Shown here piece after piece: positions 1-64,000 of a stretch of 64,000 nt of DNA; the stretch's first letter is position 1, and each line of letters starts with the position of its first letter. The notes beneath the pieces are model-generated. The model was given only the letters and a program-made list of their open reading frames with translations, made no database searches and had not been told where the DNA came from. The DNA is from Gammaproteobacteria bacterium (GTDB lineage Bacteria; Pseudomonadota; Gammaproteobacteria; Pseudomonadales; Halieaceae): contig JAUHXH010000001.1 in the NCBI GenBank assembly GCA_030427085.1, positions 930,001 to 994,000 on the forward strand, read 5' to 3'. The translations under genes and the position numbers were made by a program.

Positions 1-408
1 CGTCATGCCGCCGTCGCGGGTCACGAACAGGGCCGCGTCCTCTACCCCCGCATAGACCAGGTCCGGGTCGTGGGCGCTGGGCTCCAGATGCCAGACGCGC
101 TTGAACTCCCAGGGTCGCAGTGAGCCGTCGTACCACTGGTGTTCCCCGAGATCGCCGATGTAGCTGAACTCATTGCCTACGGCGTCCCAGGTTTTACCGC
201 CGTCGTTGGAACGCTGCATCACCTGGCCAAACCAGTCACTGGCCTGCGACGCATAAAGGCGATTCGGGTCAGCCGGGGAACCCGCCACATGGTAGATTTC
301 CCAGCCGCCGAAATGAGGGCCGTCGATATGCCACTGCTGTCGTGCAGCGTCAGACTCGATAATGAACGCCCCCTTGCGTGTACCAATCAGTACTCGAACT
401 CCCGCCAT
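1..408 (-). CDS. BNR/YVTN-repeat (sialidase-like fold) protein, 3' end cut by window
   Basis: The 136 visible codons begin [15 protein letters not shown] and contain an Asp-box-like SNDGGKTW segment near residue 70 and a TRDGG segment at the window edge, which are typical of BNR/YVTN beta-propeller proteins. These are often annotated as glycosyl hydrolase or WD40/YVTN/BNR-like, but the substrate is rarely known. The ATG at 408 is preceded by GAGGAG (418-423) at 9-nt spacing, which fixes the start. There is no signal peptide, so it is probably cytoplasmic. It is divergent from the moeB-like gene across 114 bp. The C-terminal blades lie outside the window, so enzymatic activity cannot be judged. 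Confidence 0.75.
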
Positions 409-522
409 GATGACTCGCTCCTCGCCGCAACTTTACAGTTGTGTCGCACTGTATGATCCTGTCACCAGCATAGTCTGCAATCTCGCCCCTCGCGCGGCGA
501 ATTGGCTGTGGAGGTTCAAGCC

Positions 523-1644
523 ATGACCGAATTAAGCCCGGACGAATTGCTCCGTTACAGTCGCCATATCGTCATGCCGGAAATCACCCTGGCCGGCCAA
601 CAGACGCTGATGGCGTCCAGCGTACTGTGCGTGGGTGCCGGTGGGCTGGGGTCGCCCGTGTGCCTCTATCTCGCGGCCGCCGGCATAGGTCGTCTGGGTC
701 TGGTCGAATTCGACACCATTGACCTCAGCAATATCCAGCGCCAGGTGCTGTATGACACCCGCGACGTCGGACAGCCCAAACTTGATACGGCCCACGCGCG
801 CCTGTCCCAACTTAACCCGCATGTGCAGATCGATGCCCACGCCCTGCGCCTCGCTGCCGACAATGTTATGCCCCTGGTAAAGCAATACGACGTGATCGTC
901 GACGGCAGTGACAATTTCGCCACGCGTTATCTGGTGAACGACGCAGCGGTGCTGTCGGGCAAGCCGTTGGTTCACGCCAGCGTATTTCGCTTTGAGGGGC
1001 AGATCACCGTGTTCGATTCTCCGCGTGGCCCCTGCTATCGCTGCCTGTTCCCCGAGCCTCCGCCGGCTGAACTGGTGCCCTCCTGTGCCGAGGGTGGTGT
1101 GCTGGGCATGTTGCCCGGCATTATCGGCAGCATGCAGGCCCTGGAGGTGGTTAAACTGATACTCGGGCTCGGAGAGCCACTGGTGGGGCGCCTGTTGCTA
1201 TTTGACGGTCTGTCGGCTCAGTGGCGGGAACTGCCGGCACAGCGAGCGCCCGATTGTGCGCTATGTGGGCAGTCGCCCACGATACACGAGCCAACAGACC
1301 TGCCTGCAGCGAGCTGGGCTGATGGTGCCCCCCGTATCAGCGCCAGCGAACTCGCCGGACTGCTGAACGCAGGCGAAGCACCCACGGTCATCGATGTGCG
1401 CGAACCGCAGGAATACGCCATCGCGGCTATCCCCGATAGCAAGCTACTGCCGCTGATGGAACTATCGATTCACGCGGCCAGCCTGGATCCCGGCAAACCT
1501 TACATCCTCACCTGCCATCGCGGCGGTCGCAGCCTCAAGGCGTTTGAACAACTGCGGGCGGCGGGGTTTTCAAATTTGCAGGTACTGGACGGTGGCATCG
1601 ATGCCTGGGCCGAACAGATCGACCCGGAGATGCGGCGCTATTGA
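523..1644 (+). CDS. moeB: MoeB/ThiF-type adenylyltransferase fused to a rhodanese domain
   Basis: The protein (373 aa) has an E1-like adenylation domain (about 1-250) that should activate the C-terminal Gly-Gly of a sulfur carrier (MoaD or ThiS type), followed by a rhodanese domain (about 270-373). Visible motifs are the nucleotide loop GAGGLGS (38-44), two CxxC zinc pairs (Cys171/174 and Cys245/248), the SCAEGG segment with Cys188, and the rhodanese active-site loop CHRGGRS with Cys331. The start is the ATG at 523, because GGAGG lies at 510-514, 8 nt upstream; an in-frame TTG at 502 has no such signal. The MoeZ/MOCS3-like fusion means the same protein could adenylate the carrier and then sulfurate it. 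Which carrier it serves (molybdopterin, thiamine or another) is not shown by the context. Confidence 0.88.
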   Translation: MTELSPDELLRYSRHIVMPEITLAGQQTLMASSVLCVGAGGLGSPVCLYLAAAGIGRLGLVEFDTIDLSNIQRQVLYDTRDVGQPKLDTAHARLSQLNPHVQIDAHALRLAADNVMPLVKQYDVIVDGSDNFATRYLVNDAAVLSGKPLVHASVFRFEGQITVFDSPRGPCYRCLFPEPPPAELVPSCAEGGVLGMLPGIIGSMQALEVVKLILGLGEPLVGRLLLFDGLSAQWRELPAQRAPDCALCGQSPTIHEPTDLPAASWADGAPRISASELAGLLNAGEAPTVIDVREPQEYAIAAIPDSKLLPLMELSIHAASLDPGKPYILTCHRGGRSLKAFEQLRAAGFSNLQVLDGGIDAWAEQIDPEMRRY

Positions 1645-1693
1645 ACACCGCTCACTGCCGCACCCGTGCTGGAGATGACGTAAACTGACGGCC

Positions 1694-2683
1694 ATGATTC
1701 GTCCGTTCCGCCTATGCCTCCTGGTAGCCTTGCTCCTGCCCTTGCTGACACTGGCGCGGGGCATGGCCGCGGAAGGCGATACCGCAGAATTGCGCAACCA
1801 GTACCGCCGGCCTGCGACAATCCCCTACCCCAACACCAACCCCTACACCGAGGCCAAAGCGGCGCTCGGTCAGCGCCTGTTTTTTGACCCGCGCCTGTCG
1901 CGCGATAACGACATCAGTTGCGCCACCTGCCATCAACAGGCAATAGGCTGGGAAGATGGCCAGAAAACGGCGGTCGGCACCGATGGCTTGCGCCACGAAC
2001 GCCATGCCCAGACCCTGCTCGACCTCGCCTGGTCCAACGCGCTGTTGTGGGATGGGCGAACACCAACCCTTGAATCGCAGGTGTGGTTTCCGCTAACGGC
2101 TCATGACGAAATGGCCCAGGATGTGCGGGAATTAACCGAAGAACTGGCCGCAGATTCGGGTTACGCCGAAGCCTTCGCCACGGTGTTCCCCGACCGTGGT
2201 ATCCGCCTGATCACCATCTCCGAGGCCATCGCTACCTTTGAACGACAGATCATCAGCCCCGTCAGTGCCTTTGACCGCTGGGTGGAAGGTGACGAGTCAG
2301 CCCTGTCAGAGCAGGCCAAAGCAGGTTTTGAACTGTTCACCGGGAAAGCGGGCTGTGCTGCGTGCCATTCCGGATGGAATTTTACTGATGGGCGTTTCCA
2401 TGATATCGGCCTGCCCGCCAGCGAGGACACAGGGCGGTATCGCTTCAGCCGCAATGACAGCGACCGCTATGCTTTCAAAACACCGGGCCTGCGCGGCATT
2501 ACACGGCGAGCGCCGTATATGCACGATGGCTCACTGCCATCACTGGAGGCGGTGCTTGACCACTTCAGCAGCAACTTTCCACAGCGGACCAGCCTCTCTG
2601 CACAACTGAGCCGTATCTCGCTGAATGACAACGAGCGTCAGGCCTTGCTAGCGTTCCTTGCCACACTGGATACCGCGCCCTGA
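1694..2683 (+). CDS. Di-haem cytochrome c peroxidase / MauG family
   Basis: The 329-aa protein begins with a signal peptide (hydrophobic stretch about 7-20, likely cleavage near AMAAEG), so it should be periplasmic. Two haem-attachment motifs are seen: CATCH at 76-80 and CAACH at 221-225, spaced as in bacterial di-haem peroxidases, and FDPRLSRD precedes the first haem. The family reduces hydrogen peroxide with electrons from small c-type cytochromes, although MauG-like members carry out other oxidations; the sequence alone does not separate these. It starts 49 bp after moeB in the same direction and converges on tgpA. No terminator with a U-tract is evident between them. Confidence 0.88.
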   Translation: MIRPFRLCLLVALLLPLLTLARGMAAEGDTAELRNQYRRPATIPYPNTNPYTEAKAALGQRLFFDPRLSRDNDISCATCHQQAIGWEDGQKTAVGTDGLRHERHAQTLLDLAWSNALLWDGRTPTLESQVWFPLTAHDEMAQDVRELTEELAADSGYAEAFATVFPDRGIRLITISEAIATFERQIISPVSAFDRWVEGDESALSEQAKAGFELFTGKAGCAACHSGWNFTDGRFHDIGLPASEDTGRYRFSRNDSDRYAFKTPGLRGITRRAPYMHDGSLPSLEAVLDHFSSNFPQRTSLSAQLSRISLNDNERQALLAFLATLDTAP

Positions 2684-2706
2684 ATACCGATAAACGCGGT
2701 CGCTCG

Positions 2707-4695
2707 CTAGCGCGGCCTAAAGGCCGATACTTCCCGCCGCAAGCTGGCCAGCAGCGGCGCGCTCTGCCCGCCAGCGCCGTAGCTGATGCGTTCGTACAAG
2801 GCAGTAATCCGCCACACCACCCCGGCCAGATCCGGCCTTTGTTCGCTGATGCGCGTTGCGTACCCGGATGGCGACTCGGAAGCCTCGCGCCCCAGGTCCA
2901 GCTTACCCAGTCGAGTACAGAACAGGCGGTAGGCGCGATCGGCGGGGCTCAGCGAATGCTGTGCGTTGCGCCACCACAGCACCAGGGCCAGGGGCAGCAG
3001 CACCAGTAACCAGCTACCCAGCAGCAGAGCGGCCAACCGCAAAGGCTCAACTTTTCCGAGCAAGCCCTGCAGAAATTCGTACTGGGAACGCTGGTCGTAG
3101 CCCAGCACCAGACGCTGCCAGCTGTAGGTCAGTGCGTCGTAGCGCAAGCGCAGGGTATTCACCCATTGCACCCCGCGAAAGCGCAGCGGCGACAGGGGCG
3201 AATCGGCGAGGAAACTGCCTTCCTGCGCCAGCGCCTGTTCCAATCCGCGCTCAACCCGTTCCGGCGCAACCGCCGCCGTCGGATCGACCCGCGTCCAACC
3301 GCTGCCGGGATACCAGACCTCAGCCCAGGCGTGCGCGTCGAACTGATGAACGATCACGGTACGATTGACCGGGTTGATCTCGCCACCCTGATAGCCCGTT
3401 ACCACCCGTGCCGGGATACCACCCGCGCGAGCCAGGGTCACAAAGGCCGAGGCGTAGTGTTCGCAGAATCCCCGTCGGGTGTTGAACAGGAAGTCATCAA
3501 GGGGATCATCACCCAGTGCCGGCGGCCGTAAAGTGTAGTGAAAGGCTTCCTGCCGGAAGTGACGCAACACGCGTTCAATAAAATCCTGGTCGCTGTCCGT
3601 CTCCGCCCGGAACTGCATTGCCAGTTGTCGTGTGAGGGGGTTGTCTTCTTCCGGCAGCGCCAGCTCCACCTGACGACGCCAGTCACTCAGTTCCGGGTCG
3701 AGTCTTGTCGCGGGCCAACTGTTTACGCGGTACTGGTACTCGTCCTCAATCTCCTGCGGCGAACTGAGGCGATAATCGTTGTGACGCAGAATACCGCTGG
3801 TGACGGGCTCGGCGTAGCGCAGCGCAAACAACCAGCGCTGTCGGGTCGGCTCCATGATCACCTCGTAGGAAACTCGCTCACCACTGCGCTCAGGATCCTG
3901 AGGGCGACGCTCCTGCACCGGCACATCACGGTAGCGCAAACTGCGCCACGCGCCTTCGTCCAATTTCGACATCACCAGCGTGCGCCAGTACAACTGGGAC
4001 TTGGGCGGGATGTCCCCGTCAAACTGCACACGGAAGGCGACTTCATCCGACAGTCCCAGCCGGGTGATATCCCCTGGTTTCATAAAATCGCTGACGCCGG
4101 TACGGGCACTCTGGCTTTTTAGCGGCACATTCCACAGTGGATCGAGGCGCGGGAACACGAGGAATAACACCACCATCAGGGGTAGGGCCTGCGCCATGAT
4201 CAGTGCTGCCTTGCCAATGGTACGCCGGTTAAAGGTGTTTTCGCCGGGTTGGTGCAGTGCGATCAGGGAGGTGGTCAGCAGGAGGACACAAAACAGATTG
4301 TAGAGGCTGACCGGCAACTCCTGGCTGAACAGAAATTCCGTGGTACAAACAAAGTAACCCAGGAAAATCAGCAGATAGGCATCTTTACGCCTTACCAGTT
4401 CCAGTAGTTTCAGCGCGAAGGCGACCAACAACAGGGCAACCGTAGGCTCCAGGCCGAGCACCGTTCGATAACTGAGATACACCCCAAAGGCGCAGGTAAC
4501 CGCCAGCACACCGCGCAACCAGGCGGGCGGAAATGACCACTGCCCCCGGTACACACCGGCGCGCCACAGTGCGGCACCCAGATATACCGCACACACCCAG
4601 GCGGGTACACGCAGGACATGAGGCAGCAACAGCGCAAACTGGGTGATGATGATCCACACCAGCGCGTTGCGTGGCACCTGTTCCAGCGGCCTCAC
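2707..4695 (-). CDS. tgpA: TgpA-type membrane transglutaminase (DUF3488/transglutaminase-like/DUF4129)
   Basis: This 662-aa integral membrane protein has several N-terminal helices (about 10-180), a periplasmic transglutaminase-like domain, another helix near 565-585 and a short cytoplasmic DUF4129-like tail. The papain-like triad is visible: Cys411 in GFCEHYASAF, His455 in DAHAWAEVW and Asp471 in RVDPT, a spacing identical to that of Pseudomonas aeruginosa TgpA. I place the start at a GTG overlapping the TGA of the upstream DUF58 gene (GTGA), with GGGAG 7 nt before it; the longer frame to 4887 would run far into that gene. It is the last gene of a moxR-DUF58-tgpA module, a widespread arrangement linked to envelope processes. 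The natural substrate is unknown. Confidence 0.92.
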   Translation of the reverse strand: MRPLEQVPRNALVWIIITQFALLLPHVLRVPAWVCAVYLGAALWRAGVYRGQWSFPPAWLRGVLAVTCAFGVYLSYRTVLGLEPTVALLLVAFALKLLELVRRKDAYLLIFLGYFVCTTEFLFSQELPVSLYNLFCVLLLTTSLIALHQPGENTFNRRTIGKAALIMAQALPLMVVLFLVFPRLDPLWNVPLKSQSARTGVSDFMKPGDITRLGLSDEVAFRVQFDGDIPPKSQLYWRTLVMSKLDEGAWRSLRYRDVPVQERRPQDPERSGERVSYEVIMEPTRQRWLFALRYAEPVTSGILRHNDYRLSSPQEIEDEYQYRVNSWPATRLDPELSDWRRQVELALPEEDNPLTRQLAMQFRAETDSDQDFIERVLRHFRQEAFHYTLRPPALGDDPLDDFLFNTRRGFCEHYASAFVTLARAGGIPARVVTGYQGGEINPVNRTVIVHQFDAHAWAEVWYPGSGWTRVDPTAAVAPERVERGLEQALAQEGSFLADSPLSPLRFRGVQWVNTLRLRYDALTYSWQRLVLGYDQRSQYEFLQGLLGKVEPLRLAALLLGSWLLVLLPLALVLWWRNAQHSLSPADRAYRLFCTRLGKLDLGREASESPSGYATRISEQRPDLAGVVWRITALYERISYGAGGQSAPLLASLRREVSAFRPR

Positions 4696-5684
4696 ACCGT
4701 ATCTCCCATCTGGTACAACGCCAGTGTGCGCAGCACCGCTTCCAGATGCTCCGGGCCAGTTCCGGGTGCCAGTTCCACTGCAGGCAGACGCAAGCCGTAT
4801 TCCTGCTGATCGCGTTCCAGTTCCAGCGCCCAGAAACACAGTCGCGACAGGCGTCGTTCCAGGTCGATCCCGCCAAAGGCATCCCAATCGAGCCAGACAC
4901 TGCGGTCGGCGTAGGCGGTGTATACCTTGCTCTGCAGTGACTGACCGCGCGCCAGGCCCTTCCAGTAAATACGTTGCAGGGAATCGCCGACACGGTAGGC
5001 GCGAATACCGAAAAAGTCATCGTTGCCATCTACCGGCACCGCAGAGCCATCCGGACGCGCCAGTTGCACACCGGTAGGTGCTTCGCAAGGCTCCGGTGCT
5101 GGGTAAACCAATGCTGCCAGATCCAGGTCGATCCAGGTCCAGCACCGCAATAATCCCAAGGGGTAAGTGGATTCAATCAGCAGGCGACCCGGGCGGTGCC
5201 AGCCCCGGGTGGTGGCCACACTGAACAGTTCGATGGCTTCAACATCGTCATCGGCCACGCTACTGACGTCCGCCGCCTCGCCCTCGCGCCAGCGCAGACG
5301 CAAGGCCACGTGGTCACGCCGGCCACTGGCACTGAGCTGCACCCGAAAGCAGGCTTCCTCCCCGGGAAATACCGGGTCGGCACTCACCCCGCGTATCCGC
5401 AATCCCGAAAGGTTGGCGTAGGTGTGCAACACTGCAACCAGGAAAATATTGGCCAACAGGAAGACCAGCGCGTAGCTCATATTGTTCTGGTAGTTGATCG
5501 CAGCGAGCAGGATCACCACCAGACAAAACAGGAAGAACAATCCCGGCAGGGAAGGGAAAATAAAGATGCGACGTTGATCCAGCACCACTTCCCTGGCGGG
5601 AGGAATGCGTCGTTTCAGCCACGCCTGCCAGCGGGCTCTGGCGCGAGCGCGCAGTCCGGACGAGGAAGCGATGGCTGTTTCCAC
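4692..5684 (-). CDS. DUF58 domain protein, partner of MoxR and TgpA
   Basis: This 330-aa protein has two adjacent hydrophobic segments (about 45-90), then a soluble domain with the DUF58 signature around GIRAYRVGDSLQRIYWKGLA (near residue 225). The family is defined by association with MoxR ATPases and resembles a degenerate von Willebrand A fold. The start is GTG at 5684, three bases after the moxR stop; no upstream alternative is free of overlap. It ends MGDTV and overlaps tgpA by 4 nt, so the two are probably translationally coupled. Its biochemical role is not established; I infer a bridge between MoxR and the membrane transglutaminase. Confidence 0.87.
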   Translation of the reverse strand: METAIASSSGLRARARARWQAWLKRRIPPAREVVLDQRRIFIFPSLPGLFFLFCLVVILLAAINYQNNMSYALVFLLANIFLVAVLHTYANLSGLRIRGVSADPVFPGEEACFRVQLSASGRRDHVALRLRWREGEAADVSSVADDDVEAIELFSVATTRGWHRPGRLLIESTYPLGLLRCWTWIDLDLAALVYPAPEPCEAPTGVQLARPDGSAVPVDGNDDFFGIRAYRVGDSLQRIYWKGLARGQSLQSKVYTAYADRSVWLDWDAFGGIDLERRLSRLCFWALELERDQQEYGLRLPAVELAPGTGPEHLEAVLRTLALYQMGDTV

Positions 5685-5687
5685 GGC

Positions 5688-6611
5688 CTAGCTCGCGATG
5701 ACGTCCACGTCCTGCAACATCCGCGCCGCCAGCGCGCGACCGTCACCGCGGAAATTCCCCGCAGGCACCAGTCGATGCCCGGCCACCGCAGGCAACACTG
5801 CTTGCAGGTCCTCGGGCACCACATGCTCCCGGTGTTGCATCAGGGCCCAGGTGCGGGCGCTGTCTAGCAAGGCAATGGCGCCGCGCGGTGACAGACCCAC
5901 CGCGAACTCCGGTGACTGCCGGGAGTGGGTCACCAGGCGCTGCAGGTAGTCGAGCAGGCTGTCGGAGGCATGGACCTTTTGCGCGGCCTGCCGTACCTGA
6001 AGCAATTGCTCGGCGCTCATGCGAGCTGACAGGCTAACCGCCGCATCGCTGGCGCCGCGCATCAGCATGGCCCGTTCTGCGCGGGGGTCGGGATAACCCA
6101 GTTCCAGGCGCATCAGGAAGCGATCCAGTTGCGACTCGGGCAAGGGATAGGTGCCGGATTGCTGCACAGGGTTCTGGGTTGCGATCACGAAGAACGGTTC
6201 GGGCAGTGGGCGTGTTTCCCCATCCACCGACACCTGGCCCTCGGCCATCGCCTCCAGCAGCGCGCTCTGGGTGCGCGGTGTGCTGCGATTGATCTCATCT
6301 GCGAGCAGGACCTGACTGAAGACCGGGCCCGGCTGAAAGCGAAAACGTGATTCACCCTGTTCAAACACGGAGACGCCCAGAATATCAGCCGGCAACAGAT
6401 CACTGGTGAACTGCACCCGCTTGTAATCCAGTGACAGTACTTCCGCCAGCGCCTGCGCGAGGGTGGTTTTGCCCATACCGGGCAAATCCTCGATCAACAG
6501 GTGGCCCCGCGACAGCAGGCAACACAGCGCCAAACGTACCTGTTGATCCTTCCCCAGCAACGCGCGGCCGATTTCCTCGACCGCAGCGTCAATTACCGCG
6601 TATAACTGCAT
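5688..6611 (-). CDS. MoxR-family AAA+ ATPase (copy 1)
   Basis: The 307-aa protein carries a Walker A loop LPGMGKTT (43-50), a Walker B LLADEINRS near 110 and a sensor region ATQNP near 150, all standard for MoxR. Members act as chaperone-like ATPases for maturation of neighbouring VWA or DUF58 proteins in the cytoplasm. ATG at 6611 follows a GGGGCG stretch. It starts 21 bp downstream of metZ in the same orientation, so it may be cotranscribed with the biosynthetic block, but the tight gene set is moxR-DUF58-tgpA. A second MoxR lies at 35702; the two are clearly distinct proteins, not a recent duplication. Confidence 0.92.
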   Translation of the reverse strand: MQLYAVIDAAVEEIGRALLGKDQQVRLALCCLLSRGHLLIEDLPGMGKTTLAQALAEVLSLDYKRVQFTSDLLPADILGVSVFEQGESRFRFQPGPVFSQVLLADEINRSTPRTQSALLEAMAEGQVSVDGETRPLPEPFFVIATQNPVQQSGTYPLPESQLDRFLMRLELGYPDPRAERAMLMRGASDAAVSLSARMSAEQLLQVRQAAQKVHASDSLLDYLQRLVTHSRQSPEFAVGLSPRGAIALLDSARTWALMQHREHVVPEDLQAVLPAVAGHRLVPAGNFRGDGRALAARMLQDVDVIAS

Positions 6612-6632
6612 ACATCGCCCCGCTTGCTTTTG

Positions 6633-7835
6633 TTATTCCGCCAGGGATGCAAAACCCCGAGCCAGATCTTTCTTGAGATCTTCCACGTCTTCCAGCCCCA
6701 CCGCTACGCGAATGAGGTTTTCAGTAATACCGCCCGCCGCGCGCTCTTCGTCGCTCAAGCGACCGTGCGTGGTTGTGGCGGGATGAACGATGGTGGTTTT
6801 GGCATCGCCCAGGTTGGCGGTGACCGACATAATCCGTGTGGCGTCGATACAGTGCCAGGCCGCTTCGCGCCCGCCCCGAACACGGAAGGACAGCACGCCA
6901 CCGAAGTCGCGCTGTTGCGCCGCGGCCAGTGTGTGACCGGGATGATCCGGCAAACCCGCATAGAACACTTTTTCCACTTGCGGCTGCGCCTGTAGCCATT
7001 CGGCCAGCGCCAGGGCATTGCGCGAATGGGCTTCCATCCGCAACTGCAGCGTTTCCAGGCCTTTCAAAAACACCCAGGCATTGAAAGCGCTCATCGTCGG
7101 TCCGCAAGTGCGCAAAAAGTTCACCAGCTCACTCATATGCTCAGCGGAGCCAGCCACGGCCCCACCCACGCAGCGCCCCTGACCATCGAGGTATTTGGTG
7201 GCCGAGTGCACAACGATATCTGCCCCGAGGGACAGCGGTTGCTGCAGTGCCGGCGAACAGAAACAGTTGTCGATTACCAGCAAGGCTCCGGCGCCGTGCG
7301 CGAGCGCTGACAGAAACCCGATATCAGCCACTTCGCACAGGGGATTGGACGGGGTTTCCGCAAACAACATCCGCGTGTTCGGCTGCACTGCCTCGCGCCA
7401 GCCCGCCTGGTCCAGCAGCGGCACAAAGCTCACCTCAACACCGAATTTGGCCAGGTATTTACCAAACAGGTTGGTGGTAGTGCCGAATACATTGCGTGAG
7501 CAGACCACGTGGTCTCCCGACTTCAGCAGCGCCATTGCCGTACTGAGGATCGCAGCCATGCCAGAAGCGGTGCCCACCGCCTGCTCCGCACCTTCCATCG
7601 CTGCCAGGCGTTGTTCGAAAGTGCGCACTGTCGGGTTGGTGTAGCGCGAGTAGACATTACCCGGTGACTCACCACCAAAGCGCGCCGCCGCTTCGGCAGC
7701 ACTGGGGAAGACATAACTGGACGTGGTGAAGATTGGCTCGCTGTGCTCCCCCTCGAAAGTGCGCTCCTGCCCTGCCCTTACGGCCAGCGTTTGCAGGCCG
7801 GCACCCGCCAGTGGGTCATCGTCGCGTTGAGTCAT
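6633..7835 (-). CDS. metZ: O-succinylhomoserine sulfhydrylase
   Basis: This PLP enzyme of the Cys/Met metabolism family (400 aa) should form homocysteine directly from O-succinylhomoserine and sulfide in methionine synthesis. The PLP lysine is Lys214 in [19 protein letters not shown] (63-70) and the SGMAAI loop (91-96) are further family motifs. Cystathionine gamma-synthase is the main alternative, but location directly after purF matches metZ of Pseudomonas. The ATG overlaps the purF stop as ATGA (7832-7835), implying translational coupling. The length is typical. Confidence 0.92.
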
Positions 7836-9352
7836 TCCTCACCCACCGCGTCATTGTGCAATCCCACCACTGCGGCTGCCGCTCGGCGCTGGGTTTGGGC
7901 GTCGTCATTGCGTAAATCGTGGATGCGCTGCAAATAGGCTTCATCCACATCGCCGGTGATGTAGTTGCCATCGAACACAGAGCAGTCAAAGTCCTCGATC
8001 GCCGGATTGCCGTCCAGTGAGCTGGCACGCAGGTCGTCCAGGTCCTGGAATACCAGCCAGTCGGCACCGATCAGCTCGCAGATTTCGTCCACAGTGCGAC
8101 CGTGGGCAATTAACTCCTCCGCTGAAGGCATATCGATACCGTACACATTGGGGTAACGCACTGGCGGAGCCGCCGAGGCAAAGTAAACCTTGTTGGCCCC
8201 TGCGTCGCGCGCCATGTCGATAATCTGGCGACAGGTGGTACCGCGCACGATGGAGTCATCCACCAGCATGACGTTTTTGCCTTCGAATTCCAGCGGGACC
8301 GGGTTGAGCTTCTGGCGCACCGACTTTTTCCGCTGGCTCTGCCCTGGCATGATGAAAGTACGGCCGATATAACGGTTTTTCATCAGGCCTTCGCGGAACT
8401 TGATGCCCAGCGTGGTCGCCATCGCCTGTGCGGCGATGCGACTGGTATCGGGGATCGGGATGATCACGTCGATGTCGTGGTCCGGCCGCTCCGCGAGAAT
8501 CTTGCGCGCCAGCGCTTCACCCTGGCGCATCCGGGTCTTGTAGACCGACACACCGTCGATCATGGAATCGGGACGGGCAAAATACACGTGTTCGAAAATG
8601 CACGGTTTCAGGTGAGGCTGTTCCGCACACTGACGGCGGAACAAATTGCCCGCCATGTCGATATACACCGCCTCACCGGGCGCCACATCATCGATCATTT
8701 CAAAACCCAGCACGTCGAGTGCCACGCTTTCGCTGGCGAGCATGTACTCAGTGCCCTTCGGTGTTTCGCGCGAACCGATTACCAGCGGACGGATGCCGTT
8801 GGGATCGCGGAAACCCAGCACGCCGTAATTGACCAGCATTGCCACGGCAGCGTAACCACCACTACACCGGCGGTGTACCGCTTCCACCGCCTTGAAGATC
8901 TCTTTCTCGGTGGGATTCAGCTTGCCGAGGTTCTGCAACTCATTGGCGAACACATTCAGCAACACCTCAGAATCGGAGTCGGTGTTGAGGTGGCGTAAAT
9001 CCTCCTGGAACATCTGCTGGCTCAGCGCCTCGGCATTGGTCAGGTTGCCGTTGTGCGCCAGCGCGATACCGTAGGGAGAATTAACGTAAAACGGTTGCGC
9101 CAGTGCGGGGCCGGAGCTGCCCGCTGTGGGATAGCGCACGTGGCCAATGCCCATGGGGCCAGCCAGGCGCTGCATGTGTACCTGGCCGAACACATCGCGC
9201 ACCAGCCCTTCGCTTTTACGCTGGTGAAAACGGCCCCCGCTACAGGTCATGATGCCCGCGGCGTCCTGACCCCGGTGTTGCAACACCGTCAGCGCATCGT
9301 AAATATCCGCGGCAATATCGGTCTTGCCGACCAGACCCACCAAACCACACAT
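7832..9352 (-). CDS. purF: Amidophosphoribosyltransferase
   Basis: This 506-aa enzyme catalyses the first committed step of purine synthesis, making phosphoribosylamine from PRPP and glutamine. It begins MCGLVGLVG, so the N-terminal nucleophile Cys2 is exposed directly after Met removal and there is no propeptide, as in the Escherichia coli type. The glutaminase domain spans about 1-235; the PRTase domain carries the PRPP loop [13 protein letters not shown] near residue 360. The start lies 15 bp after cvpA, and the end overlaps metZ by 4 nt. The cvpA-purF pairing is conserved in gammaproteobacteria. I see no obvious PurR operator in the short spacer. Confidence 0.96.
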
Positions 9353-9367
9353 GTGACAACTACCTCA

Positions 9368-9904
9368 TTAATATCCAGCCGTTGAAACACTTGCCGTCGG
9401 CAATTGCGGTTTCAGGTCGCTGGGAATTTCATCAAACCACTCTCGCGCACGATCCACTACAACATTGACGTAGGGCATCAGTTGCGACTCCCGAATTGTC
9501 CGCTCACTCTCCGCGGGGGCCAATTCGCGCGCCACGAAGGTGATCACCACAATCACGATCAACCCTCGCACCAGGCCAAAAGCCGTTCCCAGCAGGCGGT
9601 CGAGACCGCCCAGGCCGGTGGCCTGGATCACTTGTGCCGCCATGGAATTGAGTAGAGCACCCAACACCAGGGTGGCGACAAACAGCAGGATGTAGGCGAG
9701 TATGAATCTACCGGTGGGGTTGCTGACATAATCCGCCAGCATCAAGGCCAGCCGGTCCGTCATCATGGCCGCCACCACAAACGCCGCAACCCACGCGGTG
9801 AGTGACAGGGCCTCCTTGACGAAACCGCGCCACAGGCTGACCAGGGTGGAAAAGCCCACGATCACCAGAATGGCCCAATCGACCCAGTTCAGTGATTCAA
9901 TAAT
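9368..9904 (-). CDS. cvpA: CvpA family membrane protein, probable ATT start codon
   Basis: CvpA is an inner-membrane protein of about four helices required for colicin V export in E. coli; its general role is unclear. The product reads IESLNWVDWAILVIVGFSTL from the proposed start, and the WVDWAI part of helix 1 is a conserved family feature. No ATG, GTG or TTG lies between the in-frame upstream TAG and that motif. The first usual start is a GTG at 9865, which would delete it. An ATT at 9904 sits 8 nt after GGGGAG (9913-9918), so I take it as the start (178 aa); a second ATT at 9901 and a CTG at 9892 are alternatives. Confidence 0.85.
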   Translation of the reverse strand: MIESLNWVDWAILVIVGFSTLVSLWRGFVKEALSLTAWVAAFVVAAMMTDRLALMLADYVSNPTGRFILAYILLFVATLVLGALLNSMAAQVIQATGLGGLDRLLGTAFGLVRGLIVIVVITFVARELAPAESERTIRESQLMPYVNVVVDRAREWFDEIPSDLKPQLPTASVSTAGY

Positions 9905-9983
9905 CGTCGTGTCTCCCCGCTGCGAGCAGGCGCCATTCTACCAGAGGCCCAACGGCCACCCCAACCTTGGCGGTGGTCAAAAG

Positions 9984-10643
9984 TCAGGGTAAATAACGGG
10001 TTATCAGGGAATTCACCTTGAGCTCGCGATCCACGGTAGTTTTGACTTGTTCCAGCCGCGCGCGCTCTACCTTGGGGCCGACGTAAACACGGTACAACTG
10101 CTTGCCATTGCTGCTAACCCGCTTGCTGTAAGCCTCGAGTTCCATGCCGATGAGACGCTTGCGCAGTGCCTCCGCCTTTTCTTCCGAACTGACGCTGGCC
10201 ACCTGCAAAATCCACGCAATCGGCAAGCCCTGCGCATCCAAAGTGGGCTTCACCGGGGCTTCGCTGCGGGGTTGCTGTGGCTGGGGCTGGGGTTGCTGTG
10301 GCTGGGGTTCCGGTGTGGCTTCAGCCACTTCCGTTTCGGGATCCGCCGCACTTTCCGGTTCGGCGTCACTGACAGCAACTTCTGTGATGTCATCTTCGAG
10401 CTGGCCGGCCTCGGTGAGGAGTTCCTCGTCGGCCGGCGGGGTTTCCACGCGCGCACCCGGGCGCAGGCCATCCGCACTCGGCAGGGGCAAGGGGCTGCGA
10501 TCCACCTGGGGGGGCGCCGGAATCCGCGCATCGGAAGCAGCCGGCGTATCGCTCGGTGGGACGAAAATGATGGGCCAGAACACCACGGCCAACGCGATCA
10601 AGATCAGCGCACCCACCAGTCGCTGTTTGAGAGAATCCTTCAC
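9984..10643 (-). CDS. dedD: DedD-like SPOR-domain cell-division protein
   Basis: This 219-aa protein has one N-terminal transmembrane segment (about 9-27), a long Pro/Glu/Gln-rich linker and a C-terminal SPOR domain (about 145-219, IAWILQVASVSSEEKAEAL onward). SPOR domains bind denuded septal peptidoglycan, so it should localise to the divisome with its bulk in the periplasm. The linker includes a PQPQQP repeat caused by a short DNA repeat near 10268-10312. The ATG overlaps the folC stop as ATGA. The folC-dedD-cvpA-purF order matches E. coli and Pseudomonas. Identity with FtsN is unlikely because of the neighbours. Confidence 0.9.
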   Translation of the reverse strand: MKDSLKQRLVGALILIALAVVFWPIIFVPPSDTPAASDARIPAPPQVDRSPLPLPSADGLRPGARVETPPADEELLTEAGQLEDDITEVAVSDAEPESAADPETEVAEATPEPQPQQPQPQPQQPRSEAPVKPTLDAQGLPIAWILQVASVSSEEKAEALRKRLIGMELEAYSKRVSSNGKQLYRVYVGPKVERARLEQVKTTVDRELKVNSLITRYLP

Positions 10644-11923
10644 TGCTCACCCATCTCTGCTAGTAACCCGGGCAGCACGGCCGCCACGGTAAAAAAAGAC
10701 CCGAATACGACCAGTCGATCGCCACCACTCATCAATGAACGAGCTCGGCGCCAGGCCTGCCGCGGGTTCTTGCTGACGCTGATCATGGACTCCCCGTGCT
10801 GATGCAGGAGCCGGCCCAGTTCGTCGCCAGAAACGGCACGTGGCTGGTCGGGCAGGTTCGTCACAAACCAGGCATCGAAGCGCCCGGCAACGAGGGCGAT
10901 CATAGCATGAAGATCCTTGTCGGCCATGACGCAAAACAGGGCCAGAGTCCGCCCTGCGACGGGTTGCTCGTCCAGATGCTGGCACAGCGCAGACACCGCT
11001 GCCGGGTTGTGGGCAACATCCAGCACACATTCGCTCGCACCGGCGTCCAACGGGACATGTTGTCGCCTGCCGGGCACGGTCACCTCAGACAGTACACCCG
11101 CTGCATCGCCCGGCAATGAAATTCCGGCCAACACCAGCGCCTGCGCTGCACAGGCAAGGTTCTGCGGCAGGAGCGAGCCGTTGGAGATGCCTTTAATGGA
11201 CTGCACTTCACCCGACGCCCCATGGAGCGACAGATCAAGCCCACCCTCTTTGGCCTGCATCTGAAACGCCTCGCCGAGATAGGCCGCAATGGCACCGCGT
11301 GATTGCAGGGCCTCGCGCAGGCTTTCCGGTGGCGCCAGGTCACCCACCACCACCGGCCGACCTGATCGCGCTATACCGGCCTTTTCCACCGCAATCTGTT
11401 CGCGACTGGAACCGAGCCATTGTTGATGATCGAGATCGATGCTGGTAATCACCGCAACATCGGCATCGATGATATTGACCGCGTCGAGGCGCCCGCCGAG
11501 CCCCACCTCCAGCAGGTAGAGTTCTACCTCCTGGCTCCGAAACACCTCAAGTGCCGCCAGGGCGTTGAATTCGAAATAGGTCAGGGACGTATCGCCACGG
11601 GCGGCTTCGATGGCCTCAAAGGCGGTGACAATGGTGTCGTCCTGAACGGACTGTCCCGCCACCCGGATACGTTCATTGAAGTGCAGCAGATGGGGCGAGG
11701 TGGCGGCACCGGTTTTCACGCCGCTGGCCAGCGCCAGTGCCTCCAGCGCCGCTACCGTACTGCCCTTGCCATTGGTGCCCGCAACAGTGATCACCCGGGC
11801 GTTCGGCGGCAGCAGGCCCATGCGCTCCGCCACGAGCGCGATGCGTTCCAGGCCGAGGTCGATTTCCTTGGGGTGCAATTGCTCGAGACGGGCGAGCCAC
11901 TGCTGCAGGGGCGTGTCAGTCAT
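10640..11923 (-). CDS. folC: Bifunctional dihydrofolate/folylpolyglutamate synthase
   Basis: This 427-aa cytoplasmic Mur-ligase-fold enzyme adds glutamate to dihydropteroate and to folates. The ATP loop [10 protein letters not shown] lies near residue 50, and the folate-pocket region [13 protein letters not shown] follows near 80. The frame stays open to 11971, but the ATG at 11923 (MTDTPLQQW) gives the normal length and overlaps the accD stop by 8 nt (ATGACTGA). The end overlaps dedD by 4 nt. The accD-folC-dedD order is conserved in gammaproteobacteria, and translational coupling through the whole run is likely. Confidence 0.94.
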
Positions 11924-12902
11924 CCCGCTTTGGGGGGGCATCCTCGATATCAGCGAAGACCGGCGGGTCAACCTCTTCCGCCGGGGGTTCGACTTCCGGT
12001 GGCGCCTCTTTGGGAATCAGTTCTGCCTCGGGCTCGATCACACGCGATTCAGCGTGCATCATCTTTGCCAGCAGACGTGCCAGGGTGCTGCGCATCTCCG
12101 TGCGGTGCACGATCATGTCGATCGCGCCGCGTTCCAGCAGAAATTCGCTGCGCTGAAAACCCTTGGGCAGCTTCTGGCGAATGGTCTGTTCGATCACGTT
12201 GGGACCGGCAAAGCCAGCACGGGCATCCGGTTCAGCCACGTTGATATCACCCAGCAGGGCCAGAGAGGCGGATACACCGCCGTAAATCGGGTCGGTCATC
12301 ACCGAGATGTAAGGCACACCCGCCTGTTTCATGCGCTCGATCACGGCACTGGTTTTGGCCATCTGCATCAGCGAGATCAGGGCTTCCTGCATACGCGCAC
12401 CGCCGGAGGCGGAAAAGCACACCAGAGGGCAGTTTTCGTCCAGTGCTCGTTGGGCGGCGCGAGTGAATTTTTCGCCAACTGCGTAACCCATTGAGCCGCC
12501 GTGAAAGGCGAACTCAAACGCGACTGTGACCACCGGTTGCCCTTCGATGGTGCCGGACATAGCGACCAGAGCATCTTTTTCACCGGTGCTTTTTTGCGCG
12601 GCCAAGAGACGATCACGGTATCGTTTCTTATCGCGAAACTTCAGCCGATCAACCGGCTCGAGATCGGCGAACAGTTCCTGCCGGCCATCCGGGTCGAGAA
12701 AAGTATCGAGACGACGCCGGGCACCGATACGCATGTGATGGTCGCACTTTGGACACACGTCCATATTGCGCTCAACATCCGGACGGTACAGCACCGCGTC
12801 GCACTTGATGCATTTCGTCCACAGGCCCTCTGGCACACTGGAAGGTCGGCGCTGGCCTTCGCTGCGCACACCGGAAGGTAGAATTTTCTCGAACCAACTC
12901 AT
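11916..12902 (-). CDS. accD: Acetyl-CoA carboxylase carboxyltransferase beta subunit
   Basis: This 328-aa protein is the beta subunit of the carboxyltransferase that makes malonyl-CoA for fatty-acid synthesis, partnering AccA encoded elsewhere. Its N-terminal zinc ribbon has Cys31, 34, 50 and 53. The crotonase-fold core includes [14 protein letters not shown], the acyl-CoA site GGARMQEA and PNVIEQTI. The core ends near 285 and is followed by a roughly 40-residue acidic, proline-rich tail (repeated PPEVEPP/EEVDPP patterns) longer than in E. coli. It starts 25 bp after trpA and overlaps folC by 8 nt. Confidence 0.96.
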
Positions 12903-12927
12903 AAAAATCCCCTGTCGTTATGCGTCA

Positions 12928-13743
12928 TTATAGGCTGTCAATGCCGGAGCGGATAGCGCCCAGTAAATCCTGCGCCTGTTGTTTGGCCTGCTCGAGGTCA
13001 GCACCCGCCGCCAGCTGGCCCGCAATGGCATCCACCAGAGCACTACCAACAACCACCGCATCGGCTGCGCCGGCCACCGCGCGCGCGGAATCAGCGTCCT
13101 TGATGCCAAAGCCAACCGCCAGCGGCAAATTCGTGCAGGCCCGGATTTCGGCCAGTCGGCCCGCCACTTCGGCAGAGTCCAGGTGGCCTGCCCCGGTTAC
13201 GCCTTTCAGCGACACATAATACAGAAAGCCACTCGCGCTATCGGCAATCTGCTGGATACGCTCACCGGGCGTGGTCGGCGCAATCAGAAAAATATTATCC
13301 ATGCCGACCCGCTGCAATTCCTTGTTCACCGCCGCAACTTCTTCAGGCGGCAGGTCTACGGTTAGCAGCGCATCTACCCCGGCAGCACTCGCCCGGTCAG
13401 CGAAGTTCGCGTAGCCCATGCGCTCCACCGGGTTGGCGTAACCCATCAACAGTACCGGCGTGTCGGCGTCCTGTTGGCGGAATTCGCTAACCATGGCCAT
13501 GGCATCGCTGAGGCTGGTGCCATGTTCCAGCGCTCGCTCGTGGGCCAGTTGAATAACGGGGCCTTCCGCCATCGGGTCGGAAAAGGGCACACCCAGTTCG
13601 ATAATGTCGGCCCCGGCGGCGACCAGCGCGTGCATCAGATTTACCGTAGCACCCGGCTCGGGATCGCCCGCCACAATGTAGGGAATCAGCGCCTTGCGGC
13701 CCTTTGCCGCCAGGGCTTCAAAACGTTCTGCAATACGACTCAC
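12928..13743 (-). CDS. trpA: Tryptophan synthase alpha chain
   Basis: This 271-aa TIM-barrel enzyme cleaves indole-3-glycerol phosphate, and the indole is channelled to TrpB. The motif [18 protein letters not shown]-type segment near residue 50 supplies the catalytic Glu and Asp region, and [12 protein letters not shown] lies near 175. I start it at GTG 13743 ([11 protein letters not shown]), with AAGGA 7 nt upstream; the longer open frame to 13869 would run through the trpB end. It lies 10 bp after trpB and 25 bp before accD. No trp attenuator or leader peptide is visible ahead of trpF, trpB or trpA. Confidence 0.95.
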
Positions 13744-13753
13744 TGACTGTTCC

Positions 13754-14974
13754 TTAAAATTCGATGCCGTCGATTTCGGCGACGGTGTGAATATCCTTAT
13801 CGCCACGACCGGACAGATTGACCACCACAATCTTGTCGGGTGACATGTCGGCTGCCAGACGCGCGGCATAGGCCAGCGCGTGGCTGGACTCCAGCGCCGG
13901 CATAATGCCTTCCAGACGGGTCAGGGCGTGGAACGCGGCCAGCGATTCATCGTCGTCGGCGGAGACATAATTCACCCGGCCAATATCTTTGAGCCAGGCG
14001 TGCTCAGGTCCAACGCCCGGGTAATCCAGGCCGGCACTGACCGAATGTGTGTGCTGTATCTGGCCATCTTCGTCCTGCATCAGGTAGGTGCGATTGCCGT
14101 GCAGCACACCCGGTGTGCCCACGCTCAGGGGCGCCGCATGCTTGCCAGTTTCAACGCCGAGCCCACCGGCTTCTACACCGTACATCGCCACTTCGGTATC
14201 AGCGAGGAAGGGGTGGAACAGGCCGATGGCGTTGGAGCCACCGCCGACGCAAGCCACCAGCGCGTCGGGCAGACGCCCGGCCTGCTCCAGGCACTGCTCA
14301 CGCGTTTCGCGACCAATAATCGACTGGAAATCCCGCACCAGCATGGGATAGGGGTGAGGACCGGCGGCGGTGCCGATGATGTAGAAGGTGTCATCAACAT
14401 GGGTCACCCAATCGCGCATCGCTTCGTTCATCGCGTCTTTCAGCGTGCGCGAGCCCGAGGTGACCGGAATGACCTCGGCACCGAGTAACTTCATGCGATA
14501 CACATTCAATGCCTGACGGCGAATGTCTTCTTCGCCCATGAACACATGGCATTCAAGGCCCAGTCGCGCGGCAATGGTCGCCGTGGCAACACCGTGCTGC
14601 CCTGCCCCGGTTTCAGCGATGACCCGCTGCTTGCCCATGTACTTAGCCAGCAGGGCCTGCCCCACCGTGTTGTTCACCTTGTGTGCGCCGGTGTGGTTGA
14701 GGTCTTCACGCTTGAGGAACAAGCGTGCGCCACCGACTGTCTCGCTCCAGCGGCGGGCTTCGTACAGTGGCGACGGGCGGCCGACATAGTGTTTCAGATC
14801 GGCATCCAACTCCGCACGGAAAGCATCGTCCGCCCACAAACGGCGGTAGAGCGCCTCGAGATCCGCCAGCGCGGACATCAATGTTTCGGCCACGAACTTG
14901 CCGCCGTAAACGCCGAATCGCCCTTCGGCATCCGGCACCTGTTGATAGGGGTTTTTCGCCATGTTTGTCGTCAT
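13754..14974 (-). CDS. trpB: Tryptophan synthase beta chain
   Basis: This 406-aa PLP enzyme condenses indole with serine to give tryptophan, in complex with TrpA. The PLP lysine is Lys99 in HTGAHKVNN, the phosphate-binding loop GGGSNAIG lies near 241-248, and the GRGDKD segment near the C-terminus is standard. The start ATG at 14974 has AAGG close upstream; a later ATG at 14962 has no Shine-Dalgarno. It follows trpF after 57 bp. In Pseudomonas trpBA sit apart under TrpI control, whereas here they sit between trpF and accD, as in several other proteobacteria. Confidence 0.96.
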
Positions 14975-15031
14975 TGCCTTGCTCTCATACTGCGCTTACA
15001 ACTGCTACTAAATAACCAAACCTACCCGAGC

Positions 15032-15667
15032 TTACGCTTGATCGGCCGCTCGGACCGCAGCGACAAATCGCTGGATAGCGGCGGCGTCCTTGATGCCCGG
15101 TTCGGCCTCTACACCGCCACTAACATCCACACCGGCGGGTTGTACCGCCGCTATCGCGGCGCCGACATTGTCCGGGTTGAGGCCACCAGCCAATACAACC
15201 GGCTTGGGTAATTGAGTTTGCGCCAGCGACCAGTCAAAGGTGGTACCGGTACCACCGGCCACACCGTCAACCCAGGCATCCAGCAGCAAGCCACGCAATT
15301 GCGGCTCACCCTGATAGGCCTGCGCCGTGGCAATCAAATCCATTTCCGGGCGCACCCGCAGCGCCTTCAGCCACGGGCGCTGGAACACGCCGCAAAATGC
15401 CGCCGTCTCGTCTCCGTGAAACTGCAACAGATCGACCGGCAGTGAGGTCACGACCGCTTCCACCAAGTCCGGCTCCGGGTCGACAAACAGGCTCACTATC
15501 GACACCAGCGGCGGCAGCGCCTCGGCGATTTTGATCGCCTGGTTGATCGTTACTGCACGGGGACTGCGCGGATAAAACACCAGGCCGATCGCATCGGCGC
15601 CGGCATCGGCCGCGGCCACACCATCCTCGGGCCGGGTGATGCCACAAATCTTGATTCGGGTAGTCAC
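15032..15667 (-). CDS. trpF: Phosphoribosylanthranilate isomerase
   Basis: This 211-aa TIM-barrel enzyme converts phosphoribosylanthranilate to the carboxyphenylamino-deoxyribulose phosphate of tryptophan synthesis. The start RIKICGITRPED includes the catalytic Cys near residue 8, and the catalytic Asp lies in LLDAWVDG near 130. The phosphate-binding segment GGLNPDNV and the C-terminal VDVSGGVE are clear. Its length is normal. It lies between truA (91 bp upstream) and trpB, the placement seen across gammaproteobacteria where trpF is separated from the main trp operon. Confidence 0.95.
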   Translation of the reverse strand: MTTRIKICGITRPEDGVAAADAGADAIGLVFYPRSPRAVTINQAIKIAEALPPLVSIVSLFVDPEPDLVEAVVTSLPVDLLQFHGDETAAFCGVFQRPWLKALRVRPEMDLIATAQAYQGEPQLRGLLLDAWVDGVAGGTGTTFDWSLAQTQLPKPVVLAGGLNPDNVGAAIAAVQPAGVDVSGGVEAEPGIKDAAAIQRFVAAVRAADQA

Positions 15668-15758
15668 AACAGCGGAATTCTGATCACAGAAGAAGGCGGG
15701 GATGATAGCAGAAGCCTTGCGGAACTGTCTCTACGACAGCCCGCCAGCGTGAATATTG

Positions 15759-16592
15759 TCAGGCGGGCAGTGGTACTCGCGTATGCGCCCAGGGTAGATC
15801 GTATTGCTCGGGATATCCGACCGCCACCAGGTAAAGGCCGCCGGGGTCGGCGGTATCTGCCGCTTGCGTTCGATCACCCTGCTCCATCAGCCAGGCGATC
15901 CAGCCCTGCGGTTGGCGGCCGCTGCCCACCGCCATCAGGGAGCCCGCTATATTGCGCACCATGTGGTGGAGGAAGGCATTGGCGCGAATGTCGATGTAGA
16001 CCATCTCACCGTTGCGCGTTACCGACACAGAATGCACGTCCCGCATCGGTGTACTGGACTGGCAGGCGGCAGCGCGAAAGGCGCTGAAGTCCCGTTCGCC
16101 GAGCAGCGCCTGGGCTTCCCCATGCATCAGTTCGGCGTCAAGCGGGTACCGGTGCCAGCACACCAACGGCGCCAGCACGGCGGGGCGTACCGGCGTATTG
16201 GCGATGATGTAGCGGTAGCTGCGCCACTGGGCACTGAATCGGGCGTGAAAATCCTCAGGTACGGCACCGGCGGCATGCAGGCGAATATCGGACGGCAGCG
16301 AAGCATTGGTGCCCAGCACCCACGATTTGGCCGGGCGAGTGGCGGGCGCTTGGAAGTGAATCACCTGACCACTGGCATGGACCCCCGTGTCGGTACGCCC
16401 GGCGCAGTGCACGCGCACTGGACTGTTGGCAACGGCGGACAATGCGCGTTCCAGTTCATCTTGTACGGTGATGGTGTTGGGATGGGGTTGGGATTGCCAG
16501 CCGTTGAAGCGGCTACCACAGTACTCAACGAGGCAGGCCACCCGGGAGCCCGCTGGCAGCGGTTCCCGGGCAAAAGAGAGACTATCAGCCAA
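15759..16592 (-). CDS. truA: tRNA pseudouridine(38-40) synthase
   Basis: TruA isomerises uridines 38-40 in the anticodon arm of many tRNAs. The catalytic aspartate is in CAGRTDTGVHA (Asp68 with the start used here), and LVEYCGSRFNGW is the usual N-terminal strand motif. The frame opens with a TTG at 16592 that overlaps the fimV stop by 8 nt; no strong Shine-Dalgarno is visible because it would lie inside fimV coding sequence. An in-frame GTG about 17 codons later would give a shorter but plausible protein, so the N-terminus is uncertain. Length as given is 277 aa, close to E. coli TruA (270). Confidence 0.92.
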   Translation of the reverse strand: MADSLSFAREPLPAGSRVACLVEYCGSRFNGWQSQPHPNTITVQDELERALSAVANSPVRVHCAGRTDTGVHASGQVIHFQAPATRPAKSWVLGTNASLPSDIRLHAAGAVPEDFHARFSAQWRSYRYIIANTPVRPAVLAPLVCWHRYPLDAELMHGEAQALLGERDFSAFRAAACQSSTPMRDVHSVSVTRNGEMVYIDIRANAFLHHMVRNIAGSLMAVGSGRQPQGWIAWLMEQGDRTQAADTADPGGLYLVAVGYPEQYDLPWAHTRVPLPA

Positions 16593-19059
16593 TCTGGTTC
16601 AGCAGGCCCTGCGCTTCCTGACCGGCGCGCGAGTCTGCCGCTTCGGCAACCACCTCTTCCAGAATCTGGCGGGCGCCGTCTTCATCACCCATGTCGAGAT
16701 AGGCACGGGCCAGGTCCAGCTTGGTGTCGGCTTCGTCACTGGTTTCAGCGATGACCAAGTCCTCGTCATCGTCTGCGCTGCCTTCATCATCCGCGTCTGC
16801 GGTGATTGCCTCAGCGGTGAAATCGCGTGACAGATCCAGATCGTCGATGTCGCCAGGGCCTTCGATTTCCAGTTGGCCGAAGTCCTGTTCCAGTTCTTCC
16901 CCGGTATCTGCCGTCAGATCGGCAACACCGGCCTGGGACGTGATCTGGTCTAGTTCGAGATCGGGCAATTCGATATCGTCGTCCAGGTCGAGGTCCAGCG
17001 GTTCTTCGTCGGCGAGCAGCGACTGTTCAACCGGCGCGGTGGCCATGCCACCGGACAGATTGGACTCTGGCAAGCTAGCCAGCCAGTTGCTGCCACCCGG
17101 CGCTGACTCAATCAGCGCACGGCCTTTCTCCAGTGCTCCGGCATCGGCAATGGCGCGCAGGTCGGCAAATTGTTGCTGGGCAGCTTCGCGGTCATTCATG
17201 TCCACGTACAGTTCCAGCAACTTGAGACGGTAGGCACTGTTGGTGGGATCCTGGTCGATGGCTTTTTGCAGCAATTCCACGGCCTGCGGATAGCGTCCGT
17301 AGGCGATATAGATATCCGCCTCGGCCAGGGCATCCCCGGTTTCGCCATCCAGGTCCTTGCTGACATCACTGACACGTTCTGCTTCAGCGGTGATTTCGTC
17401 GGCATCAGCTGCCGCAGTTGTAGCAGGTGCCGGCTCTTCCTCTTCCAACTCGATGCTGTCGTCGTCGAGGCGGACATCGGCAAAGGCGTCGAAGTCATTT
17501 GCCGGTTCGTCATCACGGTTGCGCCACCAGCGCAGGCCAAAGAAGGCCAGCAGGGCCAAAATCAGGCCACCGGCTGCGTAGAACAGGTAGTCCAGCCAGT
17601 TGGCGCCAGATTCCACCTGAGCGGGTCGCTCGGTCATGCGTGCCGGCTTGGCCTGGGGTTCAGGTGTAGTTGTAGAGGGAGTTGCAGCTGGAGTTGCAGC
17701 AGTTTCTGGCGCTACATCGTCTTCTAGTGCCTCATCGGGCTCATCGATGCCCATTGCGCCTGCAGTGGCGTCACCCTCATCGATCAGGGCCGCCGCATCC
17801 GCGTCTAGATCTGCACTTCCGTCCTCGGTGCTTGCCGTGTCGGCAAGAGCACCTTCGGTGCTGTCGGCATCAATAGCGGAAGTACCATCCCCAAGCGCAT
17901 CTTCCATCTCGGGGGATTCAAGCTCATTTAGCTCAACACCTTCGAGGTCAACGACTTCACCCTCGGCGTCGGCCTCTGTACCCGCCTGCTCCTCAGCCAG
18001 GGCATTTTGAAGGGCGGCAATTTGACGGTCTTTAAGGCTCACCAGATCCTGCAGGGTGGCAAGTTGCTCTTCCAGCGCCTCAACGCGTTCCGAGTCATCA
18101 CCGCTGCCGGCAGAAGCGGCACCAGTGGAGGCAGATCGCGCGCTCGACCCACTGCCCTCTCCCGCGCTGCTGCCCGCGTCATCGGCGGCGGAAATACGCA
18201 GCGCCGGGCCACTGCTGCCCGCGTCACTGCGCCAGCGCTGGTTCTGATCCCGCACTTCGGCCAGCACCGCTGCGGCATCTTCACTGCCAAACTCCGACGC
18301 AGTGGGCAGATAGATAACGTAACCGGCTTTGATCTGATTGATGTTGCCGCCGATAAAGGCGTCAGGATTGAGTCGCTGGATCTCCAGCATGGTCTGCTGC
18401 ACGGAAGTGCCGTCAGGACGTACGCGAGAGGCAATGCGCCACAGGGTGTCATTGCGTCGCACCAGATAACTGTTGCCGCCTTCAGCCTGCGGCGATGTGC
18501 CGCGAGCAAAGTCGCGATCCGACGGGTCGGTGACACTGGCACCCTCGCGAGGCATTTGAACGCGAGTGCCGGTTCCTACCGACTCAGTTTGAGGCTTTTT
18601 TTCGGGCTGAACCGGAGTGAGCCCGACCTCCTCACGAGCCGAGATTTTCGGAGTCACAGCGCTGAACGCTGGCGGGTCCACCAACACAGTGTACTCACGC
18701 AGGAGGCGGCCGTTGGGCCAGCGCGCTTCGATGATGAAATCGAGGAAGGGCTCCAGCACCGGATCCTGGGAACTGAGCATGATTTGCGCGTCGCCATTGG
18801 CACCCACCTGGACCGTGAACTTGATACCGGTCAGAAAGTAGGCGCGCTCCACACCCATGCGGTCGAAATCTTCCGACGTCGCCAGGCGTATGCGAATTTG
18901 ATCCTCGTTGAGCCCCTCGGTATTGAGCAGGTCAACGGTAGCCCGCAAGGGCTCATTGAGATAGGAGTCGAGCGACAGCTCCCCCAACCCAAGTGCGGAA
19001 GCGATCGGGCTCTGGGCCACGCCCAGAGCGAGTACAACAGTGGCTAAACGCTTAGACAT
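16585..19059 (-). CDS. fimV: FimV-like polar/pilus assembly protein with LysM domain
   Basis: FimV (824 aa here) is an inner-membrane hub for type IV pilus, type II secretion and polar signalling in Pseudomonas. The signal peptide MSKRLATVVLALGV leads to the conserved segment LGLGELSLDSYLNEPLRA, then a LysM peptidoglycan-binding region (about 210-270, YLVRRNDTLWRIASRV), a coiled coil (about 335-375), a long acidic Asp/Glu/Ala stretch, one transmembrane helix near 525-545 and cytoplasmic TPR motifs including the conserved C-terminal FimV domain. ATG 19059 is preferred to the open frame from 19113 because it gives a proper signal peptide. The position between asd and truA matches Pseudomonas. 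Confidence 0.93.
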   Translation of the reverse strand: MSKRLATVVLALGVAQSPIASALGLGELSLDSYLNEPLRATVDLLNTEGLNEDQIRIRLATSEDFDRMGVERAYFLTGIKFTVQVGANGDAQIMLSSQDPVLEPFLDFIIEARWPNGRLLREYTVLVDPPAFSAVTPKISAREEVGLTPVQPEKKPQTESVGTGTRVQMPREGASVTDPSDRDFARGTSPQAEGGNSYLVRRNDTLWRIASRVRPDGTSVQQTMLEIQRLNPDAFIGGNINQIKAGYVIYLPTASEFGSEDAAAVLAEVRDQNQRWRSDAGSSGPALRISAADDAGSSAGEGSGSSARSASTGAASAGSGDDSERVEALEEQLATLQDLVSLKDRQIAALQNALAEEQAGTEADAEGEVVDLEGVELNELESPEMEDALGDGTSAIDADSTEGALADTASTEDGSADLDADAAALIDEGDATAGAMGIDEPDEALEDDVAPETAATPAATPSTTTPEPQAKPARMTERPAQVESGANWLDYLFYAAGGLILALLAFFGLRWWRNRDDEPANDFDAFADVRLDDDSIELEEEEPAPATTAAADADEITAEAERVSDVSKDLDGETGDALAEADIYIAYGRYPQAVELLQKAIDQDPTNSAYRLKLLELYVDMNDREAAQQQFADLRAIADAGALEKGRALIESAPGGSNWLASLPESNLSGGMATAPVEQSLLADEEPLDLDLDDDIELPDLELDQITSQAGVADLTADTGEELEQDFGQLEIEGPGDIDDLDLSRDFTAEAITADADDEGSADDDEDLVIAETSDEADTKLDLARAYLDMGDEDGARQILEEVVAEAADSRAGQEAQGLLNQIG

Positions 19060-19081
19060 AAACCTGCCTTTATTATGTTTC

Positions 19082-19096
19082 CGCCGCCTGGCGGCG
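19082..19096 (-). repeat. GC-rich hairpin in the fimV leader
   Basis: CGCCGC and GCGGCG arms of 6 bp enclose a 3-nt loop, about 23 nt before the fimV ATG. In the mRNA it would be a stable stem immediately upstream of the ribosome-binding region, so it may influence fimV translation or mRNA stability; this is inference. Confidence 0.5.
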
Positions 19097-19288
19097 AGTA
19101 TCCCCTGGGCCAATGAATCCGCCCCCTCGCAGCCGCTCCCCGCAGCTTTGAATCACCCCGAAAGAGGGTGTCCCCTGAAAAATGGTCCCGGCAAGTATCA
19201 TTTATTTCCCCTTGCTCGTAAACCTCTTAGAAGCGGCTTTTCAATAACTTACACCGGTTGTTGGCGTAATTGCATGTTTTTATTGATT

Positions 19289-19309
19289 TTTCGAGAGATT
19301 TTCTCGAAA
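19289..19309. repeat. Perfect 8-bp inverted repeat TTTCGAGA/TCTCGAAA
   Basis: The arms at 19289-19296 and 19302-19309 are perfectly complementary across a 5-nt spacer. On neither strand is it followed by a run of T, so it is not a standard terminator. Lying between the asd terminator and fimV, it could be an operator for fimV. Confidence 0.5.
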
Positions 19310-19331
19310 GGGGCAAAGGAAGGCAGGAAAT

Positions 19332-19351
19332 CGGGGGCCGGCAGGCCCCCG
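19332..19351 (-). terminator. Probable asd terminator
   Basis: CGGGGGCC and GGCCCCCG arms (8 bp, perfect) close a 4-nt loop 8 bases after the asd TAA. The following minus-strand bases are GATTTCC, a weak T-tract, so termination may be incomplete or the hairpin may protect the 3' end. Confidence 0.65.
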
Positions 19352-19359
19352 AGGCAGGC

Positions 19360-20382
19360 TTAGATATAGGTGCTGATCAGCGCTTCTGCGATTTGCACGC
19401 TGTTGAGGGCGGCACCCTTGCGCACATTGTCTGCCACAACCCACAGGTCGAGGCCGCGCGGGTGGGAGATGTCCTCGCGAATACGGCCAACGAAAACCGG
19501 ATCAGTCCCCGCGGAGTCGCCCACCGCCGTGGGATAACCACCGTCGGCACGCTCGTCCATTACGGTCACGCCGGGGGCGCGAGACAGCAGTTCGCGGGCC
19601 TCTTCGGCACTGATCTTGTCCACGGTTTCAATGTGCACCGCTTCGCTGTGGCCGAAGAACACCGGGATGCGCACGCATGTGGGGTTTACCTGGATGCTCT
19701 GGTCGCCAAAGATCTTCTGGGTTTCCCAGACCATCTTCATCTCTTCGCGGGTGTAGCCGTTGTCCTGGAAGGTGTCGATGTGTGGCAGTGCATTGAAGGC
19801 GATCTGCTTGGGGTACACCTCACACTCGATTTCCTGTCCGTTGAGCAGGCGAGCGGTTTGCCCCGCCAGTTCCTCAATGGCTTCTTTACCGGTACCGGAC
19901 ACCGCCTGATACGTCGCCACATTGATGCGCTCGATACCCACCGCGTCGTAGATCGGCTTCAGCGCCACCAGCATCTGGATGGTGGAGCAGTTCGGGTTGG
20001 CGATAATGTTGCGCCGGCTGTAACCGGCCAGCGCTTCAGGATTGACCTCGGGCACGACCAGAGGAATATCATCCTCAAGACGGAAGTGGGAGGTATTGTC
20101 GATCACCACGCAACCCGCGGCAGCGGCCTTGGGTGCAAACTCTTCGGAAATGCTGCCACCGGCGGAAAACAGGCCGATCTGTACCTGGGAGAAATCGAAT
20201 TCCGCCAGGTCCTGTACTTTCACGGACTGGCCGCGGAACTGAATTGTCTTGCCCGCCGAACGGCTGCTGGCCAGGGGGTAAAGGGTGCCTACCGGGAAGT
20301 TACGTTCCTCCAGGATGGCCATCATGGTTTCGCCGACAGCGCCAGTGGCGCCGACAACGGCAACGTCGTAAGTCTCTGACAT
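19360..20382 (-). CDS. asd: Aspartate-semialdehyde dehydrogenase
   Basis: This 340-aa cytoplasmic enzyme reduces aspartyl phosphate to aspartate semialdehyde, the branch point to lysine, diaminopimelate, threonine and methionine. The NADP loop GATGAVGETM lies at 11-20, and the catalytic Cys132 is in NPNCSTIQM. The catalytic His lies in the RIPVFFGHSEAVH segment. The length fits the short (340 aa) class typical of Pseudomonas asd2-like enzymes. It starts 33 bp after leuB in the same direction, as in Pseudomonas, and ends just before a strong hairpin. Confidence 0.95.
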   Translation of the reverse strand: MSETYDVAVVGATGAVGETMMAILEERNFPVGTLYPLASSRSAGKTIQFRGQSVKVQDLAEFDFSQVQIGLFSAGGSISEEFAPKAAAAGCVVIDNTSHFRLEDDIPLVVPEVNPEALAGYSRRNIIANPNCSTIQMLVALKPIYDAVGIERINVATYQAVSGTGKEAIEELAGQTARLLNGQEIECEVYPKQIAFNALPHIDTFQDNGYTREEMKMVWETQKIFGDQSIQVNPTCVRIPVFFGHSEAVHIETVDKISAEEARELLSRAPGVTVMDERADGGYPTAVGDSAGTDPVFVGRIREDISHPRGLDLWVVADNVRKGAALNSVQIAEALISTYI

Positions 20383-20415
20383 GCTGTAAATCTCGCTTAT
20401 CTATCAATCGATGAA

Positions 20416-21495
20416 TTATTGCGGCAACGCGGCGAGAACGGCCTCGCCCATCTCGCGGGTTCCCACCCGCTGGCTGCCTTCGGTGTAGAGGTCGGGCGTG
20501 CGCAGGCCGGCGTCCAGCACGGTGCTCACGGCATCCTCAATGGCCTGTGCCGCTTCCGGGGCGGCCAGGCTGTAGCGCAACATCATTGCCACCGAGAGAA
20601 TGGTGGCCAGGGGGTTGGCTATCCCCTGCCCCGCGATATCGGGGGCCGAGCCGTGGCAGGGCTCGTACATACCCCGGCCATCGCGATCCAGCGAGGCCGA
20701 GGGCAACATGCCAATGGAGCCGGTCAACATGGCCGCTGCATCGGACAGGATGTCACCGAACATATTGCCGGTCACGATCACATCGAATTGCTTCGGCGCT
20801 TTCACCAGCTGCATGGCGGCGTTGTCCACGTACATGTGGCTCAATTCAACGTCCGGATAGTCGGCAGACACTCGCTCCACCACTTCGCGCCAGAGCACAG
20901 TGGCCTCCAGCACGTTAGCCTTATCCACCGAACACAAACGCCCGCTGCGCTTGCTCGCCGCCTCGAAGGCCAGGCGAGCAATACGTTCGATCTCGGACTC
21001 ACTGTACTTATAGGTGTTGAAACCTTCGCGCTCGCCGTTTTCCAGCGTTCGGATACCACGTGGCTCGCCAAAGTAGATGCCCCCGGTCAGCTCGCGCACG
21101 ATCAGGATATCCAGGCCAGCCACCAGTTCCGGCTTGAGGCTGGAAGCATCCGCCAGTTGTGGATACAGCATGGCGGGACGCAGATTGCCGAACAGTTCCA
21201 GCGCAGAGCGGATCTGCAACAGCCCCTTCTCGGGGCGCAGATCGCGCTCGATGTTGTCCCACTGCGGGCCACCCACCGCGCCCAGCAAAATGGCCGCCGA
21301 CTCTTTGGCCAGCGCCAGGGTTGCGGCCGGTAGCGGTACACCTTCGGCATCGATGGCGGCGCCACCGAGCAAACCGTCACAAAGGGTCAGGTCGAGCTTG
21401 AAATGCGAATTCACGTGCTCCAGCACCTTGCGGGCTTCGGCGACAATCTCGGGCCCGATACCGTCACCGGGCAAAATCAAAACCTGCTTGCTCAC
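20416..21495 (-). CDS. leuB: 3-isopropylmalate dehydrogenase
   Basis: This 359-aa enzyme oxidatively decarboxylates 3-isopropylmalate to 2-oxoisocaproate in leucine synthesis. The beginning [11 protein letters not shown] is the family hallmark; YFGEPRGI near 140 is the substrate-loop region, and [16 protein letters not shown] near 285 binds NAD. It follows leuD after 46 bp and is followed by asd after 33 bp. Isocitrate or tartrate dehydrogenase is excluded by the leuCD context. Confidence 0.96.
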
Positions 21496-21541
21496 TCTTC
21501 TTCCTTAACTGTTTCTTACTGAATCTGCTGACTGATTCCGC

Positions 21542-22189
21542 TTACTGGATCGCACCGAACACCCAGGGCGCTCGCTCGCGGTGTTGCTGCTCGAATGCCC
21601 GGATGCTTTCAGCACTTTCCAGGGTCAGGCCAATATCGTCCAAACCGTTGAGCAGGCAATGCTTGCGGAAGGCATCAACCTCGAAGGCGAACTCTGCACC
21701 GCTGGGTGTCACCACGCACTGGCGCGACAGATCAACCGTGAGGGTATAGCCCTCCGCGGCGTACATCTCCTGAAACAATTGATCCACCTGGGCTGCGGGC
21801 AGAGCCACCGGCAACAGACCATTCTTGAAGCAGTTGTTGTAGAAAATGTCGGCAAAACTCGGCGCGATAACACAGCGGAAGCCGTAATCGTCCAGCGCCC
21901 AGGGCGCGTGCTCGCGCGAGGAGCCGCAACCGAAGTTTTCCCGCGCCAGCAACACGCTGGCGCCCTGATAGCGCGACTGGTTCAGGGGAAAGTCGGGATT
22001 CAGTGGCCGCGTACTGCAGTCCTGACCCGGCTGGCCTTCGTCCATGTAGCGCAGTTCATCGAAGCAGTTGGGGCCGAAGCCGGAACGCTTGATCGACTTC
22101 AGAAACTGCTTGGGAATGATCATGTCCGTATCGACGTTGGCGCGATCCATCGGCCCAACCAGACCTTCATGCACAGTGAATGCTTTCAT
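21542..22189 (-). CDS. leuD: 3-isopropylmalate dehydratase small subunit
   Basis: This 215-aa swivelling-domain subunit pairs with LeuC to isomerise 2-isopropylmalate. Motifs are [14 protein letters not shown] near 18-31 and [14 protein letters not shown] near 86-99. The ATG lies 3 bp after the leuC stop, and its GGAGG Shine-Dalgarno sits inside the leuC end, 8 nt upstream, so translation is probably coupled to leuC. Confidence 0.96.
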
Positions 22190-22192
22190 GGC

Positions 22193-23620
22193 TCAAGCCT
22201 CCTCCCAAGTACTGACATCGACAAAATGACCCGAGATCGCCGCCGCTGCCGCCATCGCAGGACTCACCAGATGGGTGCGCCCGCCGATGCCCTGGCGCCC
22301 TTCGAAATTGCGATTGGATGTAGACGCGCAATGCTCGCCCGGCCCCAATTTGTCGGCGTTCATGGCCAGACACATGGAGCAACCCGGCTCGCGCCACTGC
22401 AGACCCGCCTCAATGAAAATACGATCGAGGCCCTCGGCTTCGGCTTGCTGTTTCACCAGGCCGGAGCCGGGAACAACCAATGCTTCTTTCACACTAGCGG
22501 CTACCTTGCGCCCTTTCACCACCGCGGCTGCGGCGCGCAGATCCTCGATACGTGAATTGGTGCAGGAGCCGATAAACACTTTGTCTGCAGGGATATCGGT
22601 AATCGACTGACCCGCTTTCAAGCCCATGTAAACCAGTGCGCGCTCGGTGGCCGCACGGCGTGTGGGATCGTCGATCTGCGCGGGGTCAGGCACCGTGCCG
22701 TCAATAGGCAGGACCATCTCGGGCGAGGTTCCCCAGGTGACTTGCGGACGGATCGCTTCGCCTTGCAACACCACCACCTGATCGAACACGGCGTCTTCTT
22801 CGCTGTGCAAATCCCGCCAGGCGGCGACGGCCTGATCCCACTGCTCACCCTGGGGTGCGTAGGTGCGGCCGCGAACATAATCCAGCGTGACGTCATCCAC
22901 CGCCACCATACCCATGCGGGCACCAGCCTCGATCGACATGTTACACAGGGTCATGCGGCCTTCCATACTGAGCCCGCGCACCACCTCGCCACCGAATTCG
23001 ATGGCGTAACCGGTTCCACCGGCAGTGCCGATCTCACCAATGATGGCCAGTGCCACATCCTTGGCGGTCACACCCGGCAACAGTTTGCCGTCCACGCGCA
23101 CCAGCAGGTTTTTCATCTTGGTCTGCACCAGGCACTGGGTGGCGAGCACGTGCTCCACTTCCGAGGTACCGATGCCGTGCGCCAGCGCGCCCAGGGCGCC
23201 GTGGGTCGAGGTGTGGGAATCGCCGCACACAACGGTCATACCCGGCAGCGTCGCGCCCTGCTCGGGACCAACGACGTGCACGATGCCCTGCCGGACGTCG
23301 TTGATGTCGATTTCGACAATGTCGAACGCCTCACAGTTGTCGTCCAGTGTCTGGACCTGCAGCTTTGATACGGGGTCGGCAATACCGGCAACACCACCAG
23401 CGCGCTCGGCACTGTCGGTAGGCACATTGTGATCCGGTACCGCCAGGTTGGCGTCGCGCCGCCAGGGCTGGCGGCCGGCCAGGCGCAGCCCCTCAAAAGC
23501 CTGCGGTGAGGTAACTTCGTGCAGCAGGTGGCGATCGATGTAAATCAGCGCCGAGCCATCTTCGCGCTGTTCCACCAGGTGGTTTTCCCACAGTTTGTCG
23601 TAAAGCGTTTTACCCGCCAT
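22193..23620 (-). CDS. leuC: 3-isopropylmalate dehydratase large subunit
   Basis: This 475-aa aconitase-family subunit holds the [4Fe-4S] cluster, with predicted ligands Cys353 (IGSCTNSR) and Cys414/Cys417 (CSMC). The N-terminus [16 protein letters not shown] is canonical, as is [20 protein letters not shown] near 135. GGAGG precedes the ATG at good spacing. It is the first gene of the leuCDB-asd run and is divergent from a LysR gene across about 150 bp of AT-rich DNA, which suggests LysR control as in Pseudomonas. Confidence 0.96.
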
Positions 23621-23772
23621 CTCACACCTCCCGTTCCGTGTCGTGGCACGCGAGCCACCCCATGGGGCTCTAAGTGCGGGCCATCATAGGATCCGCTAAC
23701 AAATAAAACAAATTGATATTTTTTATGTAATTGATAAACATTAGGAATAGTACGCAAACATTGGACAACACC
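23621..23772. promoter_or_regulatory. Divergent leuC / lysR control region
   Basis: The middle of this 152-bp spacer (about 23690-23750) is markedly AT-rich compared with its surroundings. It contains a direct repeat AATTGATA at 23711-23718 and 23729-23736, 18 bp apart, which could be regulator half-sites on one face of the helix or fortuitous in AT-rich DNA. LysR proteins usually bind between their own gene and the divergent target. Confidence 0.55.
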
Positions 23773-24651
23773 ATGGACACGCAGAACTTGCGGGCCTTTC
23801 TGGCCGTGGCCGAACACGCTTCATTTTCGGGCGCGGCCGAACGGCTCCATCTGACCCAACCGGCGGTCAGCAAGCGCATCGCCTTGTTGGAACAGGAACT
23901 GGGCACGCCCCTGTTTGACCGTATTGGCCGCCAGGTTGGCCTCACCGAGGCGGGCGCGGCCCTGTTGCCACACGCTGAAAGTATAGCGGCCGCTATGCGC
24001 GCCGCAGAGCAGTCGGTACGGGATCTCTCCGGGCGCGTCAGCGGCCGATTGCGCCTGGCCACCAGCCATCACATTGGCCTGCACCGCCTGCCCCCGGCGC
24101 TGTCGCGCTTTGCCCGGGACTTTCCTGAGGTGCAACTGGACATCGACTTTATGGATTCCGAGCAGGCCTACGACGAGGTCATGCGCGGCAAGTTTGAACT
24201 GGCAGTAATCACGCTGGCGCCGGAGAGCGACGCCAGTATCGTGGCCGGAGAAATCTGGCCGGACCCACTGGGCTTCATGGCCTCGCCCACACACCCCCTG
24301 GTCCGGCAGGGACAACTCGAACTGGCAGATTTGGCGCAGCACTCCGCAGTGCTGCCGGGCCTGGGGACGTACACCGGCCGCATTGTGAAGAAGCTATTCG
24401 ACGAGGCCCGGGTGTCACTGGATGTTTCGCTCGCGACCAACTATCTGGAGACGATTCGCATGCTGGCCGCAGTGGGGCTGGGCTGGACCGCCCTGCCCCA
24501 TTCCATGCTGGACGACTCACTGGTAGCACTGTCAATTGCTGACGAGGTGCCGTCGCGAACCCTGGGCTACATTCACCACCGCGGGCGCAGTTTGTCGAAC
24601 GCGGCCCGGGCCTTTCTCGAGGTACTATCCCTGGACACCCCGACGCGATAA
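23773..24651 (+). CDS. LysR-family regulator divergent from leuC
   Basis: The 292-aa protein has an N-terminal winged helix (NLRAFLAVAEHASFSGAAERLHL-type start, residues about 4-60) and a LysR substrate-binding domain. I start at ATG 23773 because MDTQNLRAF is the normal LysR beginning; the open frame to 23731 adds an atypical extension. Its position matches the LysR gene opposite leuC in Pseudomonas, so control of leucine synthesis genes, possibly by a pathway intermediate, is likely but not proven. It converges on the DUF389 gene, with 12 bp between them. Confidence 0.9.
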   Translation: MDTQNLRAFLAVAEHASFSGAAERLHLTQPAVSKRIALLEQELGTPLFDRIGRQVGLTEAGAALLPHAESIAAAMRAAEQSVRDLSGRVSGRLRLATSHHIGLHRLPPALSRFARDFPEVQLDIDFMDSEQAYDEVMRGKFELAVITLAPESDASIVAGEIWPDPLGFMASPTHPLVRQGQLELADLAQHSAVLPGLGTYTGRIVKKLFDEARVSLDVSLATNYLETIRMLAAVGLGWTALPHSMLDDSLVALSIADEVPSRTLGYIHHRGRSLSNAARAFLEVLSLDTPTR

Positions 24652-24663
24652 CACAACGCCAGC

Positions 24664-26580
24664 TCAGCGCCGCAGGCTGATCTGTGCCTCCACCAGCACC
24701 GCTTCACCGACCTGGGCTTCAATCAATTCCTTGAGCTTGCTCAGTTGCTTGCCCTGGATCGGATGGGCAGCGCTCAAGTCCAGTTGCACCAGATGTGGGT
24801 CGCCAAGGGTAACGCGCACATTGCTCACTTCCACCAACTCCCCGAGGAGTTCAACCTGACCGCGAGGCACGTGGTTGCTGATCCAGTCGCGTTCCACCAG
24901 GTGATCGAAAGCGATGTAAAGGGGTATGGCGATGACCGCCATTATTACTGCTGTCACGCCAAGACCCTTGCGGGCACGACCAAACGGCGCAAACCCCAAA
25001 ACCAGAAAAGTCATGCTCGCGGCCAGCGCGATGCCCACCAGGTTAGTAATCAGGAGCAAGGCCGCACCCTCAGCCATTTCCCAGTGGCCCCAACCCAATC
25101 CGATGCCAGCCACACACAGGGGCGGCACCAGCGCCACCGCGATGGCCACACCTGCCAGGCTTTTGGCGACACTTTCATTGGAGGCAGCGTAAGCACCGGC
25201 CACCCCCGAGATCACCGCTACCATCAAGTCGAGCAAGGTCGGTGACATGCGCGACATCATTTCCGGTGTCGCCGTCTCCAGCGGGATACTCCAGGCCATC
25301 AGGATTGCGCATAACAAACCCCACGCCACGCCGATACCCAGCGTGCGCAGGGCACCCCGGATGAGGGACGAATCGGTACGCGCCAGGCCCATTGCCAGTG
25401 AAACAATGGGCGACATCAGTGGCGCGAGTATCATCGCGCCGATGATGACCGGAGCCGAGTTGGCGTAGAGACCGGACAGCGCGAGCAGGGCGCTCAGTAT
25501 CATCAACACCTGGAACGTGGAGGTGGCCCGGGCGTTGTCGCGCAGCGAAACAAACAACTCCCGGTATTCCTCTTCACTGGCGTGGCGGAACATCGGCAGG
25601 GGCTTGTCCGACAGGGCACGCGCACCGCCATTGGTGGGCACATTATCCATTCTGACCGTGTCTTTCTCTCGCGTTGCCACCAGCGCAGCATTGGCTGCCA
25701 GAGCCGGACCCGGCAGTAAACTCATGCGCTGTTCCAGCACCTGGAACTCCACGCTCTGGGCGTGCACCGGCTTGCCGTCAAGCAGATACTCGACTCCACC
25801 TTGCATGGCTTCAATCGACAGATGGCCACTCTGTACCAGGCCCAGCGAAGCTGGTAAGCGACTTAATTGGATACGCGGCGGCCACAGCAGTCGCAGCACA
25901 AACCACAGGTAGTTAAGCACTGATCTCGGCGCCAGGGCCAGCAGCGTGACACGCCCATCATTGATACCCAGATCACCGCTGAAACGGCGCCCTACCAGAG
26001 AACTGCGGTTGTGACCCACAACCAGCATACCCAGGGCTGCCAGTTCAAGTTTGCGATCCTTGCCGGTCGTTAACCGATAGGGGCTCAGGCGTAATTGTGT
26101 CAAGCCGCGCAGGGCACCTCGAAAGGTGCTCCAGCGGGTTTGTGGACGGTTGATGTCGTAAGGGCGCAGGGTCAACACCTTTCCCAACACCACCGAGGAA
26201 AAAACCAGTTCGCCGTTGCAGGTAATGACATCCGCTTCAATCACGGGCGAGTCGCGGTAATGGGCAACCAGGGCAGACAGTTCTCCCTGGGCGCCCATTG
26301 ATCCGCATGCGTGGGGCGCCGCCGGGTGTGGTAACACCCCGATTTCCCATTGGCGCTCAAGTGCCAGCGGGGTCAGATCGCGAAATTGCTCATCACTGAG
26401 GCACGCGAGCACGCGCGCTCGAACCGGCAAATTGTCCCGCTCACTCCAGGGTCGAGCGGCAAATTCACAGGCAGCCAGCAAGGCATCCTGCTGTTCCTGT
26501 GGGAGCTGGGTGTCGTAAAGCAGAAACATCGCGGCACGAGGGGGGACCTCGTCGGCGACTTCAAGGGCAGGATCAGTCAC
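24664..26580 (-). CDS. DUF389 membrane protein with a lipid-kinase-like N-terminal region
   Basis: The C-terminal half (about 350-580) holds some six transmembrane helices with the DUF389 pattern SAPVIIGAMILAPLMSPIVS near 375, followed by a small soluble domain. The N-terminal 330 residues resemble the C-terminal lobe of diacylglycerol/sphingosine-kinase-like proteins (GRRFSGDLGINDG, then FEVLEQRMSLLPG-like), without a recognisable ATP loop. I place the start at a GTG (26580) 7 nt after AGGAG, giving 638 aa and an 8-nt overlap with the thioesterase stop; the frame stays open to 26598. Function is unknown; DUF389 proteins are sometimes labelled TIGR00341. Confidence 0.82.
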   Translation of the reverse strand: MTDPALEVADEVPPRAAMFLLYDTQLPQEQQDALLAACEFAARPWSERDNLPVRARVLACLSDEQFRDLTPLALERQWEIGVLPHPAAPHACGSMGAQGELSALVAHYRDSPVIEADVITCNGELVFSSVVLGKVLTLRPYDINRPQTRWSTFRGALRGLTQLRLSPYRLTTGKDRKLELAALGMLVVGHNRSSLVGRRFSGDLGINDGRVTLLALAPRSVLNYLWFVLRLLWPPRIQLSRLPASLGLVQSGHLSIEAMQGGVEYLLDGKPVHAQSVEFQVLEQRMSLLPGPALAANAALVATREKDTVRMDNVPTNGGARALSDKPLPMFRHASEEEYRELFVSLRDNARATSTFQVLMILSALLALSGLYANSAPVIIGAMILAPLMSPIVSLAMGLARTDSSLIRGALRTLGIGVAWGLLCAILMAWSIPLETATPEMMSRMSPTLLDLMVAVISGVAGAYAASNESVAKSLAGVAIAVALVPPLCVAGIGLGWGHWEMAEGAALLLITNLVGIALAASMTFLVLGFAPFGRARKGLGVTAVIMAVIAIPLYIAFDHLVERDWISNHVPRGQVELLGELVEVSNVRVTLGDPHLVQLDLSAAHPIQGKQLSKLKELIEAQVGEAVLVEAQISLRR

Positions 26581-27049
26581 CACCAAACTCCTGTGCAAAC
26601 AACTTCAGTCGTGAATCGTCACGGACTACACCGTCGTGATCCGGCAGATAAAAAGTGCCGTTAAACCGGGCGACATCTTCACCATCGCACACCACCGCAC
26701 CGCTGGCGAAACCGAAGCGCCGACGCACTTCGACGCGATCGGTGAAGGCTTCAATCCACCGACCACGCTTGGCCGCACGGATGAAATCCAGGCTGAGATT
26801 GATGGTAGGTGCCCCACCGATAGTGCCGCGCTGCCGATTGATATTGTGCGCCGCCGCCACATCGGCCAGTGAGGCCAGCACTCCACCGTGGCAGATGCCC
26901 ATCATATTGCAGTGTTGGTCTTCTACCACCAGGCCAAAGCGTGCCGCGTTGTCCGACACACAGTGGAACAGGGGTTGCAGTGCATCGATAAACCCAAGGC
27001 CTGTGGTCAAGGCCGTAAAGCCCTCGGGAATGCCTGCCTGTTCGCCCAT
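26573..27049 (-). CDS. PaaI-like hotdog-fold thioesterase
   Basis: The 158-aa protein has the hotdog core CHGGVLASLADVAAAHNI (near residue 53-70), which includes the HGG motif of acyl-CoA thioesterases of the PaaI/YbgC class, and LSLDFIRAAKRGRWIEA as the following strand. It probably hydrolyses an acyl- or aroyl-CoA in the cytoplasm, substrate unknown. It sits 8 bp after the flavodoxin-like gene and overlaps the DUF389 gene by 8 nt, so the three form a likely operon. Confidence 0.85.
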   Translation of the reverse strand: MGEQAGIPEGFTALTTGLGFIDALQPLFHCVSDNAARFGLVVEDQHCNMMGICHGGVLASLADVAAAHNINRQRGTIGGAPTINLSLDFIRAAKRGRWIEAFTDRVEVRRRFGFASGAVVCDGEDVARFNGTFYLPDHDGVVRDDSRLKLFAQEFGGD

Positions 27050-27057
27050 GCTGCCTC

Positions 27058-27513
27058 CTAAAAAATGCCCATTTGAATGCCGGTCATCAGCCCCTGCCCC
27101 AGGTCCCGCGCCTGAGCCAGTCCCGCTTCCTCTACTTCCCCGCGGATAATCAGGGGTTCCACGGCTTCTACCAGCGGGTAGCCCGAGAGGATACGTTGCG
27201 CCTGAGCCACGGCGCCACGACCATCATTGCCCGCACCAATCACCAGTCCGTAGGGCCGCACCACACCTACGTCAATAGCGGGATAGAAGGTCCTGTCGAG
27301 AAAATCCTTGATCGAACCGGCCAGGGTGCCCGAGTTCTCCGCCGCCACCAGCAACAGGCCATCGCAGTGAATGAGATCCTGTGTGTCAGCGTCCCAGGCC
27401 CGACGGCAGATTACCTGCGCCTCTCCCGCCTGCCGGGCCCCGGCCACCGCCGCCTGCGCCAGCCTGGCACTGTTGCCACTCTGGCTATGGTAGATCACCA
27501 GCAGGTTCTTCAT
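27058..27513 (-). CDS. Flavodoxin / NAD(P)H:quinone-reductase-like flavoprotein
   Basis: The 151-aa protein opens NLLVIYHSQSGNSARLAQA, where HSQSGNS is an FMN phosphate-binding loop, and has AAENSGTLAGSIKDFLDRTF near 60-77 as the second FMN-contacting loop. It is soluble with no extra domain. I start at ATG 27513 (AGAGG 6 nt upstream) rather than the adjoining GTG 27516. Redox partner and substrate are unknown. It appears to be the first gene of a flavodoxin-thioesterase-DUF389 operon, whose upstream region carries two DnaA boxes. Confidence 0.82.
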   Translation of the reverse strand: MKNLLVIYHSQSGNSARLAQAAVAGARQAGEAQVICRRAWDADTQDLIHCDGLLLVAAENSGTLAGSIKDFLDRTFYPAIDVGVVRPYGLVIGAGNDGRGAVAQAQRILSGYPLVEAVEPLIIRGEVEEAGLAQARDLGQGLMTGIQMGIF

Positions 27514-27516
27514 CAC

Positions 27517-27885
27517 TTCCCTCTTCCGGAACGGCGGGTCTTAAACGGCCTGGAGCACAGGCTATCCCCCGACTATCCACGACTTGTCTGTGGATAACTG
27601 TGGGGACACTGCATCAGAAAAGTTATCCACAGGCATTTGCGAGGTCAGCACCAACCGCTAGTCCCTATCGGCAATTTGACGCCGAAAAATACTTAAATCA
27701 ATGACTTAGCTATTTTTTATAGGCTCCGGAGAAAAGCACCCACTGAAAACTCTGTAAATAAAGGGGTCTCCGTGACCGTGTGCATAACACTTTGCAATCT
27801 CTGTTAGGACGCACTGACCCCACAGGGCCCAACATACCTTTAGTTTCCTATTTCGGCCTGCAGCTATATTGCACCTAGCCTGCGC
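27517..27885. promoter_or_regulatory. 369-bp intergenic region with DnaA boxes and an AT-rich stretch
   Basis: There is no credible gene here. The region lies upstream of the flavodoxin operon and downstream of rlmKL. It contains two consensus DnaA boxes in inverted orientation, a weaker CTATCCACG at 27573-27581, and an AT-rich run at about 27687-27723. The rest shows nothing I can name. A replication origin is unlikely because no dnaA, dnaN, gidA or rpmH is nearby. Confidence 0.6.
27588..27632. repeat. Perfect 12-bp inverted repeat containing two consensus DnaA boxes
   Basis: CTGTGGATAACT (27588-27599) and AGTTATCCACAG (27621-27632) are exact reverse complements 21 bp apart. Each contains the 9-mer TTATCCACA (as TGTGGATAA at 27589-27597 and TTATCCACA at 27623-27631), the strongest DnaA-binding sequence known in E. 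coli. It could titrate DnaA, regulate the flavodoxin operon, or form a cruciform or transcript stem. Confidence 0.75.
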
Positions 27886-30066
27886 TCAGGCGGGCTTGCA
27901 AATGCGGAAGCAGCAGTGAATCCGCGTGTTGCGGGCAAAGTCGGGATCGATGGTGTCAGCACTGATGTCCTCAATAGTCGCTTCGGGCAGGCAGTCCTCG
28001 GCCAGGCGAAATCCTCGCCGATTGTTGGAGAAGTACAGCACCCCGCCCGGGGCCAGTAACTCCCAGGCTGAAGCCAGCAGGTCCGGATGATCCCTCTGCA
28101 CGTCAAAGCTGTCATCCATCCGTGCTGAATTGGAAAAAGACGGTGGGTCGAGCAGGATCAGGTCGTACTGCTCACGACAATCGCGCATCCAGGCGCGGCA
28201 ATCCGCCCGCACCACCTGGTGCCGCCCTTCGGCCAAGCCATTGTTAGCCAGATTCTTCTTCAGCCAGCCCAGGTAGGTATTCGACAGATCCACGCTGGTC
28301 GTCGCGCGCGCCTGCCCCAGAGCAGCGTGCACGGTGGCCGCGCCGGTGTAGCAAAACAGATTGAGAAAGCGCTTCCCCGCGGCCTCCCGGCCCAAGTGCA
28401 GGCGCAGTGGGCGGTGGTCGAGAAACAGGCCGGTATCGAGGTAATCCCAAAGATTGATGAGCAGTTTCGCCGGCCCCTCAGTGACCGATAGCAGTTCACC
28501 ACGGGCGGCTTCCTTGCGGTACTGGGATGCGCCGCGCTGACGCTGGCGCTGTTTGAAGGCCACCCGCTCCGGCGCCACTTCCAGGGCACCGGGAATAGCC
28601 TGGGCCACCTCGTCCAACCGCCGCGCCGCGGCGGACTCATCCACGCCAGAAGGCGCCTTGTACTCCGCCACATGCACGTGCTCGCCATAGATATCTACCG
28701 CCACGGCATACTCCGGCATGTCGGCGTCGTAGAGGCGGTAGCAGGCGATGTCATTGTCCCTGACCCAACGTGCCAGGCGACGCCGATTCTTTTTCAATCG
28801 GTTGGCGAACATGGTCGCCCCTTCCGTCAGGGGCTGGGCCTGCTGCTCCACCGAAGAGGGCGATTCCCCGGCGGGAAGCGGCGGCCGTTGCGCCGCCAGG
28901 TCAAACAACAACAGACTGGAAGCCAGGGCGCCGTTATAAAACGCGTAGCGTTTGTGGCTGCGCAAGCCAGTGGCCTTGCCCAACTCGCGATCGGCGGTGA
29001 ACACCGCCGCTTGCCAGCGGGGGAACTCGCGCTGCATTACCCGGCCCAACTCGGCATAGAGGAATACCAGGCTCTGACGTTCACCGAGGCGTTCGCCATA
29101 GGGCGGGTTGCAAATTATCAGGCCCCGTTCCAACGGCCGATGGGTCGGCTTTCGCAGTTCCGCCAATGGCTTGCAGCTAACGCGAACCTGGGCTTCCAGG
29201 CCCGCGCTGCGAATATTCTCTTCCGCGCGGCGGATGACGCGTGGGTCGGCATCGTAGCCGCGAATTTCTGGCAACTCGCGCGCACGGCCCCGCTCTGCAC
29301 GGGTTCGAGCATCGCTCAGGATCGCCTGCCACTGCTGCTCATTGTGACCGGGCCAGGCTTCAAAGCCCCAATGACGCCGTGCCAACCCTGGTGCGATATC
29401 CGCCACCATCATGGCACCTTCCAGCAAGAGCGTGGCCGAGCCACACATGGGGTCGATCAGCGCGCCGCCCGCTGCGGCCATCCCGAGCCAGTCCGCGCGC
29501 AGCAACAAGGCCGCGGCCAGGTTTTCTTTCAGGGGTGCAGCGCCAGCCTGCCGGCGGTAGCCGCGCCGGTGCAGACTCTCTCCCGCCAGGTCCAGCGCCA
29601 CAGCCACCCGACCACGCGAGAGTCGCACATTGATCCGCGTGCGGGCTTGTTTCAGATCCACTGAGGGGCGCGGCAGGCCTTGATCGCGAAAGTAATCAAC
29701 GATGGCGTCTTTGCTGCGCTGTGCGCCGAAGCGTGTATGACGGATATCCCTGCTCTGGCCGGTGAAATCCACCGCCAAAGTAGTATCGGCGGGCATCACG
29801 GTGGACCAGTTCACCGCGCGCAGGCCGGCGTAGAGCGCATCAGCTGTTTCAGCCTCGAAACTGGCCAGCGGCCGCAGGACTCTGTTGGCAAGGCGGGACC
29901 ACAGGCAGGCGCGATAGGCCAGTGCCAACGGACCGTCGAAGTACACGCCGGCGACACTCTCTTTTACCGCATCGGCACCCAGTGTACTCAGCTCAGTTGC
30001 CAGCAAGCCCTCCAGCCCCTTGGGACAGGTGGCGAACCACTCGCCTCTCATTCCTCCCTGCACCAC
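27886..30066 (-). CDS. rlmL: Bifunctional 23S rRNA methyltransferase RlmKL
   Basis: This 726-aa fusion modifies 23S rRNA at G2445 (N2-methyl, RlmL half) and G2069 (N7-methyl, RlmK half). In order: a THUMP-type RNA-binding region (about 50-160), the RlmL methyltransferase with NPPYGERLGE near 315, and the RlmK methyltransferase with the SAM loop LNLFCYTGAATVHAA near 555 and LDPPSFSNS near 640. The fusion is typical of gammaproteobacteria. The start is uncertain: GTG 30066 has GGAG 11 nt upstream, whereas the ATG at 30051 (MRGEWFATCPKGLE) fits homologues better but has GGAGG too close. Divergent from rmf. Confidence 0.93.
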   Translation of the reverse strand: MVQGGMRGEWFATCPKGLEGLLATELSTLGADAVKESVAGVYFDGPLALAYRACLWSRLANRVLRPLASFEAETADALYAGLRAVNWSTVMPADTTLAVDFTGQSRDIRHTRFGAQRSKDAIVDYFRDQGLPRPSVDLKQARTRINVRLSRGRVAVALDLAGESLHRRGYRRQAGAAPLKENLAAALLLRADWLGMAAAGGALIDPMCGSATLLLEGAMMVADIAPGLARRHWGFEAWPGHNEQQWQAILSDARTRAERGRARELPEIRGYDADPRVIRRAEENIRSAGLEAQVRVSCKPLAELRKPTHRPLERGLIICNPPYGERLGERQSLVFLYAELGRVMQREFPRWQAAVFTADRELGKATGLRSHKRYAFYNGALASSLLLFDLAAQRPPLPAGESPSSVEQQAQPLTEGATMFANRLKKNRRRLARWVRDNDIACYRLYDADMPEYAVAVDIYGEHVHVAEYKAPSGVDESAAARRLDEVAQAIPGALEVAPERVAFKQRQRQRGASQYRKEAARGELLSVTEGPAKLLINLWDYLDTGLFLDHRPLRLHLGREAAGKRFLNLFCYTGAATVHAALGQARATTSVDLSNTYLGWLKKNLANNGLAEGRHQVVRADCRAWMRDCREQYDLILLDPPSFSNSARMDDSFDVQRDHPDLLASAWELLAPGGVLYFSNNRRGFRLAEDCLPEATIEDISADTIDPDFARNTRIHCCFRICKPA

Positions 30067-30387
30067 GTTGTCAAATGCTCCAGGGATGCTTGTTGTCGGC
30101 GTGTTCAGTCATAAAATTGCAATATCCTGATAAGCAGCGGCAGGCTTATAACGAATTGGTTGTTCACATGGCCAGACGAGTCTGTTCTTATGAACATGAC
30201 CCGGGCGTCTTCTGGCACGGCAGTTCTGTTCGGCGCGCAAACTTGTCACACGGCCACTCGTGTCGTCCTGACGAGCAGCGAGCATCACAGCGACTGAACA
30301 GGCGCATCCTATACCAATCTTGCGCTGACACAAATGTGCCAGTTTCCGGGCCCTTCTCTCTCCAGCTGACAACAGGAGCCGGCTTTC
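30067..30387. promoter_or_regulatory. Divergent rlmKL / rmf control region
   Basis: These 321 bp contain no convincing gene. Towards rmf, TTGTTG followed 16 nt later by TAAAAT (about 30087-30114) is a possible promoter, but it is weak. A dyad CTGTTCTTATGAACAT at 30182-30197 resembles a LexA box (CTGT-N8-ACAG) with one mismatch. Both are suggestions only. The rmf Shine-Dalgarno AGGAG lies near 30375. Confidence 0.45.
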
Positions 30388-30588
30388 ATGAAAAGACAGA
30401 AACGGGATATGAACTCCAGAGCATTTGATCGTGGTTACCAGGCCGGCGTGACCGGCCGCAGTAGCGAAAGCTGCCCGCACGAGGCCGACAACGCCCGACA
30501 GTTCTGGATGTCGGGTTGGCGCGAGGGCCGCAGCGATCAATGGGATGGGTTCACCGGCACTTCGGGGGTGCATAAACTCCGCCCCTGA
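30388..30588 (+). CDS. rmf: Ribosome modulation factor
   Basis: The 66-aa protein starts MKRQKRD and contains RGYQAGVTGRS and WREGR, closely matching E. coli RMF (55 aa) along most of its length, with a short C-terminal extension ending HKLRP. RMF binds the 30S subunit near the anti-Shine-Dalgarno region and dimerises ribosomes into inactive 100S particles in stationary phase. AGGAG lies upstream of the ATG with suitable spacing. It is followed by a terminator shared with gdhB. Confidence 0.95.
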   Translation: MKRQKRDMNSRAFDRGYQAGVTGRSSESCPHEADNARQFWMSGWREGRSDQWDGFTGTSGVHKLRP

Positions 30589-30598
30589 CCCGTCTCTC

Positions 30599-30621
30599 AA
30601 GCCCGCCCTCGCGGCGGGCTT
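30599..30621. terminator. Bidirectional terminator between rmf and gdhB
   Basis: AAGCCCGCC and GGCGGGCTT form a perfect 9-bp stem with a 5-nt loop, followed on the plus strand by a short T run, 10 bases after the rmf stop. The stem touches the gdhB TAA on the other strand, so it can serve both converging genes. Confidence 0.85.
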
Positions 30622-33600
30622 TAACCGTGAACTGGCGCCTCGTGCAAACTGCTCTGGGCGAGGTCCAACAACTCCCTGTTGGCCACCGCAAACATAGAAA
30701 AGTCCGGAATATGCGTAGAGTGTAGCTCCGTCAGCATCTCCCGCCAGCGATTGACCAGCGCCTGCTGGTGTTCCTCCCAACGTTCCAGACAAGCCATCAT
30801 GTCACCGGTGTCGCACATGTGCCGTATTGCACCGATTGCCAGTGCCCGCTGTTGCCATTCCAGGTCTTCCAGGTAGGTGTCGCGCGCCAGGCCCTGCCAT
30901 TCGTTGTCCACTTTGGCGCGATTGATCTGCAGGGCAAACCAGTCCAGTTCCAGACGCTGACCGAGCAGGAAATACAGCTGCGCAACATCCGCAATTTTGG
31001 CATCGACTTCGCGGCTGGCCTGAATAATGCCAAGCACGATGTAAAAGCGGCCAGCGCCGGCAACTTGTTGCGCCAGTTCCTCGGGCACGCCGGCCTCAGT
31101 GTATTTTTTGAGCTCCGCCACGTATCCGGCGGCCTGCCCACCTTTGAGCAGGTCCGGCATTTGGGCGCGCAGCCCCTCAACTCCTTCGCGGAACTCTTTC
31201 ACCAGCCGACTGGGTTTTAACTCGTGTCGGCGATTGCGCAACAACCAACGACTGGCGCGCCGCACCAGTCGCACCAGATCGATCATCATTTCCAACTGGA
31301 CGGCGCTTTCGACCTGGTGATCCAGCCCCTCAATTGCTTCCCACAGGCGGGGCACGTCGAATATCTCCGTGACCGCGATGTAGGCGCGAGCGGAATCCGC
31401 GTAAGTCGCCCCCGTGGCTTTTTGCAGGCGCAAAATAAAATTAAGGCCCATACGATTGACGATGTCGTTCCCGATCTGGGTCGCCATGATTTCACGACGC
31501 AGACGGTGTGCCTGCACTTCGTCGGGATAGCGTTCTACCAACTGCGCCGGGAAGGCCGTGGTGACAGCGCGGGCAAACAGAGGATCACCGTCCAGATCCG
31601 ATTCGCTCAGCGCCTCCTTCAGAATGGCTTTGCTGTAGGACACCAGAATGCTCAGCTCCGGCCGGGTCAGACCCTTACCCTGTGCCCGACGTTCGGCCAG
31701 ATCCTCGTCAGAGGGCAGGAATTCCAGAGCGCGATCCAGACTGCCACGGGATTCCAGCTTTTCGATGAAACGTCGATATTCGCCGCTGCGCTCGATGGCC
31801 TGGTGCTCTACCAGACTGATCGCTTGCGCCTGACGATAATTGTTGTGCAATACCAATTCAGCGACAGACTCGGTCATCTCTTCCAGCATCTGGTTGCGAT
31901 GCTTCTCGGTCAGATCCCCCCGGTCGACCACCGTATTCAGCAGAATCTTGATATTCACCTCATGGTCGGAGCAATCGACCCCGCCCACATTGTCGATAAA
32001 GTCGGTGTTGGAATGACCACCGTGCAGCCCATACTCCACCCGGGCCAACTGGGTCAGCCCGAGGTTGCCCCCCTCACCTACCACCCGGCACTGCAGTTGG
32101 TTGGCGTCTACGCGCAGACCGTCGTTGGCCTTATCGCCAACATCGGTGTGGCTCTCCAGGCTGGATTTCACATAAGTACCAATGCCGCCGTTCCACAACA
32201 GATCCACCTTGGCGCGCAACAGGTGGTTAATCAGTTCATTGGGTGTTAACTGATCGGCACGAATGCCAAAACGCTTCTTCATTTCGCGGGAGATCGGAAT
32301 GGCTTTGGCACTGCGATCAAACACACCACCACCGGCGGAAATCAACGACTTGTCGTAATCATTCCAACCGGAACGGGGCAAATCAAACAAACGCTGGCGC
32401 TCTTTAAAGCTGGCTGCTGCTTCCGGTTCCGGATCAACGAAGATATGCAGGTGGTTAAACGCCGCCAGCAGGCGAATATGCTCCGACAGCAACATGCCGT
32501 TACCAAACACGTCGCCCGACATATCGCCAATCCCCACAACGGAGAAGTCGGTTTCCTGAATGTTAACGCCAAGCTCCCGGAAGTGTCGTTGCACTGACAC
32601 CCAGGCACCGCGCGCTGTGATACCCATTTTCTTGTGGTCGTAGCCGACACTGCCGCCCGAGGCAAACGCGTCGCCCAACCAGAAACCGTATTCAGCCGAC
32701 AGTGCGTTGGCGATGTCGGAGAAGGTGGCGGTGCCCTTGTCTGCCGCGACCACCAGATAGGGATCCGGTTCGTCCTTGGCCACCACCTGGGCCGGTCCGA
32801 TAATGCCGTCGTCGGTGCGGTTGTCGGTGATATCCAGCAGGCCGCGAATAAACAGTCGGTAGCAGGCGATGCCTTCGGCCTGGATGTCATCCCGGGACAT
32901 ATCCGGCTGCATCTGTTTGGCGACGAATCCGCCCTTGGCGCCCACCGGCACAATCACGGCATTTTTTACCTGCTGGGCCTTCACCAGACCCAGCACTTCG
33001 GTACGGAAGTCCTCGAGACGATCCGACCAGCGCAATCCGCCGCGCGCCACTTTGCCGCCGCGCAGGTGTACGCCTTCCACACGCGGGGAGTACACGAAAA
33101 TCTCGAACAGGGGCACTGGCAGTGGCACTTCCGGAATCTGGCGCGGCTGCAGTTTGAAGGAAAAATAGGGCTTGAGGTCGCCACCCTTGTCCTGCTGGAA
33201 AAAGTTGGTGCGTACTGTGGCTTTGATCGCGGCCACATACTGCCGGATGATTCGATCCTGACCGAGGTTGGGTACCTGCTCAAGCGAGTCCAGGATACGC
33301 TGTTCAACGGCTTGCTCGCGCTGCTCCCGCCAGTCATCGTCACCGTCGAATACGGGTGAAAAGCGGGTCAGGAACAACTCCACCACCGACGAGGCAATGG
33401 CCAGGTGATCCGCCATGGTTTCGGCAATGTACTCAACACTGTAGGGAAATTGCAGCTGGCGTAGATAGCGAGCGTAGGCTCGTAGCAGAGCGATCTCGCG
33501 CCAGCTCAGGCGCGTGCCGATCAGCAGGCGATTGAAGGAATCGCTTTCCGCTTCGCCGAACCAGATCCGGCTGAAGGCATCAATAAACTCATCCCGCACT

Positions 33601-35492
33601 TCCTCCAGCACAATGTCGTGAGACAGGCTGTAGATCAGGCTGAATTCCTGAATCCAGAAGCGTTTGCCGTCACTGGCGCGCACACCGTAGGGCCGCTCTG
33701 AGACCACGCGCAAACCCAGGTTTTCCAGAATGGGTAGCACGTCCGACAGGGGCAGCGATTTGTCCTGGCTGAACAGGCGCAGGCGCAGCATCTCGTCGCC
33801 TTCTTCGAGCAAACGATAGAAGCTGATCGCCAGTTCTTTACCCTGTTCCAACTGGGCGATTTTCTTCAGGTCGAGTACGGCGATACGCGGATCAAAATCA
33901 TCGCGATAACCAGCGGGGAAGCCGCTGCCCAGTCGCTGGGACACCGCGAGACCCTGCTCCTCACCAAACTCTTCGGTGAGCCGCTCACGCAGCCGGTCTT
34001 CCCAGGACAGTGTGGCCTGTACAATCTGTTCTTCGAGTTCCTTCACGTCGTACTCCACAGGGGCGGAAGGGTCCACCCTGAACACAAAATGGCAGCGCAC
34101 CAGCACCGACTCGGTGAACTGGGTGGTAAATTCCAGTTCTTCGGCCCCGAAGGCCTTGCCCAATATCTCCTGCAGTTCAATTCTCAACTCAGTATTGAAG
34201 CGGTCCCTCGGCGCGTAGACCAGGCAGGTAAAAAATTTGCCGTGGACATCGCGTCGCACGAACAACTTCACCAGCCGCCGTTCCTGAATCTGGTTGATCG
34301 CCTCGGCCGTCTGATGAAGTTCCAGCGTGCTGGACTGGAATAGTTCGTCGCGCGGGAATAGCTCCAGCACGCGCAACAGCTCCCGGCCGCCGTGACTGTG
34401 GCTATCGAGGCCACTCATCTTCATCACTGCTTCTACTTTGCGGCGCAGGATGGGGATCTCCGAGGGACTCATCGTGTAAACGCTGGACGTATAAAGGCCA
34501 AGGAAGCGATGCTGACCGGTGACGCGCCCCTCGTCGTCATACTCCTTGACCTCGATGTAGTCGGGGTAGGCCAGACGATGCACGCGTGAACGGATACGGG
34601 ATTTGGAGAAGCTGAGCTGCTTGCCCATCAATTCTTCACGGCTGAGGTTGCGCAGGTCGTTCTCCAGGTCCCGTACACCGCTGCTGGGCCGCTTCCGCAG
34701 CAGACCGAGGCGATGTTTGGGGTCCGCACTGACTTCCACTTCCGCGCCTGCGACACTGACACGCAAATACTCGTAGCCAAGGAAGGTGATATGGAAGCGC
34801 TCCAGCCACATCAGGAAGTCGTTCGCTTCCTGGCGCAGATCGGTGTCGATCGCCTCGGCCTCGGCCACTACCGTCATGCAGTGCTGCAGGCGGCTGCGCA
34901 TGGCATCGAAATCGCCCACCACCAGGGCAACTTCCGCCATTACTTCCGACAGTACATCCCTGAGTTCCTGCAGCTCCTCACCTTCAGTCTCCCGATTGAT
35001 CTCGAAGTAGAGCAGACTCTCTCGCGAGACCCCCTCCCCTGCCCCATCAGCAAAGCCGCGCAAATCGCCATCGGCATTGCGCCGCACCGGCAGGTTGCAA
35101 CTGGTGAGACTGTGGATCGTAATGCCGCGCCGGTTCAGCTCGCCACGGACCGATGCCGTACAGAACGGCATATCCGGGCAGAGAATGGCGACAATAGTGT
35201 GGCGATTCTCCCAGCCATGGGATTCCATGTCCGGGTTGAACAGGCGCACTTTGGCGGTGCCCGGGGTCCAGTGCTCCATGAAACGGAGCAAGCCATATAC
35301 GCAGCCGTAAAGATTGTCGGCAGAACGGCCACGCAGGTCTTCCGCGGCATAACTCGCGTAGAACCTGCGGGCCAGGTACTCAAGCGCCTCCCGGTGCTGT
35401 GCGTCACTGCGAGTGGAGATCAGCTCGCCCACGCTCACCAGCAGACTTTCCTTCAGGGATTCGAAAGCCATAATTCCAGTATAGTTTTTCAT
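30621..35492 (-). CDS. gdhB: NAD-dependent glutamate dehydrogenase, large (180 kDa) type
   Basis: This 1623-aa enzyme oxidatively deaminates glutamate to 2-oxoglutarate. It has the long N-terminal ACT-like regulatory part, the catalytic region with GGKVARGGLRWSDR and IVPVGAKGGFV near 810-860, and the C-terminal helical domain of the family. Enzymes of this class are often controlled allosterically by arginine or aspartate. Two starts are possible: ATG 35492 (MKNYTGIMAF) and ATG 35471 (MAFESLKESLL). The second matches homologues better, and neither has a strong Shine-Dalgarno. It is monocistronic and converges on rmf. Confidence 0.95.
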   Translation of the reverse strand: MKNYTGIMAFESLKESLLVSVGELISTRSDAQHREALEYLARRFYASYAAEDLRGRSADNLYGCVYGLLRFMEHWTPGTAKVRLFNPDMESHGWENRHTIVAILCPDMPFCTASVRGELNRRGITIHSLTSCNLPVRRNADGDLRGFADGAGEGVSRESLLYFEINRETEGEELQELRDVLSEVMAEVALVVGDFDAMRSRLQHCMTVVAEAEAIDTDLRQEANDFLMWLERFHITFLGYEYLRVSVAGAEVEVSADPKHRLGLLRKRPSSGVRDLENDLRNLSREELMGKQLSFSKSRIRSRVHRLAYPDYIEVKEYDDEGRVTGQHRFLGLYTSSVYTMSPSEIPILRRKVEAVMKMSGLDSHSHGGRELLRVLELFPRDELFQSSTLELHQTAEAINQIQERRLVKLFVRRDVHGKFFTCLVYAPRDRFNTELRIELQEILGKAFGAEELEFTTQFTESVLVRCHFVFRVDPSAPVEYDVKELEEQIVQATLSWEDRLRERLTEEFGEEQGLAVSQRLGSGFPAGYRDDFDPRIAVLDLKKIAQLEQGKELAISFYRLLEEGDEMLRLRLFSQDKSLPLSDVLPILENLGLRVVSERPYGVRASDGKRFWIQEFSLIYSLSHDIVLEEVRDEFIDAFSRIWFGEAESDSFNRLLIGTRLSWREIALLRAYARYLRQLQFPYSVEYIAETMADHLAIASSVVELFLTRFSPVFDGDDDWREQREQAVEQRILDSLEQVPNLGQDRIIRQYVAAIKATVRTNFFQQDKGGDLKPYFSFKLQPRQIPEVPLPVPLFEIFVYSPRVEGVHLRGGKVARGGLRWSDRLEDFRTEVLGLVKAQQVKNAVIVPVGAKGGFVAKQMQPDMSRDDIQAEGIACYRLFIRGLLDITDNRTDDGIIGPAQVVAKDEPDPYLVVAADKGTATFSDIANALSAEYGFWLGDAFASGGSVGYDHKKMGITARGAWVSVQRHFRELGVNIQETDFSVVGIGDMSGDVFGNGMLLSEHIRLLAAFNHLHIFVDPEPEAAASFKERQRLFDLPRSGWNDYDKSLISAGGGVFDRSAKAIPISREMKKRFGIRADQLTPNELINHLLRAKVDLLWNGGIGTYVKSSLESHTDVGDKANDGLRVDANQLQCRVVGEGGNLGLTQLARVEYGLHGGHSNTDFIDNVGGVDCSDHEVNIKILLNTVVDRGDLTEKHRNQMLEEMTESVAELVLHNNYRQAQAISLVEHQAIERSGEYRRFIEKLESRGSLDRALEFLPSDEDLAERRAQGKGLTRPELSILVSYSKAILKEALSESDLDGDPLFARAVTTAFPAQLVERYPDEVQAHRLRREIMATQIGNDIVNRMGLNFILRLQKATGATYADSARAYIAVTEIFDVPRLWEAIEGLDHQVESAVQLEMMIDLVRLVRRASRWLLRNRRHELKPSRLVKEFREGVEGLRAQMPDLLKGGQAAGYVAELKKYTEAGVPEELAQQVAGAGRFYIVLGIIQASREVDAKIADVAQLYFLLGQRLELDWFALQINRAKVDNEWQGLARDTYLEDLEWQQRALAIGAIRHMCDTGDMMACLERWEEHQQALVNRWREMLTELHSTHIPDFSMFAVANRELLDLAQSSLHEAPVHG

Positions 35493-35701
35493 TTTTCTGG
35501 TGCGGGTTTGCGGGCCCGCTGTGTTGGGTGAAGTCTAGCGTAAGCGGCGTGTCTTTGTCGGCGTCTGGGACAAGACTACTTTGGGAACTTTTCCGGGTTT
35601 CACCCGCTCCAAGGCTCGCCCGTTCGTGGAACGCAACGGGCGCATTGGCTAGAATGCCCAGCACCCGGCCGTAAGGCCGTCCTGAATTTATCGGAGTAAC
35701 A
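35493..35701. promoter_or_regulatory. Divergent gdhB / moxR-bat control region
   Basis: This 209-bp spacer has no gene. It includes a perfect GCGGGCCCGC palindrome at 35510-35519 close to the gdhB start and a clear Shine-Dalgarno (GGAG) five bases before the moxR GTG. No promoter hexamers are convincing. Confidence 0.4.
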
Positions 35702-36658
35702 GTGGCTAGCGCGGATATCAGAACACTTGAGCATTGGCTGGACCAACAGATCGTCGGCCAGCAGCACCTCGTGGAACGCCTCATTATCGCCCTGCTGGCG
35801 GATGGGCACTTGCTGGTGGAAGGCGCACCCGGACTGGCCAAAACCCGCGCCATCAAATCCCTGGCGGACGGCCTGGAAGGCAGCTTCCATCGCATTCAGT
35901 TCACCCCCGACCTGCTGCCCGGCGACGTAACCGGTACGGAGATCTACCGCCCCCAGCAGGGGAGTTTTGAATTCCAACCGGGTCCGATCTTCCACAACCT
36001 GGTGCTGGCCGACGAGGTCAACCGCGCACCGGCCAAGGTGCAATCGGCCCTGCTGGAGGCCATGGCTGAACGTCAGGTCAGCGTGGGCGCCGAAACCCGA
36101 ACTCTGCCCCCGCTGTTCCTGGTGATGGCAACCCAGAACCCGATCGAGCAGGAAGGCACCTATCCGCTGCCGGAAGCCCAACTCGATCGCTTCCTGCTTC
36201 ACGTCAAGGTGGACTACCCCAACGCCGCCGCCGAGCGTGCCATCCTGCGCCTCACGCGCGACGAGGCCGGGATGAACGACAGCACCCCACCGGCACAATT
36301 GAGCCAGGACGCAGTGTTCACAGCACGCAAAGAAGTGCTGGGACTGCACATGGCGGACGCGGTGGAGGAATACATCGTGCAACTCATCATGGCCACACGC
36401 CAGCCCGCCAACTACTCGGAGCAACTGGCCCACTGGCTGGACTATGGCGGCAGCCCACGCGCCACCATCGCGCTGGACCGTTGTGCACGCGCACACGCCT
36501 GGTTGCGCGGTCAGGATTTCGTCGGCCCCGACAATGTACAGGCAGTGGTGGCCGATGTGTTGCGCCATCGCCTCTTACTCAGCTTCGAGGCTGAGGCCAA
36601 CGGCATCACCCCCGACACGGTCATCGACGAGTTACTGCGCCTGGTGCCTGTTGCCTGA
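35702..36658 (+). CDS. MoxR-family AAA+ ATPase (copy 2, Bat operon)
   Basis: The 318-aa ATPase has Walker A GAPGLAKT (41-48), Walker B LVLADEVNRAP near 105 and the ATQNP segment near 142. It is the first gene of a MoxR-DUF58-DUF4381-BatA-BatB/C-BatD operon. Such MoxR proteins are thought to drive folding or metal insertion in client complexes through the VWA partners. It starts at GTG 35702 with GGAG five bases upstream. It differs clearly from the MoxR at 5688. Confidence 0.93.
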   Translation: MASADIRTLEHWLDQQIVGQQHLVERLIIALLADGHLLVEGAPGLAKTRAIKSLADGLEGSFHRIQFTPDLLPGDVTGTEIYRPQQGSFEFQPGPIFHNLVLADEVNRAPAKVQSALLEAMAERQVSVGAETRTLPPLFLVMATQNPIEQEGTYPLPEAQLDRFLLHVKVDYPNAAAERAILRLTRDEAGMNDSTPPAQLSQDAVFTARKEVLGLHMADAVEEYIVQLIMATRQPANYSEQLAHWLDYGGSPRATIALDRCARAHAWLRGQDFVGPDNVQAVVADVLRHRLLLSFEAEANGITPDTVIDELLRLVPVA

Positions 36659-36665
36659 CCGCCTC

Positions 36666-37607
36666 ATGCAGTCCCTGCCCACCCAACAACCCGCCAGTGG
36701 CGCCTACACCGACCTGAATCAACTGATCGGCTTGCGCTACGCCGCTCGCAACCTGCAGATCAGCAAGCGAAAGCGAGCGCTGTCGGTGCTGGCCGGACCG
36801 AACAAAAGTAACTTCCGCGGGCGGGGGATCGAGTTCGAGGAGGTGCGGTTTTATCAGCCGGGCGATGACATTCGCACCATCGACTGGCGGGTTACCGCGC
36901 GCTCCGGTAGCGCCCATACCAAGTTATTCCGGGAAGAACGCGAACGCCCGGTGCTGCTCGCCGTCGATCAGCGCAGCTCCATGTTTTTTGGTTCCCGGCA
37001 CTGTTTCAAATCCGTACTGGCAGCACATCTGGCCAGCCTGCTGTGCTGGAGCGCTCTGCACAATGGCGATCGTGTGGGGGGCCTGGTGTTCAACGGCAGT
37101 ACCCATCGCGAAGTGCGTCCGCGGCGCAGCCGTAACACAGTGCTGTCGCTGCTATCGGAAATTCACGCCTACAACGGGCAATTGCCCGGGGCCGAAGCCG
37201 CTTCCCCGGACAGCTTTGCCGATATGCTGGCCAACTTGCGCCGTATCGTACGCCCCGGCAGTACCCTGTTTCTGGTGAGTGATTTCATCGGCAGTGATCA
37301 CTCCCGCGCCGTTGAGCAACTCAATCGACTGGCCCAGCACTGCGAGATCACTGCGCTGTGCTGCAGCGACCCGCTGGAACATCAGCTGCCAGAAGGCGGC
37401 GATTACACCGTGACTGATGGCCAGCAACGCGCCCATCTGGAGACCGGTAACCGCCGCCTGCGGGAACAGTTCCGACAGCAAGCCAGCGAACGACAACACG
37501 GGCTGAATCAACAGATGCGCCGCCTGGGTATCCCACTGATACCAGCACGCACGGACACGCCGCCCCTGTCAGTGCTGCAGAACTACTACGGAACGCAGCG
37601 ACGATGA
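36666..37607 (+). CDS. DUF58 domain protein (Bat operon)
   Basis: This 313-aa protein lacks transmembrane segments, unlike the DUF58 protein at 4692, and carries the strong signature FRGRGIEFEEVRFYQPGDD and TIDWRVTAR near 60-85. A degenerate VWA-like domain follows. ATG 36666 lies 7 bases after the moxR stop, but a TTG overlapping that stop is another possible start; neither has a clear Shine-Dalgarno. Its end overlaps the next gene as ATGA. Confidence 0.87.
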   Translation: MQSLPTQQPASGAYTDLNQLIGLRYAARNLQISKRKRALSVLAGPNKSNFRGRGIEFEEVRFYQPGDDIRTIDWRVTARSGSAHTKLFREERERPVLLAVDQRSSMFFGSRHCFKSVLAAHLASLLCWSALHNGDRVGGLVFNGSTHREVRPRRSRNTVLSLLSEIHAYNGQLPGAEAASPDSFADMLANLRRIVRPGSTLFLVSDFIGSDHSRAVEQLNRLAQHCEITALCCSDPLEHQLPEGGDYTVTDGQQRAHLETGNRRLREQFRQQASERQHGLNQQMRRLGIPLIPARTDTPPLSVLQNYYGTQRR

Positions 37608-38074
37608 CGCCGGCAGATCCACTTGCGCAACTGCATCCATTGCGCCTCCCCGAGCCGGTGTCCTGGTGGCCACCCGCACCGGGCTGGTGGTTGCTGGCTG
37701 CACTGGTGTTCACCGCCATCACTTATGGGCTGTGGTATCTGTGGCGCCGCCATCGCGCCCGTGCCTATCGACGTACAGCCTGTGCGGCCCTGGCCGTGGC
37801 CGAGGCCCGATGGCGCACCGACCAAAATGGCAATGAGTATGTTCACTCGGTAAGCAAACTGCTGAAGGCGGTTGCCCTGCGCAGCTTTCCGGCGGCAGAG
37901 GTGGCGGCACTGCACGGGGAGCCCTGGCGGGCCTTCCTCAATCAAACCCGGGGCGTCAACATGCCAGGCGTACTGGCGGAGGGCGTCTATCGACCGGCCG
38001 TGTCAGAGGTGGAGATCACCGAGCTCGCACCACAGGCCCGGCGATGGCTATTACAGCACCGGAGCGCAACATGA
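37604..38074 (+). CDS. DUF4381 membrane protein
   Basis: This 156-aa protein has a Pro/Trp-rich start (EPVSWWPPAPGWW), one transmembrane helix at about 28-47 followed by a basic run, and a cytoplasmic domain with LLKAVALRSFP and GEPWRAFLNQT. These are the features of DUF4381, found only within MoxR/Bat operons. Overlaps of 4 nt at both ends (ATGA) imply translational coupling with the DUF58 and BatA genes. Function unknown. Confidence 0.87.
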   Translation: MTPADPLAQLHPLRLPEPVSWWPPAPGWWLLAALVFTAITYGLWYLWRRHRARAYRRTACAALAVAEARWRTDQNGNEYVHSVSKLLKAVALRSFPAAEVAALHGEPWRAFLNQTRGVNMPGVLAEGVYRPAVSEVEITELAPQARRWLLQHRSAT

Positions 38075-39096
38075 TTGAGTGGGTTTGGCCCTGGTTGCTG
38101 GTGCTGGCGCCCCTACCCTGGCTGTTGCGCTGGCTACTGCCAGCGGTGCACCGGGCGCCGGCAGCACTGCGTGCACCCTTCTTCGCCCAATGGCAGGCAC
38201 TGGAAGCCAGCCAGGGCCAAAGTGAGCACGGTTCACGCCTGGCTCACTTGCTATTGTTGTGGCTGATCTGGTTGGCGCTGCTGGTGGCAGCCGCGCGCCC
38301 GATGTGGGTGGGCGAACCGATCGAGTTGGCCGACAGTGGCCGCGACCTGATGCTCGCCGTGGACATCTCCGGCAGTATGCGGGCCGAAGACATGCAACTG
38401 GGCCAGGTGCTCGTGCGCCGTATCGACGCCGTGAAGCGAGTGGCGTCGGACTTCATCGGCGAACGCCGCGGCGATCGCCTGGGCCTGATCCTGTTTGGTA
38501 GCAACGCCTACCTGCAGTCGCCCCTCAGTTTCGATGTTCGTACGGTTACGCGTTTTCTGCAGGAGGCACAAATTGGCTTCGCCGGTCAGGAAACCGCCAT
38601 CGGGGACGCGATCGGACTTGCGGTCAAGCGGCTGCGAGAGCGCCCCGCCGACAGCCGGGTACTGATTCTGTTGACCGACGGACGCGACACCGCCAGTTCC
38701 GTCTCGCCAATGGATGCCGCCGACCTCGCTGCGTCTCTCGGCATTCGCATCTACACCATAGGCATCGGTGCGGAAGAAATGGTGCAACCCGGATTGTTCG
38801 GCTCGTCCTTCGGTGCCCGACGGATCAATCCTGCTGCGGAATTGGATGAAGCCACGCTGACGGCTCTGGCGGAGCGCACCGGCGGGCGATACTTCAGGGC
38901 ACGCGACCCACAGGAGCTGGCCGGCATTTACACTCTGCTGAACGACCTGGAACCCGTGGAACAGGCAACAACACTATATCGACCGCGGCAGGCGCTGTCT
39001 TACTGGCCCCTGTTGCTGGCGCTGGTGGCCAGCTTCCTGTTGGCGCTGCTCAATTGGTGGCGCGCTGGCGGATGGCAGCGAGGCGCCGTGTCATGA
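38071..39096 (+). CDS. batA: BatA-like VWA-domain membrane protein
   Basis: This 341-aa protein has helices near 5-25 and 60-80, a von Willebrand A domain with an intact metal-binding site (DISGSMRAED near 100, and a TDG motif near 195), and a C-terminal helix near 315-335. The VWA domain probably faces the periplasm. ATG 38071 has GGAG 6 nt upstream and overlaps the DUF4381 stop; the in-frame start at 38044 is less likely. Aerotolerance (Bat) genes were first described in Bacteroides; the role in this lineage is inferred. Confidence 0.9.
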   Translation: MIEWVWPWLLVLAPLPWLLRWLLPAVHRAPAALRAPFFAQWQALEASQGQSEHGSRLAHLLLLWLIWLALLVAAARPMWVGEPIELADSGRDLMLAVDISGSMRAEDMQLGQVLVRRIDAVKRVASDFIGERRGDRLGLILFGSNAYLQSPLSFDVRTVTRFLQEAQIGFAGQETAIGDAIGLAVKRLRERPADSRVLILLTDGRDTASSVSPMDAADLAASLGIRIYTIGIGAEEMVQPGLFGSSFGARRINPAAELDEATLTALAERTGGRYFRARDPQELAGIYTLLNDLEPVEQATTLYRPRQALSYWPLLLALVASFLLALLNWWRAGGWQRGAVS

Positions 39097-40958
39097 CCAT
39101 CGGCGCCCTGCACATCCTGCGTCCGGAGATACTGTGGTTATTATTACCGGCCGTGTTACTCGCCTTACTGTTATGGCAAATTCGCCAGCGCGCGGGAGAC
39201 TGGAGTCGCGTCATTGACCCCCAGTTGTTACCCCTGCTGCTGGGCGAAGGCGAGCGGCAGCGATCTTTCAATCCGCTCCCTCTGCTGCTCATCCTGTGGC
39301 TGCTCACCGTCCTGGCAGCCAGTGGCCCGAGTTTTCGGCAGATCCCACAACCCGTGCACCAGAAGCAGGATGCGCTGGTACTGATCCTGGATTTGAGCTA
39401 CTCCATGCTGGCCGAGGACGTTTCCCCCTCGCGACTGGATCGCGCCCGACAGAAATTGCTCGATTTGCTGAATCTGCGCCGCGAGGGCCAAACCGCGTTA
39501 GTGGCTTATGCCGGAGACGCCCACATCGTCAGCCCGTTAACCGATGACAATCCCACCATTGCCAACCTGTTGCCGGCGCTCAGTCCATTGATGATGCCGG
39601 TGGCGGGCAGCGACTCCCAGGCGGCGGTGCGACAGGCACTGACGCTGCTGAGTTCCGCTGGCGTACGTGCGGGCAGGTTGTTACTGGTAACCGATGGCGT
39701 GCATGCACAGGATCTGGCACCACTGGCGAGTCAACTGCGAAACAGTGGTGCGCAGCTGAACGTACTGGGTGTTGGCACACCCGAAGGTGCGCCTATTCCC
39801 CTTCCCCAGGGCGGTTTTCTGAAAGATCGCAACGGTGAGATTGTAATCCCGGCATTACTCGAAGCGCCTCTGGTGGAATTGGCACGAGACAGCGGTGGCC
39901 ATTATCAGCGCCTGCAACTGGACGACCGGGACATCGCCCCCCTGCTGGAACCACTGGACGAATTGAACGAATCATCCATCGCCCTCGATCGCCGTGCAGA
40001 CACCTGGGAAGACCAGGGCTACTGGCTCCTGCTACTGGTGCTGCCCGGTGCCCTGCTGGCATTCCGGCGTGGCTGGGTGGCCTGTGCGTTGCCCTTGCTG
40101 TTACTGGCGGAACCCCAAACAGCCAATGCGTTTGAATGGCAGGACCTGTGGCTAACGCCCGACCAACAAGGGCAACGTGCACTGGCCGAGGGCGACGCCG
40201 AGGCCGCCGCCAGTTTGTTTGACAATCCTCAGTGGCATGGCAGCGCGGCCTATCAGGCCCAGCAGTATGAGTCGGCGGAGCAGGCCTTTGCCCAGGGCGA
40301 TAGTGCCAACGACTGGTACAACCGCGGCAACGCCCTCGCCCGTGGTGGCAAACTGGAAGAAGCACTTGCCGCCTATCAGGAGAGCCTGGCGCGGGACCCG
40401 GACCGAAGCGACGCGAAGGAAAACCTGAATCTGGTGGAAGAATTGCTGGAGCAACAAAAACAACAGGAACAGGAACAGGAACAGGAACAACAGCAACAGT
40501 CGCAGGACGGCGAACAGGAAAACAGCGACCAACAGGCAGACAATCAACAACAGCAAGACCAGCAAAACGCTGACCAGGAACAGGGCCAGAACCAGCAGCA
40601 ACAATCTGATCCTTCTTCCTCACCGACTGAAGACAGCGCAAACCAGCCCTCTGAGCAAGAGCAAAAACAAGACCAGGCGCAGTCCGACGACAAAACTGAG
40701 CAGGATGAGCAAGAGGAACAGCAGCAAAGCGCGGAATCGGGCAAAGAAGAAGGCGATCCCGCTGATAACGAACAAAGTTCAGCTCAGGCCAATGCCGCCC
40801 CGGTAGATCCGGAGGCACTCGAAGATCAGCAGGCCATGGAACAATGGCTGCGCCGGGTACCGGACGACCCGGCGGGTTTGCTGCGTGAGAAATTCCGTTA
40901 CGAAAGCCGCCAGCGCGAACAGGCGGGACAAAGGAAAGACAACGATGTGTTTTGGTAG
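39093..40958 (+). CDS. batB: BatB/BatC fusion: VWA domain, TPR and Gln/Glu-rich tail
   Basis: This 621-aa protein joins a BatB-like VWA unit (two helices in residues 1-75, DLSYSMLAEDV near 100, a TDGVH motif near 210, and another helix near 310-345) to a BatC-like part with a TPR (about 385-445). A very Gln/Glu/Asp-rich low-complexity stretch follows (about 450-590), then a conserved end WLRRVPDDPAGLLREKF. ATG 39093 overlaps the BatA stop (ATGA). The low-complexity region is encoded by repeated CAA/CAG/GAA codons. It is expected to be anchored in the inner membrane with BatA. Confidence 0.88.
   Translation: MTIGALHILRPEILWLLLPAVLLALLLWQIRQRAGDWSRVIDPQLLPLLLGEGERQRSFNPLPLLLILWLLTVLAASGPSFRQIPQPVHQKQDALVLILDLSYSMLAEDVSPSRLDRARQKLLDLLNLRREGQTALVAYAGDAHIVSPLTDDNPTIANLLPALSPLMMPVAGSDSQAAVRQALTLLSSAGVRAGRLLLVTDGVHAQDLAPLASQLRNSGAQLNVLGVGTPEGAPIPLPQGGFLKDRNGEIVIPALLEAPLVELARDSGGHYQRLQLDDRDIAPLLEPLDELNESSIALDRRADTWEDQGYWLLLLVLPGALLAFRRGWVACALPLLLLAEPQTANAFEWQDLWLTPDQQGQRALAEGDAEAAASLFDNPQWHGSAAYQAQQYESAEQAFAQGDSANDWYNRGNALARGGKLEEALAAYQESLARDPDRSDAKENLNLVEELLEQQKQQEQEQEQEQQQQSQDGEQENSDQQADNQQQQDQQNADQEQGQNQQQQSDPSSSPTEDSANQPSEQEQKQDQAQSDDKTEQDEQEEQQQSAESGKEEGDPADNEQSSAQANAAPVDPEALEDQQAMEQWLRRVPDDPAGLLREKFRYESRQREQAGQRKDNDVFW
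40449..40790 (+). repeat. Low-complexity CAA/CAG/GAA-rich coding stretch
   Basis: Within the BatB/C gene this segment repeats CAACAG, GAACAG and similar triplets, giving runs of Q and E. It strips the antisense strand of stops and so produces long spurious reverse ORFs. Such stretches are prone to length variation between strains. Confidence 0.8.
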
Positions 40959-42606
40959 GACTTGCTTACTCTTGCTAGCCGTATTGCTGAGCCCGACGGC
41001 GCTGGCGGCACTGGAGGCGCGTATCGATCGCGATCGTGTGGCCCTGGGGGACAGCCTGGAGCTGGTTGTTGTTGCCACCGAAGGTGAGGATGTAGCTGAC
41101 ATCGACCTGGCCCCGCTACAGCAGGATTTCGTGATCATGGGGCGCTCCACCCGCAGCAGCATGAGCATCACCAATGGTCGCCGTGAAAGCACCACCGAAC
41201 TGATCATGCAGATCTCACCGCGCCGCAGTGGATCTCTGACGGTGCCCATACTGGCTGTGGACGGCCAGCGGACTCGCCCCCTGTCTCTGCAGGTAGGACC
41301 CGCGCCTGACAGTAGCGCAGGGGATACCGATGTATTTTTTGAGGCGGTGCTGGACCGCGAGGAAACCTGGGTCCAGGGGCAGGTGATACTGACCTTGCGA
41401 TTGCATCAGGCGGTTAACCTGGAAGCACGTTCCATCTCCGAATTGAAACTCGACACTGCGTATGTGCACACGCTGGAACAAAATTCCTTCCAGCGACAGG
41501 TCAATGGTCGGCCCTTCCTGATAACCGAGATCCGCTACGCCCTGTTCCCGGAACAAAGTGGCGAGTTGGTGATTCCCGCCCAGACCTTCTCCGGGCGCGA
41601 GACTCGACCACGCCGGTCACTGTTCGACAACAATAGTGGCCGCCTGATCAGCCGCAGCACTGAACCCGTGTCTATTGAAGTGAAATCACGACCCCAGAGC
41701 TTCCCGGCGGGCAGCACCTGGCTACCAGCGCGAGATCTGGTCATCAGTGAGCAGTGGTCAAGCGATCCGGAGCAACTCGCTGTGGGGGAATCAGTAACGC
41801 GAACTCTCTCGCTCAATGGATACGGATTGCAGGGCGCCCAGCTACCCCCGATGGAGCCGCCGTCGTTGCCGGGCTTGAAAATTTACCCGGATCAACCCGA
41901 CATCAGCGACGGCCAATCCAGCGATGGACTCATCGGCAGACGCAGCGAGAGCGCCGCCTTCATTGCCACCGAACCCGGCAATTACACCCTGCCGGAGCTC
42001 CGCATTCCCTGGTGGGACACCAACGCCGACACCCTGCGCTGGGCGATTTTACCTGCGCGAAACATTATGGTGACCGGTAGCGCTGTCACGCAGCCTGCCA
42101 CAGAACAGTCTACTTCCCAGGCGCCAACCACGGCACCGGGCCCAAGCAGCTCAACTGTGAGCCCGAATCTGTGGCTTTGGCAGTGGGTGGCGGTGATCAG
42201 CAGCGCTGGCTGGTTGGTGACGCTATTCGTGTTGTGGCGCCGTCCCGCATCGCAAACCGTCGCAAGGTCAGCACCAGTATCAGGTGGCGAAAAAGAAAAA
42301 GCGCTATTCGCAGAGCTGGAACGCGCCTGTCAAAACCACGATGCACGGGCAGCGCGACAGGCACTCGGCCGTTGGGCCAGCACACAACCCGGGTTTAGCA
42401 CTCGCTCCGGACTGCAGGGCTTTGCCGAATCCCACAACGAAGCGGCTTTGAGCGCGGCGCTTAGTGAACTCGATGCCTGCCTGTACCGGAGCGAGACCAA
42501 CACCCCGTGGCGGGGTGACGCCCTGCTGGCCAGTCTGAAATCGGTGCGCAACCAGCCTCCGGCAAGTCACAACCCGCAGGATGGCCTGTCGCTCTACCCG
42601 GAGTAG
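40945..42606 (+). CDS. batD: BatD-like periplasmic protein with membrane anchor
   Basis: This 553-aa protein has a signal peptide (MCFGRTCLLLLAVLLSPTALA), repeated beta-rich domains in which segments such as ALGDSLELVV and VGESVTRTLSL are typical of BatD (oxygen-tolerance family), a transmembrane helix near 412-432 and a cytoplasmic tail. ATG 40945 gives the signal peptide and has AAGGA 9 nt upstream; it overlaps the previous gene by 14 nt. It is the last gene of the operon. Confidence 0.88.
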   Translation: MCFGRTCLLLLAVLLSPTALAALEARIDRDRVALGDSLELVVVATEGEDVADIDLAPLQQDFVIMGRSTRSSMSITNGRRESTTELIMQISPRRSGSLTVPILAVDGQRTRPLSLQVGPAPDSSAGDTDVFFEAVLDREETWVQGQVILTLRLHQAVNLEARSISELKLDTAYVHTLEQNSFQRQVNGRPFLITEIRYALFPEQSGELVIPAQTFSGRETRPRRSLFDNNSGRLISRSTEPVSIEVKSRPQSFPAGSTWLPARDLVISEQWSSDPEQLAVGESVTRTLSLNGYGLQGAQLPPMEPPSLPGLKIYPDQPDISDGQSSDGLIGRRSESAAFIATEPGNYTLPELRIPWWDTNADTLRWAILPARNIMVTGSAVTQPATEQSTSQAPTTAPGPSSSTVSPNLWLWQWVAVISSAGWLVTLFVLWRRPASQTVARSAPVSGGEKEKALFAELERACQNHDARAARQALGRWASTQPGFSTRSGLQGFAESHNEAALSAALSELDACLYRSETNTPWRGDALLASLKSVRNQPPASHNPQDGLSLYPE

Positions 42607-42630
42607 GCCGGAGTAGGCCAGAGTAGAGCG
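42601..42630. repeat. Three-copy 10-bp tandem repeat at the batD stop
   Basis: GAGTAGGCCG, GAGTAGGCCA and GAGTAGAGCG lie head to tail. The first copy contains the batD stop (GAG TAG); the others fall in the short spacer before the pepN end. It looks like a local slippage or duplication event that created extra downstream GAGTAG copies. Confidence 0.75.
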
Positions 42631-42637
42631 GCCTGCG

Positions 42638-45289
42638 TCAGTTATCGTCCTGTAGCGACTTGGACACCACTTCATACACATCCGGCGAAAGGCTGCCCTT
42701 GCCGAGAATGCGTTCCAACTGGCCTTTCATACTATCCGCACCGGCGCCGTATTTGCGCCAGCGCGTGAGCGGGGTCAGCAGTCGGGATGCAATTTGCGGG
42801 TTCAAGGCATCCAGCTCGAGAATCACATCCGCCAACAGGGCGTGACCCGACCCATCAGTTGCGTGGAAATTGATCGCATTGCCGTTGCCGAAGGCACCAA
42901 TCAGCGCGCGTACCTTGTTGGGATTGCGTAAATCAAAGGCGGGGTGCTCCATCAAGGCTCGTACCCGCTCGACGCCACCGGGTGTTGGATCCAGCGCTTG
43001 TACTTGCAGCCAGTGATTCACTACCAGGGTTTCCGATTTCCAGCGCTGGTAAAAGTCAGCCAACACCCGATGGCCCGTATCGGCATCGCCATACCAGGCC
43101 AACACACGCAGTGCCGCGAGGCGGTCGGTCAGGTTATCGGCCTCGGAAAATTGTGTTTCAGCCAATGCCAGCGCGCCGTCAGAGCTACAGGCCAGATAGT
43201 CCAGGCACACGTTGCGCAAACTGCGCGCGGCAATTTGCGCTGCATCGGCCTGGTAGCTTTCGCGATTGGTTAACGCCTCATACCGCGCGCTCAATGCCGC
43301 CACATTGGCCTCCGCAATGGCCTGTTTGACCGCATTACGGGCAGCGTGGACACTCGCCACGTCCGCCGGCACACTGCGATCGGCCAGGTAATTTTCCGCC
43401 GGTAATTGCAGCATCAAGGCCACCATCGCCGGGTCGAGTGCGTCGTCTTCCAGCAAGGCGCCACAAGCGGTGGCGAGGCGAGACTCGGCGAGCGCTTCCC
43501 CGGCGCCGCCCTGCGCGCGGCGAATGGTATTTTCGGCCAGTATCTGGCTGGCATCCCAACGTACAAAGCCGTCCTGATCCCGGCTCATGAGTGCGGCCAA
43601 ATCACTGTCACTAAAGGCGTAGTCGAGGTTTACCGGTGCCGAGAAACCGCGCAGCAGTGAGGGTACCGGGCGCTCGTTAACACCGCTGAATACAAAGGTT
43701 TGCTCGGCCTCTTCTACCACCAGTGTCATTTCGGTGTTATCGGCCACATCGGGGTCGGGCGCGCTGTCTTTCAGGGTCAGTCGCAGATTGCCCGCTTCCC
43801 CGAGCAAACCCAGGGTTAGCGGAATCACTTGCGGTTCCTTGTTGGGCTGCCCCGGCGTGGGTGGGCAGTGCTGGGCTACCTGCAGCTGGTATTCACAGGC
43901 CTCCGCATCGTAATGATCACTGACTGTCAGCCGTGGTGTACCGGCCTGTGAGTACCAACGGCGAAAACGCCCCAGATCGACACCGCTGGCGTCCTCCATC
44001 GCACGTACGAAATCCTCACAGGTTACCGCCTGCCCATCGTGGCGCTCAAAGTACAAATCGCTGCCGGCGCGGAAGTGCTCCGGTCCCAGCAAATTACGAA
44101 TCATCCGAACTACTTCGGCACCCTTTTCATACACAGTCAGGGTGTAAAAATTGGAGATCTCGATATAAGAGTCCGGCCGTACCGGGTGTGCCATGGGGCC
44201 GGAGTCTTCGGCAAACTGGGCACTGCGCAGTACATTGACGTCCTGCACACGCTTGACCGTTCGCGAACCCATATCGGAGGAAAACTCCGCGTCACGGTAT
44301 ACGGTGAAGCCCTCCTTCAGGCTGAGCTGGAACCAGTCACGACAGGTGACCCGATTGCCAGACCAGTTGTGGAAGTACTCGTGAGCAACGATCGCCTCCA
44401 CCGTCTGAAAACCTGCATCCGTGGTGACATCCGGTGTGGCCAGCACACAGGAGGTGTTGAATATGTTGAGGCTCTTGTTCTCCATCGCCCCCATGTTGAA
44501 GTCATCTACGGCGACGATGTTGAACACGTCCAGGTCGTATTCGCGACCAAAGACTTCCTCATCCCAACGCATGGAGCGCTTCAGGGAATCCATGGCGTGG
44601 GCGCACTTATCCAGGTCGCGCGCCTCCACATACATGTGCAGGTCCACTTCGCGACCGTTACAGGTCGTATAACGGTCAGTGACAGCAGCCAGATCACCAG
44701 CGACCAGCGCGAACAGGTAGGCCGGCTTGGGATGGGGGTCGTGCCAGGTGACGGCGTGACGCCCGCCCTCCCGCTGCTCGCGAGCGATTTCATTGCCATT
44801 GCTCAACAGTATCGGATAACGCGTCGCGTCGGCCTCGATCTCCACCGTGAATACGGACATCACATCCGGCCGGTCGAGGTAATAAGTAATCTTGCGGAAC
44901 CCTTCGGCTTCACACTGGGTACAAAACATCGTGCGTGACTTGTACAAGCCTTCCAGCGAGGTGTTATTTTCCGGGTGAATGCGGGTCACGCAGCGCAAGG
45001 AGAAAGGTTCTGCGGGTGGCGCGTGTACCACCAGACCGTCGTTGTCGAGGTGGTATTCATCCGCCTGCAGGACGCGTCCATCTACAGCGATTTCGACCAG
45101 CTCCAAATCCTGCCCGTGCAGGTTAAGCGGCTCGCCTGCGCGGGTGTCAGTATTGCGCCGCAGGGTGAGGGTTGAGCTGACCTCACTGCCCTCCTCCGCA
45201 AGATTGAAAGCCAGTTCGGTAGTCGTGATCAGGTATTCGGGTGCGCGGTAGTCTTTGAGATAAATCGCGCCGGGTTGTGCGTCTCTCAC
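42638..45289 (-). CDS. pepN: Aminopeptidase N
   Basis: This 883-aa M1-family zinc metallopeptidase removes N-terminal residues from peptides in the cytoplasm. The exopeptidase motif GAMEN is at 267-271 and the zinc site HEYFH at 303-307, with the third ligand Glu326 in LKEGFTV. The length matches E. coli PepN (870 aa). It starts at GTG 45289, which overlaps the DUF2797 stop (GTGA) and has GGAGG just upstream. Last gene of a nadK-rhomboid-DUF1315-DUF2797-pepN run. Confidence 0.96.
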   Translation of the reverse strand: MRDAQPGAIYLKDYRAPEYLITTTELAFNLAEEGSEVSSTLTLRRNTDTRAGEPLNLHGQDLELVEIAVDGRVLQADEYHLDNDGLVVHAPPAEPFSLRCVTRIHPENNTSLEGLYKSRTMFCTQCEAEGFRKITYYLDRPDVMSVFTVEIEADATRYPILLSNGNEIAREQREGGRHAVTWHDPHPKPAYLFALVAGDLAAVTDRYTTCNGREVDLHMYVEARDLDKCAHAMDSLKRSMRWDEEVFGREYDLDVFNIVAVDDFNMGAMENKSLNIFNTSCVLATPDVTTDAGFQTVEAIVAHEYFHNWSGNRVTCRDWFQLSLKEGFTVYRDAEFSSDMGSRTVKRVQDVNVLRSAQFAEDSGPMAHPVRPDSYIEISNFYTLTVYEKGAEVVRMIRNLLGPEHFRAGSDLYFERHDGQAVTCEDFVRAMEDASGVDLGRFRRWYSQAGTPRLTVSDHYDAEACEYQLQVAQHCPPTPGQPNKEPQVIPLTLGLLGEAGNLRLTLKDSAPDPDVADNTEMTLVVEEAEQTFVFSGVNERPVPSLLRGFSAPVNLDYAFSDSDLAALMSRDQDGFVRWDASQILAENTIRRAQGGAGEALAESRLATACGALLEDDALDPAMVALMLQLPAENYLADRSVPADVASVHAARNAVKQAIAEANVAALSARYEALTNRESYQADAAQIAARSLRNVCLDYLACSSDGALALAETQFSEADNLTDRLAALRVLAWYGDADTGHRVLADFYQRWKSETLVVNHWLQVQALDPTPGGVERVRALMEHPAFDLRNPNKVRALIGAFGNGNAINFHATDGSGHALLADVILELDALNPQIASRLLTPLTRWRKYGAGADSMKGQLERILGKGSLSPDVYEVVSKSLQDDN

Positions 45290-46119
45290 GCTGCCTCCAG
45301 GCTCAAATGGTAACCGCCGTATTTGCGGATATTGATAACGCCGGTGTCGAAAATAAGGTACTGCCCTTTGATGCCCTGCAGCGTGCCTTCCACCAGCGGA
45401 TTTTTGTCGAGGTTGAAAGACACAATCTTGCTGGGAAATTCCTCGACCGGATAGTCGATCGCCACCACCGATTCGTCCGTCAGCGGGACGATTGCCTGCA
45501 AGCCGAAGCGATCCTGCAGCGCCTGGATGGCGCCTTCGCCCTGGCTGAACAGGTTTTCCCGCGCGGCCAACAGGTCTACCGGTTCACCGTTGCCCTTCAA
45601 CAGCGCGCGCCAGTTGGTTTTATCCGCCAGGAAATCCTTGAAGCTGTCTTCCAGCAGGCCCGATTGGAAACGGCTCTGCACGCGGAACACCGGCAGTGCT
45701 TGCGTCGCCCCCTGGTCCATCCAGCGGGTGGGAATCTGGCTGTGGCGGGTGATGCCCACCTTCAATCCCGACGTGTTGGCCAGGTACACGAAGTGATCAA
45801 TCATGCAATTGGCCTCACCCCACTCCGGTTCGCGGCAGGTACCAGCGTCGAAATGACACTTTTCAGGACTGACAATACAGCTGTCACACTGGGCCAGTCG
45901 TTTAAAACAGGGGTAACAATAGCCCTGGCTGAAACTCTTGTTGGTTTTGCGATTACAGTGAACACAGTGGATGGCACCTTCCCAGCGCAGGCGCAGTGTG
46001 CTGCCCAGCAAGGGATTCATGGCCACATGGGCGTCACCCAGAGGTAACTCGTAACTGACAGGTTGTTCCAGGGAGGTACGCATTTTGCGCACGAGGCCGC
46101 TAGCAAGGACTTCACTCAC
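45286..46119 (-). CDS. DUF2797 protein with cysteine-rich zinc-binding region
   Basis: This 277-aa protein has a central cluster CVHC...CYPC...CDSC...C (about residues 58-100) that is probably a structural zinc site, followed by SGLKVGITRH and a C-terminal domain rich in hydrophobic residues. These are the features of DUF2797, whose function is unknown. It starts 2 bp after the DUF1315 gene ends and overlaps pepN by 4 nt. Confidence 0.85.
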   Translation of the reverse strand: MSEVLASGLVRKMRTSLEQPVSYELPLGDAHVAMNPLLGSTLRLRWEGAIHCVHCNRKTNKSFSQGYCYPCFKRLAQCDSCIVSPEKCHFDAGTCREPEWGEANCMIDHFVYLANTSGLKVGITRHSQIPTRWMDQGATQALPVFRVQSRFQSGLLEDSFKDFLADKTNWRALLKGNGEPVDLLAARENLFSQGEGAIQALQDRFGLQAIVPLTDESVVAIDYPVEEFPSKIVSFNLDKNPLVEGTLQGIKGQYLIFDTGVINIRKYGGYHLSLEAA

Positions 46120-46121
46120 AA

Positions 46122-46379
46122 TTATTCTTTCCAGTTGAGAGGCTGTGGGTCATCGCAGGTGTCACCGTCTTTATGACCGCGATCGATAAAGCCGACACGC
46201 TCCTGCTCGGGCAAGTGGGATTCACCCCAGGCGATAATCGCCTGCATGCAGGTAGCTTTTTGCTCGGCGGTGAGTGCGCGCCCGTCGGGCCACTTGCCCA
46301 GTTCGACAGCACGTTGCAGGTTGCGATAAACCTCGGGGGTCATCTGCTCGATCAAATTACGGTAATCCACGGGGTACAT
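46122..46379 (-). CDS. DUF1315 (YeaC-like) small protein
   Basis: The 85-aa protein begins MYPVDYRNLIEQMTPEVY and ends PQPLNWKE, matching the small DUF1315/YeaC family of gammaproteobacteria. Residues RAVELGKWPDGRALT are conserved. The open frame extends to 47009, but that part runs antisense-like across the rhomboid gene and is not coding; the ATG at 46379 gives the family length. Function unknown. Confidence 0.88.
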   Translation of the reverse strand: MYPVDYRNLIEQMTPEVYRNLQRAVELGKWPDGRALTAEQKATCMQAIIAWGESHLPEQERVGFIDRGHKDGDTCDDPQPLNWKE

Positions 46380-46411
46380 CCACAGCGTTGAAAACGCGCG
46401 ATTATAACACC

Positions 46412-47260
46412 TCAACCCCGGTCGCCGAGGCTCGCGAAGATAGCGCCCAAAGCGGCGCCGGCAAGCAATCCGCCGAGATGGGCAGCATTGGCGATGGCAC
46501 CGAAGCCCAGCGCTTCGACCAAACCCGCCAGGCACAACAGCAGCCAGCCGATCATCAACAACATCACCGCCCGTGGCGGCTCCAGTTGCCAACTGGGGCG
46601 AATGCGCGAGCCGACCCAGGAAAATCCGAGCAAGCCGTACACCACCCCCGACATACCGCCAAAAATGGCGGGACCACCAAAGGCGTACTGGGCATAGTTG
46701 GACACCGCAGCAATCGTCAGCACCAGCAGTAATAAATGCAGGCTGCCCAGGCGCTGTTCGACGCGGCCGCCCAGATCCCACAACCACAGGCAATTGAAGG
46801 TGACGTGCAGCCACCCGAAGTGCAGGAATGCTGGCGTTATCCAGCGCCAGGGGGCGCCATCCATCGGCAATTGACGCAGGCTGCCGCCCACCACATCGAA
46901 GGGGGTAAAGGTCAAGGCGCGCAACCACTGCACCGGCGCGCCAAAATAAATTACCGCGAAGCCCGCCAGACTGAGCGCGATCAATACCAGAGTTGCGGGT
47001 CGGTGCCACACGGCAGCTGCAGCGTACGGCGTGGCCGGTGGCGCTTTGCGCGACAGTTCGATGCGCACTTCTCCGGCACGCCAGCGGCGATACAACTCCT
47101 GCACTGCCTCGGCTTCCTCTGCCGTGGCCACCATTAACTGCTGGTGGCCATTGGCCTCATAGATCCTGTGCACCAGACCCTGCTGGTGGAGCAAAGCGGT
47201 CAGGGGCAGCAGGTCCTCGTTAGCGGGGACGCTGAGGGCGGGTACATCAAGTGACATCAT
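46412..47260 (-). CDS. Rhomboid-family intramembrane serine protease (GlpG-like)
   Basis: This 282-aa protein has an N-terminal cytoplasmic domain (about 1-85) and six or so transmembrane helices. The catalytic pair is visible: Ser in FGGMSGVVYGLLG and His in ANAAHLGGLLAG. WRWITPAFLHFGWLHVTFN is the usual L1/TM2 region. It should cleave membrane proteins within the bilayer. The ATG overlaps the nadK stop as ATGA, so it is translationally linked to nadK. Confidence 0.92.
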   Translation of the reverse strand: MMSLDVPALSVPANEDLLPLTALLHQQGLVHRIYEANGHQQLMVATAEEAEAVQELYRRWRAGEVRIELSRKAPPATPYAAAAVWHRPATLVLIALSLAGFAVIYFGAPVQWLRALTFTPFDVVGGSLRQLPMDGAPWRWITPAFLHFGWLHVTFNCLWLWDLGGRVEQRLGSLHLLLLVLTIAAVSNYAQYAFGGPAIFGGMSGVVYGLLGFSWVGSRIRPSWQLEPPRAVMLLMIGWLLLCLAGLVEALGFGAIANAAHLGGLLAGAALGAIFASLGDRG

Positions 47261-48147
47261 TCAACCAGGGCATTGCTCCAGCGCAGCTTGTCGCGGCAAC
47301 TGGCGTAAAAACTGTGTTCCAGCGGGTGGATCAAGGTGAGTTTGTGGGGCTTTTTGCGCACCACAACCGCATCACCGGGGCGCGCCGTCATGTTGACCTG
47401 TCCGTCGCAGGTAACGGGCGGGTGAATCCGGTTGCGGGGCGCGATATCGATGCGGATTTCACTGTCACCATCGAGCACGATGGGGCGGCTGGCAAGTGTC
47501 TGTGGAAACATCGGCACCAGTACCACTGCGTTTAACGACGGGTGCATAATTGGGCCACCACCAGACAGCGAGTAAGCCGTGGAACCGGTGGGGGTGGACA
47601 CAATCAGGCCGTCGGCGCGCTGGCGGTAAACGAAACTGTTGTTGACCCGCAGTTCAAATTCGATCATCTGCGCCGACGTACCGGAGTTCACCACGATATC
47701 GTTCAGCGCGTCGCCTCGCGCCACCACTTCCCCGTCGCGCACTACTTCGGCATCCAGCAGGAAACGCTTTTCGGCCTCGTACCGGCCGGCCAACACTTCC
47801 GGGATCTGGCGCTGCATTACGTCGGGGGTTATATCGGTGAGGAATCCCAGTCGTCCGCGGTTCACACCCAGCACCGGCGTTTCGTGACGCGCGAGGTTGC
47901 GCGCCGCACTGAGCAGACTACCATCACCACCGATGACAATAACCAGGTCGCAGTAGGCGCCGATCTCATCGCGTGTGGCCACCCGCTGGCCGTGGTCGGG
48001 CTTCAGGGCGGCGAGCCGGTCTTCGAGCAGGATCTCGATATTCTGCTCTTGCAGCAGCGCGAGCAGTGGTTCGAGCACGTCGATCAGGCCAGCTTGCTGA
48101 CTGCGGCCCAGCAGGCCAATTTTTGAAAAGGACGCCTGCATGGGCAT
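47257..48147 (-). CDS. nadK: NAD kinase
   Basis: This 296-aa enzyme makes NADP from NAD. The GGDGSLLSAAR motif near 75 contains the catalytic Asp, and the NAD-contacting NDIVVNSG and TPTGSTAYSLSGGGPI segments follow near 140 and 180. I start at ATG 48147 (MPMQASFSKIGLLGR); ATG 48141 is equally possible, and the open frame to 48234 gives an extension not seen in homologues. Divergent from DUF1853. Confidence 0.95.
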   Translation of the reverse strand: MPMQASFSKIGLLGRSQQAGLIDVLEPLLALLQEQNIEILLEDRLAALKPDHGQRVATRDEIGAYCDLVIVIGGDGSLLSAARNLARHETPVLGVNRGRLGFLTDITPDVMQRQIPEVLAGRYEAEKRFLLDAEVVRDGEVVARGDALNDIVVNSGTSAQMIEFELRVNNSFVYRQRADGLIVSTPTGSTAYSLSGGGPIMHPSLNAVVLVPMFPQTLASRPIVLDGDSEIRIDIAPRNRIHPPVTCDGQVNMTARPGDAVVVRKKPHKLTLIHPLEHSFYASCRDKLRWSNALVE

Positions 48148-48204
48148 ATCCGCGACAAAAGGGCTGATATTATTAACACAGCCGACCATCAGGAGAAAGC
48201 GCCC

Positions 48205-49101
48205 TTGGATTTGCGCCAGTTCAGGCACCGTCACGTTCGCGACCTGGCCTGGGCTGTATTCGGGCCATCCCTGCTCGACACGCCGGCATTACCCGATGCA
48301 GGTGACATAGAGAATTGCCGGCCTTTGTTAAACCCGCAGCGCCAGCAATGGCTGCAGCAAGTGGATCACGCACCCGAAGCGCTACAGAATTATGTGCGGG
48401 ACGTCAGTCGCCTGGGGCTGTATTTCGAACGGCTGTGGCAGTTTTTCCTCACGCACGATGCGCACTGGCAATTGCTACATCACAACCTGCCGGTGCGTCG
48501 TCAGGGTAAAACGCTGGGTGAGTTTGACCTGATCTACCAGGATCACGACACGGGTACGGTCTGGCATCTGGAACTGGCCGTGAAATTCTATCTGGGCACC
48601 GCGCCTGCGAACGCCTCTACCTACTCCCACTGGTTAGGACCGGGACGTAAGGATCGACTGGACCTGAAAGTGGATCACCTGATGCAGCGCCAGACACAAC
48701 TGGCTGAACGGGAGGAGGCCAGAAAACTGCTGAGCCACCTGGACTTGCCGACGCCCAGACGACAGGCGGAAGTGAAGGGTTACCTGTTCGCGCAGGAGCC
48801 CTCCCCCACTCCACCGGCTTTGACCGGGGGGCAAGCAATCTCGCGCTGGTTACCGCTGCCCCGGTTTCAGGCCGAGCCCGAGGCAGATTACCTTGTCCTG
48901 CCACGTCTGGCGTGGCTCTCGCCGCACTACTGTGAGGATCCGGCTGGCATTCAGGGGCCTGATGCGCTGTCAGCCCAACTGGCGCAACTGTTCGACGAAC
49001 ATCCCCTGCCCAGGCTTGTGGTAAGGCTCGATACGGATGGCTGGGAGGCCGAGCGCTTTTTTGTGACGCCGGCGCAATGGCCTGCGCCCTCGCCCCGCTA
49101 A
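48205..49101 (+). CDS. DUF1853 family protein
   Basis: This 298-aa cytoplasmic protein contains LGEFDLIYQDHDTGTVWHLELAVKFYLG, a pattern reminiscent of nuclease-like folds (E...D...ExK), and GPGRKDRLDLKVDHL. DUF1853 is widespread in gammaproteobacteria with no established function; the PD-(D/E)xK resemblance is my inference. It starts at TTG 48205 with AGGAG 9 nt upstream. Its stop overlaps the next, converging gene by 4 bp. Confidence 0.82.
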   Translation: MDLRQFRHRHVRDLAWAVFGPSLLDTPALPDAGDIENCRPLLNPQRQQWLQQVDHAPEALQNYVRDVSRLGLYFERLWQFFLTHDAHWQLLHHNLPVRRQGKTLGEFDLIYQDHDTGTVWHLELAVKFYLGTAPANASTYSHWLGPGRKDRLDLKVDHLMQRQTQLAEREEARKLLSHLDLPTPRRQAEVKGYLFAQEPSPTPPALTGGQAISRWLPLPRFQAEPEADYLVLPRLAWLSPHYCEDPAGIQGPDALSAQLAQLFDEHPLPRLVVRLDTDGWEAERFFVTPAQWPAPSPR

Positions 49102-49469
49102 GAGGGCGCGTGCTGTTTGGCCTGCGCCTCGTATTTTTTGCACTCGTCAGTCTGGGTGCGATTGCGGCCAATCTCTTCGCACGACAGCGCTGAGAGGCTA
49201 CGCATACAAGCCAGGGCTGGTTTGTAAAGCGCATGTCCCGTTGGCACTTCCTGGTAATTGCGCCGCATGCTGGCACACATATTCTCCACCATAGGCATGA
49301 CCATATCGCGAATTTCAGGCGTCACTTCCTCAACATTCATGCTCTCGAGGGTGCAGGTTTTCACCTTCTCGCACAGTTGCATGGAGGCGTCGACAAACTC
49401 ATCGGCGTGAGCAACGCCGCCCGCGCCGGCGGCCAGCGTAAAAGAAAAAAACATAGCTCTGGTGATCAC
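49098..49469 (-). CDS. Small secreted cysteine-containing protein, unknown
   Basis: The 123-aa protein has a signal peptide ending near VAHA-DEF, so the mature part is about 100 aa and periplasmic. The mature sequence has six cysteines (LCEKVKTC, NMCASM, LACM, SCEE, DECKK), probably forming three disulfides, and is mostly helical and charged. I do not recognise the family. It converges on DUF1853 with a 4-bp overlap. GGGGGATCTCC-like purines upstream of the ATG supply a ribosome-binding site. Confidence 0.75.
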   Translation of the reverse strand: MITRAMFFSFTLAAGAGGVAHADEFVDASMQLCEKVKTCTLESMNVEEVTPEIRDMVMPMVENMCASMRRNYQEVPTGHALYKPALACMRSLSALSCEEIGRNRTQTDECKKYEAQAKQHAPS

Positions 49470-49558
49470 GGAGATCCCCCTTAATCAGCGGTGAAAGTGA
49501 AAGCTTGAGCATAGCCCAGCAACGCATGAGGGCAAATATTGCGGCATTAGAAGCACCA

Positions 49559-50776
49559 TCAACTGCGGCGTAAAGGCCCGACGAACAGCGCAAAACTCAT
49601 CACACACAGCACCCCCGCCAGCAGGAACGGCGCTCCAGGAAAATAAAACGGCGTGCTGGGGCCAGTGAAATAACCAAACAGGCCCGTCATCAGCGGTGGA
49701 CTGAGGATGGTTGCCAGGCTGAGCACGCTACCCAGTGCACCCTGCAACTCTCCCTGGGCATCGGCCGGCACCCGCGCCGACATGATGCTTTGTACCGCGG
49801 GACCAATGAAACCCTGCATGGCGCCAATGGCCAGAAAGAGGTAGACCCAGCGCGGGTCATTGAACAACGCGTAACCGAAGAAGCTGACCGCGGCGCCCAC
49901 CAGCCCTATCAGTGCGGTGTGAGCGCCGCCGTAGCGGTCCAGTACCGCGCGAATCACCACCGCCTGGAAGATCATCATCAACACACCGACAAAACCCAGG
50001 GACAGGCCGATCTGACTCTCGCTCCAGTTGAACTGGGCAACGCTGTAATACGCCCAGGTGGCGGGCAAGGCATTGTGTCCGACCAGGAAAAAGAACCAGG
50101 CGATGATTAGCCCGATGACAGCCGGGTACCGGCGAAGCTGTGCCAGCGCACCCAGCGGATTGGCGCGCCGCCACTGAAAGGGTCGCCGATTCTCGGGCCG
50201 CAACGTTTCGGGGAGAAAGACAAAACCCAAGGCCGCATTGATCAGCGCCAGCACTGCGGTAGCATAGAATGGAATTCGCGGACCCAATTCACCGAGCAAG
50301 CCACCCAGTACCGGGCCAAGAATAAAGCCGCCACCAAAGGCCGCGCCCAACAGCGCAAACTGCTTGGCGCGCTCTTCAGGCGCGAAGGTGTCGGCGATGG
50401 CCGCATTCGCCACGGCCCAGGTGGAAGAGGCAGCACCGGCGATAAAGCGCCCCAACAGAAGCCAGGAAAAGGTGGGAGCCCACCCCATCAGCAGGTAATC
50501 CAGCCCGAAGGCCAGCAGTGACAGCAGCAATACGCGCCGCCGCCCAAAGCGATCTGAAAGATTACCCATGATTGGCGCGCTGAAAAACTGTACCGCCGCG
50601 TACAGGAACATCAGCCAGCCGCCCAGCACCGCAGCCCGGTCCAGCGACTCCCCCGTGACTTCCATGATCAGAGCCGGCATCACCGGCAGGATCACACCGA
50701 AGCCAATAGCATCCAGCAACAGCGTAATGAACAGAAAGACCAACAGGCGACGTTTGTGGGGAGCCTTGTCTTGGAT
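49559..50776 (-). CDS. TetA-like MFS exporter, probable ATC start codon
   Basis: This 12-helix major-facilitator protein has the motif A LSDRFGRRRVLLLS near residue 75 and a TM1 LDAIGFGVILPVMPAL typical of the TetA/drug:H+ antiporter-1 group. Substrate not predictable. The first usual start is a TTG at 50743, which leaves only seven residues before the conserved LDAIGFG motif. Upstream in frame, up to a TAA, there is no ATG, GTG or other TTG, but an ATC at 50776 lies 8 nt after AGGAG (50785-50789). It would add QDKAPHKRRL, a basic cytoplasmic leader. I favour it (405 aa). Confidence 0.85.
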   Translation of the reverse strand: MQDKAPHKRRLLVFLFITLLLDAIGFGVILPVMPALIMEVTGESLDRAAVLGGWLMFLYAAVQFFSAPIMGNLSDRFGRRRVLLLSLLAFGLDYLLMGWAPTFSWLLLGRFIAGAASSTWAVANAAIADTFAPEERAKQFALLGAAFGGGFILGPVLGGLLGELGPRIPFYATAVLALINAALGFVFLPETLRPENRRPFQWRRANPLGALAQLRRYPAVIGLIIAWFFFLVGHNALPATWAYYSVAQFNWSESQIGLSLGFVGVLMMIFQAVVIRAVLDRYGGAHTALIGLVGAAVSFFGYALFNDPRWVYLFLAIGAMQGFIGPAVQSIMSARVPADAQGELQGALGSVLSLATILSPPLMTGLFGYFTGPSTPFYFPGAPFLLAGVLCVMSFALFVGPLRRS

Positions 50777-50927
50777 GCGGTGTACTCCTGGGCTTTAGTG
50801 CCCGGCCAATCTGCCACAAGCGAGGTGTGACATAAAGGGGAATTGCGCCCGGCGGCCAATCCTCGTCTTTGCGCATGGGTCAGCCTGCGGTAGCATGCGC
50901 GCTCTGCTTTTCGAGGATCGCCATGTC

Positions 50928-52391
50928 ATGGCCCGACTGTCACGCCACCTGTTGTTTGTCTCTGTTCTGGCCGGTGCGGCCACGCTGTCCGGCGTTCAAG
51001 CCCAGCCCCTCGACGAAGAGTCCGCAACTGATTTCCCGCCAGCTATCGAAGAGAACGCTGCAGCTCCACGCAATGTGATCCTGATCATTGGCGACGGTAT
51101 GGACGACCAACAAATTACCATCGCCCGGAATTACCTGGCCGGCGCGAAGGGCCGTTTGACACTGGACTCCCTGCCGCTTCGAGGCGTCGCCCAAGTGCGT
51201 TCGGTGTCGAACGATGCAGCGCGCTCGCCCGTTTACGTATCCGACTCGGCGAATACGGCTACCGCCATCGCCACCGGTGAGGTCACCAGCCGCGGGCGCA
51301 TCAGCACCACCGCAGGCGACGATCGCGATGTGTCCACGTTGGTGGAACTGGCTTCGGCTGGCGGCCTGCGTACCGGCGTGGTCACCACTGCCAGCGTAAC
51401 GGACGCCACACCCGCCGCCTTTCTCGCCCACATCAGTTTCCGCCAATGCGAGAACCCCGAACGCATGGCGGCGGTGACTTACAACGACATCTATCTGGGC
51501 GACTGTAAAGCGGACATGATCGCCTCGGGTGGACCCGGCTCCATATCTGAACAACTGGCCAGTTCACCCGTGGATATCCTGCTTGGTGGAGGCCTGCAAC
51601 ATTTTACGCCAACGGCGGCCAGTGGCAGTGGCTCGGTACTCGAACTGGCCGAACGTAATGGCTTCAAGGTCGTGCAGTCACCAGAAGAACTCGAGCGCAC
51701 CGAACCCGGTGAGCGGGTACTGGGGCTGTTTGCGCCGCACACGCTGCCTGTAATGTGGCAAGGCGAAGATGGACGCATCGCCGAGTTTCCCAAACCGAGC
51801 GTACTCAATAAAATCCACAGCTATTTGGGCAGCGTTGAGATGCCTGCAGAAATGGGCTGCGAACCCAACCCGGCATTCAAGGGCATACCCACGCTCAAGC
51901 AGATGACGGATGCAGCACTGGCGCATCTTGCCACCGACAACACCGATGGCTTCTTCCTTATGGTGGAGTCAGCGTCGGTCGACAAAGCGGCCCACGAGTT
52001 CAAACCCTGCGGTTCCATTGGCGAAATGGCGCAATTGGAACAGGCGCTGGAAAGCGCGCTGGACTTCGCAAGCAATCATCCCGATACGCTGGTACTGGTG
52101 ACGGCAGATCACGCCCAGGCGGCGCAACTGATACCCGAGACCAGCATCTACGCGGCCTTCCCCGTGCCCATTTACTCCCCGGGTCGAGTCGCGCGCATCC
52201 GCAGCCCCGAGGGGAGCCTGTTGGTGGTGAACTACGCTACCAACAACTTTGCCTACGGCGAACACACCGGAGCGCAGGTGCCGGTGTACGCCAACGACCT
52301 TGGTATTGGCCGGGTACCCACCTATCTGGAGCAGCAGGAACTGTTCACCCTGATCAGGGATTTTCTTGCACTGAATGACCCCAATCCCTAA
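50928..52391 (+). CDS. Secreted alkaline phosphatase (PhoA superfamily)
   Basis: This 487-aa protein has a signal peptide (MARLSRHLLFVSVLAGAATL, cleavage near VQA-QPL). Metal ligand region IIGDGMDD lies at 54-60, the phosphorylated Ser107 is in SDSANTATAIATG, and TADHAQA near 405 supplies further metal ligands. It should hydrolyse phosphate monoesters in the periplasm. ATG 50928 is preferred to 50895 because it gives a clean signal peptide; GAGG lies 11 nt upstream. No Pho box is obvious in the short upstream region. Confidence 0.9.
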   Translation: MARLSRHLLFVSVLAGAATLSGVQAQPLDEESATDFPPAIEENAAAPRNVILIIGDGMDDQQITIARNYLAGAKGRLTLDSLPLRGVAQVRSVSNDAARSPVYVSDSANTATAIATGEVTSRGRISTTAGDDRDVSTLVELASAGGLRTGVVTTASVTDATPAAFLAHISFRQCENPERMAAVTYNDIYLGDCKADMIASGGPGSISEQLASSPVDILLGGGLQHFTPTAASGSGSVLELAERNGFKVVQSPEELERTEPGERVLGLFAPHTLPVMWQGEDGRIAEFPKPSVLNKIHSYLGSVEMPAEMGCEPNPAFKGIPTLKQMTDAALAHLATDNTDGFFLMVESASVDKAAHEFKPCGSIGEMAQLEQALESALDFASNHPDTLVLVTADHAQAAQLIPETSIYAAFPVPIYSPGRVARIRSPEGSLLVVNYATNNFAYGEHTGAQVPVYANDLGIGRVPTYLEQQELFTLIRDFLALNDPNP

Positions 52392-52424
52392 CGGACGCTT
52401 TGCCCACGTCAACAAAACGGAATA

Positions 52425-52456
52425 ATATTTCTTCGTAAACCCATTCGGAGAAATAT
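52425..52456 (+). promoter_or_regulatory. 11-bp hairpin overlapping the Shine-Dalgarno of the AsnC-type gene
   Basis: ATATTTCTTCG (52425-52435) and CGGAGAAATAT (52446-52456) pair over 11 positions in RNA (one G-U) with a 10-nt loop. The 3' arm contains the GGAG (52447-52450) and ends one base before the ATG at 52458. It can act as a translational lid if transcription starts upstream, or as a dyad operator for the encoded regulator. Confidence 0.75.
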
Positions 52457-52457
52457 A

Positions 52458-52913
52458 ATGGATCGCATCGACCGGCATATCCTGTCCCTTTTGCAACGCG
52501 ACGCGTCACTCTCCGTCGGGGAGCTTGCCGAGCGCGTGGCGCTGTCGAAAACCGCTTGCTGGCGGCGGGTTCAAAAACTGGAAACCGAAGGTGTGATCCG
52601 GCGCCGCGTGGCGCTGCTGGACCCCGCCGCCCTGAACCTGGGCCTGACCACCTACATCGCCATTCGCACCAACCAGCACAATGCGCAGTGGTCACAGCGG
52701 TTCCATGACGTGCTGCGGGACATTCCCGAAATTCTCGAAGCCCATCGCACCAGCGGCGAACTGGATTACCTGTTGAAGGCCGTGGTGCCCGATATGGCCG
52801 GGTACGACAGGCTGTACAAAAAATTACTGGCGGCGGACCTGTTTGATGTCAGCGCCAGCTTCGTGATGGAAACCATGAAAGAGACCACCGAGCTGCCGCT
52901 GGACCAAAGCTGA
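52458..52913 (+). CDS. Lrp/AsnC-family transcriptional regulator
   Basis: The 151-aa protein has an N-terminal helix-turn-helix (MDRIDRHILSLLQRD ... LAERVALSKTACWRRVQKL, about 1-55) and a RAM effector-binding domain. Lrp-type proteins sense amino acids. The target here is unknown, as neighbours are a phosphatase and gspB. A dyad just upstream suggests autoregulation. GGAG lies 7 nt before the ATG but inside a hairpin. Confidence 0.92.
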   Translation: MDRIDRHILSLLQRDASLSVGELAERVALSKTACWRRVQKLETEGVIRRRVALLDPAALNLGLTTYIAIRTNQHNAQWSQRFHDVLRDIPEILEAHRTSGELDYLLKAVVPDMAGYDRLYKKLLAADLFDVSASFVMETMKETTELPLDQS

Positions 52914-52914
52914 G

Positions 52915-53796
52915 TCAGAGATTAATCCAGCTGTTGAGCGCCCGCAGACGGAAGGTCTGGCCGCGATAGTCCAGTACTATCGAACCGGGCAGGATCTCGG
53001 TGAGCCTGAGCCCCGGTGCCACCTGCTGCCCCTCGCGGAAACGGCCGTCGTTCAAAACCACCGCGGCCTGCCCGCGCTGGCTCGAGTAGTCGTGCTCCCG
53101 GTAGTAGATGGTGGGGATGCTGTCCCGAGCAGTCTGCGACAGATCGCCAATCCAGGGGGCACTGTGTTCCGCCAGGGTTTCCCGCGCCATCTCTTCGCGC
53201 GCCAGCGACAGCATTTGCTCGATATCAATGGTTTCTTCAGTGTCTTCACTGGCCACCGGTGCCGCCGATTTCGGGGTGGCCTGCGCCGGCGGTTCGGATT
53301 CCGACCTCTTCGCACCATCAACATCCGACGCGGGCAGCGGGGCAGACTGGGCCCTCTGCGCCTGGACACGGCGTGCCTGCAGCGCCGCATTGCGTTCGTA
53401 TAGCGCCGCCACAGCCGGCTCTCGGGCCTCACTGGTGGCGGGATCCTTCGCTCGCGGCAAGTCTCGAACAACAGGCTGCGTGTTGGCGGGCCGCGCATTG
53501 GTCGGTGTTTTATTCATAGCTGTGGGCTGTTTCGCCTGCGCCACTGGCGGCGACTCGCGCTCCACGGCGAGCTCTGCTGGCGCGACCAGTGCCGGTGGCT
53601 GTTCAGTTTGACCATCGCTCTGCGACAACCACCAACCCACTGCGGCACCGCCGAGGGCCAGTGCAATCAAGACTGCAATCTTCTTCCAGGTTCCGGAGGG
53701 GTTTTCAGGGGTATCGTGCCGCGCCTGTAATCCGGGCACCTCCCCCGGTACGGTATCCGTGCGGGAGCGATTGAGGGCGTCCAGTATCAAAGACAT
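52915..53796 (-). CDS. gspB: GspB-like type II secretion assembly protein
   Basis: This 293-aa protein begins MSLILDALNRSR, has one transmembrane helix at about 35-52, a Pro/Ala-rich linker, and a C-terminal GspB domain (about 220-293, IPTIYYREHDYSS and the closing RALNSWINL). With GspA (ExeA), GspB helps the secretin pass or anchor in the peptidoglycan. ATG 53796 is chosen; the longer frame to 53898 lies inside gspA. It starts 4 bp after the gspA stop. Confidence 0.88.
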   Translation of the reverse strand: MSLILDALNRSRTDTVPGEVPGLQARHDTPENPSGTWKKIAVLIALALGGAAVGWWLSQSDGQTEQPPALVAPAELAVERESPPVAQAKQPTAMNKTPTNARPANTQPVVRDLPRAKDPATSEAREPAVAALYERNAALQARRVQAQRAQSAPLPASDVDGAKRSESEPPAQATPKSAAPVASEDTEETIDIEQMLSLAREEMARETLAEHSAPWIGDLSQTARDSIPTIYYREHDYSSQRGQAAVVLNDGRFREGQQVAPGLRLTEILPGSIVLDYRGQTFRLRALNSWINL

Positions 53797-53800
53797 CGCG

Positions 53801-55426
53801 TTATTCCCCCGTCGCGGCCAGCGGCGAATTGAGCCGCACGTCGCTGGCAAGCCGATCGATACCCAACTGCTCATTAAGGCGCAATAAAGTCTGCACACCC
53901 ACTACACCGTCTTCCTCCAGATCAAATTGTTGCTGGAACAGTTTCACCCGCTGCTCCAAGGCCGCATTAAACTGGCCGCGGCTGAGGGGTTCGCCCTGTC
54001 CATCGAGTTGTGCGAACAGATCGGCAATCGACGCCACATCAGGGCCACTGTCCCCCTGCGACAACAGCCGGCGATAATGTGCGGGGGGCTGCCACACCCA
54101 GTGGAAACGGCCGTTCCACAGTGGGCCGAGTTCTGACAGCGCAACACTGTGCAACTGCTCTGCCTGCCACAGCCAGGCGCGGCCCTCTTCCAAACCCACC
54201 AACAGTGCGGTGGCGGCAAAACGTTCGGGAGTTACCAGATCCAGCAGCAGCGGCCGGTCGGCCTTCATCAACTCAGACCAGGTGCTGGCCTGAAGGGCAC
54301 CGCAAACGGGGCCGTTGGGGGCCAGTTCGTCGCAACGGCTTACAAAGGGCCCGGCCGGCAAGGCCAGGGATAACAGCGCACCCTCCCCTTCTTCAGGGCC
54401 CAGCATCCAGGCGGAGGGTGCCGCTGGTTCCTCAGGCGCCGCAATCGCTGCTGGCGACTCAGCTACCGGGGCCGCATTGGCTGATGGCACTGCCGCTGAC
54501 TCCACCTGTTGCTGTGACCACCACCAAGCGCCTGCTGCAACCACCCCGACGCCGAGCAACAGGGACGCGGCCACGGCAAGCCATCTGTGGTTCCCACTCT
54601 GTGCCCCGATTTCCTGCCCCATCACTTCCGCCGCGGCTTGACGCAGAATTCGCCGATTAGCGCGCCGCTGGTTCTGCCCGTAGGTGCCCAGCAGGACTCG
54701 ATCGCAAATGACATTGATCAGGCGCGGGATGCCCCGCGTGATCCGATAGATGCCACGCACCACATCATCGCCGAACAATTCAGTTCCTGCAGGTAAACCA
54801 GCCACCTGCAAGCGGTGGCGAATATAGGCGCCTGTTTCCGCCTGGTTCAGCGGCTCCAGGTTGTAGCGAGCGGTAATGCGCTGTCGAAGTTGCCGCAGTT
54901 CCGGGCGGGCCAACAATTCGGCCAATTCGGGCTGGCCGATCAAAATGATCTGCAGCAGCTTTTGGGTGTCGGTTTCCAGATTGGTGAGCAGGCGAATCTG
55001 TTCCAGCACATCGAAATTGAGGTGCTGCGCCTCGTCGATGATCAGCACGGTATTGCGACCACGGGCATGATTTGCCAGCAGGAAGGCGTGCAGGCGGTCG
55101 GTTAACTCTTTCAGACTGGGTTCGCCGGAGTCATAAGTGATCTGCAACTCGTCGCAGACAGTGGCCAGCAGCTCGCGAGCATCGAGCGCCGGGTTGAGCA
55201 CGATGGCGACGTCCGTGGCGTCTGGCAACTGCTCCAGGAGGCAGCGGTTGATGGTAGTTTTCCCCGTACCGACCTCACCCGTCAGCAGGATAAAGCCACC
55301 ACCCTCCCCGATGCCGTAGAGCAGGTGTGCCAGTGCGTCCCGATGCCGGGGACTCATGTAGAGATAACGGGGATTGACCGCGATGGAGAACGGCGCCTCG
55401 CGCAGCCCAAAATACTGGTAGTACAT
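53801..55426 (-). CDS. gspA: GspA/ExeA-like ATPase with peptidoglycan-binding domain
   Basis: This 541-aa protein begins MYYQYFGLREAPFSIAVNPR, has Walker A GEVGTGKT (50-57) and Walker B VLIIDEAQHL near 130 in an AAA domain, one transmembrane helix near 265-285, a Pro/Ala linker and a C-terminal PG_binding_1-type region (about 450-535, with DGVVGVQTLLRLNE). ATP-driven remodelling of the wall for secretin assembly is the known role. I place the start at ATG 55426, since the frame to 55492 lacks family similarity. No other gsp gene is in the window. Confidence 0.9.
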   Translation of the reverse strand: MYYQYFGLREAPFSIAVNPRYLYMSPRHRDALAHLLYGIGEGGGFILLTGEVGTGKTTINRCLLEQLPDATDVAIVLNPALDARELLATVCDELQITYDSGEPSLKELTDRLHAFLLANHARGRNTVLIIDEAQHLNFDVLEQIRLLTNLETDTQKLLQIILIGQPELAELLARPELRQLRQRITARYNLEPLNQAETGAYIRHRLQVAGLPAGTELFGDDVVRGIYRITRGIPRLINVICDRVLLGTYGQNQRRANRRILRQAAAEVMGQEIGAQSGNHRWLAVAASLLLGVGVVAAGAWWWSQQQVESAAVPSANAAPVAESPAAIAAPEEPAAPSAWMLGPEEGEGALLSLALPAGPFVSRCDELAPNGPVCGALQASTWSELMKADRPLLLDLVTPERFAATALLVGLEEGRAWLWQAEQLHSVALSELGPLWNGRFHWVWQPPAHYRRLLSQGDSGPDVASIADLFAQLDGQGEPLSRGQFNAALEQRVKLFQQQFDLEEDGVVGVQTLLRLNEQLGIDRLASDVRLNSPLAATGE

Positions 55427-55557
55427 TCGCCCTGAACAGTCTATCGAGGAGGTAAAGGCGCCATTATGCCCGCCCCCTGACGGGAAAGTCATCTGCTCTT
55501 GGCAGCGCCGTACAGACGCGCTAGGGTGGCACTGAATTCAATCTGGACGCCCTTCCC

Positions 55558-56322
55558 ATGAAAGCGTTAAAACCTCTGTTGCTCGGCCTGCTCGTTGTAG
55601 TGCTGATCACGGCGATAGCCCTGTTTTACTTCCTGGTCAACCTCGACGACATCGTCAAGAAAGTAATAGAGGACACGGGGTCGCGTACTACAGGTACCGC
55701 GGTCACGCTGGACCGCGCCGAAATCGACCTGCGCTCCGGTCGCGGTAGCCTCTACAACCTGCAGATCGCCAATCCGGAGGGCTTTGGCGACACCCCGGTC
55801 ATTGCGCTCGATCACATCACGGTTCAGGTGGACCCGGCGTCACTGGGGGAAAATGTCACCTATCTCTACCAGGTAGAGGCCAATGGCGCTCGACTGGATG
55901 TGGTACAGCAAGGCACCACAACCAACCTCCACACGCTGCTGGAACACATCCGCGGCAATGGTGCGGAGAAAACCCCCGCACCGGCACCGACTGAAAGCAA
56001 CGACACAGAACCCCTGGTGGCCATAAAGGAACTGGACTTCCTGGCCGCCAGCGCTTCGCTTACCCTCGACAATGGTGACCAGCACCAGTTAAAGATTCCC
56101 GACATCAGGCTCCGGGATCTGGGCACTCGCACCATGGGACTGACCCCGTCGCAGTTGTCGCGCAAGATTCTCAACGACATTATTCGCCAGGCCGAGCGCG
56201 CCATAGAGAAGGAAATCAAAAAGGCTGCTCGCGACAAACTGCGCGAGGAAGCCAAAAAGCGCCTGGGCGAGGGTCAGAAGAAGTTGATGGACAAACTGGG
56301 CATCGACGATTCAGAAGACTAG
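55558..56322 (+). CDS. AsmA-like membrane-anchored protein
   Basis: The 254-aa protein has an N-terminal signal-anchor (about 6-28), then a segment resembling the start of AsmA proteins (GTAVTLDRAEIDLRSGRGSLYNLQIANPEGF), and ends in a charged helical tail (about 200-254, many Lys/Glu). AsmA relatives act in outer-membrane lipid handling, and short single-domain forms such as this are poorly studied. It is divergent from gspA and starts the run with the DUF481 gene. Confidence 0.78.
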   Translation: MKALKPLLLGLLVVVLITAIALFYFLVNLDDIVKKVIEDTGSRTTGTAVTLDRAEIDLRSGRGSLYNLQIANPEGFGDTPVIALDHITVQVDPASLGENVTYLYQVEANGARLDVVQQGTTTNLHTLLEHIRGNGAEKTPAPAPTESNDTEPLVAIKELDFLAASASLTLDNGDQHQLKIPDIRLRDLGTRTMGLTPSQLSRKILNDIIRQAERAIEKEIKKAARDKLREEAKKRLGEGQKKLMDKLGIDDSED

Positions 56323-56362
56323 GTCGCCCGTTTCATACCGCCACCGGCCAGGAGAGTCTAGC

Positions 56363-57388
56363 GTGACTACCCGTATCCTGCTCGCAGTTGTAACCGCGTG
56401 TTTGGTTTGCTGGGGCTCCGCCGCCAGCGCGCGCCCCAAAACCGACATCATCACGATGCTCAACGGAGATCGGGTGCAGGCGGAGATCCTGTCGATGGAT
56501 GCCGGTCTGCTGGAAGCGAAAACCGATTATATGGGCACGGTCAGCATACAGTGGGAGGATGTGGCGAGCATCCAGAGCGACTACAACTTTGAACTGCGCA
56601 CCAGCGATGGGCGCCGGCTCTATGGCTTGATTAGTCCCGTCAAGGAGGGTCGAGTCATCGCGCTGCAGGATATTTACGGTGATTCCCAGTTGCCCTGGCT
56701 GGATGTAGTGGAGTTGCGCCCGCTGGAAAAAACACTCAAGGACGCGCTGGACATCTACCTGTCCGCCGGCGTGAATTACACCAAAGCCAGCGACCTCAAA
56801 CAGGGTCAGTTCAAAACAGATATCAGCTACGAAACCGAATACGCCATCAACAACTTCACTGCCCGCACCACCCACACCGACACCGGTGAAAACACCACCA
56901 AAGCCACCCAGATCGATCTATTGCGACAACAGTTCGTGGACAAGGCGAGTCATTTCTACAACTACTACACCAGCTACGAAAACAACGACGAACTGGAGCT
57001 ACGGTATCGTTGGACGGTAGGCGGCGGTATCGGTCGCTACTGGCTGGACACGCACCGCCGGCAATTGCAAACCGCGGTTGCACTACAGGTGATTTCGGAA
57101 GCGAACATTGGCGAGGCAGAAACACGCTCTACGGAAGCAGCGCTCAACCTGCGATACAATGGCTGGCGCTTCAACACTCCCAAACTCAATTTGATTTACA
57201 GCCTTGACCTCTATCCCAGCCTGACACAGCACGGACGCCTGCGCGCCAATACCGACCTTACATTGAGCTGGGAGATCATCAAGGATTTAACCTGGGAAGT
57301 GTCCGCCTGGGTGACCTACGACAACGACAACCCCACCGACACCCGCTATGACTATGCCTTCACAACGGGCATCGGGTGGACGTACTAA
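56363..57388 (+). CDS. DUF481 (YdiY-like) outer-membrane beta-barrel protein
   Basis: The 341-aa protein has a signal peptide (cleavage near ASA-RPK), an N-terminal strand-rich region (TDIITMLNGDRVQAEILSMDAG) and a C-terminal barrel of alternating hydrophobic strands ending in GIGWTY, with a terminal aromatic residue as expected for an outer-membrane protein. DUF481 has no firmly known function. GTG 56363 has AGGAG 8 nt upstream. It lies 40 bp after the AsmA-like gene. Confidence 0.85.
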   Translation: MTTRILLAVVTACLVCWGSAASARPKTDIITMLNGDRVQAEILSMDAGLLEAKTDYMGTVSIQWEDVASIQSDYNFELRTSDGRRLYGLISPVKEGRVIALQDIYGDSQLPWLDVVELRPLEKTLKDALDIYLSAGVNYTKASDLKQGQFKTDISYETEYAINNFTARTTHTDTGENTTKATQIDLLRQQFVDKASHFYNYYTSYENNDELELRYRWTVGGGIGRYWLDTHRRQLQTAVALQVISEANIGEAETRSTEAALNLRYNGWRFNTPKLNLIYSLDLYPSLTQHGRLRANTDLTLSWEIIKDLTWEVSAWVTYDNDNPTDTRYDYAFTTGIGWTY

Positions 57389-57405
57389 GCCGGCCCGGAG
57401 GTGTT

Positions 57406-58458
57406 TCAGCCGCGTCGTTTACGCGCCGCACTACCCAGGGCACGCAACAGTGAATCGGTGGCTGCCCAGTCGATACAGGGGTCGGTGATACTCTGGCCGT
57501 AGGTCAAAGCCTGCCCGTCCACTACATCCTGCCGACCTGCGACCAGGTTGCTCTCCAACATAATGCCGAAGATGCTGCGACTGCCACGCGCCACCTGGGT
57601 GGCGATATCGTGGGCAACGTCAACCTGACGCGCCGGAATTTTGCGACTGTTGGCGTGACTGGCGTCGATCATGATGCGCGACGGCAATCCCGCTCGCCCC
57701 AGCAAAGCCGATGCATCGTCCACCGAGAACATATCGTAGTTCGGGTGTTTGCCCCCGCGCAGGATAATGTGACAGTCCTCGTTCCCCGCCGTCTGGAAAA
57801 TGGCCGAGTGGCCCTGCTTGGTGACTGACAGGAAATGGTGCGGACGCGAGGCCGAGCCGATGGCGTCTACCGCTACCTGGATATCGCCGTCAGTGGCGTT
57901 TTTAAAGCCCACAGGGCACGACAAGCCCGAGGCCAGCTCGCGGTGGGTCTGGCTCTCTGTGGTGCGCGCACCAATGGCGCCCCAGGAAATGAGGTCGGCG
58001 TAAAACTGCGGTGAAATCAGATCCAGGTACTCAGTGCCGGCGGGCAGGCCCATGTCGGCCAGATCGGCGAGTAAACGCCGGGCCAGTCGCAAGCCTTTAT
58101 TGATCTGGAAGGTGTTGTTGAGGTCCGGGTCGTTAATCAGTCCTTTCCAACCCACTGTCGTGCGCGGCTTTTCAAAGTAAACCCGCATCACGATGAATAA
58201 ATCGTCGGCTAACTCCTCGGCCAGCGGTTGCAGCTTTTTGGCGTAATCGATCGCCGCTACCGGGTCGTGGATGGAACAGGGCCCCACCACCACAACCAGG
58301 CGATCATCTTCACCGGCCAGGATGTTATGGATGCTGCGGCGCGCGTGCGCAACGGTGTCAGCAGCCTTGTCGCTAAGGGCAATTTCGCCGATCAGGGCTT
58401 CGGGTGAGACCAGTTCATTGGTCTTCTGAATGCGAATGTCGTCAGTGTTGGTGGTCAT
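57406..58458 (-). CDS. aroG: 3-deoxy-D-arabino-heptulosonate 7-phosphate (DAHP) synthase, class I
   Basis: This 350-aa enzyme condenses phosphoenolpyruvate and erythrose 4-phosphate at the entry to the shikimate pathway. Motifs include VVVGPCSIHD near 57-66, RVYFEKPRTTVGWKGL near 92 and LPSRIMIDASHANS near 263. The length matches the E. coli AroF/G/H class; which feedback isozyme (Phe, Tyr or Trp sensitive) cannot be told from sequence alone. It is divergent from the S9 peptidase gene and convergent with DUF481. Confidence 0.94.
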   Translation of the reverse strand: MTTNTDDIRIQKTNELVSPEALIGEIALSDKAADTVAHARRSIHNILAGEDDRLVVVVGPCSIHDPVAAIDYAKKLQPLAEELADDLFIVMRVYFEKPRTTVGWKGLINDPDLNNTFQINKGLRLARRLLADLADMGLPAGTEYLDLISPQFYADLISWGAIGARTTESQTHRELASGLSCPVGFKNATDGDIQVAVDAIGSASRPHHFLSVTKQGHSAIFQTAGNEDCHIILRGGKHPNYDMFSVDDASALLGRAGLPSRIMIDASHANSRKIPARQVDVAHDIATQVARGSRSIFGIMLESNLVAGRQDVVDGQALTYGQSITDPCIDWAATDSLLRALGSAARKRRG

Positions 58459-58566
58459 CGGGTGATTCCGTTACAGTTGCCCCACCGATTCGCTCACGCC
58501 GGCGGAAAAGCGCAGCAGTATAGCACCTGCGCAACCGTTTCGGCCCACTCCGGGAGAGATACCTCG

Positions 58567-61011
58567 ATGCGCACCGCATTACCGTCACTGGCCCTCACGG
58601 CCGCCTTTATCAACAGCGCTCTATTTTCCACCAGCCTCGCCGCCCAGGAGTTGCCGACGCTGGAACTGATCATGTCGGACCCCGACTGGATCGGCAACGC
58701 ACCGGAACAGGCCTGGTGGGGCCACGACGGTAGTGCGATCTACTACCGCCAGAAGCGCGAGGGAGAAGACTACCGCGACATTTATCGCCTGCCCCTCGCA
58801 GGCGGATCGGCAGAACCGCTGACACCGGAACTCGCGGCTGAAGCCGGTCCTGAGCCGGTGTATGACCACACCCGGCAGTACAGTGCCTGGCTGGTCGAGG
58901 GAGATCTGTACCTGCGTTCAAACGCTGATGGCGCAGTGCGCCGCGTTACCGACACGACAGACGCTGAGTCCAACCCCCTGTTTCTCGCCGATGGCTCCGC
59001 CATTGCCTTCAAACGCGGCGGGAGCTACTACCTCTCACCTGTGACTGGCGGCAGTACCCGTGCGCTCAGTGATATTCGTTTTGAGCAGGACCCGGAACAA
59101 CCAGCGGCATTTAGCCCGCTGCGCGAACAGCAGGCGCGCATCTACAGCACTGTGGTCGAAGACAAACGACGCCAGCTTGCCCGGGAAGCCCAACAACGCG
59201 CACTCCGCGCAGGAGTGGACGGTGCGCCCCTGAACCCCCTGTATCTGGGCACCGACTGGGCGGAAGTGTCCCGCTGGCTGTCACCGAATGGCCGGCACTT
59301 GATGGTAGTGGTAGAAAAGGCTGCCACCGCCAAAGCGCGCGCCGGCAAAGCGGGAACCATGCCTAACTACGTTACCGCCGAGGGTCCGGTGAGCACGCGC
59401 AATGTGCGCGAACGCGTGGGCCGTGCCCCTGGCGCTGAGGTCGACTTCCTGCTGGTGGATACCCACACCGGCCAGTGGCAAAAGATCGACACCAGCAAAC
59501 TCCCCGGCCGAGACCGGGATCCGCTCAAAATACTGCGCGAGGAAGCGCTCGACTGGCACGTTGAGCATGGCGCCGATCGCGCTGCGGTCACGACGGCGCT
59601 GAAAGCGCCCGAGTTACGCGGGTTGATCGAGCCCGACCTTCACTGGAGTCCCGACGGTAGTCAGATCGCGATCGCTGTCAAATCAGCGGACTACAAAGAT
59701 CGCTGGATTTTTACCGTCTCGGCAGAAGATGCGGAAGTCGACACGCAGTTCCGTGAATCCGACGAGGCCTGGATCAACTGGGCGTATCAGGACTTTGGCT
59801 GGTTACCCGACGGGGAAACACTGTGGTTCATGTCAGAACGCAGCGGGTATAACCACCTGTACACGAAAGCACTGGACGAACGACGCCCCCGCGCTTTAAC
59901 CGAGGGAGACTTCCTGGTTCGCGAGCCGGCCTTCAGCCCGGATGGGTCGCGCGTCTGGATGGTTGCCAACCGGGAACACCCCGGTGAATACGCGGTGTAC
60001 ACCCTGTCCCTGGCCGGTGGCGAACTGCAGAAAGTGACGCAACTTGATGGCGTATCGTCTTTCACCCTCTCACCCGATGCCAGCCAGTTGCTCATCAGCC
60101 GCTCCTACATCGACCGGCACGCCGATCTCTACCTGCAAGAGAGCCTGGGCAGCGCTGAGGCCCGCCAGCTCACCGACACCGTGAGCGCGCGCTACAAGGC
60201 GATTGACTGGACCGTGCCCAGTATCGTCGAGGTGCCCTCCTCCCACACAGACCGGCCCATCTATTCCAAGCTCTATCTGCCGAAAGACTACGACGCCAAC
60301 AAACGCTACCCGGCAGTTATGTTCGTGCACGGCGCTGGCTATACCCAGAACGCGCACAAGGGTTGGCCCTATTATTTCCGGGAATTCATGTTCCACACCG
60401 TACTGAACAATGCGGGCTACGTGGTGCTGGACATGGACTATCGGGCGTCACAGGGCTACGGCCGCGATTGGCGCACCACCATCTACCGCAACATGGGCCA
60501 CCCGGAACTGGAAGACTACCTGGATGGCATCGATTACCTGGTAGACAACCACAATGTGGATCGCCATCGCGTCGGCATCTATGGCGGCTCCTACGGCGGC
60601 TTTATGACCTTCATGGCCCTGTTCCGCGCACCCGATGCCTTCGCCGCCGGCGCGGCCCTGCGGCCGGTGGTGGACTGGATGCACTACAACCACAGCTACA
60701 CCAGCGCCATTCTCAACACGCCTCTGGTCGACCCGCTCGCCTACCAGCGTAGCTCACCGATCAATCACGCCGAGGGATTGAGCAAACCACTGTTGATTGC
60801 GGTGGGCATGCAGGACGACAACGTGTTCTTCCAGGATTCTGTGCTATTGGTGCAACGCCTGATTGAACTCGAAAAGCAGAACTTCGAAATGGCCGTGTAT
60901 CCATTGGACGGACACGGATTTATTCATCCCGCGTCGTGGCTGGATGAATACCGCCGGATCTTCAAACTGATGGAACAACAGGTGAAGCCGGCGGTACCCG
61001 CAAGCCCTTAG
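58567..61011 (+). CDS. Secreted S9-family (DPP4-like) peptidase
   Basis: This 814-aa protein has a signal peptide (about 1-26, to SLAAQE), an N-terminal beta-propeller-like part and a C-terminal alpha/beta-hydrolase. The catalytic triad is visible: Ser675 in GGSYGGFM, Asp near 750 (GMQDDN) and His783 (DGHGF). It should cleave dipeptides from peptide N-termini in the periplasm, but its specificity is unproven. ATG 58567 gives the signal peptide; GGAG lies 10 nt upstream. It ends overlapping the metalloprotease gene by 4 bp, tail to tail. Confidence 0.9.
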   Translation: MRTALPSLALTAAFINSALFSTSLAAQELPTLELIMSDPDWIGNAPEQAWWGHDGSAIYYRQKREGEDYRDIYRLPLAGGSAEPLTPELAAEAGPEPVYDHTRQYSAWLVEGDLYLRSNADGAVRRVTDTTDAESNPLFLADGSAIAFKRGGSYYLSPVTGGSTRALSDIRFEQDPEQPAAFSPLREQQARIYSTVVEDKRRQLAREAQQRALRAGVDGAPLNPLYLGTDWAEVSRWLSPNGRHLMVVVEKAATAKARAGKAGTMPNYVTAEGPVSTRNVRERVGRAPGAEVDFLLVDTHTGQWQKIDTSKLPGRDRDPLKILREEALDWHVEHGADRAAVTTALKAPELRGLIEPDLHWSPDGSQIAIAVKSADYKDRWIFTVSAEDAEVDTQFRESDEAWINWAYQDFGWLPDGETLWFMSERSGYNHLYTKALDERRPRALTEGDFLVREPAFSPDGSRVWMVANREHPGEYAVYTLSLAGGELQKVTQLDGVSSFTLSPDASQLLISRSYIDRHADLYLQESLGSAEARQLTDTVSARYKAIDWTVPSIVEVPSSHTDRPIYSKLYLPKDYDANKRYPAVMFVHGAGYTQNAHKGWPYYFREFMFHTVLNNAGYVVLDMDYRASQGYGRDWRTTIYRNMGHPELEDYLDGIDYLVDNHNVDRHRVGIYGGSYGGFMTFMALFRAPDAFAAGAALRPVVDWMHYNHSYTSAILNTPLVDPLAYQRSSPINHAEGLSKPLLIAVGMQDDNVFFQDSVLLVQRLIELEKQNFEMAVYPLDGHGFIHPASWLDEYRRIFKLMEQQVKPAVPASP

Positions 61012-63458
61012 CCGATCGGTGACCCGGGTGGCAGGGCACGCGGCGGCGCCGCCTGCTCTGCTGCCTCATCCACGGCCAGTTGCTCTATGAGCCAACTCTG
61101 GTAACCGTAGAATTCTGCATAGTCGCGCGGCGCCTCCTGCTGGGCCAACATCCAGTCTCGGCTGCGCTGCAGCGCTGACCAGGCCTTCGCACGCACTTCC
61201 GGTGCGACAGTGGTATCGCGCGCCAGGTGTCGCCAGTGTGCAAGCACTGCCCCACCAGCACGCAGTTGCAATGCCGCCAACTCTCCTGTGGCGCTGCCCT
61301 GAACCACTTGCTCAAACAGCGCATCGAATACTTCGTCCGCAGACACTTGTTGATTATCACCTGCCGCCTGGACTGTCATGCGCGCCAGACGCTGGGGATG
61401 TAGCAGCACATTCAGCGTGTGCTGGACCGAAGCTTCGGCCAAGGACACCGGGTCCAGGGTCAAGCCGGTGAATCCCGAACTGGATTCACGACTGCGTTCA
61501 TAACCGTAGGCCTTGGGCGGTATCTGCTCGATCAAGCCCTCGGGCAGGCGCAGAAACTCCGGGTCCAGGGTGGCCAGCAAAACCGCCAGCGCGCGGGCCT
61601 GATTCTCGGCGGACACCTCGTTGACTTTGAATTCGTCGCCTGGCTCGCGCAGGGCATAGCGATAGTCTGCGCCGCCGAGCCATTTGCCCGCGGCTTCCAC
61701 CTGATAGCGGTGATAGTAATAAACCGGCACCAGCACCTCTTCGAGGCTCGACCACGGCTCACCGTAGGGAATACTCGCCGCGCCAAATTGTGCCAGCGCT
61801 GCTTTGCGCACAGCCATCACGCGCTGCAGTTCTGCCACGGCATCGCTGCCGTTGTCCCACAGGCTCGATGTGGCGTGCAAGGTTTCGATGGCGCGGGAAT
61901 CGGGGTCGGAGATGAAGTCAAAGCCCAGCGCGCGATTCTCCGCCAGAAACGCGTCCAGCGCCGGGTTTTCCGCAGCGGGATCGCCAAAGTTGCCGTAACC
62001 GTACTGGATAGCGCGCTTGTCCCAGGCGCCAATGCCCGTGGCGTAGGCACCCTCGAGTGAAATGGAACCGTCCTCCTCCAGATGCAACAGCGGATGTGGG
62101 TAGTCCATTACCGATTCACGATCGCGCGCGCTGGCGGCAAAGTTGTGCGCCAGCCCCAGCGTGTGACCGATCTCATGCGCGGAAAGCTGGCGAATCCGCG
62201 CCAGCGCCATCTCTGACAGGGGTGCCGTATCGGCGTTGTCGTCATCAAAGGGGGAGGTCATCCCCTGGGCGATCAGGTAGTCCTGTCGGACCCGCAACGA
62301 ACCGAGGGTTACGTGGCCCTTGATAATTTCCCCATTGCGCGGGTCGTGCACACCATAGCCGTAGGACCAGCCACGGGTAGCCCGGTGGACCCACTGGATG
62401 ACGTTGTAGCGCACGTCCATGGGGTCAGCGCCCTCGGGTAGCATTTCGACCTGGAAAGCATCGCGGTAGCCAGCAGCCTCAAAGGCCTCGTTCCACCAGC
62501 GAGCGCCATCGAGCAACGCGCTGCGCACCGGTTCCGGTGTGCCGGGGTCGAGGTAGTAAACGATGGGGTCGATCGCCTCCGATTCCGCCGCTCCGGGTTT
62601 TTTCTTCTGCAAGCGATGTCGCGGGATCAAGCGTTGAGTCTGGTCCTCACCTAGCGGCGCAGCATAGTCCTCGTAGCTGAATAACCAGTAGCCGCTGTCG
62701 GGCCGGAAGGCGCGAGGCTGGTAGCCCGGTTCAGGCAGGGCGATAAAACTGTGGTGCATGCGCACGGTAAAGCTGTGTGCGTCGGGCGTTACCGAAGCCA
62801 GGAAATCTCCGGGCTTTTCGCCGGTGAAGGTAATCGTCGCCTCGAGTTCAGTGTTCCGCACAAAGCCTTTGATGCGTGGGTAGTACAGCGCCGAGCGGGA
62901 CGCGTCTACAGCATATTCACCCTGTTGTTGCTCGCGCAGCTTGCGGCCAATGCCGTGGCTGTCCCGCAACAGGAAGTCGGTGGCATCCACCAGCACAGCA
63001 TTTTCGTCGCGCGCGACCACCGGGAAGCCCCACAACACGGAACTGGCAAAGGCTTCGGTCACTGATTGTCGCTCTGTCGCGCTGTCGGAATCCGCGCGGT
63101 AGCGGGTGTTGATGCGATGCAACAGCACCTTGTCCCCCACCGGGTCGAAGCGCACCAAAGCGGGCTCGGTGGACATCTGCTGGCCCCGATCGAAGCCCAG
63201 GTCATTGGAACCCACACCTTGCGGCAAGCTGTAGAGATAGATCAACTCGCGGTCGAATTCATCCAGTGCCAGATAGAGTTTGCCGTTCAGCCGATCGAGA
63301 TAGAACGGCACATAACCAGCGTGTGCCTCCATACCACGGGTAAAGGCTTCGATGTTGTCACCTGCGGGCGGCGCCTTGGGGCCCTCAGCGTCCTCACCGC
63401 AAGCGGTGAGCCACAGGGCTGCAGTTGCGATGAATATCGCGCGAAAAAATGAGAGCAC
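61008..63458 (-). CDS. Metzincin-type zinc metalloprotease lipoprotein (DUF5117/DUF4953-like)
   Basis: This 816-aa protein has a lipoprotein signal (LSFFRAIFIATAALWLTAC, lipobox LTAC) and a HExxHxxGxxH zinc site at 428-438 (HEIGHTLGLAH). It fits DUF5117/DUF4953-type zinc-dependent metalloproteases. GTG 63458 has GGGGA 7 nt upstream and gives a short n-region; the ATG at 63476 has no Shine-Dalgarno, and the frame continues to 63617. It is probably anchored in the outer membrane facing the periplasm. It converges on the S9 peptidase gene. Confidence 0.88.
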   Translation of the reverse strand: MLSFFRAIFIATAALWLTACGEDAEGPKAPPAGDNIEAFTRGMEAHAGYVPFYLDRLNGKLYLALDEFDRELIYLYSLPQGVGSNDLGFDRGQQMSTEPALVRFDPVGDKVLLHRINTRYRADSDSATERQSVTEAFASSVLWGFPVVARDENAVLVDATDFLLRDSHGIGRKLREQQQGEYAVDASRSALYYPRIKGFVRNTELEATITFTGEKPGDFLASVTPDAHSFTVRMHHSFIALPEPGYQPRAFRPDSGYWLFSYEDYAAPLGEDQTQRLIPRHRLQKKKPGAAESEAIDPIVYYLDPGTPEPVRSALLDGARWWNEAFEAAGYRDAFQVEMLPEGADPMDVRYNVIQWVHRATRGWSYGYGVHDPRNGEIIKGHVTLGSLRVRQDYLIAQGMTSPFDDDNADTAPLSEMALARIRQLSAHEIGHTLGLAHNFAASARDRESVMDYPHPLLHLEEDGSISLEGAYATGIGAWDKRAIQYGYGNFGDPAAENPALDAFLAENRALGFDFISDPDSRAIETLHATSSLWDNGSDAVAELQRVMAVRKAALAQFGAASIPYGEPWSSLEEVLVPVYYYHRYQVEAAGKWLGGADYRYALREPGDEFKVNEVSAENQARALAVLLATLDPEFLRLPEGLIEQIPPKAYGYERSRESSSGFTGLTLDPVSLAEASVQHTLNVLLHPQRLARMTVQAAGDNQQVSADEVFDALFEQVVQGSATGELAALQLRAGGAVLAHWRHLARDTTVAPEVRAKAWSALQRSRDWMLAQQEAPRDYAEFYGYQSWLIEQLAVDEAAEQAAPPRALPPGSPIG

Positions 63459-63660
63459 AGTGAAATCCCCAGTCATCTGTATAACAGCAACATACACTAC
63501 CCAAGACATTTGCGGGAAACCAGCGCCAGTTACCGACACGGCACCAGCTTCAGCTTGGTTTAACGGTGGGCTCACACAATAGTGACCGATCGGGGGTCTG
63601 GAATCGTCGCGTGGCACCGGGCCGCTGTGTATCCTGCCCCAAAACGAAAACGAGACAGCG

Positions 63661-64000
63661 ATGTTCGAATTCTACCTGCGCTACGAATACTGGTTTGCCG
63701 CGATCCAACTGGGCCTTGCCATGTTTGGTATGGGCGCCACCCTGCGACCGCGGGATTTCATCGCCGTGTTGCGTTCTCCGCGGGGCGTTATCATCGGCGT
63801 GCTGATTCAACTGCTTGGCGTGCCGCTGGTGGCCGCATTATTTATCACGATGCTTCCGCTATCCCCGGGAGTAGCGATCGGACTGGCGCTGTGTGCGGCC
63901 ATCCCCGGCGGCACCATGTCCAACGTGTTCACCTTTGTCGGCCGTGGGCATGTAGCCCTGTCGATCGCACTGACCGGCATCACCACCCTCGCCTGTCTGC
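63661..64000 (+). CDS. Bile acid/sodium symporter-family protein, 3' end cut by window
   Basis: The first 113 codons encode membrane helices with LGLAMFGMGATLRPRDFIAVL and CAAIPGGTMSNVFTFVGRG, patterns of the BASS (SBF-like) family of sodium-coupled organic-anion transporters. Substrate unknown. ATG 63661 has no strong Shine-Dalgarno. It is divergent from the metalloprotease gene across 202 bp. Confidence 0.85.
   Translation, partial: MFEFYLRYEYWFAAIQLGLAMFGMGATLRPRDFIAVLRSPRGVIIGVLIQLLGVPLVAALFITMLPLSPGVAIGLALCAAIPGGTMSNVFTFVGRGHVALSIALTGITTLACL

Follow-up and report, generated by a model that had tools for sequence, protein, structure and literature searches.

The intergenic region between rlmKL and the flavodoxin-like gene

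The window, as the whole 64,000-nucleotide stretch of DNA analysed here is called, covers positions 930001-994000 of contig C5 in a Halieaceae genome of 4.19 Mb and 8 contigs. Between rlmKL and a flavodoxin-like gene it holds an intergenic region with several DnaA boxes and a predicted IHF-binding site, whose features are the following (window coordinates):

27058..27516, minus strand: flavodoxin-like gene, downstream (Flavodoxin_1, E 1.3e-4, below the Pfam cut-off)
27562..27570, plus strand: weak mirror-image box CTATCCCCC beyond box I
27573..27581, plus strand: box I-like CTATCCACG, opposed to box II, 2 mismatches
27574..27718, minus strand: IHF-to-core part of the putative DARS-type element (match to model R1, see below)
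27588..27599: left arm of the 12-bp inverted repeat
27589..27597, minus strand: box II, an exact TTATCCACA in the left arm of the repeat
27601..27609, minus strand: GTGTCCCCA, a weak box resembling box III, with 3 mismatches to TTWTNCACA and 12 bp ahead of box II
27621..27632: right arm of the 12-bp inverted repeat
27623..27631, plus strand: additional exact TTATCCACA in the right arm, outside the family-wide layout
27696..27708, minus strand: IHF-binding consensus TAAGTCATTGATT with no mismatch, 111 bp upstream of box II
27779..27787, minus strand: distal DnaA box TTATGCACA, 190 bp upstream of box II
27886..30066, minus strand: rlmKL, 3' end toward the element (Pfam UPF0020, RlmL_1st, THUMP and Methyltrans_SAM)

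The flavodoxin-like protein, which we take not to be MioC-like, belongs to a likely operon at 24664-27516 (minus strand) that also encodes a 4HBT thioesterase and a DUF389 protein.

The original prediction described two exact TTATCCACA boxes in a perfect 12-bp inverted repeat, with a weaker third box (CTATCCACG) 7 bp to the left, at a site away from the replication origin, and all of this is borne out. No further exact copy of the box occurs in the 64-kb window, the repeat is perfect over 12 bp and 93% identical over 15 bp, and by our own arithmetic about 0.002 pairs of boxes at most 50 bp apart would be expected by chance. A genome-wide count of the motif, proposed as a check, returned 14 exact copies compared with 11 for a reversed control pattern, so that the motif is neither common nor enriched. 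Read along the minus strand, the window shows the distal box first, followed by the exact IHF site, the weak box III, box II and an opposed, weak box I, the last two separated by a gap of 7 bp (start to start 16). The mirror-image side carries a second R1 match on the plus strand (27519-27598, 11.5 bits). A partly palindromic, conserved GGTNAGTGCCTGCAAAC-like motif lies at 27800-27819 (minus strand), directly beyond the distal box and 3' of rlmKL, and is common to most of 17 aligned Halieaceae loci.

The other proposed check, to locate oriC by GC skew and dnaA, places both the skew minimum and dnaA on another contig, C2, where the skew is minus in the sample at 180-200 kb and plus in that at 225-245 kb, on either side of dnaA at 219 kb. 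The genome's own dnaA region gave no R1 match, and DnaA, DnaN, MnmG, MioC or RsmG were encoded within about 1.5 kb on each side at none of 90 element loci. The reading of the site as an origin was rejected on the position of the skew minimum and dnaA and on this lack of origin-type genes.

Conservation at the rlmKL locus in Halieaceae

Homologs of the flavodoxin gene occur in 79 of 140 same-family genomes (own included), the other 61 being without a match, and 18 of 30 fetched loci (own included) have an exact TTATCCACA within 700 bp upstream of it. When 17 loci are aligned on the flavodoxin strand, a distal box, an IHF-like site, a weak YTRTCCCCA-like box, TTATCCACA and then mostly an opposed TGTGGATAA follow one another; most aligned family elements have the YTRTCCCCA-like form of box III, which is weak for DnaA. 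The same layout follows rlmKL in many Halieaceae at a rigid spacing, with the IHF site about 110 bp and the distal box about 190 bp from box II. A family triple-box pattern (boxes III and II and an opposed box I, gap fixed at 8, at most 3 mismatches) matches 50 of the 140 genomes with no control matches; it did not find the element of the window's own genome, because of the shorter gap and the degenerate box I there.

Among 30 rlmKL-locus elements, an IHF consensus with at most 1 mismatch stands in 26, at -109 to -112 (22 elements) or at -100/-101 (4), and a distal box with at most 1 mismatch likewise in 26, at -187 to -191 (21) or -179 to -180 (5); after shuffling, a site with no more than 1 mismatch turned up somewhere in the stretch in 119 of 1500 cases for the IHF consensus and in 109 of 1500 for the distal box. 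The two distance classes differ by approximately one helical turn; the distances in the window are 111 and 190. TCCCCA is found upstream of box II in 28 of the 30 elements, which were, however, chosen by a pattern containing TCCCCA.

Twenty-seven further family loci were read. At the rlmKL/flavodoxin locus, five Halieaceae genomes (G302 and G321-G324) have a gap of 5, that is a II-I distance of 14, and the g6 genomes show another box arrangement. No boxes of the listed kinds were seen at the locus in four g119 genomes, one g120 genome, G040, G221 and G401, the last two being short stretches. In one genus (loci L145-L148 of G303, G201, G304 and G305), two same-strand TTATCCACA stand 187 bp apart with no opposed box I. 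At loci L077, L080, L087, L091 and L093 the triple-box pattern fits both strands with at most 3 mismatches, so that the core is nearly palindromic in some species.

The symmetric exact pair, from which the original prediction started, did not hold up as a conserved unit. The pattern TGTGGATAAN{15,40}TTATCCACA matched 19 of 293 genomes of the order and, among 12 of the family, only the own genome, none of the 11 others having the pair. The prediction had named absence from close relatives or commonness throughout the genome as grounds against it; absence applies to the exact pair only, and neither applies to the element, whose conservation was assessed across the family and the class, no congener being among the genomes searched.

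The genes on either side bear on function. At all 30 family loci the 3' end of rlmKL points toward the element, and on the opposite side the flavodoxin gene starts at 20. At the remaining 10 the neighbour is a homolog of an ADH-type oxidoreductase (Pfam-typed in one, L072), whose 3' end lies some 20-40 bp from the core, so that the element there sits between two convergent 3' ends. For this reason the element is unlikely to be a promoter element, and control of the flavodoxin operon is unlikely as well. In E. coli, DARS and datA function less well when transcription runs through them (PMC5010248), which fits a place between convergent gene ends.

Related elements across Gammaproteobacteria and their chromosomal position

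An element confined to the family was first suggested by a narrow Halieaceae triple-box pattern, which matched 8 of 390 genomes of the order, all of the same family, and, in 84,980 species genomes, 39 stretches that all belonged to Halieaceae, its genera or unnamed Gammaproteobacteria. This idea was overturned by an IHF-anchored pattern (boxes I and II and an IHF site, with a II-I gap of 4-8 and a II-IHF distance of 97-127), which matched 47 places in 42 of 369 gammaproteobacterial genomes, own included, with no control matches. Of these places 30 were read, and apart from the window, with its II-I gap of 7, every one of them has a gap of 5. The IHF site stands 108-112 bp from box II in 28 of the 30 and 99-100 bp from it in the remaining 2, and a distal same-strand TTWTNCACA box at -180 to -201 accompanies 19 of the 29 places other than the window.

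A sequence-only model of 151 positions, R1, was built from an alignment (A1) of 24 elements taken from the places read, which included neither Halieaceae nor E. coli; its E-values are rough. In the window it matches positions 6-148 of the model with 24.5 bits (E 1.5e-6 when the window is searched, 1.0e-4 over the genome). In E. coli, where six 50-kb pieces (300 kb) including oriC, datA and neutral pieces were searched, DARS1 ranks first (33.5 bits, positions 8-150) and DARS2 second (26.4 bits, positions 7-150), followed by a match beside DARS2 (15.8 bits), two at datA (15.4 bits, partial, and 12.5), a partial one at oriC (13.6), one elsewhere in the oriC piece (12.2) and, as the best in the neutral pieces, one of 10.7 bits. 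An nhmmer profile of 27 sequences found family elements down to E 7.7e-21 but that of the window only in two collinear pieces, which scored 12.5 and 8.9 bits; it gave DARS1 18.6, datA 11.1 and DARS2 only 7.5 bits (E 10). R1 performs better than this profile.

Across the family, R1 matches at least 119 of 140 genomes and at least 75 of the 78 of good quality, often twice or more. In a further set of 78 genomes, drawn singly from 78 other families, at least 73 match at E 0.001 and at least 61 of these do so twice or more, while G530, G542, G557, G602 and G626 are without a match among the matches listed. None of these 78 genomes was in the training set of R1 (G608 shares its family with one training genome), and four of them (G614, G647, G653 and G656) had already been matched by the IHF-anchored pattern. 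Both scans were run with stricter filters, by which further elements may be missed, and some palindromic cores are matched on both strands, so that match counts are not exact copy numbers. Judged by these matches, candidate related elements are present in most of the gammaproteobacterial families sampled. Two or three tandem R1 matches in less than 1 kb, at G647:C11:305814-306299 and G665:C4:287887-288714, suggest duplicated elements.

The genes beside the elements differ widely. By tblastn at 90 element loci, PriA is encoded in 16, UvrB in 2 and QueD in 31, the last comprising 28 other Halieaceae, the own genome and 2 genomes of other families, and Pfam assignments on 20 flanking frames, three of which had no match, place PriA (6), UvrB, malic enzyme, HemN/HemW-type proteins and SelO among the neighbours. 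With such varied neighbours the element type is not tied to any single gene.

Two elements stand out clearly in the R1 scan of the own genome, the next match scoring 13.1 bits. Besides the window element there is a better-conserved one:

C5 222575..222718, minus strand: DARS-type element, as judged from its sequence, beside queD (locus L215 of genome G000; R1 60.2 bits, E 6.9e-16)

Its core, read by eye, is TTTTCCACA-N5-TGTGTATAA (II-I 14), with a box III of 2 mismatches at 12. At 24.5 as against 60.2 bits, the copy in the window is weaker than the one beside queD. Two tRNA-like sequences were also noticed by eye near the queD element.

On C5 the sign of the GC skew changes between 690 and 737 kb, plus before and minus after, a terminus signature that puts box II of the window (957.6 kb) about 0.22-0.27 Mb from the terminus; the queD element lies 0.47-0.51 Mb from the skew flip on its opposite side. 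In single- or near-single-contig Halieaceae genomes, with the antipode of dnaA taken as the terminus, the rlmKL element stands at 0.84 (G134), 0.94 (G337) and 0.84 (G280, main contig) of the distance from dnaA to the antipode, and the second element at 0.72, 0.86 and 0.74 in the same genomes. The corresponding fractions are 0.97 for the flavodoxin-locus boxes and 0.96 for the best R1 element of G303, and 0.76 and 0.75 for the best R1 elements of G293 and G341. In the rest of the class, the distance between element and dnaA on a shared contig is about 54 kb (G594), 145 kb (G647), 0.58 Mb (G674) or 1.0 Mb (G529), and the position of the element outside Halieaceae therefore varies.

Interpretation and comparison with known DnaA-related sites

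Taken with the observed layout, spacing, conservation and location, the similarity to E. coli DARS1 and DARS2 suggests that the intergenic stretch 27562-27787 is probably a diverged DARS-type element, one of two in the genome. The functional reading of the original prediction, which had offered datA- or DARS-like activity or DnaA control of the operon, survives in its DARS-like part, supported by the architecture, the conservation and a model free of E. coli sequences that recovers DARS1 and DARS2; its flavodoxin-operon part does not survive. We write "DARS-type", and not DARS in the strict sense, because of the core spacing of 16, the weak boxes I and III and the extra exact box.

A different role for the same boxes would be that of a datA-like or titration site, at which boxes on both sides of an IHF bend promote ATP-DnaA hydrolysis or simply soak up DnaA. 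This is unlikely, even if the distal box, the IHF site and the core boxes lie on one strand as in E. coli datA, the exact boxes of the window are of high affinity and the nhmmer profile scored datA over DARS2, since R1 gives datA only 15.4 and 12.5 bits against 33.5 for DARS1 and 26.4 for DARS2, and in E. coli datA nothing at -12 comes within 2 mismatches of a box and the opposed box stands at +12, not +14. Moreover, the Halieaceae element is near the terminus, whereas datA lies near oriC in E. coli and is weaker at the terminus (PMC5010248). The window copy could also be an ancestral DARS drifting in this species since the queD element suffices, a view to which its degenerate boxes I and III, odd spacing and low score would lend themselves, as would the four g119 genomes and one g120 genome that keep the flavodoxin gene with no boxes listed at the locus; with the IHF site, the distal box and box II intact at family spacing and an extra exact box adjoining the core, such decay is unlikely.

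Regulation of the flavodoxin-thioesterase-DUF389 operon by DnaA through upstream boxes would suit the position of the element immediately ahead of the start of the flavodoxin gene, as seen in the window and in 20 of the 30 family loci, and DnaA does regulate transcription at some E. coli sites (PMC5742627). It is nevertheless highly improbable, given the 10 loci where the element is flanked by two 3' ends and the occurrence of the same element type outside the family beside unrelated genes, by priA, uvrB, queD, malic enzyme, SelO and others; that 27400-27950 contains no sigma-70-like promoter carries little weight, as shuffles average only 0.3. A transcription terminator or RNA hairpin after rlmKL, which a 12-bp inverted repeat in the 3' flank might bring to mind, was rejected and has next to nothing in its favour: the loop would be 21 bases long, each arm is a DnaA box, one at a conserved spacing, and conservation does not extend to the pair of arms. 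No terminator-like site was found in 27400-27950 either, which again weighs little at a shuffle average of 0.6.

If the DARS-type reading is right, ADP-DnaA would bind all three core boxes, and the two molecules facing each other head to head on II and I would loosen their ADP; apo-DnaA would then leave and take up ATP. IHF would bend the DNA about 110 bp away and bring the distal DnaA box to the core, and the complex so shaped may time or stimulate the reaction, while the place near the terminus could couple DnaA recharging to late replication. The binding of DnaA and IHF, the nucleotide exchange and the timing are inferred here by analogy with work on E. coli DARS (PMC8682772; PMC5742627; PMC4245941). 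The distal same-strand box suggests a loop to the core, and such a box is not known to us from descriptions of E. coli. The rigid, helix-phased spacing and the distal box together would lead one to expect a looped complex, which may have been remodelled in E. coli DARS2.

DARS2 homologs are described for seven E. coli-proximal species, reaching as far as Vibrio and Shewanella (PMC8682772), a review speaks of E. coli-proximal beta- or gamma-proteobacteria (PMC5742627), and the titles and abstract openings listed from the open-licence literature yielded no description of DARS in Pseudomonadales. The chances seem to us evenly balanced that DARS is an ancestral, near-universal gammaproteobacterial part and no speciality of the E. 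coli group, usually kept in about two copies and in its full form built of a core, a helix-phased IHF site and a distal same-strand box, and that Halieaceae keep both copies in the terminus half. The R1 matches in at least 73 of the 78 other-family genomes make initiator recharging outside the relatives of E. coli testable in many lineages, and in Halieaceae, if this is true, the recharging of DnaA would be a late- or end-of-replication event.

Among known systems, B. subtilis also has DnaA-box clusters away from oriC (PMC5010248; PMC13220808), and according to the FEMS review datA, DARS1, DARS2 and IHF are absent from it (PMC13220808). For the E. coli sites, DARS1 was sought in the bioD-uvrB gap and datA in its gene gap, both checked against the boxes, and DARS cores were recognised by their three boxes. 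In datA, boxes 2, 3 and 7 around one IHF site promote ATP hydrolysis. In its E. coli sequence we place one box at -162, IHF at -97, the next box at 0 and an opposed one at +12. As in the window, DnaA boxes flank an IHF site on one strand, but the spacing is different; the missing box III at -12, the opposed box at +12, the place near oriC and the weak R1 matches set datA apart.

DARS1 and DARS2, read in the same direction, have box III at -12, box II at 0 and an opposed box I at +14. The window likewise has three core boxes with I opposed to II and III, two of the three being weak, and keeps the III-II distance of 12, but not the II-I distance of 14, and R1 covers nearly the whole model in DARS1, DARS2 and the window. 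With DARS1 the element type shares the core III-12-II-14-I and a uvrB neighbour in 2 of the 90 element loci, and DARS1 is the best R1 match in the E. coli pieces; it differs in that the 701 bases scanned around DARS1 contain no IHF consensus within 1 mismatch.

DARS2, whose activity requires the Fis sites FBS2-3, was taken from the rppH-ygdT gap near mutH. It is placed near rppH (PMC5010248). The window resembles it in the order and orientation III > II > < I, in the III-II distance of 12 and in a predicted IHF site of the same orientation upstream, which has the exact consensus and stands at a helix-phased, fixed place. The differences are a II-I distance of 16 instead of 14, an IHF distance of 111 instead of 99 (the start, before box II, of the E. 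coli IHF-like site in window orientation, presumably IBS2), a distal box that lies at -190 on the same strand (in E. coli, the box at -197 is opposed), and one IHF consensus where we find two IHF-like sites 3 bp apart, with 1 mismatch each, in agreement with the 3 bp between IBS1 and IBS2 (PMC4245941). The neighbour genes differ too, and the location on the terminus side contrasts with E. coli, in which DARS2 lies mid-arm and works less well when relocated to the terminus (PMC5010248). When the IHF sites of DARS2 were shifted toward the Fis sites, a move of 10 bp left them moderately effective and one of 5 bp only partially so, and both moves toward the core were only partially effective (PMC4245941); the distance of the IHF site in Halieaceae, stepped by one turn of the helix, fits this difference between 10 and 5 bp.
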